In this document: positions 1 through 36,262 of the stretch, piece by piece | Position numbering within the stretch: position 1 is the first letter of the stretch | Layout: every line of letters starts with the position of its first letter | Assembly: GCA_023705905.1 (NCBI GenBank) | Contig: BPTK01000002.1 | Span: 1 to 36,262 of the forward strand | Origin: Candidatus Heimdallarchaeota archaeon | Lineage (GTDB): Archaea > Asgardarchaeota > Heimdallarchaeia > Heimdallarchaeales > Heimdallarchaeaceae | Direction: 5' to 3' | Length of the DNA: 36,262 bases | Notes under the pieces: generated by a model | What the model saw: only the letters and a program-made list of their open reading frames with translations | Databases searched by the model: none | Told to the model about the DNA's origin: nothing | Translations under genes and position numbers: made by a program

Positions 1-2
1 GA

Positions 3-1217
3 ATGATAGAAGTAGCAACAAATGAAAAAAGGTCTGTGTTAGAAGTAGCGGAAGAATATCTAAGAGGATTCCGAAGAGATATGAGTGCATTGAATCTAAA
101 AGAGGCTACGATTAATCCAAGAGCTATGTTACATATCAATCAAATGATAGAATTCATCCAAAAATTGGAGGAAAAGGGGTATGCTTACGAAAGCAAGGGT
201 GATGTATACTTTGATGTTAGAAAATTCAAAGAGTATGGAAAATTATCAAACCAGAAACTGGACAATATTCTGCAAGAGGGAACAGAAGATGCAAAAAACC
301 CCAATAAAAAGTTTGTAGCTGATTTTGCCTTGTGGAAAAAGAAGAAGCTAGGGGAACCATATTGGCCATCACCATGGGGAGAGGGAAGAGTCGGTTGGGC
401 GATAGAATGTAGTACTATGTCAATGGAGTATTTGGGAGACACCTTAGATATCCACAGCGGTGGTCAAGATCTTATTTTTCCTCATCATGAAAATGAGATT
501 GCACAATCTGAAACCCTTACAGGCAAGCCCTTTGCAAAGTATTGGATGCACAATGGTTATATCAACATAAATAAGGAAAAAATGAGCAAATCCTTAGGTA
601 ATTTTACCAATGTGATTGATCTCTTGAAGCATTATTCTGCTGATGCTGTTCGTATATTCATCGCACAAACTCATTATCGCAGCCCTATCGATTTTACAGA
701 AGATATAATCGATCAGGCACAAAATACTGCAAACAAATTGTTTGAAATATTTCTTTTAATAAAATGGTTTTCAAAGAGAGAAGGTACTGATAGTTCTTTG
801 GTAGAAATTGATAAGAAAATGTTGCAAGATGTTGAACAATCACGAGCAGCTTTTGTTGAAGCAATGAATGAAGATTTCAACACATCTAATGCGTTTGCAG
901 TTATTTTCAACCTTACAAAGGAAGCAAATGACTATATCCGTAAATCTGATGAAGTAAATCTACAAGTCATCCATGCCATCGACAAATTCTTTGACGAACT
1001 CCGTTCTGTCTTTGGTATTTTCGAAGACATCGCTGAAGATGATTCAACTAAAACAATTAGCACTCTCGTTGACTTATTAATAGAACTCCGTCAAGAATTC
1101 AGGAAAGAGAAAAACTGGGTTATGAGTGATAAAATCAGAGACGACCTAAAGAAAGCTGGCATTGCTTTGGAGGATACTCCTAAGCGAATCTTGTGGAAAT
1201 TTGATGTAGATAATTAG
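3..1217 (+). CDS. cysS: Cysteinyl-tRNA synthetase, C-terminal part (5' end outside window)
   Basis: Class I aaRS signatures: GWAIECSTMSMEYLG, DIHSGGQDLIFPHHENEIAQSE, KMSKS motif (EKMSKSLGN), C-terminal helical DALR-like region. The N-terminal HIGH region is absent because the window starts inside the gene. Confidence 0.95.
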   Translation: MIEVATNEKRSVLEVAEEYLRGFRRDMSALNLKEATINPRAMLHINQMIEFIQKLEEKGYAYESKGDVYFDVRKFKEYGKLSNQKLDNILQEGTEDAKNPNKKFVADFALWKKKKLGEPYWPSPWGEGRVGWAIECSTMSMEYLGDTLDIHSGGQDLIFPHHENEIAQSETLTGKPFAKYWMHNGYININKEKMSKSLGNFTNVIDLLKHYSADAVRIFIAQTHYRSPIDFTEDIIDQAQNTANKLFEIFLLIKWFSKREGTDSSLVEIDKKMLQDVEQSRAAFVEAMNEDFNTSNAFAVIFNLTKEANDYIRKSDEVNLQVIHAIDKFFDELRSVFGIFEDIAEDDSTKTISTLVDLLIELRQEFRKEKNWVMSDKIRDDLKKAGIALEDTPKRILWKFDVDN

Positions 1218-1299
1218 AAAATGCAGTTTTAGAAATTATCCCAATTGTTTATTATTAAAGAGAGAATCATACTCTTCTTTTTCTTCTTCTTAAATTTCT

Positions 1300-1860
1300 T
1301 TAGAAAAATATCATGAAATTGAATATGATACTAATTACGTAACTTATCGGGAAAACTATTAACGCTGTTACAAACGCAAATCTAATCCATTCACTTATCT
1401 GTCCTGATACAAAGAGTATCAGGAGCATTGGAAGATATGTTATCACAAAAACCGCAATTACTATAGCGATAGTGTAAAAGAATTGATAAAAAACTACGCT
1501 AAAATTATATCCTTTTCCTGAAAGAAAACGAAAGAGAAATGTTGATGAGATTAGAAGAACAAAACCATACAAAAAATAAAAGGCTATAAGCTGCATAAAT
1601 CCGTTTGTTGGGTGTTCTTGTGTCGCATAGATATAGAAAATAGAAAAAGCTGCAATAGTTACAAGAATTTGAACGAGCATTTTGATTCTTAAAAATTTCT
1701 TTAAGTTTCGTTTGTGAGTGGGTTTTGTGCTCATATTGTCCTGTTTATCTCTAACTATCTCCCACAGAGATTTAGTTTTAAGTTTTCTTTTTTCTAAAAG
1801 TCGTTTATGCGTTTCTTTTTTGTAATCGCTTTCTTTCTTGTTAACCTTTCTTGCAGCCAT
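1300..1860 (-). CDS. Small membrane protein of unknown function (Lys-rich N-terminus plus several TM helices)
   Basis: Open frame; hydrophobic segments ILVTIAAFSIFYIYA, LIAFYFLYGFVLLISSTFLF, FFYTIAIVIAVFVITYLPMLLILF. Start probably the internal Met (MAARKVNKK); upstream extension to 1890 possible. Confidence 0.6.
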   Translation of the reverse strand: MAARKVNKKESDYKKETHKRLLEKRKLKTKSLWEIVRDKQDNMSTKPTHKRNLKKFLRIKMLVQILVTIAAFSIFYIYATQEHPTNGFMQLIAFYFLYGFVLLISSTFLFRFLSGKGYNFSVVFYQFFYTIAIVIAVFVITYLPMLLILFVSGQISEWIRFAFVTALIVFPISYVISIIFNFMIFF

Positions 1861-2020
1861 AGTAAAACAAAACAGTATGAGCAATTGCACTTATAATTTT
1901 ACCGTAGAACAAGTCTGTTAGCGGTATAGCTTCTTATATCTGCCCCTCGTAATTTTACTTGATTTATGATGGATCTAGGTTTCTAAAAGAGTTTATATGT
2001 TATGATTCAAACCCAACTTT

Positions 2021-2431
2021 ATGTCTCCTGTGAGTGTTCCTGAAGAATATAACAAGTACATCTATCCTGCCATAGGTATCATGATTGGTGGAGTAGTTGT
2101 CTTCGTCGTAACTTTATTTCTTGAGAATGAGGTTTTATTGTCTGCAAGTGTTATGGCCATAGGAAGTGGTTTCTTTATTGCAGCGGTCATAGGTTTCATA
2201 ATCATTAGAAGAAAAAAGAAAAATAAAGGAGACGAAGTTACAACCACAATTAAAATTATCATACTCGCTTCTTATTTAGCAGGTATTATTCTAATTGTTG
2301 ACGCAGCTCTTTTCGTTTCAAACCTTGACATCAACACTACTGCAATGGTTGTTATTCAATGGAGCATATTTGCAGCTTTAGTAATAGGATTAATCATTTT
2401 TTTCGTTATAAAGGATAAAAGAGAAGCATAG
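2021..2431 (+). CDS. Small multi-TM protein of unknown function
   Basis: 136 aa ORF with four hydrophobic segments; the minus-strand ORF inside it is a shadow. Confidence 0.6.
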   Translation: MSPVSVPEEYNKYIYPAIGIMIGGVVVFVVTLFLENEVLLSASVMAIGSGFFIAAVIGFIIIRRKKKNKGDEVTTTIKIIILASYLAGIILIVDAALFVSNLDINTTAMVVIQWSIFAALVIGLIIFFVIKDKREA

Positions 2432-2512
2432 AATGAGGTTTCGATATCATTCTGTTTTCTTTTATGATTATTCACGAAATTTTATTTATAACTTTGAAGT
2501 TAACTGCATCAT

Positions 2513-3331
2513 ATGCCAAAAAAGAAGAACTTTCACACCAGGAAATTTTCCCCTACAAGAAGGATCCTTGCGGATTATAATGACGTTGCTGCTTCTTTGA
2601 ATAGAATTCATGGTTTAATAGAGATAGATGTTACTAAAGCATTAGAGAAAATAGAAGATATTGAGAAAAGAGATAATTATAAGGTATCTTTTACAGGTTG
2701 GGTGGTTAAATGTGTTAGTCAATTGGTTAGCGAAGATAAACGTTTGAATTCTTTTCGTAAAGGAGGAAGGAAAATAGTTGTCTTCGACGATGTTGATATT
2801 AGCATTATAGTCGAGTTATCTTCAAAAGCTGGCAAAAAGGTTCCTTACAACTATGTTATCCGGAAAGCAGAAACCAAAGGCGTTAAGACAATTACTGATG
2901 AGATCCGAGCAGCTCAGTCTAAAACGATCGATGGACAAGATCAACTTACTAGAGACACTTCTTCTTACAAATCATTCTATTTAATCTTGCCTAGATTCTT
3001 CCGCAGATTTGTTATTAGAACACTAATTTCTAATCCTTTTTACCTAAAGAAACTTATTGGAACCGTTGGAATAACCTCACTTGGGATGTTCATTAAGGGT
3101 CAAGGCGGTTATGCTGTACCTTTTCCGGACAAAACACTGAATATTGCTCTTGGAGGAATCAAAGATGGTGTAGTTCTAAGAGATGGTAAGATAGAAGAGA
3201 GAAAATTGCTCTGTACAACTGTTCTTATGGATCACAATATAATAGATGGTGCTCCTGCAGCAAGATTTATCTCCAGGTTAACAGAACTGATGAGAGATAC
3301 AGCTTATCTAGATGATTTAGAAAAGATTTAA
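2513..3331 (+). CDS. Stand-alone 2-oxoacid dehydrogenase E2-type acyltransferase catalytic domain protein
   Basis: CAT/E2-like fold signature with HxxxDG-type active site (DHNIIDGAPAARF); no lipoyl or peripheral-subunit-binding domain. Confidence 0.75.
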   Translation: MPKKKNFHTRKFSPTRRILADYNDVAASLNRIHGLIEIDVTKALEKIEDIEKRDNYKVSFTGWVVKCVSQLVSEDKRLNSFRKGGRKIVVFDDVDISIIVELSSKAGKKVPYNYVIRKAETKGVKTITDEIRAAQSKTIDGQDQLTRDTSSYKSFYLILPRFFRRFVIRTLISNPFYLKKLIGTVGITSLGMFIKGQGGYAVPFPDKTLNIALGGIKDGVVLRDGKIEERKLLCTTVLMDHNIIDGAPAARFISRLTELMRDTAYLDDLEKI

Positions 3332-3364
3332 CAAACAATTGCTTCTTCCCTCTAAGTAAATCAT

Positions 3365-4105
3365 TTACTCTTGTTTTATTTCTTTAGCTAAAATCATATT
3401 CACGAGATAGTAAGGTACTTCGATTATTTTTCCTTCGCTATTTTTCAGTTTCATATCTAAATCATAGTGCAGAGACCATTTTTCTATTTGGACATCTTCT
3501 CTTTCTTTTATGGTCAGTATTTCCAATTTTTGCTCCGGTTTCAAACCTTTATCCTCTAATTCCACATATATTTCCTGCAATGTTGCTTCTTGAGGGAAGT
3601 GTCTTGCGATCGCTCTCTCAATTATTTCTGTTATCTCGATATTTTGTCCTGTTTGATAAAGAGCTAGAGGTTTACTTTCTGGAATTATTGATATTGAACC
3701 ATCATTCTTGGGAATAAAAGCACCATAAGGAGTTCTTATTGGTTTAATTTTCTCTTCTATCATTGTTGCGATTTCGTCTGTAAGAATGTGCTCCCATTTG
3801 CAAGCCTCTTCATGTATTTTAGACCAGGGAAGACCTAGCCACTCAAGAAAGCTTTCAGACAATCTATGTTTTCTCACAACTTTAAGAGCTACTTTTTCTC
3901 CCTTAGCAGTTAATTGAGCTCCGTAGTATGGTTTATAATTAATCAACTCTTTTTTTGCTAATTTTTTTAACATGGAAGTAACAGTTCCAGGATCGACATT
4001 CATCATCTCAGCTATTTGATTGGTTTTAACGTGCCTATTCCCGTATTCTAGGAACCAGAAGAAAGTTTCTAGATATTCTTCTTCTGCGTGTGTTACTTTG
4101 CTCAT
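3365..4105 (-). CDS. DtxR/MntR-family metal-dependent transcriptional regulator
   Basis: N-terminal wHTH (EEYLETFFWFLEYGNRHVKTNQIAEMMNVDPGTVTSMLKKLAKKELI) followed by dimerisation region (RKHRLSESFLEWLGLPWSKIHEEACKWEHILTDEI). Confidence 0.85.
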   Translation of the reverse strand: MSKVTHAEEEYLETFFWFLEYGNRHVKTNQIAEMMNVDPGTVTSMLKKLAKKELINYKPYYGAQLTAKGEKVALKVVRKHRLSESFLEWLGLPWSKIHEEACKWEHILTDEIATMIEEKIKPIRTPYGAFIPKNDGSISIIPESKPLALYQTGQNIEITEIIERAIARHFPQEATLQEIYVELEDKGLKPEQKLEILTIKEREDVQIEKWSLHYDLDMKLKNSEGKIIEVPYYLVNMILAKEIKQE

Positions 4106-4130
4106 TGCTATTCATCTCATTTCTTCAAAT

Positions 4131-4922
4131 CTATTTACCCTTGAATTCTGGTTTTCGTTTCTCAAATATCGCTGCTATTCCTTCTTTGATATCTTCCGTT
4201 TTAAAACAAGTTTTTGATCCTTCAACTTCTGCCTTATATCCCTCTTCTAAACTAGCATTCAAACCCTTGTTAATAGCTCTCTTAGCTTCTTGAACTGCGA
4301 TAGGAGCATTACTAGCAATTTGCTCTGCTAATTCAATTGCTTTGTCCCTTAACTGTTCAGGAGGATAGATTGCACTAACTAAACCAATCTTGAGAGCTTC
4401 ATCTGCAGGAAATTTTCTACCTGTAAGAATCAGTTCTTTTGCTATACCTAGACCAACTATTTTGGGTAAACGATATGTTGCACCCCAACCAGGAAGTAAA
4501 CCAATAGTTGTTTCAGGTTGACCGAACAATGCTTTTTCTGATGCGATCCGCATATCACAAGCTAAAGCAAGCTCCATTCCCCCTCCAAGAGCATAACCAT
4601 TTATTGCTGCAACTATAGGAAAATGAGCCGCGTCTAGCAAAGCAAAAGTTTCTTGTCCGTATTCGATTAGCTTGTCTGCTCCCTCACCTAAGGATTTCAT
4701 CCATTTTAAATCTGCACCAGCACACCAACTTCTTCCTTCTGCATAAATGACTGCAACTCTTATACTTTTATCATTCATTAATGAGAGAAGAGCTTCTTTT
4801 AGTTGACAAAGCATTTCTTCGTTAAGTGTGTTTAGAGTCTTTTGACGGTTAAGAGTAATTAGCGCGATATTATTATTACTACCAATTTTTTCAACAAGTA
4901 TTAGTGAGTCAATATTTTCCAT
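4131..4922 (-). CDS. Enoyl-CoA hydratase/isomerase family protein
   Basis: Crotonase signature: WCAGADLKWMKS, FPIVAAINGYALGGGMELALACDMRIASEKALFGQPETTIGLLPGWGATYRLP. Confidence 0.93.
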   Translation of the reverse strand: MENIDSLILVEKIGSNNNIALITLNRQKTLNTLNEEMLCQLKEALLSLMNDKSIRVAVIYAEGRSWCAGADLKWMKSLGEGADKLIEYGQETFALLDAAHFPIVAAINGYALGGGMELALACDMRIASEKALFGQPETTIGLLPGWGATYRLPKIVGLGIAKELILTGRKFPADEALKIGLVSAIYPPEQLRDKAIELAEQIASNAPIAVQEAKRAINKGLNASLEEGYKAEVEGSKTCFKTEDIKEGIAAIFEKRKPEFKGK

Positions 4923-5102
4923 TAACTAGCCATTATGTTTGTGGTATCTAAACTTTTTGGGGCATACACATTCAAAATTTATTTTGTTGTTTAAGATAGT
5001 ACTAACTACTACACAATTCTATTCAGAGAAATTCTTCCTTACATGGATAATACACTTATACTACGAGGCTCTTTCAAGTGATTGTGTTAATAAAAGAAAA
5101 GT

Positions 5103-6683
5103 TCACTTCTTTTCATAGCCTCCTCCACCAGGAGTCTCTATGATTACTTTATCGCCGCGGTTAATTTCTCTGGTGATCTTAGAAGGAAGATAAATAGTTT
5201 CTTTTTGGGTCTCTAGAATGTTCTTCCCTTTCGCTCCATCCATTCCTCCAAACAAACCAAAGGGTGAGTGTTTTCTTCTTTCACTTTGAATGGACAAAAC
5301 TGCTTCATCTGTTAATAGCCTAATTGAGCGACGGATCGAATTGCTTCCACTCCATCTTCCTACACCACCTGTTTCAGGTATAATGGAATATTCCTCAATT
5401 CTTAATGGATAATAACGTTCTAGTACTTCGATTGAAGTGTTTCTTGTATTTGTCATGTGACTATGTTTAGCATTTGGTGGAGAATAATTCTTGCCAGCAC
5501 CTATACCTCCTGCTATTGTTTCATAGTATGTGAACATTCCCCCATCTGGTCTTAATCCTCCGATGATTGTGTTATTCATCGTACCACTACTGGCTGCAGG
5601 TACCTCGTCTGGAAAGAGTTGTGAAAATGCCCCCAACATTACATCCGTTATTCTTTGGCTTGTTTCAACATTACCAGCTGCTACACCAGCAGGAGGTAGG
5701 GGATCCACCAACGTTCCTTTCTTTGTTATAACTTCTAATGGTTCATATAATCCATAATTTGTTGCATATTCTCTAGAAACTAAACAACGGATGATATAAT
5801 AAGTGGCAGATAAAGTGACAGCGTAAGTAGCGTTGATATTTCCTTCAACTTGTGGATCTGTCTTAGAATAATCTACAATTATCTTATCTCCCTTTCTTTC
5901 TACTTCAGCAGTTATTGCAATCGGAGCATCTTTCACACCGTCGTCATCCATATAATCTGTATAAGTAACTATATTATCTTCGGGTATTCGTTGTATCAAT
6001 TCAAGAGAAGCGTTCTTTGATCTTTCATTAAGGAAGTCAATAATTTGTTGCACCCTTTCCAATGAATATTTGCTCAGAAGAGCATGGAATTTCCTTTCAC
6101 CAATTTTGGTTGATGCCAACTGAGCCTGAATGTCACCTTTTCTTTCATCTGGTACGCGTATATTTCTCAGAAATTCATCAAACCATTCTTGGTTTAGAGC
6201 ACCATTTCTTTCTAATATTGTAGGATCTATCACATATCCCTCTTCTTCTAAAGTATACTTTCCACTTGGCATAGACCCGGGGACTATTCCACCTACATCA
6301 GCATGATGACAACGATTTGCTATATACCCAACTAGCTGTTTATCAAAGAAAATAGGCTTTACAACGGATATATCCGGCAGATGAGTTCCTCCCAGATAGG
6401 GGTTGTTTGCAATATATATATCCCCATCGAGGATATTCTCTTCACCAAAATGAGCAACTAAAGCTTTAACTCCTTCTGGCATGGCACCTAAATGTACGGG
6501 TATGTGTTCAGCTTGGGCAATTAAACGTCCTTTGTGGTCCATAACCGCACTTGAAAAATCTAACCTGTCGCGTATATTAGGAGAAAAAGCTGATCTTTGT
6601 AAAACGATTCCTGTTTCCAATGCAACATTCTTTAATGATTGATTAATAACTTGGGCTTCAATGAGACTGAATCTAGAACTCAT
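5103..6683 (-). CDS. hyuB: Hydantoinase B / 5-oxoprolinase beta-type subunit
   Basis: HyuB-type sequence: DHKGRLIAQAEHIPVHLGAMPEGVKALVAHFGEENILDGDIYIANNPYLGGTHLPD; C-terminal TPGGGGYEKK; overlaps hyuA by 4 bp. Confidence 0.93.
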   Translation of the reverse strand: MSSRFSLIEAQVINQSLKNVALETGIVLQRSAFSPNIRDRLDFSSAVMDHKGRLIAQAEHIPVHLGAMPEGVKALVAHFGEENILDGDIYIANNPYLGGTHLPDISVVKPIFFDKQLVGYIANRCHHADVGGIVPGSMPSGKYTLEEEGYVIDPTILERNGALNQEWFDEFLRNIRVPDERKGDIQAQLASTKIGERKFHALLSKYSLERVQQIIDFLNERSKNASLELIQRIPEDNIVTYTDYMDDDGVKDAPIAITAEVERKGDKIIVDYSKTDPQVEGNINATYAVTLSATYYIIRCLVSREYATNYGLYEPLEVITKKGTLVDPLPPAGVAAGNVETSQRITDVMLGAFSQLFPDEVPAASSGTMNNTIIGGLRPDGGMFTYYETIAGGIGAGKNYSPPNAKHSHMTNTRNTSIEVLERYYPLRIEEYSIIPETGGVGRWSGSNSIRRSIRLLTDEAVLSIQSERRKHSPFGLFGGMDGAKGKNILETQKETIYLPSKITREINRGDKVIIETPGGGGYEKK

Positions 6684-8758
6684 TTCTTCACCTCCATCAG
6701 AATATAACCTAACGGATTAATTCTCCCATAAACTCCAGGAGGTATAACTGTCGTTGTATCCAATTGATTTATGATACATGGTCCTTCTATGACATTACCA
6801 CTTAATAGAAGTGTCTTATCATAAATTGGGGTGTCTATCCAACTACCATCAAAGTTAACTTTTCTAGTTGTTTTTTGAGCTTCTTCAGGAGGTCTATCTG
6901 AACCTACAGGAAGCCTAGTCATTGTAATTCGGGGAACATAACCTACAGCTTCTACTGAGATATTGACTAGTTCGACAGTTAGTTCTTTATCAAACCACGA
7001 GTAGTTCTGGTTGTGCAAAGAATGAAATACTTCCATTAAATCCCCTATTGTTGTATTAGTAATTGGATAGGTAGCATTAATTGTCAATGAATCAGATTGC
7101 CCCATATAGCGCATATCTACTGAATAATTGAAATTTCTCTTATCTTCTTCAACATCTTCATTTGCCAGTATTTGTTCAAGTTTATCTTTTATCTCCAACC
7201 ATTTCTTATTTATTTCATCAAAGCTTATTTCTTCTACTGCTTGAAGATAGGATTGTGTCACCTCATGTTTAATATCTGAACTTACTAAACCAGAGGCAGA
7301 CCATACACCTGGGAAAGGAGGAATGATTACCCCGCCCATTTCTAGTTCTTGTGCAATCTCCCAAGATTGGAGAGGTCCTGCTCCACCAAAACCTAACAGA
7401 GCAAAGTCTCTGGGATCTAACCCTCTTTGAATAGTTACAACCCTTATTGCATTAGCAATGTTATTGTTGAGAATCTTTCTTATTGAAAGTGCAAGCTCAT
7501 CAATTGATTCTATTTCTAAAGAGTACGAAGAGGAATGAATCTCTTCAATTAATTTGTTGAGATAGAATTTCGATTTCCCAATATCTATATTCATATTTCC
7601 AGCAAAATTGTCTTCATGAATATAGCCAAGAAACAGATTTGCATCCGTTAGTGTTGCTTTATCTCCCCCTAGTGAATAACATGCGGGTCCTGGATTTGCC
7701 CCTTGTGATTCTGGTCCAACTGATAACAATCCATCCTTAAATTTGGCAATGGAACCTCCTCCACTTCCAATTGTTTCAACATCAACCATGTTTGCAACAA
7801 GGGGAAAACCACCAAAATTCCTTGATCTCAAAATTATCGGTTGATCAATTAAAGCGGACACATCTGTTGACGTTCCTCCAATATCTAAGGAAACTAAATG
7901 TGTTCTGTTAAGATGTTTTAAACTATCAGCAGCGGCTAATACTCCTCCTGCTAAACCAGAATAAAGAGTTTGAATACCTGACCTTCCAATTGTTTTCACA
8001 TCTGCCATCCCTGTGTTGGATTGCATAATTAATAATGGTGCTTTGACATCTATTTCCTTCAATTGTTTCTCTAATTTACGCAAATATGTATGTACGACTG
8101 GACTAACTTTGGCATTTACCAAAGTAGTTACAGCTCTCTCATATTCCTTTATTTGGGGGCTAATCTCATGTGAAGGAAAGACTTGAAAGTTCCTCTCATT
8201 AAAAAATGAAGAGATAGATTTCTCATTCTGAGGATTAAGAAAAGAGAATAACAGTGATACAGCTACTGTTTGGATTGAGTTTGTTCTCAGTTTAGATAGT
8301 AAAGAATCTAAATTGGACATATCAAGTGGTCTGATAGTATTACCATCTCTATCTAATCTTTCATCCACTTCAAACAAAATATCCTTTGAAAACGATATAG
8401 GATATTTCTCTCCAAATTTGAGATTATAAAGTTCAGATCTCTGTTGCCGCCCTATTTCTACAATATCTTGAAACCCTTTTGTTGTAACAAAGGCTACAGG
8501 GGGACACTTATCCTCCAAAAATGCATTAGTTCCTATTGTTGTTCCATGAACAATTAAATCGATATCTCCTGCTCGAAAATGGAATATTTTCATTGTTTCC
8601 TTTAAGCCATTAATTATCCCTATGCTTGGATCAGCGGGAGTTGTTGGGACTTTCCATGCGTAAATCTCACCAGCATTGGAAACGATTACATAATCAGTAA
8701 AAGTTCCTCCAGTGTCGATTCCTATTCTTATTGGTCCCTTCAAATTGTTTACATTCAA
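6680..8758 (-). CDS. hyuA: Hydantoinase A / 5-oxoprolinase alpha-type subunit
   Basis: N-terminal IGIDTGGTFTDYVIV, SLDIGGTSTDVSAL, GFGGAGPLQSWEIA. Confidence 0.94.
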   Translation of the reverse strand: MNVNNLKGPIRIGIDTGGTFTDYVIVSNAGEIYAWKVPTTPADPSIGIINGLKETMKIFHFRAGDIDLIVHGTTIGTNAFLEDKCPPVAFVTTKGFQDIVEIGRQQRSELYNLKFGEKYPISFSKDILFEVDERLDRDGNTIRPLDMSNLDSLLSKLRTNSIQTVAVSLLFSFLNPQNEKSISSFFNERNFQVFPSHEISPQIKEYERAVTTLVNAKVSPVVHTYLRKLEKQLKEIDVKAPLLIMQSNTGMADVKTIGRSGIQTLYSGLAGGVLAAADSLKHLNRTHLVSLDIGGTSTDVSALIDQPIILRSRNFGGFPLVANMVDVETIGSGGGSIAKFKDGLLSVGPESQGANPGPACYSLGGDKATLTDANLFLGYIHEDNFAGNMNIDIGKSKFYLNKLIEEIHSSSYSLEIESIDELALSIRKILNNNIANAIRVVTIQRGLDPRDFALLGFGGAGPLQSWEIAQELEMGGVIIPPFPGVWSASGLVSSDIKHEVTQSYLQAVEEISFDEINKKWLEIKDKLEQILANEDVEEDKRNFNYSVDMRYMGQSDSLTINATYPITNTTIGDLMEVFHSLHNQNYSWFDKELTVELVNISVEAVGYVPRITMTRLPVGSDRPPEEAQKTTRKVNFDGSWIDTPIYDKTLLLSGNVIEGPCIINQLDTTTVIPPGVYGRINPLGYILMEVKK

Positions 8759-9062
8759 ATGTAATCAATATGAAAAAGAAAAAGGAGAATTTAAAGTTTA
8801 GTGGATAACCATTTGACAATTATAGTGCCCGTAACATCTCATTTGTTCTTTCTTAACCATTAACTGGTACTTCCAATCTTTTTCTACTTTCGCTATTCTT
8901 CTTCTATCACTTCTTGCTATCAATATTTTCACCTTTTGATGGTTACATGGCACTCGCTCTAACAGGTAATATTTTCATGCCACCAACGAGCGTCCACCCT
9001 CATTTTTGTTACTCATAAAACAATAAAAACCCCAAAGAAATAGTATCCTAGGAATTGATTAA

Positions 9063-10052
9063 TTGTTCAAATCAAAGAAAATCTGGAAACCCCAAGTATA
9101 TCAAGGCAAAAGGAAGATGAAGGGATATTTTGAGGGCTGGTACTTTAAGATTGTAGATGAAGAGGAAAAGTTTGTCTTTGCAATCATTCCAGGTGTTTCA
9201 TTTGAGAAAGATGGAAAAGCTCATTGTTTTATCCAGTTCTTTGATGGAAAAAAGGCTGTCATGCACAATATAAAATATGATATTTCAGAATTCCAATACT
9301 CAAAGAAACGCTTTAAGGTAAGGATTGGCAACAATATATTCACTTCCAATAAATTTACCTTAAATATTGATTCGGAAGGTATTCAGGTTGAAGGAACTGT
9401 TGAAATTGGTGATCTTGCTCCTTGGCCAATAACATTATTCAGTCCGGGTGCAATGGGTCCTTATAGATTTGTACCCTTAATGGAATGTTACCATGGTGTT
9501 CTTAGTTTTGATCATGAACTTGAAGGAAAATTAGAGATTAATGGAGAAATTGTTGATTTTACTAATGGGAGAGGATACATTGAGAAAGATTATGGGAAGA
9601 GTTTTCCAAGTTATTATTTGTGGATGCAATCAAATCACTTCTCAACTAAAAGTACTTCAATCATGGTTTCACTAGCCAATATACCTTGGCTAAGAAGTTC
9701 TTTTGATGGTTTCATTGTGGGTTTTCTGAATAACGGAAAGTTGTATAAATTTGCTACTTATACAGGAGCCAAACTAACAAAATTGAAAATTAGTGAAAAT
9801 ATAATTACTGTTCATTTTAGTGATAAGAAACATAGACTTGAAGTTGATGCTCATAAAACAGAGGGAGTAGACTTGCTTTCTCCCAAGGAAGGATCAATGA
9901 CTGGAAGAATCTTAGAAAGCATAACAGCCGAACTCAACGTTAAACTGATAAAATTTGTAGATAGTAAAGAAAAAGTAATTTTTGAAGGTAAAGGTAGAAA
10001 TGCTGGATTAGACATTTGGGGAAAAGTAGAAAAAATTGAAGAAATAGATTGA
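9063..10052 (+). CDS. Tocopherol cyclase-like family protein
   Basis: KMKGYFEGWYFKIVDEEEKFVFAIIPGVSF, WPITLFSPGAMGPYRFVPLMECYHGVLSFDH, GRGYIEKDYGKSFPSYYLWMQSNHF match the family pattern. Apparent TTG start; alternative ATG near 9117. Confidence 0.8.
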   Translation: MFKSKKIWKPQVYQGKRKMKGYFEGWYFKIVDEEEKFVFAIIPGVSFEKDGKAHCFIQFFDGKKAVMHNIKYDISEFQYSKKRFKVRIGNNIFTSNKFTLNIDSEGIQVEGTVEIGDLAPWPITLFSPGAMGPYRFVPLMECYHGVLSFDHELEGKLEINGEIVDFTNGRGYIEKDYGKSFPSYYLWMQSNHFSTKSTSIMVSLANIPWLRSSFDGFIVGFLNNGKLYKFATYTGAKLTKLKISENIITVHFSDKKHRLEVDAHKTEGVDLLSPKEGSMTGRILESITAELNVKLIKFVDSKEKVIFEGKGRNAGLDIWGKVEKIEEID

Positions 10053-10054
10053 AG

Positions 10055-11038
10055 TTATCGGATGGTTTCGTAATCTTGTATCCAATCAGCTACTTCGTCT
10101 AATCTTTGAATTTCGTCTTCATCTAATTTTACTTCTAAAGCACCTACATTTTCTTCTAACTGTTCCACACTATTAGCTCCTATTATTGGTGCTGTGATGA
10201 AATCTTTTGATATTACCCACGCTAAAGCTACTTGATGCATTTTGACTTCTTTAGAATCAGCAATCTCTTTTACTGTTTCATGTATTTTCCATCTCTTTTC
10301 AGAGAAATATCTTTTTTGAGATCCTTCACTTCTGGGTGTGTCAGGTAAATCGCCATCACGAGAGTATCTGTCAGTTAAGAAACCTCCAGCTAATGGACTG
10401 TAAGGTATTACACCCAAACCGTATTTCTTAATCACGTGGTACATTTGATGTTCAACAAGCATTCTTCTAACAATACTATATGGAGGTTGAACTGTTTCAA
10501 AACGTGCATATCCATTTTTTTCACTTACCCAGAACGATTCTACTAGCATCCATGGATGGATGTTGGAAGCACCTAGATAATTTATTACGCCTTTATCTAC
10601 AAGCAAATTGAGTGTATGTAGGGTTTCTTCTATTGGTGTATCATTGTCAAAACTATGAATTTGATAAAGATCAACCCAGTCAGTTTGCAGTCTTTTTAGA
10701 CTTGCCGCAATTGCTTGATGAACGTGTCTTCGAGACAATCCTCGATCATTAATATCATCTGACATCGAGCCACGAAGTTTAGTAGCGAGTACTAAATCAG
10801 TTCTTGTTCCCCTATCTTTCAACCAGCGCCCAATTATCTCTTCAGTTTTTCCTGTATAACTATTATCTGCCCAGTAACTGTAAACATCAGCTGTGTCAAA
10901 ACAATTGATACCTAACTCTAGAGCTCTATCCATGATTTTGAAGGATTCTTCCTCTTCTACTCTCCAACCCATCTGCATAGTGCCAAGAATTAGTGGGGCT
11001 ATCTTTATTCCTGTCGTGCCTAATCTTACGTATTCCAT
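10055..11038 (-). CDS. Aldo/keto reductase
   Basis: MEYVRLGTTGIKIAPLILGTMQMGW, GINCFDTADVYSYW, DWVDLYQIHSFD, YLGASNIHPW. The internal Met gives the conventional AKR N-terminus; the ORF extends to 11080. Confidence 0.93.
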   Translation of the reverse strand: MEYVRLGTTGIKIAPLILGTMQMGWRVEEEESFKIMDRALELGINCFDTADVYSYWADNSYTGKTEEIIGRWLKDRGTRTDLVLATKLRGSMSDDINDRGLSRRHVHQAIAASLKRLQTDWVDLYQIHSFDNDTPIEETLHTLNLLVDKGVINYLGASNIHPWMLVESFWVSEKNGYARFETVQPPYSIVRRMLVEHQMYHVIKKYGLGVIPYSPLAGGFLTDRYSRDGDLPDTPRSEGSQKRYFSEKRWKIHETVKEIADSKEVKMHQVALAWVISKDFITAPIIGANSVEQLEENVGALEVKLDEDEIQRLDEVADWIQDYETIR

Positions 11039-11076
11039 AGCATATGATACGTGACGGTAAAATAAAAGAATTAGCT

Positions 11077-11664
11077 TCAATCAACATTTTTCGATGCGAT
11101 TTCTTCATACTTGAAACAGTAAGTCATATGGTCATTTACCATTCCTACAGCTTGCATAAACGCATAGATTATAGTGCTACCCACGAAATTCATACCTCGT
11201 TTCTTCAAATCCTTAGAAATTTTATCAGAAAGTTCAGTTTTAGCAGGTACTTCTTTCCAAGTTTTGAAACCATTGTTTATCGGTTTATTGTCAACAAAAG
11301 CCCAGAGATATTTATCAAAGGAACCGAACTCTTCGCGAATAGCTAGGAAGGCTTTTGCGTTTTGAACAGCTGAACGCACCTTCAATTTATTTCTAACAAT
11401 GCCTTCATCACTTAGTAGCCTCTCAATATCCTTCTCTACATATTTTGCAACTTTGTTAAAGTCAAAACCATCTAGAGCCTTTCTATAGTTCTTTCTTTTG
11501 TTAAGGATAGTATTCCAATTCAAACCAGCTTGTGCTCCTTCTAAGATTATAAATTCAAAAAGAACTTGATCATCATGAACAGGAGTGCCCCACTCTTTAT
11601 CGTGATACTCTCTTGAAAGCTCACTTTTATCTCCCCAACATCTTTTTACATCCATAATTATCAC
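11077..11664 (-). CDS. tag: DNA-3-methyladenine glycosylase I
   Basis: RCWGDKSELSREYHDKEWGTPVHDDQVLFEFIILEGAQAGLNWNTIL, FVGSTIIYAFMQAVGMVNDHMTYCF (Zn-binding H/C). Confidence 0.92.
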   Translation of the reverse strand: MIIMDVKRCWGDKSELSREYHDKEWGTPVHDDQVLFEFIILEGAQAGLNWNTILNKRKNYRKALDGFDFNKVAKYVEKDIERLLSDEGIVRNKLKVRSAVQNAKAFLAIREEFGSFDKYLWAFVDNKPINNGFKTWKEVPAKTELSDKISKDLKKRGMNFVGSTIIYAFMQAVGMVNDHMTYCFKYEEIASKNVD

Positions 11665-11715
11665 CTAATAAATTTAGAGTTTTAAAATTGTTTATCTTTT
11701 CTGTAGAACAAAAAA

Positions 11716-11976
11716 TTAGCTCTTGGAATTGGCTTCCGGTTTAGCAAACTTTTCACGTACTGATTGGAAAACTTTCGAGATAAGTGAATTTGTATCGTCA
11801 TTTACAGCATCTTTAATCACGTTATCTCTATTTACATGAAGTAATCGATGTTCTCCTAAACAGTGTGGATGTAACATGACTTTACATTTGTTACATACAG
11901 CAAAACTTGCTCCACATGTTTTTTTCGCTTGTCCTATGGGTTTTCCACAGTGTCCACATTTGCCGAATATAGCCAT
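11716..11976 (-). CDS. Small zinc-ribbon/B-box-like protein
   Basis: MAIFGKCGHCGKPIGQAKKTCGASFAVCNKCKVMLHPHCLGEHRLLHVNRD: multiple CxxC and C/H pairs; start trimmed from the longer ORF (to 12189), whose N-terminal extension is antisense to the tnpB remnant. Confidence 0.7.
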   Translation of the reverse strand: MAIFGKCGHCGKPIGQAKKTCGASFAVCNKCKVMLHPHCLGEHRLLHVNRDNVIKDAVNDDTNSLISKVFQSVREKFAKPEANSKS

Positions 11977-12013
11977 AATTGACTTCGCGATATAGACACT
12001 TATGAAGATATTC

Positions 12014-12534
12014 TCTGTAACTCTGTAATAAACACAACTTACTAAACAAGTAGGGGAAACTTGAGGGTTTTTAATAGGAAAATACCCACAAACTATTGAT
12101 GGTAGAAGTGTTACGCGCAGAAGTGATGGAAACAACAGGTAAGGTTGCGAAAAAAGACCACTCAACTCTTTGTGATTGTGCCCTTTCATAAATTGATCAA
12201 ATTGCTGGAGTATGAAGCTGCAGAAGTAGGGATACAGGTGGAATTAGTAGATGAAAGTTACACCTCTAAATGCAGTTTCCTCGATAATGAGTTTCCCCAA
12301 AAATGCTCAAGGTACAAAGGGAAAAGAATCCAACGAGGATTGTTCCGTTCTGCACAAGGACAGTTGATCAATGCTGATGTCAATGCAGCGTTCAATATTT
12401 TACTTAAAAGCGATCCGCAAGCATTACCCAAACGTGATGTGGGCGGGGTAGGAGGGTACGTGATGTACCCACTCAGAGTGAGCTATCCAGCGATGAAACT
12501 CTAAGAAAGGTTGCAGTAACTACAGAGTTACAGA
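12014..12534. mobile_element. Remnant element bounded by a 14-bp inverted repeat enclosing the tnpB fragment
   Basis: tctgtaactctgta at 12014-12027 and its exact reverse complement tacagagttacaga at 12521-12534; the right copy overlaps a GTAACT-acag-AGTTAC hairpin (12516-12531) just after the tnpB stop. Confidence 0.5.
12145..12504 (+). pseudogene. TnpB (IS200/IS605-family OrfB) C-terminal remnant
   Basis: VPFHKLIKLLEYEAAEVGIQVELVDESYTSKCSFLDNE, KGKRIQRGLFRSAQGQLINADVNAAFNIL, GGYVMYPLRVSY match the TnpB C-terminus (RuvC-III ADxNxAxNI). The N-terminal two thirds are missing. Confidence 0.85.
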
Positions 12535-12596
12535 AAATCACATCATGAAGCTAACTTATTAGGAGAAAGGGCAAAAGCTAAGATTGTACAACTTGT

Positions 12597-13721
12597 TTAA
12601 CATTTCTTGAATCTTTTTCTGTACCAAAACGAAACAGGAAATATAACAAAAATAATGAAAAATGTATAACCACTTGCACCGTCAATTAAGTTGTATTTTA
12701 TTTCTAAAATCTCCAATCCACCACTTTTATCTGCAACATAAATTAGATTGTCACGTAAACACAACCCTAAAGCTTGTCCCCCATCAAAATAATGACCTAA
12801 TTCAATTGGTTGAGAGAAATTTGAGAAATCTATTATTTTCAATCCTCCTGTTACAGCAGCTTCATACACTAAACTATCTTCTATAATTATGTGTGATGAT
12901 GAACCCACATCGTTATAGGAACTCGAAAAATAAGGAGAAGAAGGATTTTCATAGTTTATGATTTCAAAATTATACTCCCATGTTGAGTAAAAAACTAAAC
13001 TCTCATTCACACAGATATCCATGACTGTTCCAAGAGTTGTATAAGTGGAGATGTGAGAAGGAGTGGTGGGATCTGTTATATCCAGCAGTGTTAAAGAAGT
13101 ATGAGAGCCATTTATTATTGAACCAATAAAACAAAGATTTTCTTTGATAACCAGTGTTCGCACATCACCTATGTCTGTATAATTTCCTATTTTGACAGGG
13201 GTGGCGGAGGTGCTAACATCGATGATTTCCAAACCATTGCTACCATCAGCAATGTAAACGAGATTATTGTCATAGATTATACCTTGCGAATAAGTACGGT
13301 CATCGTTGTAACGACCCACTTCTAGGGGATTAGTTGGATCGCTAATATCAAAAATATACAGACCTTGGAATAAACTTGTAACATAGGCTTTGTTCGAATC
13401 CATATCTAAATCAAAAAAGTATGAGTTTGGAATGCTTACAAAAGCTAGTTCAACGGGATTAGATGGGGAAGTAACATCAATAATATGAAAACCTGTAAAA
13501 TCATCAGTAAGGTAAGCAATATCATCAATTACTTCAACACACACTGCACTTCCTCCGGTTAGTATCTGGCCAATTTCTGTAATTTCAACAGATTCATAAT
13601 TACTTGTAGCTAAAACTAAATTTGAGGAAATAGAAAACAGAGTAATAAGAATAAATGCAGTGATGAAGGATAGAATTTGGTCTCTAACAAGATGAAATCT
13701 CATGAGAAGTTGGGGTTTCAA
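12597..13721 (-). CDS. Surface-anchored LVIVD-repeat (beta-propeller-like) protein
   Basis: Signal-like N-terminus, recurring units such as GFHIIDVTSPSNPVELA / GLYIFDISDPTNPLEVGRY / GLEIIDVSTSATPVKIGNY / GLKIIDFSNFSQPIELGHY, C-terminal TM plus basic tail. Confidence 0.85.
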   Translation of the reverse strand: MKPQLLMRFHLVRDQILSFITAFILITLFSISSNLVLATSNYESVEITEIGQILTGGSAVCVEVIDDIAYLTDDFTGFHIIDVTSPSNPVELAFVSIPNSYFFDLDMDSNKAYVTSLFQGLYIFDISDPTNPLEVGRYNDDRTYSQGIIYDNNLVYIADGSNGLEIIDVSTSATPVKIGNYTDIGDVRTLVIKENLCFIGSIINGSHTSLTLLDITDPTTPSHISTYTTLGTVMDICVNESLVFYSTWEYNFEIINYENPSSPYFSSSYNDVGSSSHIIIEDSLVYEAAVTGGLKIIDFSNFSQPIELGHYFDGGQALGLCLRDNLIYVADKSGGLEILEIKYNLIDGASGYTFFIIFVIFPVSFWYRKRFKKC

Positions 13722-13784
13722 ACACTTATAACGTTTATATGAAAAGGGGGAAAAAAAACAAGAAAAAAGAAAGAACTTGATGAA

Positions 13785-15236
13785 TTACAAGTCCATTTCT
13801 TTTAGTTTTACCTTAATGTCAGCTACTTTCTCCTTATTCAAAGTATTAAGTTTCCAGAAAACAAGTGCTCCAATTATAACTAGTATAGCTGGAATTAGTG
13901 CTAAATGGAAATTGATTCCCCATAGAGCTAGGTCTGTCTGAGTAGCTGCGTTAGGATCTGAATCGAAACCTGTTAGCTCATGTAGAGCCCAGAAGGATAG
14001 AGCTTGGACAGCAAAGGATAATCGTCCGAAAAATGCTCGAAAACCTAAGAATATCCCATCATTTCTTTTTCCTGTTTTCACAACTATTTCATCTATTGAA
14101 TCAGCCATAGCTGGAGTCATGATAAGCCAAAAGCCACCGAAACTCATTCCCCAAAATACCAAAGCGATAATGAATCCAATTTGACTACGAAGGAAAATCA
14201 TTGGGATGAAACTTGCACCAATTAGTAGGGCAGCTATCGTAATCATCTTTTGATTGTTTTGAACCCTTTTTATGAAGTATAGCCAGATTGGAATTGAGAT
14301 TAAAGCTCCTGCTAGCATGGCAGCAAAAATAGGTGTTGTTTTTGACACATCACCTAAGAAATATTTTCCAACGTAGTGAATACTTCCTGTTAGTGACATG
14401 GTAGCAGCTTGATAGAAGAAGAAAAGTAGAATAAAGGCAACGAAGTTTCTATGGGTAAAAGCTTTTCTTAACTGTTTGAAGAATCCTTCCTTTTCCTCAG
14501 TTTCAACGCTTTTCATGTACCGTTCAATCATTCTAGGAGTTTCTTTTACTCCAGGTATCATTGCAAAGATTAGTATAAAACCTGCAATAGAAAACACCCA
14601 GCCATTAGTGACAAAAGTAGACGAAGTACCATAGTCAACTATGAATGTGGGAAGCAAAGCTCCAGCGGCAATACCGAAAACCCCAATTACGATTGCAATG
14701 CTTGCAGCTTTGTTACGAACCTTATGACTTCTAAATTTATCAACAAAGGTACTCTGATAATTAACCTCCCAGATAGAGTAAAGGGTATCATACAAACATA
14801 TAGTCAACACCATCCAAGTAAAAACTGCACCTTGACTTGATCTTATAGAGGTAGGGACAGCAAATATGAGAACAAAGGAAAAGACCCAGACAAGTGCTCC
14901 AAAAATAATCCATGGAAAACGTCTTCCAAGTTTTTTGGAAAGAAAAGTTGGTTTCTCTGTAAGAAAACCAATAATAGGATCATTTACTGCATTCCAAATG
15001 GAGTAAATAACAATAGCAAGAGTAACCATCCATGTCGCCAAACCAAGTTCTGTCTCGAAATAAAAGAAAACAAGAGCACCAAAAGCACCAGTAAAGAATT
15101 CAGCTTGGAACTTTCCAATACCATATGAAGCCATTATCCCAGTAGATCGCAGATTAGACTTTGGTGAAGTATCAGATGATTCTTCATCAAAAGATGTGGA
15201 TTTAACAGAATCGTTTTCATTAACCATGGTTTTCAA
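13785..15236 (-). CDS. MFS transporter, GPH (glycoside-pentoside-hexuronide) sugar:cation symporter type
   Basis: About 12 TM segments; NDPIIGFLTEKPTFLSKKLGRRFPWIIFGALVW matches the GPH-family N-terminal motif. Confidence 0.85.
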   Translation of the reverse strand: MKTMVNENDSVKSTSFDEESSDTSPKSNLRSTGIMASYGIGKFQAEFFTGAFGALVFFYFETELGLATWMVTLAIVIYSIWNAVNDPIIGFLTEKPTFLSKKLGRRFPWIIFGALVWVFSFVLIFAVPTSIRSSQGAVFTWMVLTICLYDTLYSIWEVNYQSTFVDKFRSHKVRNKAASIAIVIGVFGIAAGALLPTFIVDYGTSSTFVTNGWVFSIAGFILIFAMIPGVKETPRMIERYMKSVETEEKEGFFKQLRKAFTHRNFVAFILLFFFYQAATMSLTGSIHYVGKYFLGDVSKTTPIFAAMLAGALISIPIWLYFIKRVQNNQKMITIAALLIGASFIPMIFLRSQIGFIIALVFWGMSFGGFWLIMTPAMADSIDEIVVKTGKRNDGIFLGFRAFFGRLSFAVQALSFWALHELTGFDSDPNAATQTDLALWGINFHLALIPAILVIIGALVFWKLNTLNKEKVADIKVKLKEMDL

Positions 15237-15293
15237 AAGATATAGTTTTTAAAAAAGCTTCTGCAAAAAATAAAGGTTTAAAAGAAAAAGGAA

Positions 15294-15401
15294 TGGTGCC
15301 CAGAGCGTGATTATCAACTTTCAGAACGCATCTGAAATGGTTCTTGAACACGCGACAACAGGATCTTCAGTCCTGCGCTCTCCCAGCTAAGCTATCTAGG
15401 C
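15294..15401 (-). tRNA. tRNA-Phe (GAA) with encoded CCA and an approximately 32-nt intron in the T-loop
   Basis: Minus strand: acceptor GCCTAGA / TCTGGGC + A + CCA (7 bp, one G-T); D-stem GCTT/GAGC; anticodon arm CAGGA-CTGAAGA-TCCTG (GAA); T-stem GCGTG/CACGC. 39 nt lie between the T-stem strands instead of 7. Removing 32 nt restores TTCAAAT and a 76-nt tRNA including CCA. Confidence 0.9.
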
Positions 15402-15558
15402 AACATTGTTCTATCTTTTGTTCTTAACAGTTCCATTAAAAGTTTTTTGTTCTATTTCCCTTTCTATTTACTATTATTATGTTGTATTTTCACTCTAGGT
15501 TAATTTTTTACAAATATTAACGTTTAATAGAGCCCAAGTTCTTTTCAACTTGAGAATT

Positions 15559-16119
15559 ATGTCACAAAATCGCTATTATTCTAAGAAAGATTACAAAGGA
15601 GATTATTCTGCTTTTGGTACAGCAGCTGTATTCATTGTTATAGGTATTTTATCTTTAGTGTTTCAACGCTATAGTATAGCTTTCATAGGTTTGGCTAGTT
15701 GGGGTTATTGGTTTTTTATTCCAGCTTTTTTCACTCTAATTGGTGCTATCAGTCATGTAGACTCTGATCGTCGTATGAGAAATAATGTTGCAAATGCTGT
15801 CCAAAATCGAGGAGACAGTGCAGTTAAACTTGAAGTTTTAGCTGAAGAAACTGGTATTAAACCTAAGAATGTTCTTCGCGTTCTTGTTGATTTGCGTAAT
15901 GCTAATCAAGTTAAGTATCGTTATGATACAGAATCAGGCGAGATCATGCTTGGTGAAACAATTAAGTATGAAAAAGCGCCAGAATTTACAGAACCCATCT
16001 CTCAGAAACAATTGGATGTTATTTATCCTTCTGGTGAGGTTAACTTCTGCCCCTATTGTGGTCATAAGGCTAGTGTAGGTATGCAATTTTGTGAGAATTG
16101 TGGTTCAAAGTTATCATAA
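15559..16119 (+). CDS. Membrane protein with cytoplasmic winged-helix-like region and C-terminal zinc ribbon
   Basis: TM segments FGTAAVFIVIGILSLVF and YWFFIPAFFTLIGAI; helical region VKLEVLAEETGIKPKNVLRVLVDLRNANQVKYRYD; CPYCGHKASVGMQFCENCGSKLS. Confidence 0.7.
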   Translation: MSQNRYYSKKDYKGDYSAFGTAAVFIVIGILSLVFQRYSIAFIGLASWGYWFFIPAFFTLIGAISHVDSDRRMRNNVANAVQNRGDSAVKLEVLAEETGIKPKNVLRVLVDLRNANQVKYRYDTESGEIMLGETIKYEKAPEFTEPISQKQLDVIYPSGEVNFCPYCGHKASVGMQFCENCGSKLS

Positions 16120-16141
16120 TAACGCTTATTTTCTTTTTTCT

Positions 16142-17074
16142 TTATTTGTTAAATGTCAGATGTACTACATCTCCGTCTGCTAATTCGTAGCTTATTCCAA
16201 CTCTTTTTCTTCTCCCATTTGACCCGCCTTCAAGCACTATAGCATCTTTAAAAATCTCAACCTTTCCTTTTCCTATTTTTTTAGTTACATCTTTTATTGT
16301 TAGTTGATCCTTGAAGAATACTATTGGAAAATCTTCTATTTTGTTAAAAGAATCCATTGTAAATATTCTCACAGGTTTCGTTACTTCTACCATTGTGTTC
16401 CTTACAGTTTCAAGATCTTCGTTTGAAACCATCTTCAAACCTGTCGACAACATTACTTCTAACTTCTTATCATAAACAATGAATGCAGGTATTGTTCTTG
16501 GGTTTGTTTGAATAAAACCATCTTCCATCCTTTCTGATTTTACATGTATATTGTTCTTTTTCAGTTCAGCTAGTACTAGCTTAAAGTCTTTTATCGAGCG
16601 CCCTAGAATCAATAGACAATCTGTTGAGTGAATAATGGCTAGATGTGACTTATCACCATCCCAACACCCTTCATATATTGCTGGTAGCTCCACTAATTGA
16701 AAATTCACTTTGTCATGCTTTAAAGCGCCGTATTGTGGTTCAGTTGTTGTATAGGGATAATCTGCAACAAGGAAATCGGTTCCACAAAGATTGTTGATTA
16801 GAGTACTCTTTCCACTGTTTGCTGCTCCAATCACTACAAATTGCGGTGTTTCTTTCTTAGTATGGCCAGTTTTGCGAGAGGCTTTTTTCGCTTGTTCAAC
16901 GGTTTCTATTTCTTTTAACTCTCGCCTCAATTTATCCTTGATTTTTCTATAGTCGCCAACATCAAATTGAATCTCTTTCAGTAATAAACGAATTTCTTTT
17001 GCACGATCGTCTCCTACCTTCCCTTTAAGACGACCATTAATTTCATCCATCATTGCACTATAAGGTTTAGGCAT
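16142..17074 (-). CDS. Divergent DRG/Obg-like GTPase with C-terminal TGS-like domain
   Basis: P-loop GAANSGKS, DYPYTTTEPQYG (G2), VELPAIYEG (G3 position), C-terminal GISYELADGDVVHLTF (TGS-like), DRG-like helical N-terminus. Confidence 0.8.
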   Translation of the reverse strand: MPKPYSAMMDEINGRLKGKVGDDRAKEIRLLLKEIQFDVGDYRKIKDKLRRELKEIETVEQAKKASRKTGHTKKETPQFVVIGAANSGKSTLINNLCGTDFLVADYPYTTTEPQYGALKHDKVNFQLVELPAIYEGCWDGDKSHLAIIHSTDCLLILGRSIKDFKLVLAELKKNNIHVKSERMEDGFIQTNPRTIPAFIVYDKKLEVMLSTGLKMVSNEDLETVRNTMVEVTKPVRIFTMDSFNKIEDFPIVFFKDQLTIKDVTKKIGKGKVEIFKDAIVLEGGSNGRRKRVGISYELADGDVVHLTFNK

Positions 17075-17119
17075 TCGAATAACCAGTTATGATTTTAATT
17101 AAACTATTTTGAATGCTTA

Positions 17120-17992
17120 TTAATCTTGTTTAGCCGTTGCCTCTTTAACTAATCTCTCACTTAACTCCCATAAGAAATCTTGATTTTTTTCGTCTTTGGT
17201 CATCTTTGCTGTTTTTGATTCTTTACAATCAGTAAAGTATTTTCCAGTTATTCCTTCCAAATCATTAGAAGACGCAACATACACTGAAGTTTCTGCACCT
17301 TGTTCAACTGTGCGATTGGTTGGTATGAGATCAGACATTTTTCTGAAAAATTTAGAAAGTCCAATAGTAGTCATCTGTGTTTTTACATGTCCGGGATTTA
17401 CGGAGTTCACCGTCACTTTCGTTCCCTCTAGTTCTCTAACAAGTTTATTGGTAAACAGTACCATTGCAGTTTTGGAATTGCTATAAGCTTGTTGTCCCAT
17501 GTATCCTTTTTCCAAAAGAGGATCTTTCATCTTGATTTTGAAGTATCTATGAATGTTGGAAGAGAGATTGATAATTCTAGACGGAGAATTTCCCTTAAGG
17601 AGAGGAAGTAATAGTTCTGTAAGATAATAATGAGCTAAATAATTTACAGCAAAAGTACTTTCATATCCATCTTGCGTAGTTGTTCTTTGCATATGGAACA
17701 CTCCAGCATTGTTTATTAAAACGTGTAAATTAGTTTTAGTGTGTAGAAACTCTTCTGCAAAACGTTTTACATCTCTTAATGATGCCAAATCACAGATTAA
17801 TAGCTCAATATTGTTGTTGTCTGTTGACTGAATTATTTCTTCTTTAGCTTGCTCTCCTTTTTCCTTGTTGCGACAAACCATTATTATATGAGAACCTAAA
17901 ACAGCTAATTGTCTTGCTGTTTCCTTCCCTATTCCGGTATTAGCTCCTGTAATCATACAGGTTTTTCCTTTTATCCAAGTATCCTTTGACAT
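17120..17992 (-). CDS. Short-chain dehydrogenase/reductase, retinol-dehydrogenase-like
   Basis: TGANTGIGKETARQLA, CDLASLRDV, LINNAGVF, NLSSNIHRYF...YSNSKTAMVLF, VNSVNPGHVKT. Confidence 0.92.
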   Translation of the reverse strand: MSKDTWIKGKTCMITGANTGIGKETARQLAVLGSHIIMVCRNKEKGEQAKEEIIQSTDNNNIELLICDLASLRDVKRFAEEFLHTKTNLHVLINNAGVFHMQRTTTQDGYESTFAVNYLAHYYLTELLLPLLKGNSPSRIINLSSNIHRYFKIKMKDPLLEKGYMGQQAYSNSKTAMVLFTNKLVRELEGTKVTVNSVNPGHVKTQMTTIGLSKFFRKMSDLIPTNRTVEQGAETSVYVASSNDLEGITGKYFTDCKESKTAKMTKDEKNQDFLWELSERLVKEATAKQD

Positions 17993-18090
17993 TGTATCAT
18001 ATTAAATGCTGATTTTTTCAATATTAAACATTCGTTGAAACAAAAATTTTATGCGAATAATTTATTAACAATTTAAAGTTTACGAGTTCC

Positions 18091-19296
18091 ATGAGTTCAG
18101 AAAAATCTAAAGTTTATTTTGGTTCTTTTCAGCATGGAAGAAGCTCTGTTTTTGCTTCCTTTGCTGCTAAACTAGATAAAATTGTAGAAATCCTATTGGA
18201 GCAAACTCCCATTGAGAAAAAGGATAAAGTGGCTGTTAAGATGCATCTAGGTTTCAATGATGGTTACCAAACTATTCCTGTTTTCTTTGTTCGTCGAATT
18301 GTTGAAGCTATCAAGAAAGCTGGAGGTTATCCGTTTGTAACAGATAACCCAACCAGTGTTTACAATGCTGTTAATCGAGGTTATACATCCGAAACTTGTG
18401 GTTGTCCCATTATTCCTATTGCTGGAATTAAAGACGGTTATACCAAACCTGTTGAGATTAACTACAGAGGAATAGATACTCTCGACCTAGCAGGTGCTCT
18501 TATTGATGCGGATGTCTTAGTCGATCTCGCTCATGCAAAAGGGCATGGAGCTTGCGGTTATGGAGGAGCGATCAAGAATCTTGCTTTGGGCGGTTATTCT
18601 GGTCCAACAAGATGGAGAAAAATACATGGTGCATCATCTATAGATGAATATTGGGATAAAGCAAAAGGAACACCAGAACTTGCACAGAAACTTGTAGAAT
18701 CATGTCCATATGGAGCACTAAGTTATGATGAGGAAAAAGATAATCTAAGAAGGAATTATCATGACTGCAGACAATGTTATACTTGTTTACAAGTTGATGG
18801 CGGATTGGGAGCAGTTAAACTACCAAGAGAAAGTTATAGCGCATTTCAAGAAATGATGGCTATAGCAACACAAAAGGTGCTGGAAACATTCAAACCAGAA
18901 AAAGTGATGTACATAAACTTTCTAAATCAAATCACCACCTACTGTGATTGTCTAGGTTTTGGTCAACTTCCTATTGTTAATGACATTGGTGTTGTTGGTA
19001 GTAAAGATATTATTGCAATTGAAACAGCTACACTTGATTTAATCAAGAAGGAGGGGTTAATTGAGAAAAACATTCCTCCATACTTTAAGCATGTCAACCT
19101 TAATCCAGACGACGATCTTCATCCCTTCACAAGAGTTCATGGACCTTACAAAGATCCTTATGAAACAGTGAAATTTGCTGAGAAAAGGGGGTTAGGTACT
19201 TCCAATTATGAATTAATAGAAATTCTATCCCCTGAAGAAACAGCTAAGATGAAACCACCAAAAAGAGTTTTCGAAGGAGAACCTACCTTCTTCTAA
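18091..19296 (+). CDS. DUF362-family Fe-S-type protein
   Basis: VAVKMHLGFNDGYQTIPVFFVRRIVEAIKKAGGYPFVTDNPT, LVDLAHAKGHGACGYGGAIKNLALG, Cys cluster CPYGAL...CRQCYTC. Confidence 0.85.
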   Translation: MSSEKSKVYFGSFQHGRSSVFASFAAKLDKIVEILLEQTPIEKKDKVAVKMHLGFNDGYQTIPVFFVRRIVEAIKKAGGYPFVTDNPTSVYNAVNRGYTSETCGCPIIPIAGIKDGYTKPVEINYRGIDTLDLAGALIDADVLVDLAHAKGHGACGYGGAIKNLALGGYSGPTRWRKIHGASSIDEYWDKAKGTPELAQKLVESCPYGALSYDEEKDNLRRNYHDCRQCYTCLQVDGGLGAVKLPRESYSAFQEMMAIATQKVLETFKPEKVMYINFLNQITTYCDCLGFGQLPIVNDIGVVGSKDIIAIETATLDLIKKEGLIEKNIPPYFKHVNLNPDDDLHPFTRVHGPYKDPYETVKFAEKRGLGTSNYELIEILSPEETAKMKPPKRVFEGEPTFF

Positions 19297-19733
19297 TCTT
19301 TCTTATCTTCTCTTTCTACTTTTTTCCTTGTAAAGAATTTAATTGCTCGATCAGTTGTAAGGAATGTTGCTACTAAGTCAGTTATCAACCCATATCCTAT
19401 TCCTGCTGCAAATGTAGTATAACTGAAATATGGATCTATCAACAGTACTGTGGTTGATATTAGCAATCCGAAAAATATTCCTCTAATACTTGCATTCATC
19501 CATTTTTTCCAACCAATTCTAGGTACAATGGTAAACTCCTCAACGAACCCAATAGTTACTCCTAGCACTAAACGAGACATCCAAATTCCCAGTAGATAAA
19601 CTATATTACCTAAATAATCTCCACCAAATATTCTTGAGCCAACTCCGATAATACAAATAATACCGAGCAAAGCTCCTGTAATTGTTGAAATAATAAGCCG
19701 ACGATAATTAATCGTTTTACTCACATAACTCAA
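19293..19733 (-). CDS. Small multi-TM protein of unknown function
   Basis: Several hydrophobic segments and a basic C-terminus; overlaps the DUF362 stop by 4 bp. Confidence 0.65.
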   Translation of the reverse strand: MSYVSKTINYRRLIISTITGALLGIICIIGVGSRIFGGDYLGNIVYLLGIWMSRLVLGVTIGFVEEFTIVPRIGWKKWMNASIRGIFFGLLISTTVLLIDPYFSYTTFAAGIGYGLITDLVATFLTTDRAIKFFTRKKVEREDKKD

Positions 19734-19834
19734 AGCTAGGTTCTCTTTAAACCTTCTTTTCTTTCAACTAAACTAAGAGAACTTCATATCGAACATTTTT
19801 TAAATTCCTTTGAGATTTTTAGCCAGTGAAAACT

Positions 19835-20767
19835 ATGGATTTGAAAGGTAGGTCACTTCTTTCATTGAAAGATTTTACGGCAGAAGAAATTCGTTTTCTT
19901 CTTGATGAATCTAAGAGATTGAAGGCTGATTTTAAAGCCTATAATCGAGAAAAACCCCTTAAAGGTTTAACTCTTGGAATGATTTTTCAAAAACGATCAA
20001 CTCGAACTCGTGTTTCTACAGAGGTCGCCATGTACTACTTAGGTGGTCACGGAATCTTTTTGAGCTCTTCAGACATTCAATTAGGTGCTGGAGAAACTAT
20101 TAGGGACACATCTCGTGTGCTTTCCCGAATGCTTGATGGTGTGTTAGCAAGAGTTTATGCCCACGAAGATGTTAAGGAGCTAGCAAAGTATTCCACTATT
20201 CCTGTTATCAATGCTCTTTCAGACAAATATCATCCATTGCAGATCCTTGCTGATCTTTTAACCATTGAAGAACATAAGGACAGGTTAGCTGGATTGAAAC
20301 TAGCTTGGTCAGGAGATGGTAACAATGTTTGTAATTCCTTACTTATTGGCTGTGCAAAGATGGGTATTGACATGTCTGTTGCAACTCCAAAAGGCTATGA
20401 ACCTCCAAATGATGTTGTAGAATTGGCTATGGGTTTTGCAGACGACACAGGTGCAAAGATTGTCATAACCAATGATGCTGTGTTTGCAGTAAAGGATGCA
20501 GATGTAGTAGTAACTGATACATTCATTTCTATGGGTGAAGAAGAGCAGGAAAAAGAGAAGCTCGCAGCATTCAAAGATTATGTGGTATCAGACGAATTAT
20601 GTGCAAATGCTAAATCAGATTTTATTTTCATGCATTGTTTGCCATATAAGCACAAAGAAGCAACTGAAGAAATTTTCGAAAGCGAAAACAGTGTTGTTTT
20701 TGATGAGGCTGAAAACAGGCTTTGTACCGTCATGGCTGTTCTTAACGCAGTAATGGGACAACAATAG
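19835..20767 (+). CDS. argF: Ornithine carbamoyltransferase
   Basis: FQKRSTRTRVSTE (carbamoyl-phosphate motif), LSDKYHPLQILADLLTI, GDGNN, DTFISMGEEEQEK, MHCLP. GTG start at 19826 also possible. Confidence 0.93.
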   Translation: MDLKGRSLLSLKDFTAEEIRFLLDESKRLKADFKAYNREKPLKGLTLGMIFQKRSTRTRVSTEVAMYYLGGHGIFLSSSDIQLGAGETIRDTSRVLSRMLDGVLARVYAHEDVKELAKYSTIPVINALSDKYHPLQILADLLTIEEHKDRLAGLKLAWSGDGNNVCNSLLIGCAKMGIDMSVATPKGYEPPNDVVELAMGFADDTGAKIVITNDAVFAVKDADVVVTDTFISMGEEEQEKEKLAAFKDYVVSDELCANAKSDFIFMHCLPYKHKEATEEIFESENSVVFDEAENRLCTVMAVLNAVMGQQ

Positions 20768-20843
20768 TTCCATCTTTTTTTTGCTTTTCATTATTTATAT
20801 ATAATTGTTAGAAGAAGAAAAAAGGAGTGCCGAAGCACTCTGT

Positions 20844-22142
20844 TTAATCACCGGGTAAAGGGGCGATTGTTTCAGTTTTTACATTGGTGAAATTAAATAA
20901 GCGTGTTTTGATGCTTAGGAGAATTATTCCAAGAAGTAGTATTCCACTTGCCATCAACATAGTGTTTGCGATTCCTATTGCTTCTGATGTCAAACCTGAG
21001 AGTGATAAGCAAGCTACACTGAAGATCTGAATATAGGCATTGGTAGCACTATATGCTCTCCCTCTAATTTCATTAGGAACTTCCTCAGCAAAATAGGCAT
21101 TGATACTAAGACTATGCATTCCTAACATTACGCCAGATATAAAGCCAAAGACTCCGATTACATAGATTGATGGTGTAAATATGAATATCATATAATAAAC
21201 TGCCAAAGCTACTACACCGGCTACTATTGCCCTGTTTCGTCCTATTTGCTTCTCAAATTTAGCAAAGAGTATGTTTCCTATAACGGTTCCCAGTGCTACA
21301 ACTGCACCAACAATTCCATATTCAATATTTGCTACTTGCTCAAGAGCTACATTTCCACTATGTCGTATCTCGAAGATCCAGGGATATATCAAGGGTCCTG
21401 CAAAAGCTGAACCGATCACTACGAAAGTAAACAATATCAATAACACTCTGATTATTCTTTGTCTAAAGAGAAAGCCTAATCCTTCACCTAGATCACTGAA
21501 GATTGTTCTGACAGTTAATTTCTCCTCTTTATCCCTTGATGCTGAGGGGATTGTAGTCAATAGTATAATTGCACCGGACAAAACATAACATCCACTTGTT
21601 ATCCAAAAAGCTGGTGGCCCGAAGAATGCATAAATTGGAGCAGCCATAAGAGGTCCTAAGACTGCTAATGTTTGAAAGATAAGCCTACTGATACTAATGG
21701 CTTTTACATATAATTTCAGTCCTACCATCTCAGGTATAGCTGCTGATCTTGGTGCTGAGAAGCTTGATGATCCCACCCCATCTATGAAAGCTATAATTAG
21801 CAAAATATAGAAAGTGTTGATAAAAGGAATCGCTATTATCGAAGCTGCTCTAATGAAATCAGCTGTAACCATTATTGTTTTCCTACTAATTCTGTCAGCC
21901 AATACCCCTGAAATTGGTCCAATTAAAATCCAAGGCAATGTTTGTGCTGCTAAAACAAATGTCATTTGAGCAGCTGATCCAGTAAGACTGTATACATAAA
22001 GCACAATTGCTATTCTAAAAACCGCATCTCCTACATTACTGAACAATTGTCCTGAAAGCAGTTTAACAAAATTCTTATTTTTGAAAACATCCCTATAGGA
22101 CGCTTCTTCACTTACTATTTCATTTTCTGTCAATGTTTCCAC
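20844..22142 (-). CDS. MFS transporter (drug/macrolide-efflux type)
   Basis: About 12 TM; NFVKLLSGQLFSNVGDAVFRIAIVLYVYSLTGSAAQMTFVLAAQTLPWILIGPISGVLADRISRKTIMVTADFIRA. Confidence 0.9.
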   Translation of the reverse strand: METLTENEIVSEEASYRDVFKNKNFVKLLSGQLFSNVGDAVFRIAIVLYVYSLTGSAAQMTFVLAAQTLPWILIGPISGVLADRISRKTIMVTADFIRAASIIAIPFINTFYILLIIAFIDGVGSSSFSAPRSAAIPEMVGLKLYVKAISISRLIFQTLAVLGPLMAAPIYAFFGPPAFWITSGCYVLSGAIILLTTIPSASRDKEEKLTVRTIFSDLGEGLGFLFRQRIIRVLLILFTFVVIGSAFAGPLIYPWIFEIRHSGNVALEQVANIEYGIVGAVVALGTVIGNILFAKFEKQIGRNRAIVAGVVALAVYYMIFIFTPSIYVIGVFGFISGVMLGMHSLSINAYFAEEVPNEIRGRAYSATNAYIQIFSVACLSLSGLTSEAIGIANTMLMASGILLLGIILLSIKTRLFNFTNVKTETIAPLPGD

Positions 22143-22295
22143 CTATTTCTTATACAATAAATAAAAATAAAAGAAAAATTAAAGCAAGCTTCTTTTTTGT
22201 AGCATAACTTTTTCAAAGAATGCTAGCTTCTGTCTTTCCATTTTAATTTTGATTTGATCCTGTTTCTTTTTGCTTGTTATCATTTTTTTCACCGT

Positions 22296-22395
22296 TTCTC
22301 ATTTAGTTCGAGAAATGTTCTCATATTATGTAAGAATTAGGTGTATTTAAACGTTTCTCATGTTAAGTGAGAATGAGTATCATTATTAATGAGAA
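22296..22395. promoter_or_regulatory. Four-site palindromic operator array (TTCTCA-N7-TGAGAA)
   Basis: Sites at 22296-22314 (TTCTCA..CGAGAA), 22318-22336 (TTCTCA..TAAGAA), 22355-22373 (TTCTCA..TGAGAA, perfect), 22377-22395 (GTATCA..TGAGAA); lies between divergent transporter and HTH regulator genes. Confidence 0.75.
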
Positions 22396-22445
22396 ACTTT
22401 ATATATTCCTCTACAGCTCGTTATATTGTAAGTGAGTTAATTATC

Positions 22446-23081
22446 ATGTCTTATCAAGATATAATAGAAGAAGAACAAAAATCAGTCATTTATATTGACA
22501 ATGAAGATACTCTAAAGTACCTGCACAATCCCTTATACTTACCTATACTTAAAATTCTAAGGTTAGGATATAAAACCTTCAAAGAGATAAAAGAGGAGTA
22601 TGTTACTCATTCCAGTACAGTGCCTCCCGACAAGACTTTGTATAGGCACTTGAATAGTCTAAAGGAAGTTGGATTAATCTTTGAGTTTGGAAAAAGAGTC
22701 TATAAAGGGCAATCAATGACCGAAAAATTATTTTCTCGAACTGCAAAATTCTTTCATTCTGCGAAGAAAATGGATGATGACGAATACGACAGTAAAATTA
22801 AGAAACAGTCAAAAATCTTGTCAAAGTTCTTTAGTTTGGCTTACAATGTCCCTGATGTTAAAGCGGGATGTCTTGAAGTTTTATTGAAAAAGCTACATTC
22901 TGTTGATCTTGAGGGGATAAGTGCAATCTTCCAGAAATTCCCCGATGAAATCGCCGATATCGCCGGTAACCTTCCTCACGAGGAACTACAAGCAGTTGTT
23001 GATGAATACATACGTCTTAACTCAGTAATTGCTTCTCCAAACATCCTTGAAGAGCTAAAGAAGTGTTTAGACCTTAAGTAG
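22446..23081 (+). CDS. ArsR-like wHTH transcriptional regulator
   Basis: YLHNPLYLPILKILRLGYKTFKEIKEEYVTHSSTVPPDKTLYRHLNSLKEVGLIFEFGKRV = wHTH. Start trimmed: the upstream ATG (22389) lies inside palindrome 4 and upstream of a TATA-like sequence. Confidence 0.75.
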   Translation: MSYQDIIEEEQKSVIYIDNEDTLKYLHNPLYLPILKILRLGYKTFKEIKEEYVTHSSTVPPDKTLYRHLNSLKEVGLIFEFGKRVYKGQSMTEKLFSRTAKFFHSAKKMDDDEYDSKIKKQSKILSKFFSLAYNVPDVKAGCLEVLLKKLHSVDLEGISAIFQKFPDEIADIAGNLPHEELQAVVDEYIRLNSVIASPNILEELKKCLDLK

Positions 23082-23125
23082 TTTTTACACGAAAGTTTTT
23101 TACAGAACACTTCCTTTTTTCATAT

Positions 23126-24028
23126 ATGTTGAAGGTCGCCAGCATTCAGATTGCCCCAGTTTTCCTTGATGCTCAAAAGACTTGGAAAAAATTATCCGAA
23201 CACATCAAACTCGCTCACGCTGATGGTGCAAATTTAGTAACATGGGGGGAAACACTTATTCCAGGTTATCCTCAATGGCTTTCCCCTGCCGGAGGAGCTA
23301 AATTCAATGACCCCGATCAGAAGCACGTTTACGCTAAATACTGGCAAGAAGCTCTACATTTGAAAGAGAGTAACATTATACAGGAAATGAAAAGTTTAGC
23401 CAAAGAGCTGGAAATAATGTTTATGGGGGGTATCGCTGAAAAAGAAGGAGGGTCTATTTATTGTACTTTGTTAACTATAGGTCCTGACGGAGAGATTTGG
23501 GGCCGTCATCGCAAACTCAAACCAACTTATGAAGAGAGATTGGTGTGGGCTGATGGAGATAGAAAAGGTCTCAAAACATATGACTATCAAGAAGTAAAAG
23601 TTGGAGGATTAAATTGCTGGGAGAATTGGTTACCTTTAGCACGAGCTGCTTTGCACCTACAGGAAGAGATGCTTCACATAGCTGTCTGGCCAGGTAGTTC
23701 AAATACAACCTCAGATATCACTCGTTTTATTGCTCTTGAAGGTCGATCTTATGTCGTCTCTACATCAGGTTTGCTAAGACAATCTGACTTCTCTCATTTA
23801 GATGAAACAGAGTTCCCTATGAAGCAAATAATGGAATCAAACTCAAGAAGTTGGCAAAATGGTGGCTCAATGATTGTTAATCCTAAAGGTGAAATCATTG
23901 CAGGACCTTTAATTGATCAAGAAGGCATTCTCTATGCAGATATTGATCCCCTATTAGTTATTAAAGAAAGACAAAATCTAGACATTAGTGGCCATTATTC
24001 AAGGTTTGACATTTTTAATAAACCTTGA
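23126..24028 (+). CDS. Nitrilase-branch carbon-nitrogen hydrolase
   Basis: Catalytic E-K-C triad context: WGETLIPGYPQW (E), HRKLKPTYEERLVW (K), GGLNCWENWLPLARAAL (C). Confidence 0.9.
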   Translation: MLKVASIQIAPVFLDAQKTWKKLSEHIKLAHADGANLVTWGETLIPGYPQWLSPAGGAKFNDPDQKHVYAKYWQEALHLKESNIIQEMKSLAKELEIMFMGGIAEKEGGSIYCTLLTIGPDGEIWGRHRKLKPTYEERLVWADGDRKGLKTYDYQEVKVGGLNCWENWLPLARAALHLQEEMLHIAVWPGSSNTTSDITRFIALEGRSYVVSTSGLLRQSDFSHLDETEFPMKQIMESNSRSWQNGGSMIVNPKGEIIAGPLIDQEGILYADIDPLLVIKERQNLDISGHYSRFDIFNKP

Positions 24029-24059
24029 AATGTGGGTTGACGAAGTTCCATGTAGCACA

Positions 24060-25979
24060 CTACTTTTTGCCTAGTTTCCTTTTTCGTCTAAACACTATTC
24101 CTATAGAAAATGCTAACAAAACGACACTAAAAGCAAAAGACGTATCATCGGGAGCATCAGGAACTAAGGGATCATAACCATTTTCAACCTCATAACCATC
24201 TAGCATGCCATCTCCGTCCGTATCATTGTCATTGGGGTCAGAGAAATAGATTAGAACTTCCTCTTTGTCTGACAAGTCATCATCATCTGAATCAGAATCA
24301 TCTGGTTTCGTCTCATAGTCATTAACTTCTTCATAATCAGAGAGACCATCGGAATCTGTGTCATTCACCAACGGGTTCGCATTGTTCAGATATTCCTCTA
24401 AATTTGTCAAGCCATCTCCATCGGCATCTCCGTTGGCATCGTTAAGCCAAGGATCAAGATTGTATTCTATTTCCCAATCTGGTGCCATTCCATCTGCATC
24501 GGTATCGATCAAGGGATAGGGATCAGAAGCTCCAGCTGTTCCATCAATATCATACGAACCTGATTCACTCCAGTCGTACCAATAGTTCCCAGAATTGGAA
24601 CTTGTATTGTACCAATAATTATCAACGCCATTATCAATAGCTTCCGGTGCACTAGTATGCTTATTGTTTACAACGATATTTGAGTAGAAACTATTGCCTG
24701 CAGAGTTTTCTTGCACAGATATTCCATAATATGTTCCATAATCAGCAGTAGCATATCGAGCAAAGACATTATGATAAAATTGACAATTATCTGTTTCTCT
24801 CAAATAAAGACCATTCCGTTCACTATCATATATTTCATTATTCCTAATAGTTAGTGAACTACAATAATACAATGAAAGCCCACTTTCCCCGTTGTTTACT
24901 ATATAGTTATTTTCAATAGTGCAATCATGACTCAAAACTATGTAAAGGCCATGGAGATATTCATTAAAGCCGAAAGAATTATTGTTAATGTGCCCTGAAA
25001 AAACCTGATAAAGATAAGCGTTGAAAAAACCGTCCTTATAGTGGTTATTTTCTACATTTACAGCTGTCACGCAACTAATACGCATTCCAGTGTCGGTGAA
25101 ATAATTGTTTAATACGTTAATATTTTCTCCATGTACTGCTTCAATACCACATGTATTTTCAGATATATTTGCGTTCTGACAGTAAAATAGACTTATTCCA
25201 ACAAAGTGTTTCAGTATTGTCAAACCACTTGTTTGTTGGTATTTAACTGTTATATTCGTACAGTTCACAAAACATAATTGCTGATAATCAGAATTGCTAA
25301 ACACCAAATCTTCCTGATTTTCGAACCATCCAATTTCTTTACCCCCCACAGTGTTATTGTACACAACATATGAAAGACAGTCTGATAAACTGCTAGAATC
25401 ATCAAGATAAACACGGATTCCATATGCAGAAAACGTGTTGTTAGCTATAATTGAATTAGATGCATATTCAATCCAAAGTCCTAAACCTTGTATCAAGAAA
25501 GTGTTGTTAGCTATAACCGCCCCTTCCCCTCCAAACAAAGATATTCCCAGGTTCATATTACCCTCAAAAACATTGTTTATTATTTTGACTCTGTCATCTC
25601 CTACATGATCCATCGAAATACCCGTTCCTGTTTCACTTACTCTTGATATAACACAATTTCTAATCACAAGGTATTTGGTTGTGTATTCAATTCTTATCCC
25701 GTTATAAGGTGCTAGATCAGGATAATCTGAAGTAATATGATAATTTTCAATTATATATGGGTCAATCTCTGTTCCATTTCCTGAAGTAGCATAAATAGCA
25801 AAGTCATCATCAGTAAGAATGTTGATATTCCTAATTTCAACCATTGATTCGGTTGTAGCCGTTTCCTCTATTTTACCTAAAGGACTATTACTCTTTAGAG
25901 CTGAAGCAGTAGGTACTAATAGAAGAATAACAAAAACATGTAATAGAAGTGCTTTCAGTCTGCCTTTCATAACGCTCAA
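24060..25979 (-). CDS. Secreted/anchored right-handed beta-helix (NosD-like) protein with thrombospondin type 3-like Ca-binding repeats
   Basis: Signal peptide, NosD-type repeats (NNTF..., IENNYIVNNGESGLSLYYCSSLTIRNNEIYDS), Asp-rich DTDSDGLSDYEEV / DNDTDGDGMLDGYEV repeats, C-terminal TM plus RRKRK. Confidence 0.88.
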   Translation of the reverse strand: MSVMKGRLKALLLHVFVILLLVPTASALKSNSPLGKIEETATTESMVEIRNINILTDDDFAIYATSGNGTEIDPYIIENYHITSDYPDLAPYNGIRIEYTTKYLVIRNCVISRVSETGTGISMDHVGDDRVKIINNVFEGNMNLGISLFGGEGAVIANNTFLIQGLGLWIEYASNSIIANNTFSAYGIRVYLDDSSSLSDCLSYVVYNNTVGGKEIGWFENQEDLVFSNSDYQQLCFVNCTNITVKYQQTSGLTILKHFVGISLFYCQNANISENTCGIEAVHGENINVLNNYFTDTGMRISCVTAVNVENNHYKDGFFNAYLYQVFSGHINNNSFGFNEYLHGLYIVLSHDCTIENNYIVNNGESGLSLYYCSSLTIRNNEIYDSERNGLYLRETDNCQFYHNVFARYATADYGTYYGISVQENSAGNSFYSNIVVNNKHTSAPEAIDNGVDNYWYNTSSNSGNYWYDWSESGSYDIDGTAGASDPYPLIDTDADGMAPDWEIEYNLDPWLNDANGDADGDGLTNLEEYLNNANPLVNDTDSDGLSDYEEVNDYETKPDDSDSDDDDLSDKEEVLIYFSDPNDNDTDGDGMLDGYEVENGYDPLVPDAPDDTSFAFSVVLLAFSIGIVFRRKRKLGKK

Positions 25980-26107
25980 ATTATTGTTTTAATTTTACAA
26001 TAAATAAATGTTAGTACAGAAATTATCTGTTCTGATGAATTAAGTTCAATCTAGTTTTGGTCTACTATCCATTTTTATATAGGAAGATTACACAAATAGT
26101 GAATAGC

Positions 26108-27502
26108 ATGAATCCTTTAAAAATCTTTCAAGAAAATAAAAAACAATTTTACGAAGAGCTATTTGATCTACTGCGTATACCTAGCATAACAAAAAATAAT
26201 GAAGATGTAGCAGCAGTTGCAGAATGGTTAAAGGCTGTTCTTCAGCAAAATGCTAATTATGTAGAAATCATTCAAACTGAAGGCAATCCTGTTGTCCTAG
26301 CAGAATGGAAACCCCAGATAGAGAAGAAAGACACACCTACCATTCTTTTCTATGGTCATTATGATGTTCAACCTCCTGAACCTCTTGACAAATGGGATTC
26401 TCCACCTTTTGAACCTGAAATACGAGAAGGAAGGATATATGCCAGAGGTGTTGGAGACAATAAAGGACAATTTTATGCACACTATTCAGCCATCAAGTGT
26501 TTACACCAAGCAAAGGAACTTGGTCTTTCTGTGAAGTTTATTTTTGATGGGGAAGAAGAATTGGGTTCTTTTCATCTTGAAGAAGCGATGAATAAAAGAA
26601 AAGAATTTTTTGAAGATGTTGACCTGATTATCGTTTCAGATGGACCAGCTGATCCTTCTTGGCAACCAACTTTAGAATTTGGAGCAAGGGGAATACAAAC
26701 GATAAGAATTGAACTTCAATCAGCTGATAGTGATGTCCATAGTGGTAACTTTGGTGGTATTCAACCCAATCCTGCGTGGGATTTGATGGCAATTCTGAAT
26801 ACTATGAGAGATGAAAATGGTAAGTGTTTGATTGAAGGATTTTACGACGATGTTTTTATTCCAACAGAATCTGCACTTAAAGCTGCAGAGGATCTTAATC
26901 GTGACCCTGAAACTTACAAGAAACAATTAGGCATATCATATTTTGGCGAAGAACTTGACCAACCCTTAACACATAGAGTGATGTTCCGTCCAACATTGAA
27001 CATCCGAGGTTTTAAATCAGGTGAGATCCGGGAGAATGCTAAAACAATTATTCCAAGTGAAGCAGTTGCAGAACTAGATGTTAGGATGGTGCCTAATCAA
27101 ACACCAGAAAAAATGGAGTCTCTGATTCTTGCTCATTTCGATAATCTGAGGAGTCAATCTGAAAGGATGGCTCAAGTTCTTGATAGATGTAAAATCAGTT
27201 TTGGGGCGAGTTTTCATCCTTTGTTTACTCCCTTAGAACTACCTTGGACTGAGATTCTAACTGCGGCGATTAAAGAAGGATTTGAACAGGAACCAGTAAA
27301 ACTTCCACTTGCAGGAGGAAGTTTGCCATTATATTCTTTGTACAAAGTCACTGGAAAACCTATTTACATAATTCCATACGCTCAACCAGATGAAGCTAAC
27401 CATGCACCAAATGAAAACATGATGACTGAATGGTTTGAAAAAGGAGTACAAACCACCATCAAACTACTACAAAAATTAGGTAACATAGATTCATCTAGCT
27501 AA
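26108..27502 (+). CDS. M20-family metallopeptidase (dipeptidase-like)
   Basis: ILFYGHYDVQPPEPLDKWDSPPFEPEIREGRIYARGVGDNKGQFYAH, FDGEEELGS, DSDVHSGNFGG, final DEANHAPNE. Start trimmed to the MNPLKIF Met. Confidence 0.93.
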   Translation: MNPLKIFQENKKQFYEELFDLLRIPSITKNNEDVAAVAEWLKAVLQQNANYVEIIQTEGNPVVLAEWKPQIEKKDTPTILFYGHYDVQPPEPLDKWDSPPFEPEIREGRIYARGVGDNKGQFYAHYSAIKCLHQAKELGLSVKFIFDGEEELGSFHLEEAMNKRKEFFEDVDLIIVSDGPADPSWQPTLEFGARGIQTIRIELQSADSDVHSGNFGGIQPNPAWDLMAILNTMRDENGKCLIEGFYDDVFIPTESALKAAEDLNRDPETYKKQLGISYFGEELDQPLTHRVMFRPTLNIRGFKSGEIRENAKTIIPSEAVAELDVRMVPNQTPEKMESLILAHFDNLRSQSERMAQVLDRCKISFGASFHPLFTPLELPWTEILTAAIKEGFEQEPVKLPLAGGSLPLYSLYKVTGKPIYIIPYAQPDEANHAPNENMMTEWFEKGVQTTIKLLQKLGNIDSSS

Positions 27503-28339
27503 TATCTCTGCTACCTCTTGCGTTTTCTCTTCCAATTTCATTGTCAGGTCAGTTTCTCTTTTAGCTTTTATTATTTCATCAGCTATCCCTGAAATAACTT
27601 TTCTTTTTAACCGCTTAGAGAATTTTGTCACCCAAATAAGAGGTACGAAAAACCATGGTTTAATCAAATCATCTTTAGGGTTACTCACAAGTTTTGCTAT
27701 TTGCCCAGCAAGTTTTAGTACTTCATACCCTTGGAATCCTGATTTTCCGTAACCTGCTACGTTACCAAAATTTGTTTCATAAGGGCCAGGAAGAACAGTT
27801 GAGATCTCAACCCCGTATTCCTTTACTTCTTCCCTTATACAATCGCTAAATATTTTTACAGCAGCCTTAGTTGCACTATATACTGCAAACGGATATGATG
27901 GCAAAAGAGCTAGTGTTGAGGATAGATTGATGATATGGCCCTTACCTTGTTTTTTCATTATAGGTAATACCTTATGTGTTAGTTTAATTAACGCTAAAAT
28001 GTTCGTCTCTATCAACTCGTCAATTTCCTCTTCTGGTTGATCAATAAATAAATTAGCTTTTCCCAACCCAGCATTGTTGATAAGTACGTCAATATGCCCG
28101 AAAGCTTTCAATGAAAGATTTACTATTCTCTCGCGATCCTCTCTGTTTCTGACATCTCCAACGATTGGCAAAACTTTTGCTCCCATTCTTTTTACTGCGT
28201 GAGCTGTTTTCATAAGCTCTTTCTGTCTTCTGGCTACAATGACAAGTTTTGGTTTACTTAGTGCAAGCTCCAAAGCCACTGCTCTTCCAATTCCGGAAGA
28301 TGCCCCTGTAATTATAATTGTTAGATTCTCGTCTTTCAT
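27491..28339 (-). CDS. Short-chain dehydrogenase/reductase
   Basis: ITGASSGIGRAVALEL, INNAGLG, NLSSTLALLPSYPFAVYSATKAAVK; overlaps the convergent M20 gene by 12 bp. Confidence 0.92.
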   Translation of the reverse strand: MKDENLTIIITGASSGIGRAVALELALSKPKLVIVARRQKELMKTAHAVKRMGAKVLPIVGDVRNREDRERIVNLSLKAFGHIDVLINNAGLGKANLFIDQPEEEIDELIETNILALIKLTHKVLPIMKKQGKGHIINLSSTLALLPSYPFAVYSATKAAVKIFSDCIREEVKEYGVEISTVLPGPYETNFGNVAGYGKSGFQGYEVLKLAGQIAKLVSNPKDDLIKPWFFVPLIWVTKFSKRLKRKVISGIADEIIKAKRETDLTMKLEEKTQEVAEILAR

Positions 28340-28433
28340 AGGATCATTAGCTTATCCTAAAAAGCATATAAAAGAGCCACAATTGTCTGCTTTTCAACCT
28401 GAGAGTTTTAAACAATTAATCTTCTTGCCAGAA

Positions 28434-29297
28434 TTATATTTGGATACATTCCTTTCCTTGTCCTTCCACAATATCAATAATATTCTTTCTTTGTTCAGAT
28501 CTTGCTCCTTTCTTATCTATTAGAGCTCCTTTAGGTCCCTCAATGGTTTTTTTGAAGGCTTCCAATATAATTTCTTCATTTAAATTATCTAAAGTATGCT
28601 TAGCAGCTATGTGACTGATGTGTGTTTTTTCATCCAAAAGAACATGTTTACGGAATCTGTAAGCATAGTGGTTTCCTCCAAAACCGATGAAACTCTCACC
28701 TTGAAACTTACTTCTTTGTACAAATTGCTCAGCTGTTTCGATAATTGCTTGTCCCACTGCCAAGGCTGCTTTCTTATGTACCCAGTACTCTTCACTGCTC
28801 CCCAATTCCATGAAAATCAGAGGTGTTTGAAGTTCTGTTGGCCCATGATGAGTAACTTCCATATCAACCTTGAACTCTACTAAATCAAACTCTTCTTGTT
28901 TTGTGATCAGATTTTGTAAACCAAATTTTAAAGCTGTGGCTGATGTATAAGATAGTTCTTTCTCTCTACCTTCGAGTGTTATTTGGTTCCAGTTACCTGT
29001 TGGATGAACTAGTAAAGCAGGTGTTCCCGAAGCCGCCCTATGTCTGCTGGTAAAAATATACAATTCTGCTTCAATTTCTAAATCAAGGTGATTGCTTGCT
29101 ACACCATCTTTCTTCGAATGAATAATTTTGATGTCGTTGGGGTATTTGTTATGTTGGTAAACAATGCTACCATCAAATTGTTGTTCAGATTCTTTGAAGT
29201 AAGAATGATTCTTAATCTCACTCCAAATTGTATTTGCAGCTAAATCTGGCTCAGGTATGATTATTGCTACTCTTGATTTTATAGACACATTAAGCAC
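28434..29297 (-). CDS. dtdA: D-aminoacyl-tRNA deacylase, archaeal/plant GEK1-type
   Basis: FTSRHRAASGTPALLVHPTGNW, VDMEVTHHGPTELQTPLIFMELGSSEEYW, GFGGNHYAYRF. Apparent GTG start. Confidence 0.9.
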   Translation of the reverse strand: MLNVSIKSRVAIIIPEPDLAANTIWSEIKNHSYFKESEQQFDGSIVYQHNKYPNDIKIIHSKKDGVASNHLDLEIEAELYIFTSRHRAASGTPALLVHPTGNWNQITLEGREKELSYTSATALKFGLQNLITKQEEFDLVEFKVDMEVTHHGPTELQTPLIFMELGSSEEYWVHKKAALAVGQAIIETAEQFVQRSKFQGESFIGFGGNHYAYRFRKHVLLDEKTHISHIAAKHTLDNLNEEIILEAFKKTIEGPKGALIDKKGARSEQRKNIIDIVEGQGKECIQI

Positions 29298-29345
29298 TTC
29301 TTTGGTTATGAATATAAAGAAAAACTCGTTTAATAAATTTGGGGA

Positions 29346-30383
29346 TTAATCGGCATATTCAACTTCAAAACAGTTTTCTTCAATTTCTTCTATGTTCTTC
29401 AACATGTCCAATTTAAGTTTGGGTTCTTGTTTAGTTATAACTGGAAAGCCGTAGTGTTCACTTGTATACTTGGTTTCTCCATTTTTCTCAATTCGTTTTG
29501 AAATAAACTCTATATGTTGTTGAATTCTTTCTTCGTTGTACTCATTGGCATATTCAACAATCTCACTGAATCCATCTTGAATAACCTCTTTAAAATTCTC
29601 TTCGATTTCTACACCTATGCTATTCCTTGCAGAAGCCATAGCTGCTAGGACTGTGGTTCCTGTTCCTAAGAAAGGATCTAAAACCACATCTCCTTTGAGT
29701 GAGAACATGTTGATTAGTCTATAAGCTAATTCGAAAGGAAAAGCTGCGCTTCTATCTCTTAGCTTTTCGCTTCGCAAAGATTGATGTACCCCACGCAAAT
29801 CCCATATATCTGAAAACCAAGTGTTTCTTTCCTCCCAAAAATAGGAACTAAGAAATCTTTCTTTCTTTTCTTCATCTGTTTTAAATTCCCTTTTCCCTCC
29901 TTTTCTAAAAATGAGTATATACTCGTGTTCTAAGGTTACATATCCGCCTGGCGGTAACATTCCTGAACCCATAAATTTGTTTGGGGCATTTGTTTGCTTA
30001 CTCCAAACAATGTAAGGTAAACAACTTAACCCCATCTTGCAACAGTGGGAAATTATCCTTGAATGAGATGGATAGAGTTTGAAGTCTCCACCTATTGATT
30101 GCGTTGCATCACCTATATTTATGCACACTATTCCACTTGGTTTTAAGACACGATATATTTCGTTCCAAACCTTGTCTAATTCTTTATGCATCAACTCAAA
30201 TGCTAAATTACCATCTTCTTCAGCTAAAGCCACCTTTATTTGTTCGTTTTTTTCTGAGAACATATCATCCCAAATAGTTATTAAAGGGTACGGGGGGCTG
30301 GTTAACACTAAATCGACTGTTTCATCATTAATCTCTGTCATTTTTTGTGAATTTCTGAAATAAATCTTGTGGGATGTTATCAT
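29346..30383 (-). CDS. DNA methyltransferase (beta-class motif order; N4-cytosine or N6-adenine)
   Basis: Motif IV TSPPYP near the N-terminus, motif I DPFLGTGTTVLAAMASARNSIGVEIE near the C-terminus. Confidence 0.9.
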   Translation of the reverse strand: MITSHKIYFRNSQKMTEINDETVDLVLTSPPYPLITIWDDMFSEKNEQIKVALAEEDGNLAFELMHKELDKVWNEIYRVLKPSGIVCINIGDATQSIGGDFKLYPSHSRIISHCCKMGLSCLPYIVWSKQTNAPNKFMGSGMLPPGGYVTLEHEYILIFRKGGKREFKTDEEKKERFLSSYFWEERNTWFSDIWDLRGVHQSLRSEKLRDRSAAFPFELAYRLINMFSLKGDVVLDPFLGTGTTVLAAMASARNSIGVEIEENFKEVIQDGFSEIVEYANEYNEERIQQHIEFISKRIEKNGETKYTSEHYGFPVITKQEPKLKLDMLKNIEEIEENCFEVEYAD

Positions 30384-30552
30384 TCAAAAGCAAATTCTTT
30401 TTACTAGTTTTAAGTTTATTCCCAGATTAAATTGCAAAACTAATGGTTGGGTTTAATTTGTCAAAAGATTTTTGAAGGTGATGATTTATTCACCATTAAC
30501 TCGAACTTCTCACGTAAAAGAGTTTTGAGAAAGAAACAAGAGTAGTAGTCAA

Positions 30553-31524
30553 ATGGCATCAAATAATAACACTTCAAATAATAACACTTCAACACCTATG
30601 ATAAGGCAAATTTTAATTTGTGAGGGTAAAAATTGCTTATCATCTAAATCCGATGAAATTCATAAAAACTTTGGTATAGAAGTTGTTCGAGCGGGTATTC
30701 AAGAAGATTTAGATATTAGTTTAACAAGTTGTCAAGGTCTCTGCGAGCATGGACCTTTGGTTTTTGTAAAACCTGAAGGAACTTTGTATTGTAAGGTTAA
30801 ACCTGAAGACGTAAAAAAAATAGTTAGATCACATTTTGTTCAAGAAAAACCAGTAAAAGAGTTATTTTATGAGGACCCGAAAACTGGCGAGAGGATAGAA
30901 AAATATACAGACATTGAATTCTTTAAAAAACAAAAGACAATCTTAAACATCCTAGCTGATTCTGTATCACAAAAAACAGCAGAATTAATTAATAGTTTAG
31001 ATGGTCTAATTGCTTCAGAAAACGTTTGTATTGTTGACTTAACTGCCAATTATCTCTTATCTTTCATATTAAATGAATCATGTGGTAAATGTGTACCATG
31101 TCGTGATGGTTCTCTTGTTGCGTTAGGTTTAGTACAAAAAATTAGAAACGGGGAAGCTGAATTAGAAGATTTGGACGATCTTGAACAAATCTGTTTGACC
31201 ATGAAAGATGCATCCCTTTGTGAAGTAGGTCAAAATGGCGCGGAACCCGTTCTTTATGCGTTAAAACAGTTTAGAGTAGATTTTGAAGAACATATTAGAA
31301 CACTATCTTGCAGATCAAACGTTTGTACCAAATTGTATACTTACACTATTAACCAAGATCTTTGTATAAAATGTGGTATTTGTAAAAGGGTTTGTCCTGC
31401 TGGTGCAATTATAGGTTCAAGAGAAACAGGTTTCAAAATCAACTGTGATCGATGTACATACTGTCAGATGTGCTTCAGGAGATGTCCAAAAGGAGCAATA
31501 TACAAGAGTAGAGGCAAATGTTAG
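30553..31524 (+). CDS. NuoF/HydB-like Fe-S protein lacking the FMN/NADH-binding domain (electron-transfer subunit of the adjacent formate dehydrogenase)
   Basis: Thioredoxin-like [2Fe-2S] segment (CEGKNC...CQGLCEHGP), then directly the NuoF C-terminal module ESCGKCVPCRDGSLVALGLVQKI...CEVGQNGAEPVLYAL, then two [4Fe-4S] motifs CIKCGICKRVCPAGA and CDRCTYCQMCFRRCPKGA. Alternative start at 30598. Confidence 0.85.
   Translation: MASNNNTSNNNTSTPMIRQILICEGKNCLSSKSDEIHKNFGIEVVRAGIQEDLDISLTSCQGLCEHGPLVFVKPEGTLYCKVKPEDVKKIVRSHFVQEKPVKELFYEDPKTGERIEKYTDIEFFKKQKTILNILADSVSQKTAELINSLDGLIASENVCIVDLTANYLLSFILNESCGKCVPCRDGSLVALGLVQKIRNGEAELEDLDDLEQICLTMKDASLCEVGQNGAEPVLYALKQFRVDFEEHIRTLSCRSNVCTKLYTYTINQDLCIKCGICKRVCPAGAIIGSRETGFKINCDRCTYCQMCFRRCPKGAIYKSRGKC
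30559..30588 (+). repeat. 15-bp tandem duplication (tcaaataataacact x2)
   Basis: Exact direct repeat, encodes the NNNTSNNNTST low-complexity N-terminus. Confidence 0.85.
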
Positions 31525-34232
31525 AGAAAAATGAAATAACCATAACTGTGAATGATGAAGAAGTAAAGTGCTTTGAAGGTGAAACTTACTACGAGGCTAT
31601 TACAAGGCATGGAGTAGAAATCCCAACACTTTGCCATGAAAAGGAATTAAAACCAGATGGTGCATGTAGAGTTTGCGTCATAGAGGTTGAACGACAAAAA
31701 ACATTGGTATCATCGTGCAATACTCCAGTGAAAAAAGGAGCTATCGTTCACACAGAAAGTGAGCGCGTTAAACAAGCTAGAATAGTTGTTATTGAATTGC
31801 TTCTTGCATCACATCGTCCAGATTGTGTAATCTGCGAAAAAACTGGTGCTTGTAAAGTACAACAATTAGCAACAAAGTATGTTCCAGAAACAGAGATTAA
31901 GAAATATAGAGGCACAAGACCTAGAATCAATCTACACGAAAATAACGAATTTTTTGAATTGAATTATTCCGCTTGTGTTCGTTGTGGTCTTTGCGTTAGA
32001 GCTGCAAATGAAATCCAAGTTTGTGGTGTCTTAACTATGACTCATAGAGGGTTTGATACATACCCTAGCCCTGATTTTGGTAAAACATTTGAAGAAGCTG
32101 GATGTGTGGCTTGTGGTAACTGTGTTGCAATTTGTCCATCAGGTGCTCTCGTTGCACATGATTATAAGACATCAAGTAATTTATCTGTATTAGATAAAAT
32201 CACAAGCATTTGCTCTTACTGTGGCGTAGGTTGTCAATTTGACATGTTAATCAATCGTCGTATAAATAAGATTGAGTATATATCTTCAAATAGAAACAAC
32301 GTTGTAAATGGATTAGCTCTTTGCGTTAAAGGCAGATACGGTTGGGATTTCGTACATCACACCGATAGATTGAATTTTCCTTTGATCAAAAAGGATGGTA
32401 TATTTACTGAATCTTCTTGGGAAGAAACTTTTGATTTAATTGAGCAAAAATTTACACAAATTAAAAATGAAAGCGGTTCTAATTCCTTAGCATTTTTAAC
32501 TTCTGCAAAGTGCACTAATGAAGAAAACTATCTCATGCAGAAGCTTGCTCGCGCTGGATTTGGAACCAACAATATCGACCATTGTGCTAGACTTTGTCAT
32601 GCTTCAACTGTTACTGGTTTAGCAAAAGCTTTTGGTTCTGGAGCAATGACAAACAGTATTTCCGATTTAACTACGCAGTCAGAAGTAATTTTCATTATTG
32701 GGAGTAATACGACGGAAGCTCACCCCGTTATTGGTTCAAAAATAAAGCATGCTGTTGCACAAGGAATATCAAAACTAATAGTTGCTGATCCTAGACAGAT
32801 AGAACTAGCTGAATATTCAGAAATTTTCCTTCAACATCGACCTGGTTCTGATGTTGCATTAATCAATGCCATGCTTAAGGTAATCGTTGATGAAGGATTA
32901 GTCGATGAAAAATTCATAGAAGAAAAAACTGAAGGCTATAAAGAGTTTAAAGAGACATTGGATAAAATTTCTTTAGAACTGCAATGTAAAATAGCTAATG
33001 TTAGCGTAGAAAATGTAAAAGAAGCAGCAATTTTATATGCACAAGCAACTTCAGCATCGATTGTTTACTCTATGGGTATAACTCAACACTCTACTGGTAC
33101 TGACAATGTTTTATCTCTTGCTAATTTAGCTATGATAACAGGAAATATAGGTCGTCCTGGAACAGGAGTAAATCCTCTTAGAGGTCAGAATAATGTGCAA
33201 GGAGCTTGTGATGTAGGAGGATTACCAGATGTATATCCGGGATATCAAAAAGTTTCAAATGCTAGAATCAAGACTAAGTTTGAGAAAGCTTGGAATGTAA
33301 AATCTTTAGATAGTAAACCTGGTTTAACCATTGTTGAGATGATGCATGCAGCTAATAAGGGAAAAGTTCGTGGGATGTACATCATGGGAGAAAATCCTGC
33401 TTTAAGTGATCCAAATCTTAATCATGTCCGTGAATCTTTAGAGAAAATAGATTTCTTAGTTGTTCAAGACATATTCATGACTGAAACCGCCAAGTATGCG
33501 GATGTCGTTCTTCCTGGAAAATCATTTGCTGAGAAAAATGGCACGTTTACTAATACTGAAAGAAGAGTTCAGAGAGTAAGAAAAGCGGTTCGTCACGTAG
33601 GAAACAGGAAGGACGATTGGGAAATACTCCAAATCATGCTAAATAGATTTGGAATAGATACAGATTATCAAAGTCCAAGCGACATCATGAATGAAATTGC
33701 AGAAGTTTCACCAATTTATGGTGGAATTAATTACAATAGAATCAAGAATATTGGATTACAATGGCCATGCAAGGACAAAAAACACCCAGGAACAAAAATC
33801 CTTCACCAAGAAACTTTTAGTAGAGGTAAAGGTAAATTCCACACAATTTCCTACATAGATCCTGCAGAATTGCCTGATGAGGAATATCCACTAATCTTAA
33901 CTACCGGTCGGATTCTGTACCACTTCCATACAGGAGAGATGTCAAGAAGATCCAAAGGTCTTCATAAACGCAGACCAATCGAGAGAAGCCAAATTAATTC
34001 CGTTGATGCGAATCGTCTTAATATCGAGGATGGAGACAAAATTTTCATCGAATCAAGAAGAGGTAAGATTGAAACTGTTGCAAGAGTAACTGATAAAATA
34101 CAAGAAGGAGTTGTTTTCATGTCTTTTCATTATAAAGAATCCGCGGCTAACTTGCTTACTAATGATGCTCTGGATCCACTTGCAAAAATACCAGAGTTCA
34201 AAGTCTGTGCAATTAAAGTTGGTAAAGTATAG
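31518..34232 (+). CDS. fdhA: Formate dehydrogenase alpha subunit (molybdopterin oxidoreductase with NuoG-like N-terminus, Cys-type active site)
   Basis: N-terminal [2Fe-2S] (CHEKELKPDGACRVC), His-Cys3 (HRPDCVICEKTGAC), two [4Fe-4S] (CVRCGLCVRAANEIQVC, CVACGNCVAICPSGA), CSYCGVGC, active site DHCARLCHASTVTGLAKAFGSGAMTNS, RGQNNVQGACDVGGLPDVYPGYQ. Confidence 0.93.
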   Translation: MLEKNEITITVNDEEVKCFEGETYYEAITRHGVEIPTLCHEKELKPDGACRVCVIEVERQKTLVSSCNTPVKKGAIVHTESERVKQARIVVIELLLASHRPDCVICEKTGACKVQQLATKYVPETEIKKYRGTRPRINLHENNEFFELNYSACVRCGLCVRAANEIQVCGVLTMTHRGFDTYPSPDFGKTFEEAGCVACGNCVAICPSGALVAHDYKTSSNLSVLDKITSICSYCGVGCQFDMLINRRINKIEYISSNRNNVVNGLALCVKGRYGWDFVHHTDRLNFPLIKKDGIFTESSWEETFDLIEQKFTQIKNESGSNSLAFLTSAKCTNEENYLMQKLARAGFGTNNIDHCARLCHASTVTGLAKAFGSGAMTNSISDLTTQSEVIFIIGSNTTEAHPVIGSKIKHAVAQGISKLIVADPRQIELAEYSEIFLQHRPGSDVALINAMLKVIVDEGLVDEKFIEEKTEGYKEFKETLDKISLELQCKIANVSVENVKEAAILYAQATSASIVYSMGITQHSTGTDNVLSLANLAMITGNIGRPGTGVNPLRGQNNVQGACDVGGLPDVYPGYQKVSNARIKTKFEKAWNVKSLDSKPGLTIVEMMHAANKGKVRGMYIMGENPALSDPNLNHVRESLEKIDFLVVQDIFMTETAKYADVVLPGKSFAEKNGTFTNTERRVQRVRKAVRHVGNRKDDWEILQIMLNRFGIDTDYQSPSDIMNEIAEVSPIYGGINYNRIKNIGLQWPCKDKKHPGTKILHQETFSRGKGKFHTISYIDPAELPDEEYPLILTTGRILYHFHTGEMSRRSKGLHKRRPIERSQINSVDANRLNIEDGDKIFIESRRGKIETVARVTDKIQEGVVFMSFHYKESAANLLTNDALDPLAKIPEFKVCAIKVGKV

Positions 34233-34276
34233 TTTCAAATGAGGGAGAAACTTATTTTTTTCTATTTTTTATTTAC

Positions 34277-35299
34277 TCAATTAATGGTTCTAGGATTTAT
34301 TTTCAATTGTGTTTTTAGTCCTTTTATTTCTTTTATAATAGAGTTTTGTGTCAATTCAGGGAAATGATAGATTAAATCTTGCAGAGCATGTAACGCAAAA
34401 AATGGTACGTTATTATCCTTCCAAAACAAGTGTTCAGATTTCAACGATTTTTTTGCTAATCCTTTGTATTCTTTCTCTGTTAATAGAGATGATTTTCTGA
34501 AATAACTAGCCCAAAGAAAAGCAGCATAATTGTTGTTTGTGTCATTCAATTTTTCAATGAAATCATAAAGATAGAATTCATCAAAAGATTCCGGTTCCGC
34601 GTTTTCAAGAGAGCGAGTAATAGTTTTCGGTGGAAGCACATCAAGTTTTTCTAATTCTTGAATATCTCTCGTATTTGCTCTTAGTTCTGTTTGAGAGTTA
34701 GCATTGTCAAAAGTCCTAGTTGGGAGATTATTTATTTCGATTATCGCGGTACTATCATATAATTTCAACATTGGAGCTGTTCTCATCAAAACATCCGCTC
34801 TAGCTAGAGATAATTCCTCGAACTGCTTGGGAAAATATATGTTAGGTCCATAAAGTGCTAATAATGGTTCTATCATCCCCGTCTCAGATTGGAAAAAACT
34901 AACTCCGTTATCGCAGATTTTCATTGATTTTAACAGGGATATCATAAGAAAGGGCCTATCCGAAGGAAGGAATTGAACAGTTTTACCTCGTAATAAACGC
35001 AAAGTAGAACCTATTCCAAGCAAAACTCCTTCGAAAGAACTACTCTGATCATCTATGATAAAATCAATTTGATTCATAAGAGTATAATTTTGGAGTATTG
35101 TTTTATATTCTTCTTTTCTAACTGCAGAGTTCACAGATAAAACCGTTTCATCGTATAAGAAATTACCCTTTTTTACCAGATTAACTAAAAGGGGTTCATC
35201 TTCAACCGACAATAAAATCTTGTCTTGCCATTCTGTATTTTGCTTTTGATATCTTCTGGACAAACCTCCAGCAAGAATAACTAAGACATTTTTTAGCAT
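34277..35299 (-). CDS. MobA-like nucleotidyltransferase (probable molybdenum cofactor guanylyltransferase) with C-terminal extension
   Basis: LVILAGGLSRRYQ, FLPSDRPFL, EPLLALYGP; about 130 extra C-terminal residues without a recognisable family. Confidence 0.75.
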   Translation of the reverse strand: MLKNVLVILAGGLSRRYQKQNTEWQDKILLSVEDEPLLVNLVKKGNFLYDETVLSVNSAVRKEEYKTILQNYTLMNQIDFIIDDQSSSFEGVLLGIGSTLRLLRGKTVQFLPSDRPFLMISLLKSMKICDNGVSFFQSETGMIEPLLALYGPNIYFPKQFEELSLARADVLMRTAPMLKLYDSTAIIEINNLPTRTFDNANSQTELRANTRDIQELEKLDVLPPKTITRSLENAEPESFDEFYLYDFIEKLNDTNNNYAAFLWASYFRKSSLLTEKEYKGLAKKSLKSEHLFWKDNNVPFFALHALQDLIYHFPELTQNSIIKEIKGLKTQLKINPRTIN

Positions 35300-35378
35300 T
35301 ATTTAACGAAAATCAGTTTAGTATAAATCTTTTTTTGAGATACAATAAAATAAAAAATAAAGAAAAAAGTTTGAGTTA

Positions 35379-36262
35379 TTAGAAATCTTCTGGTTCTTTG
35401 TCTTGAGATCTTTCTATTGCTTCAGATAATTCAATAGTTGCGTCTTCTGCTGCTTCTTCAACCATGTCTTCTACTGCTTCTTCCAAAACTTCTTCCACAA
35501 CATCTTCAGCAAGATGTTCTGCAGCTTCTTGGCTAGTGTCTTCAACATTTTCTTCAACAGCCTTTTCAACTATTTCTTCTAAGTCGTCTTCAAGTGTTTC
35601 CTCAATAGCTTCGGTTACTTCTTCTACAAGTTCCTCTACTATCTCTTCAACAATTTCTTCAACTGTATCATCTTCAGATTCAGCGATTTCTTCTGTTGCT
35701 TCTTCAACTACTTCATCGACTACGTCTTCAACAACCTTCGAAACAAGTTCTTCTGATTTTTCCTCAATTGCTTCCTTAATTACTCCTTCGAGCTTATCGT
35801 CACCTACTTCATCAGCTACACGCTTTGCAATTGTTTCCGCAATATCATCGACAACATCTTCAACAACCTCAGTAACAACGTCTTCAACTGTGTCTTCTAA
35901 GGTTTTTTCAACAGGTTCTTCAACGACGGGTTCATCAGCAACAAATTCAACAGCTGATTTAGGCTCAACTTCAACAACTGGTTCAGGAATAACAGCAGGT
36001 TCGGGAACAACAACTTCAGGAATAACTTCCTCAACAACTTCAGGCTCAGGTTCAGGAACAATAACAGGTTCTTTGATAACAGGTTCAAGCTCAGAAACAA
36101 CAAGAGTTTGAGGTTCAAGCTCTGGTTCAGGAATAACTTCCTCAACAACTTCAGGCTCTGGTTCAGGAATGACTTCCTCAACAACTTCAGGCTCTGGTTC
36201 AGGAATAACTTCCTCAACAACTTCAGGCTCTGGTTCAGGAATAACTTCCTCAACAACTTCAG
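35379..36262 (-). CDS. Acidic Glu/Val/Pro-rich repeat protein, C-terminal part (N-terminus beyond right edge)
   Basis: Minus-strand frame with no stop from 36260 to TAA at 35379-35381; reads ...PEVVEEVIPEPEPEVVEEVIPEPEP...VEDVVEEVLEEAVEDMVEEAAEDATIELSEAIERSQDKEPEDF*. Not in the ORF track because no start lies inside the window. Confidence 0.85.
   Translation of the reverse strand, partial: EVVEEVIPEPEPEVVEEVIPEPEPEVVEEVIPEPEPEVVEEVIPEPELEPQTLVVSELEPVIKEPVIVPEPEPEVVEEVIPEVVVPEPAVIPEPVVEVEPKSAVEFVADEPVVEEPVEKTLEDTVEDVVTEVVEDVVDDIAETIAKRVADEVGDDKLEGVIKEAIEEKSEELVSKVVEDVVDEVVEEATEEIAESEDDTVEEIVEEIVEELVEEVTEAIEETLEDDLEEIVEKAVEENVEDTSQEAAEHLAEDVVEEVLEEAVEDMVEEAAEDATIELSEAIERSQDKEPEDF
36120..36262 (-). 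repeat. 36-bp tandem repeat (4 units, last truncated by window end), encoding the 12-aa unit EVVEEVIPEPEP
   Basis: ctctggttcaggaataacttcctcaacaacttcagg starts at 36120, 36156, 36192 and 36228; near-identical (one aataac/aatgac change); a more degenerate copy near 36018-36053. Confidence 0.92.

Follow-up and report, generated by a model that had tools for sequence, protein, structure and literature searches.

A 59/60 T-loop intron in a Heimdallarchaeota tRNA-Phe gene and its apparently mobile intron family

The tRNA-Phe(GAA) gene of a Heimdallarchaeota genome is interrupted within its T-loop by a 32-nt intron, which comparison with intronless orthologues places between positions 59 and 60. We consider it about 90% probable that the gene encodes a functional tRNA-Phe from which this bulge-helix-bulge (BHB) intron is spliced by EndA and RtcB, and that the intron family has spread by apparent transfer and loss. 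The window, i.e. the whole stretch of DNA analyzed (36,262 nt), is contig C2 of a 3.74-Mb genome (G000) that is ∼82% complete. The gene is laid out in the window as follows:

15294..15401, minus strand: tRNA-Phe(GAA) gene from G1 to the encoded CCA, intron included (read directly and with a tRNA model of the clade)
15366..15368, minus strand: anticodon GAA, positions 34–36 (read directly)
15349..15353, minus strand: 5' strand of the T-stem, GCGTG, positions 49–53 (read directly; covariation with the 3' strand)
15305..15309, minus strand: 3' strand of the T-stem, CACGC, positions 61–65 (read directly)
15435..15448, minus strand: putative promoter AAAAAA CTTTTAAT, BRE/TATA-like (comparison with congeners)
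15275..15293, minus strand: putative terminator, T-rich TTCCTTTTTCTTTTAAACC 3' of the CCA (read directly, function predicted from sequence)

Read directly, the gene comprises an acceptor stem (GCCTAGA/TCTGGGC), a D-stem (GCTT/GAGC), an anticodon arm (CAGGA-CTGAAGA-TCCTG), A73 and an encoded CCA, with the two T-stem strands GCGTG and CACGC lying 39 nt apart, and its parts form a complete cloverleaf once the intron is removed. The same arrangement was obtained with R1, a covariance model built from 23 tRNAs of the clade with insertions allowed, which aligned the full gene (15297–15401) at 63.7 bits (E=1.8e-14 in the genome) and assigned the insert to the T-loop; the initial annotation of the locus as a tRNA-Phe(GAA) with CCA and a 32-nt insert is thereby borne out. 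In addition, the T-arm including the insert folds at −14.4 kcal/mol, compared to −7.6 ± 2.3 kcal/mol for shuffled sequences, and the T-stem pairs across the insert at all five positions in every one of 25 distinct sequences. Three of these pairs show double-sided changes, and the overall covariation score was reached by none of 500 shuffles.

Under the conditions used here, this essential tRNA of the organism escapes two standard tools: the gene was not detected by ARAGORN run on the window, and the Rfam tRNA model gave no match at its gathering cut-off over the whole window, a local scan at the locus yielding 25 bits with a wrong 3' half. The tRNA sets of similar genomes may for this reason be under-counted. 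Elsewhere in the window, a SECIS_1 match at 15159–15229 (18 bits against a cut-off of 35) was taken as chance.

Two models together identify ∼46 tRNA loci in the genome. Model and sequence searches of the assembled ∼82% of the genome did not reveal an intact second tRNA-Phe gene, which the initial annotation had named as the finding that would speak against a spliced gene; the second exact match to the anticodon arm (G000:C43) is not a tRNA. Given an assembly of this completeness, the interrupted gene could in principle be a decayed or unexpressed copy whose intact counterpart lies in the unassembled part, a situation that we judge to be extremely improbable. The stems, the CCA and the promoter-like element are intact and conserved, on which grounds a pseudogene was rejected, and the same interrupted gene is present in 16 congeneric genomes. 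Moreover, a BRE/TATA-like element (AAAAAACTTTTAATGG) lying ∼40 nt 5' of G1 hardly varies between congeners, and an intact, conserved gene preceded by such an element is what would be expected of a functional tRNA-Phe.

The intron and its surroundings were delineated by comparison with orthologues and with R2, a model of the T-arm with its intron that was also used for the family search:

15311..15342, minus strand: 32-nt intron AACCATTTCAGATGCGTTCTGAAAGTTGATAA at position 59/60 (orthologues without intron in tRNA-Phe, -Pro and -Tyr; 64.8 bits with R2)
15343..15348, minus strand: 5' exon part of the T-loop, TTCAAG, positions 54–59 (identical to the tRNA-Phe of G015, L046, and G012, L050)
15310..15310, minus strand: T60, at which the 3' exon starts and which is the third base of the 3' bulge (orthologue comparison)
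15319..15337, minus strand: intron hairpin TTTCAGA-TGCGT-TCTGAAA, 7 bp (read directly; folding and family comparison)
within 15343..15348, minus strand: exon side of the BHB central helix, TTCA, positions 54–57 of TTCAAG
15313..15316, minus strand: TGAT, the intron strand of the central BHB helix (most relatives have TGAA)

The exact junction had initially been regarded as ambiguous, with TTCAAAT proposed as the restored loop. Comparison of the Phe, Pro and Tyr orthologues now fixes the junction and corrects this loop sequence. The tRNA-Phe genes of G015 and G012, which lack the T-loop intron, read TTCAAGT (the G012 gene carries an anticodon-loop intron only, and its T-loop is uninterrupted); among congeneric tRNA-Phe genes, the uninterrupted T-arm reads GTGTTCAAGTCACGC and its interrupted counterpart GTGTTCAAG...TCACGC. 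Base 59 is a G in tRNA-Phe and an A in tRNA-Pro, -Tyr and -Trp, whether the intron is present or absent, and since this base follows tRNA identity regardless of the intron, the intron sits between 59 and 60. Excision of the 59/60 insert yields the exact intronless orthologue in each case, i.e. TTCAAGT in Phe and TTCAAAT in Pro and Tyr. Joining at 57/58 or 58/59 would likewise leave a legal 7-nt loop, of the common form TTCAAAT, but is very unlikely in view of the G59 (TTCAAGT) found in G015, in G012 and in tRNA-Phe genes of other families (L047, L049), of the exact fit of the Pro and Tyr introns to 59/60, and of the symmetric 3-nt bulges that are obtained for 59/60 only. By orthologue comparison, the T-loop intron is thus located at 59/60, and the predicted mature loop is TTCAAGT, joined as GCGTGTTCAAGTCACGC across G59–T60.

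The hairpin described in the initial annotation is present, and the TCAA/TTGA pairing that it proposed is possible. Such a stable hairpin might be taken to suggest that the insert stays in the mature tRNA, giving it an enlarged T-loop and an odd structure; this is most improbable, as the relatives without an insert at this site have a normal 7-nt loop, retention would part the T54–A58 core from T60/C61, and an EndA with broad-specificity features is encoded (see below). A self-splicing group I or II intron was rejected on the basis of the small size of the insert (only 32 nt) and the lack of any Rfam intron match.

In most relatives, the exon–intron boundaries form a strict BHB in which a 4-bp helix (TTCA/TGAA) is placed between two 3-nt bulges, whereas the window copy, with TGAT instead of TGAA, has one U-U mismatch with T54. 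The relaxed BHB-like substrate proposed at the outset needs correction in this respect, the motif being a well-defined one from which the window copy deviates by this single mismatch. For the BHB and T-stem together, 98.6% of the cells are paired in 25 distinct sequences from four tRNAs, compared to 92.3 ± 0.8% after shuffling, the agreement of the central helix being partly built in because the pattern scan used for collection demanded TGR...TC, a preselection of which the BLAST matches are free. In the 25 distinct sequences, the covariation score is 0.177 (0.066 ± 0.010 shuffled), and double-sided changes occur in 18 cells (4.8 ± 1.5 shuffled), a signal that is lost when the partners are slid against each other. 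For the window copy, folding prediction favors a structure with AAC/GUU pairing (−14.4 kcal/mol) over the BHB (−11.1 kcal/mol), so that recognition would rest on stabilization of the BHB by the enzyme.

The hairpin core AGA-YGCGY-TCT (window 15333–15323) is almost invariant across the introns of different tRNAs, which is partly an effect of the search pattern, and G033, which belongs to another family, has a similar loop in a tRNA-Trp intron. Five bacterial matches of the collection pattern scan lie outside tRNAs and were discarded as chance.

Two genes of the EndA family (PF01974) are present in this genome and in most relatives, corresponding to separate catalytic (alpha) and structural (beta-like) subunits; in this genome, the alpha gene lies on G000:C48 and the beta gene on G000:C123. 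The alpha subunit, a protein of 183 residues, is closest to the EndA of Aeropyrum pernix (3p1z, E=5e-37) and retains the active-site Tyr, His and Lys, while the second protein carries by alignment an Ile at the position of the catalytic His, as expected of a beta subunit. Lysine K44 of the Crenarchaea-specific loop (CSL) has been tied to broad EndA specificity (PMC6379350, PMC12397907); this residue and P45 of the A. pernix protein align with K39 and P40 of the alpha subunit, and the lysine is found in all 21 members of the order whose loop was extracted. A positive residue is missing at CSL position 46, where A. pernix R46 corresponds to Q41 here and to an Asn in several congeners. Judged from these residues, the alpha subunit appears to be of the broad-specificity type. 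Together with the exact presence and absence of the insert in orthologues and the conserved BHB pairing, this supports the proposal, made when the locus was first described, of a non-canonical T-loop intron of the EndA type.

No RtcB gene was identified in the 82%-complete assembly, and the presence of this ligase in 34 of the 36 genomes of the order indicates that the absence is probably due to assembly incompleteness. The RtcB gene of one genome (L254, G003:C1:1674300-1677200) carries an intein-like insert of ∼500 residues after GFDIN, and the data suggest the same insert in G022, G023, G024, G025 and G026.

Using R2, we identified 34 members of the intron family in 20 of the 21 congeneric genomes, all at 59/60 and distributed over tRNA-Phe (16), tRNA-Pro(UGG) (9), tRNA-Tyr (5) and one each of tRNA-Trp, -Asp, -Asn and -Thr; this genome's own Trp, Asp, Asn and Thr genes have no T-loop intron. 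According to BLAST, the tRNA-Phe intron is present in 16 and absent from 2 of the 21 genomes, the gene not being found in the remaining 3. The site is filled in nine and empty in seven tRNA-Pro(UGG) genes, and filled in five and empty in 12 tRNA-Tyr genes, the filled and empty Pro and Tyr genes differing by exactly the insert. Elsewhere in the phylum, introns of more divergent sequence are located at 59/60 in tRNA-Trp (G033, G029), -Ala (G001), -Ser (G035), -Lys (G136/G138) and -Leu (G145, G180); a weak model match in G169 lies outside any tRNA. The initial expectation that a T-loop intron would be unusual outside thermophilic Thermoproteota is thus not upheld for this lineage, as at least one is present in 20 of 21 congeneric genomes, others are scattered in the phylum, and non-canonical tRNA introns have already been reported in Asgard archaea (PMC11291895).

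Closely similar introns in different tRNAs, combined with a patchy presence, characterize transposed introns, and both are observed here. The Pro and Tyr introns are up to 28/31 identical, whereas between species identity drops to 61% among the Phe introns and to 50% among the Tyr introns, the latter comprising two sub-types, TTCAGATGCG and TCTAGACGCG, at one site. This likeness across tRNAs and the two Tyr sub-types are hard to square with vertical descent and fit repeated insertion at a single site, so that the family looks, from these comparisons, as if it were mobile between tRNA genes. As regards origin only, the occurrence of 59/60 introns in different tRNAs across several families of the phylum would also agree with vertical descent, in which an early Asgard ancestor already had introns in each tRNA and losses followed. 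We regard such descent as unlikely, given that Pro–Tyr similarity exceeds that of same-tRNA pairs, that the two Tyr sub-types reside in different species, and that presence is patchy inside one genus. Candidate routes of transfer are reverse splicing, recombination and gene conversion, the last possibly of the whole T-arm between Pro and Tyr genes.

In the tRNA-Phe genes of G017 and G006 (L043, L044), the first bases of the intron repeat, exactly or nearly so, those of the 3' exon (TCTCG), so that the 5' T-stem strand could form a decoy T-arm with the intron; the repeat is possibly a trace of intron insertion. The tRNA-Phe of G032 (L055), from another family, contains an anticodon-loop intron and a different T-loop intron without the UGAA element.

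Taken together, these results suggest a model in which the precursor would fold into a BHB bounded by the T-stem and by the intron hairpin. Its central helix would be formed by exon bases 54–57 (UUCA) and intron positions −6 to −3, which read UGAU in the window copy and UGAA in relatives, and the 3-nt bulges on either side of the helix would be A58 G59^A and A A^U60 or, in the general form, A58 G59^N and N N^U60. Cleavage by (alpha-beta)2 EndA, a heterotetramer, would take place 3' of G59 and 5' of U60, and ligation by RtcB would yield the T-loop UUCAAGU, while the family may have reached this one site in seven tRNA species by repeated transfer and loss. With the nearly universal T-loop supplying the exon half of the BHB, an intron bringing its own UGAA should be spliceable from many tRNAs, and this fit would explain why one intron family occupies the same position in seven different tRNAs within the genus. 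As a more speculative extension, which we offer tentatively and consider less likely than not, the family may be a minimal non-coding mobile RNA element for the universal T-loop, in which UGAA would make insertion after position 59 of many tRNAs silent and the apical hairpin would aid propagation, e.g. by EndA/RtcB reverse splicing and subsequent cDNA recombination.

Further apparent introns were noticed among the tRNA genes of this genome. These include a tRNA-Lys(CTT) (L163, G000:C1:68306-68411), which the Rfam model did not pick up when the genome was searched and which has an apparent D-arm intron of ∼30 nt with TTAGGC/GCCTAA pairing, and a tRNA-Pro(GGG) (L164, G000:C24:27498-27602, minus strand) with an apparent D-loop intron, upon removal of which the cloverleaf closes. 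The 3' part of a second tRNA-Lys-like gene (L165, G000:C1:71332-71392 and upstream) contains an anticodon-loop intron; further introns may lie in the 5' half of this gene, which was not recognized. The window also contains the remnant of a TnpB-type transposon gene (12145–12504; Pfam Cas12f1-like TNB domain, E=7e-13) and, at the contig end (35464–36256), low-complexity repeats with a Ser/Thr-rich frame on one strand, which has no Pfam match, and a Leu-rich frame on the other.

Heimdallarchaeota are among the archaea closest to eukaryotes, whose tRNA introns are, to our knowledge, almost all located at 37/38. The present findings extend T-loop introns and apparent tRNA-intron mobility to Heimdallarchaeota, and the filled and empty states of identical sites in many close genomes provide a good natural data set on the gain and loss of archaeal tRNA introns.

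Introns at 59/60, transposition of introns in Thermoproteales and the intron-rich tRNAs of Atabeyarchaeia and Freyarchaeia are already known. Position 59/60 is listed among the non-canonical intron positions of archaeal tRNAs, with Crenarchaeota and Nanoarchaeota as rich sources (PMC4090602), and non-canonical tRNA introns have been reported in Thaumarchaeota (PMC8450103); a description of such introns in Heimdallarchaeota was not found in the main texts of the papers searched. With the known 59/60 introns the present one shares position, BHB form, short length and its presumed role as an EndA substrate, but it differs in its Heimdallarchaeota host, in the conserved apical core and in having tRNA-Phe as the commonest host gene. 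In Atabeyarchaeia and Freyarchaeia, 92–95% of tRNA genes contain introns, non-canonical ones included, according to the main text of PMC11291895; as far as that account goes, the Asgard phylum, the non-canonical positions and several introns per tRNA are common to both cases, whereas here a minority of the tRNA genes of a different lineage carry introns. The two-gene enzyme resembles the (alpha-beta)2 EndA of A. pernix with its Crenarchaea-specific loop (3p1z/3ajv; PMC6379350, PMC12397907), to which the alpha subunit is closest by sequence, with K39–P40 in place of K44–P45 and the active-site His retained; it differs in being an Asgard protein, here described from its gene, in which Q takes the place of the charged residue 46. 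For Thermoproteales, introns that are nearly identical between different tRNA isoacceptors have been described (Fujishima 2010, as summarized in PMC4090602), and going by that summary the two situations share near-identical introns in different tRNAs of one clade, while the family detected here is confined to one site, 59/60, at which the conserved T-loop itself provides the exon half of the BHB. Overall, what appears to be new, as judged from genome comparison, is a site-specific and apparently mobile T-loop intron family in Heimdallarchaeota.

Follow-up and report, generated by a model that had tools for sequence, protein, structure and literature searches.

What the palindromes between a divergent pair of genes, for an MFS transporter and a winged-helix regulator, are for is the question raised by this locus of an Asgard archaeon. 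The window, by which we mean the whole stretch of DNA analysed (36,262 nucleotides), corresponds to contig 2 in the draft genome (3.74 Mb) of a Heimdallarchaeota archaeon; Asgard archaea are the closest known prokaryotic relatives of eukaryotes. A preliminary description had taken the four palindromes in the gap for an operator of the neighbouring regulator, common to the regulator and the transporter. Our analysis points the same way: with a probability of about 0.78, the array serves the adjacent PH1932-like regulator as its operator, through which this protein would repress both itself and the MFS operon. The conservation of the array and the recurrence of its half-sites beside paralogous regulators support this part of the earlier proposal, and its layout had to be corrected to two blocks, with a small ORF lying between the operator and the MFS gene. 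In all likelihood the array serves as the on/off switch belonging to an apparently undescribed family of regulators.

Layout of the array

The features of the locus are as follows.

20844-22142, minus strand: MFS transporter gene, start GTG at 22142 or TTG at 22133
22179-22283 including the stop (22182-22283 plus stop), minus strand: conserved 34-aa small ORF, MITSKKKQDQIKIKMERQKLAFFEKVMLQKRSLL, the first gene after the MFS-side promoter
22296-22336: putative operator block 1 (palindromes 1 and 2), TTCTCA-N7-CGAGAA-N3-TTCTCA-N7-TAAGAA, conserved in L044-L051
22296 (start): palindrome 1, TTCTCA-TTTAGTT-CGAGAA, 1 mismatch to TTCTCA-N7-TGAGAA
22318 (start): palindrome 2, TTCTCA-TATTATG-TAAGAA, 1 mismatch
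22344-22351, minus strand: TATA box of the small-ORF/MFS promoter, TTTAAATA, 7 of 8 columns invariant in five orthologues
22355-22395: putative operator block 2 (palindromes 3 and 4), TTCTCA-N7-TGAGAA-N3-GTATCA-N7-TGAGAA, conserved in L044-L052
22355 (start): palindrome 3, TTCTCA-TGTTAAG-TGAGAA, 0 mismatches
22377 (start): palindrome 4, GTATCA-TTATTAA-TGAGAA, 2 mismatches
22398-22405, plus strand: TATA box of the regulator promoter, TTTATATA, 7 of 8 columns invariant in five orthologues
22446-23081, plus strand: gene for the 211-aa regulator, a PH1932-like (ArsR-type) winged-helix protein whose C-terminal part is helical

On re-reading of the sequence, the four palindrome starts reported earlier (22296, 22318, 22355 and 22377) were all exact, and both the 22-bp spacing claimed within each pair and the 59 bp between pairs were recovered (start-to-start distances 22, 37 and 22 bp). 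The accompanying view of four independent 19-bp palindromes fits less well than two blocks of four half-sites, because the spacer inside the palindrome varies (N7, N6, and N5 in paralogues) and the N3 join is nearly fixed. Judged by its sequence, the array is best read as two blocks, each of the form TTCTCA-N6/7-TGAGAA-N3-TTCTCA-N6/7-TGAGAA.

The number of sites was unremarkable. Allowing up to two mismatches, the 19-bp motif occurred 7 times in the window against 4.67 expected, which is not unusual. Genome-wide statistics were derived from pattern searches, and in the genome itself the motif was matched 41 times against 20 for the reversed control, a count that is not decisive; three further exact N7 sites were found there, two of them within ORFs. 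The case for the array was built on its arrangement and conservation: the sites are clustered and evenly spaced beyond what chance would give, and this holds foremost for their conservation. A separate site in the same genome (L003 1480-1530, C118), TTGAGAA-N4-TTCTCA-N7-TGAGAA, lies 5' of a gene for a predicted secreted protein of ~450 aa and may mark an extra target.

Conservation in orthologous loci

The divergent regulator-MFS pair with the array was found in at least nine other species of the genus. Regulator orthologues shared 70-66% identity in four species and 42-34% in five more, and the MFS orthologues opposite them about 69-85%. The named relatives matched by the regulator alignment were all Candidatus Heimdallarchaeota or 'Asgard group' MAGs, for example AB_125. 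In L044-L051 the two genes diverge with the operator in the shared intergenic region, as in the window, and they diverge in all five of L006, L007, L009, L011 and L012. At L052/L064 the assembly ends at the operator, with block 2 visible on the contig edge, and in G009 (L132) the MFS side and part of the array are what can be seen. A look at orthologous intergenic regions had been proposed as a check of the motif, and the array was kept in every locus examined.

The layout in the orthologues was examined by an unbiased fit of four half-sites with the spacers left free. As a result, TTCTCA-N6/7-TGAGAA-N3-TTCTCA-N6/7-TGAGAA was obtained twice, 58 or 59 bp apart, at most loci, with a weaker fit at L048 and L051. 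Among the five closest orthologues, 47 of 48 half-site columns were invariant versus 19 of 48 columns in spacers and gaps (N7 spacers 9/28, N3 3/6, remaining gap 7/14), a difference with a permutation p of about 5e-5. Around position 2900 of L051, two additional weak half-sites are found in block 2, in phase with the same 21-bp period; the array looks as though it had been extended by one unit.

The regulator and its family

The regulator start at 22446 agrees with the earlier reading. An upstream ATG at 22389 was ruled out as a start for the promoter with the TATA box at 22398-22405, since it precedes that box. AlphaFold2 modelled the regulator with confidence (mean pLDDT 89.7), with a winged helix at the N-terminus and a C-terminal part made of helices. 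By Foldseek, the nearest solved structure was PH1932 (1uly; E 1.6e-7, TM 0.52-0.56), followed by PadR, VanR and ArsR-type repressors, and profile comparison also gave PH1932 as the nearest solved protein by sequence, along nearly its full length (E 3.7e-9, residues 12-213). The nearest solved relative, at about 20% identity, is therefore a Pyrococcus horikoshii protein whose structures (1uly, 2cwe) were deposited under the name of an ArsR homologue; in the literature searched no operator was found for it, and its deposited names give a hypothetical regulator only. The protein had been called MarR/ArsR-like. The ArsR part of that label is broadly upheld by the PH1932 fold and profile, and the MarR part falls away, as no MarR model was among the Pfam or NCBIfam matches of the regulator. 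Pfam HTH_5 (ArsR) was not listed for the window protein; against its cut-off of 22, the protein at L044 scored 19.7 and that at L050 23.2. An MCM_C Pfam match was rejected as a below-threshold hit (23.3 vs 27) that picks up only the winged-helix signal.

The regulator belongs to an expanded family with about 5-10 members per genome in most genomes of the genus. Clade A, with the window locus and N6/7 spacers, is sister to clade B, with N5 spacers (SH-aLRT 95). In clade B the regulator gene is transcribed divergently from one for a 295-aa protein that looks GNAT-like by eye and has no Pfam or NCBIfam match. Clade B genes carry a double block as in clade A but with N5 spacers, and at one clade B member (L054) the double block is lost. 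No block-type site was found in the 250 bp upstream of the tested genes in other family branches.

A relaxed block pattern gave 41 matches in 21 genomes of the genus, versus 2 for a reversed-pattern control. Thirty of the 41 were fetched for locus assignment. A family regulator is present at 23 of them, and 2 more are at the clade B GNAT-like gene at the end of a contig; 4 lie 5' of genes of a second GNAT-like group (one placed there by synteny), and the last falls within a gene for a DNA methylase. In all, 29 of 30 stand at a family regulator or its two linked GNAT-like gene groups. Perfect TTCTCA-Nx-TGAGAA sites were then counted in ten listed genomes, with sites within 1 kb of a family gene scored as near. 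Near sites made up 19/27 for N5, 4/9 for N6 and 6/15 for N7 (29/51 in total), and 0/24 for N3, N4, N8 and N9. A genome scan for the motif had been proposed, with random scatter as the outcome that would count against an operator; instead, over half of the perfect N5, N6 and N7 sites were near family genes, and none of those with the other spacer lengths counted. These spacer-length counts tie the half-site to the regulator family and point to a clade-dependent spacer preference.

Within the blocks, N3 is fixed and N6/7 varies in clade A, and N5 is fixed and N3 is sometimes N4 in clade B. The reading in which TGAGAA-N3-TTCTCA is the sole true dimer site is attractive in clade A, but the N5/N4 pattern of clade B speaks against it, as do single TTCTCA-N5-TGAGAA palindromes at the promoters of GNAT paralogues (L091, L100, L106 and L116). 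At these four loci, which hold the second GNAT-like gene, the N5 palindrome is directly 5' of the TATA box, with apparently almost no leader; this gene is probably a distant target of a family regulator. Tandem arrays of at least three family regulators, with TTCTCA-N5-TGAGAA in an internal gap, were seen at L092, L096, L104, L108 and L115, and L131 (G017:C86, 1866-4700) holds two family regulators, each with a nearby TATA box and then an N5 palindrome at the predicted start.

Tentatively, and at somewhat less than even odds, Heimdall-type Asgard archaea may have an expanded PH1932-like family with a common half-site, TTCTCA, in which each regulator recognises its own operator in part from the length of the spacer, N6/7 for the MFS clade and N5 for sister clades. 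The family would run locally autoregulated modules, namely a transporter, a GNAT-like protein, regulator arrays and an oxidoreductase, some of them with a conserved tiny leader ORF. The half-site letters had no match in the literature search, and no operator code for an Asgard regulator was found in the literature searched. An autoregulated divergent repressor is of a textbook kind; the family, the half-site and the clade-dependent spacer appear undescribed in that literature. At this locus one can read the regulator, its DNA site, the promoter elements and the candidate targets side by side and check them with purified protein and no need for culture. The spacer difference between clades A and B makes it possible to test directly how regulators, once duplicated, come to be insulated from one another.

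The proposed switch and the genes under it

Two archaeal TATA boxes in opposite directions lie between the regulator and MFS genes; both had been noted before, a few bases off the positions given here. Block 2 is placed exactly between them, with its outermost half-sites at the BRE positions of both promoters. On the minus strand the outer half-site ATGAGAAACG adjoins the TATA box TTTAAATA, and on the plus strand the outer half-site ATGAGAAAC adjoins TTTATATA. TFB must bind at the BRE. From the TATA box at 22344-22351 and archaeal promoter geometry, the MFS transcription start is predicted 20-30 bp away, where block 1 would cover it and the early leader. With the blocks at the BREs and at the start site, a bound regulator would shut both promoters.

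The following sequence of events is proposed. Several dimers of the regulator would sit next to one another on the TTCTCA/TGAGAA half-sites of the two blocks. On block 2 the protein would cover the BREs of both divergent promoters and keep TFB and TBP off the DNA, and on block 1 it would cover the start region of the 34-aa ORF and MFS operon. When no signal is present, the regulator would thus repress its own gene and the transporter operon by blocking TFB/TBP and RNA polymerase; a ligand or stress would release it, and both promoters would open. Established directly are the sites and how well they are conserved, where they lie with respect to the TATA boxes, the fact that they recur next to paralogous regulators, and the fold of the protein. 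Binding, repression, relief by a signal and export of something harmful by the transporter are inferred.

The same geometry can be turned around. An activator of one or both promoters could recruit TFB/TBP from block 2, whose outer half-sites abut both BRE/TATA elements, and use block 1 for negative feedback at high protein level; TFB-RF1 is reportedly an archaeal activator of this kind, which recruits TFB to a weak BRE. Such a role is unlikely for the regulator, as block 1 sits downstream of the TATA box at the predicted start, a repressor position, and the paralogue sites at 2672 and 4260 of L131 also lie downstream of TATA at the predicted start. The sites might also be bound by another protein, either a family paralogue, of which each genome has five to ten with the same class of half-site, or an unlinked factor such as a Fur-like one, since part of block 2 (AGAATGAGTATCATTATT) resembles a Fur box. 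We consider this quite unlikely: the site and the regulator gene are kept together in every locus, and the Fur-like box was rejected because its right half varies among orthologues and the conserved columns track the TTCTCA/TGAGAA half-sites.

That the repeats are promoter sequence (an extended BRE) or chance symmetry in AT-rich DNA, with no protein-binding site, is very improbable and already disfavoured by the conservation data. TGAGAA half-sites do overlap the BRE, and by simple counting the motif is no more frequent in the window than chance would give. However, the half-sites of block 1 lie away from any TATA box and are equally conserved, and promoters in general cannot give the spacer-length spectrum or the link to family genes.

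Repression by the adjacent regulator has a direct archaeal precedent in MsvR of Methanothermobacter and Methanosarcina, which also has inverted-repeat boxes in a divergent intergenic region. MsvR is autoregulated and excludes TBP/TFB; its boxes lie over the BRE/TATA of the gene that encodes it and over the start site of the target transcribed in the other direction, and a 1-bp change in spacing is tolerated (PMC3729527). It differs in its half-site, TTCG...CGAA (boxes TTCG(TA)-N-(TA)CGAA) rather than TTCTCA/TGAGAA, in a V4R domain C-terminal to the winged helix, for which the present regulator has no Pfam match, and in its targets; no double blocks of four half-sites are described for it. Phr of Pyrococcus furiosus, an ArsR-family heat-shock repressor, binds over promoter/start-site DNA (PMC6316755). 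Phr (2p4w) is a weak fold match to the regulator, and differs in its recognition elements (TTTA, TGGTAA and AAAA) and its targets. Bacterial PadR/VanR and ArsR/SmtB proteins are likewise winged-helix repressors, PadR and VanR being among the fold-search matches, but the winged-helix part alone aligns well, with a TM of about 0.3 over the whole query.

On the side of the transporter, the MFS protein is a match to Pfam MFS_1 and MFS_3. Its best NCBIfam model, TIGR00900 (H+ antiporter), scored 201.9 bits, below the cut-off of 319.6, and weaker matches were to the Mef and EntS exporters. The 34-aa ORF between block 1 and the MFS gene shows a pN/pS mostly of 0.3-0.6 between species and is present once at the MFS locus in 10 of the 21 genomes of the genus. 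An eleventh genome-level match, in G017, stands beside another family regulator with an N5 palindrome; at its MFS locus, G017 has an ORF that resembles it by eye and starts with TTG. Just before the stop, a C-terminal LYxGS is well conserved in most members and less so in the window copy. The ORF is a candidate leader peptide or small regulatory or working protein.

Ahead of the 34-aa ORF, an extra basic ORF of ~55 aa (DERIKALELELNQLKRARRARR) was seen in L050 and L051, in the operator-MFS gap, and in L132 (1-260), and its sequence is conserved across the three genomes. At L131, one regulator heads a series made up of a distant 34-aa ORF homologue, a 74-aa ORF and a FAD-dependent oxidoreductase-like gene, and an 86-aa ORF with a similar LHRGIL tail is also present at this locus.
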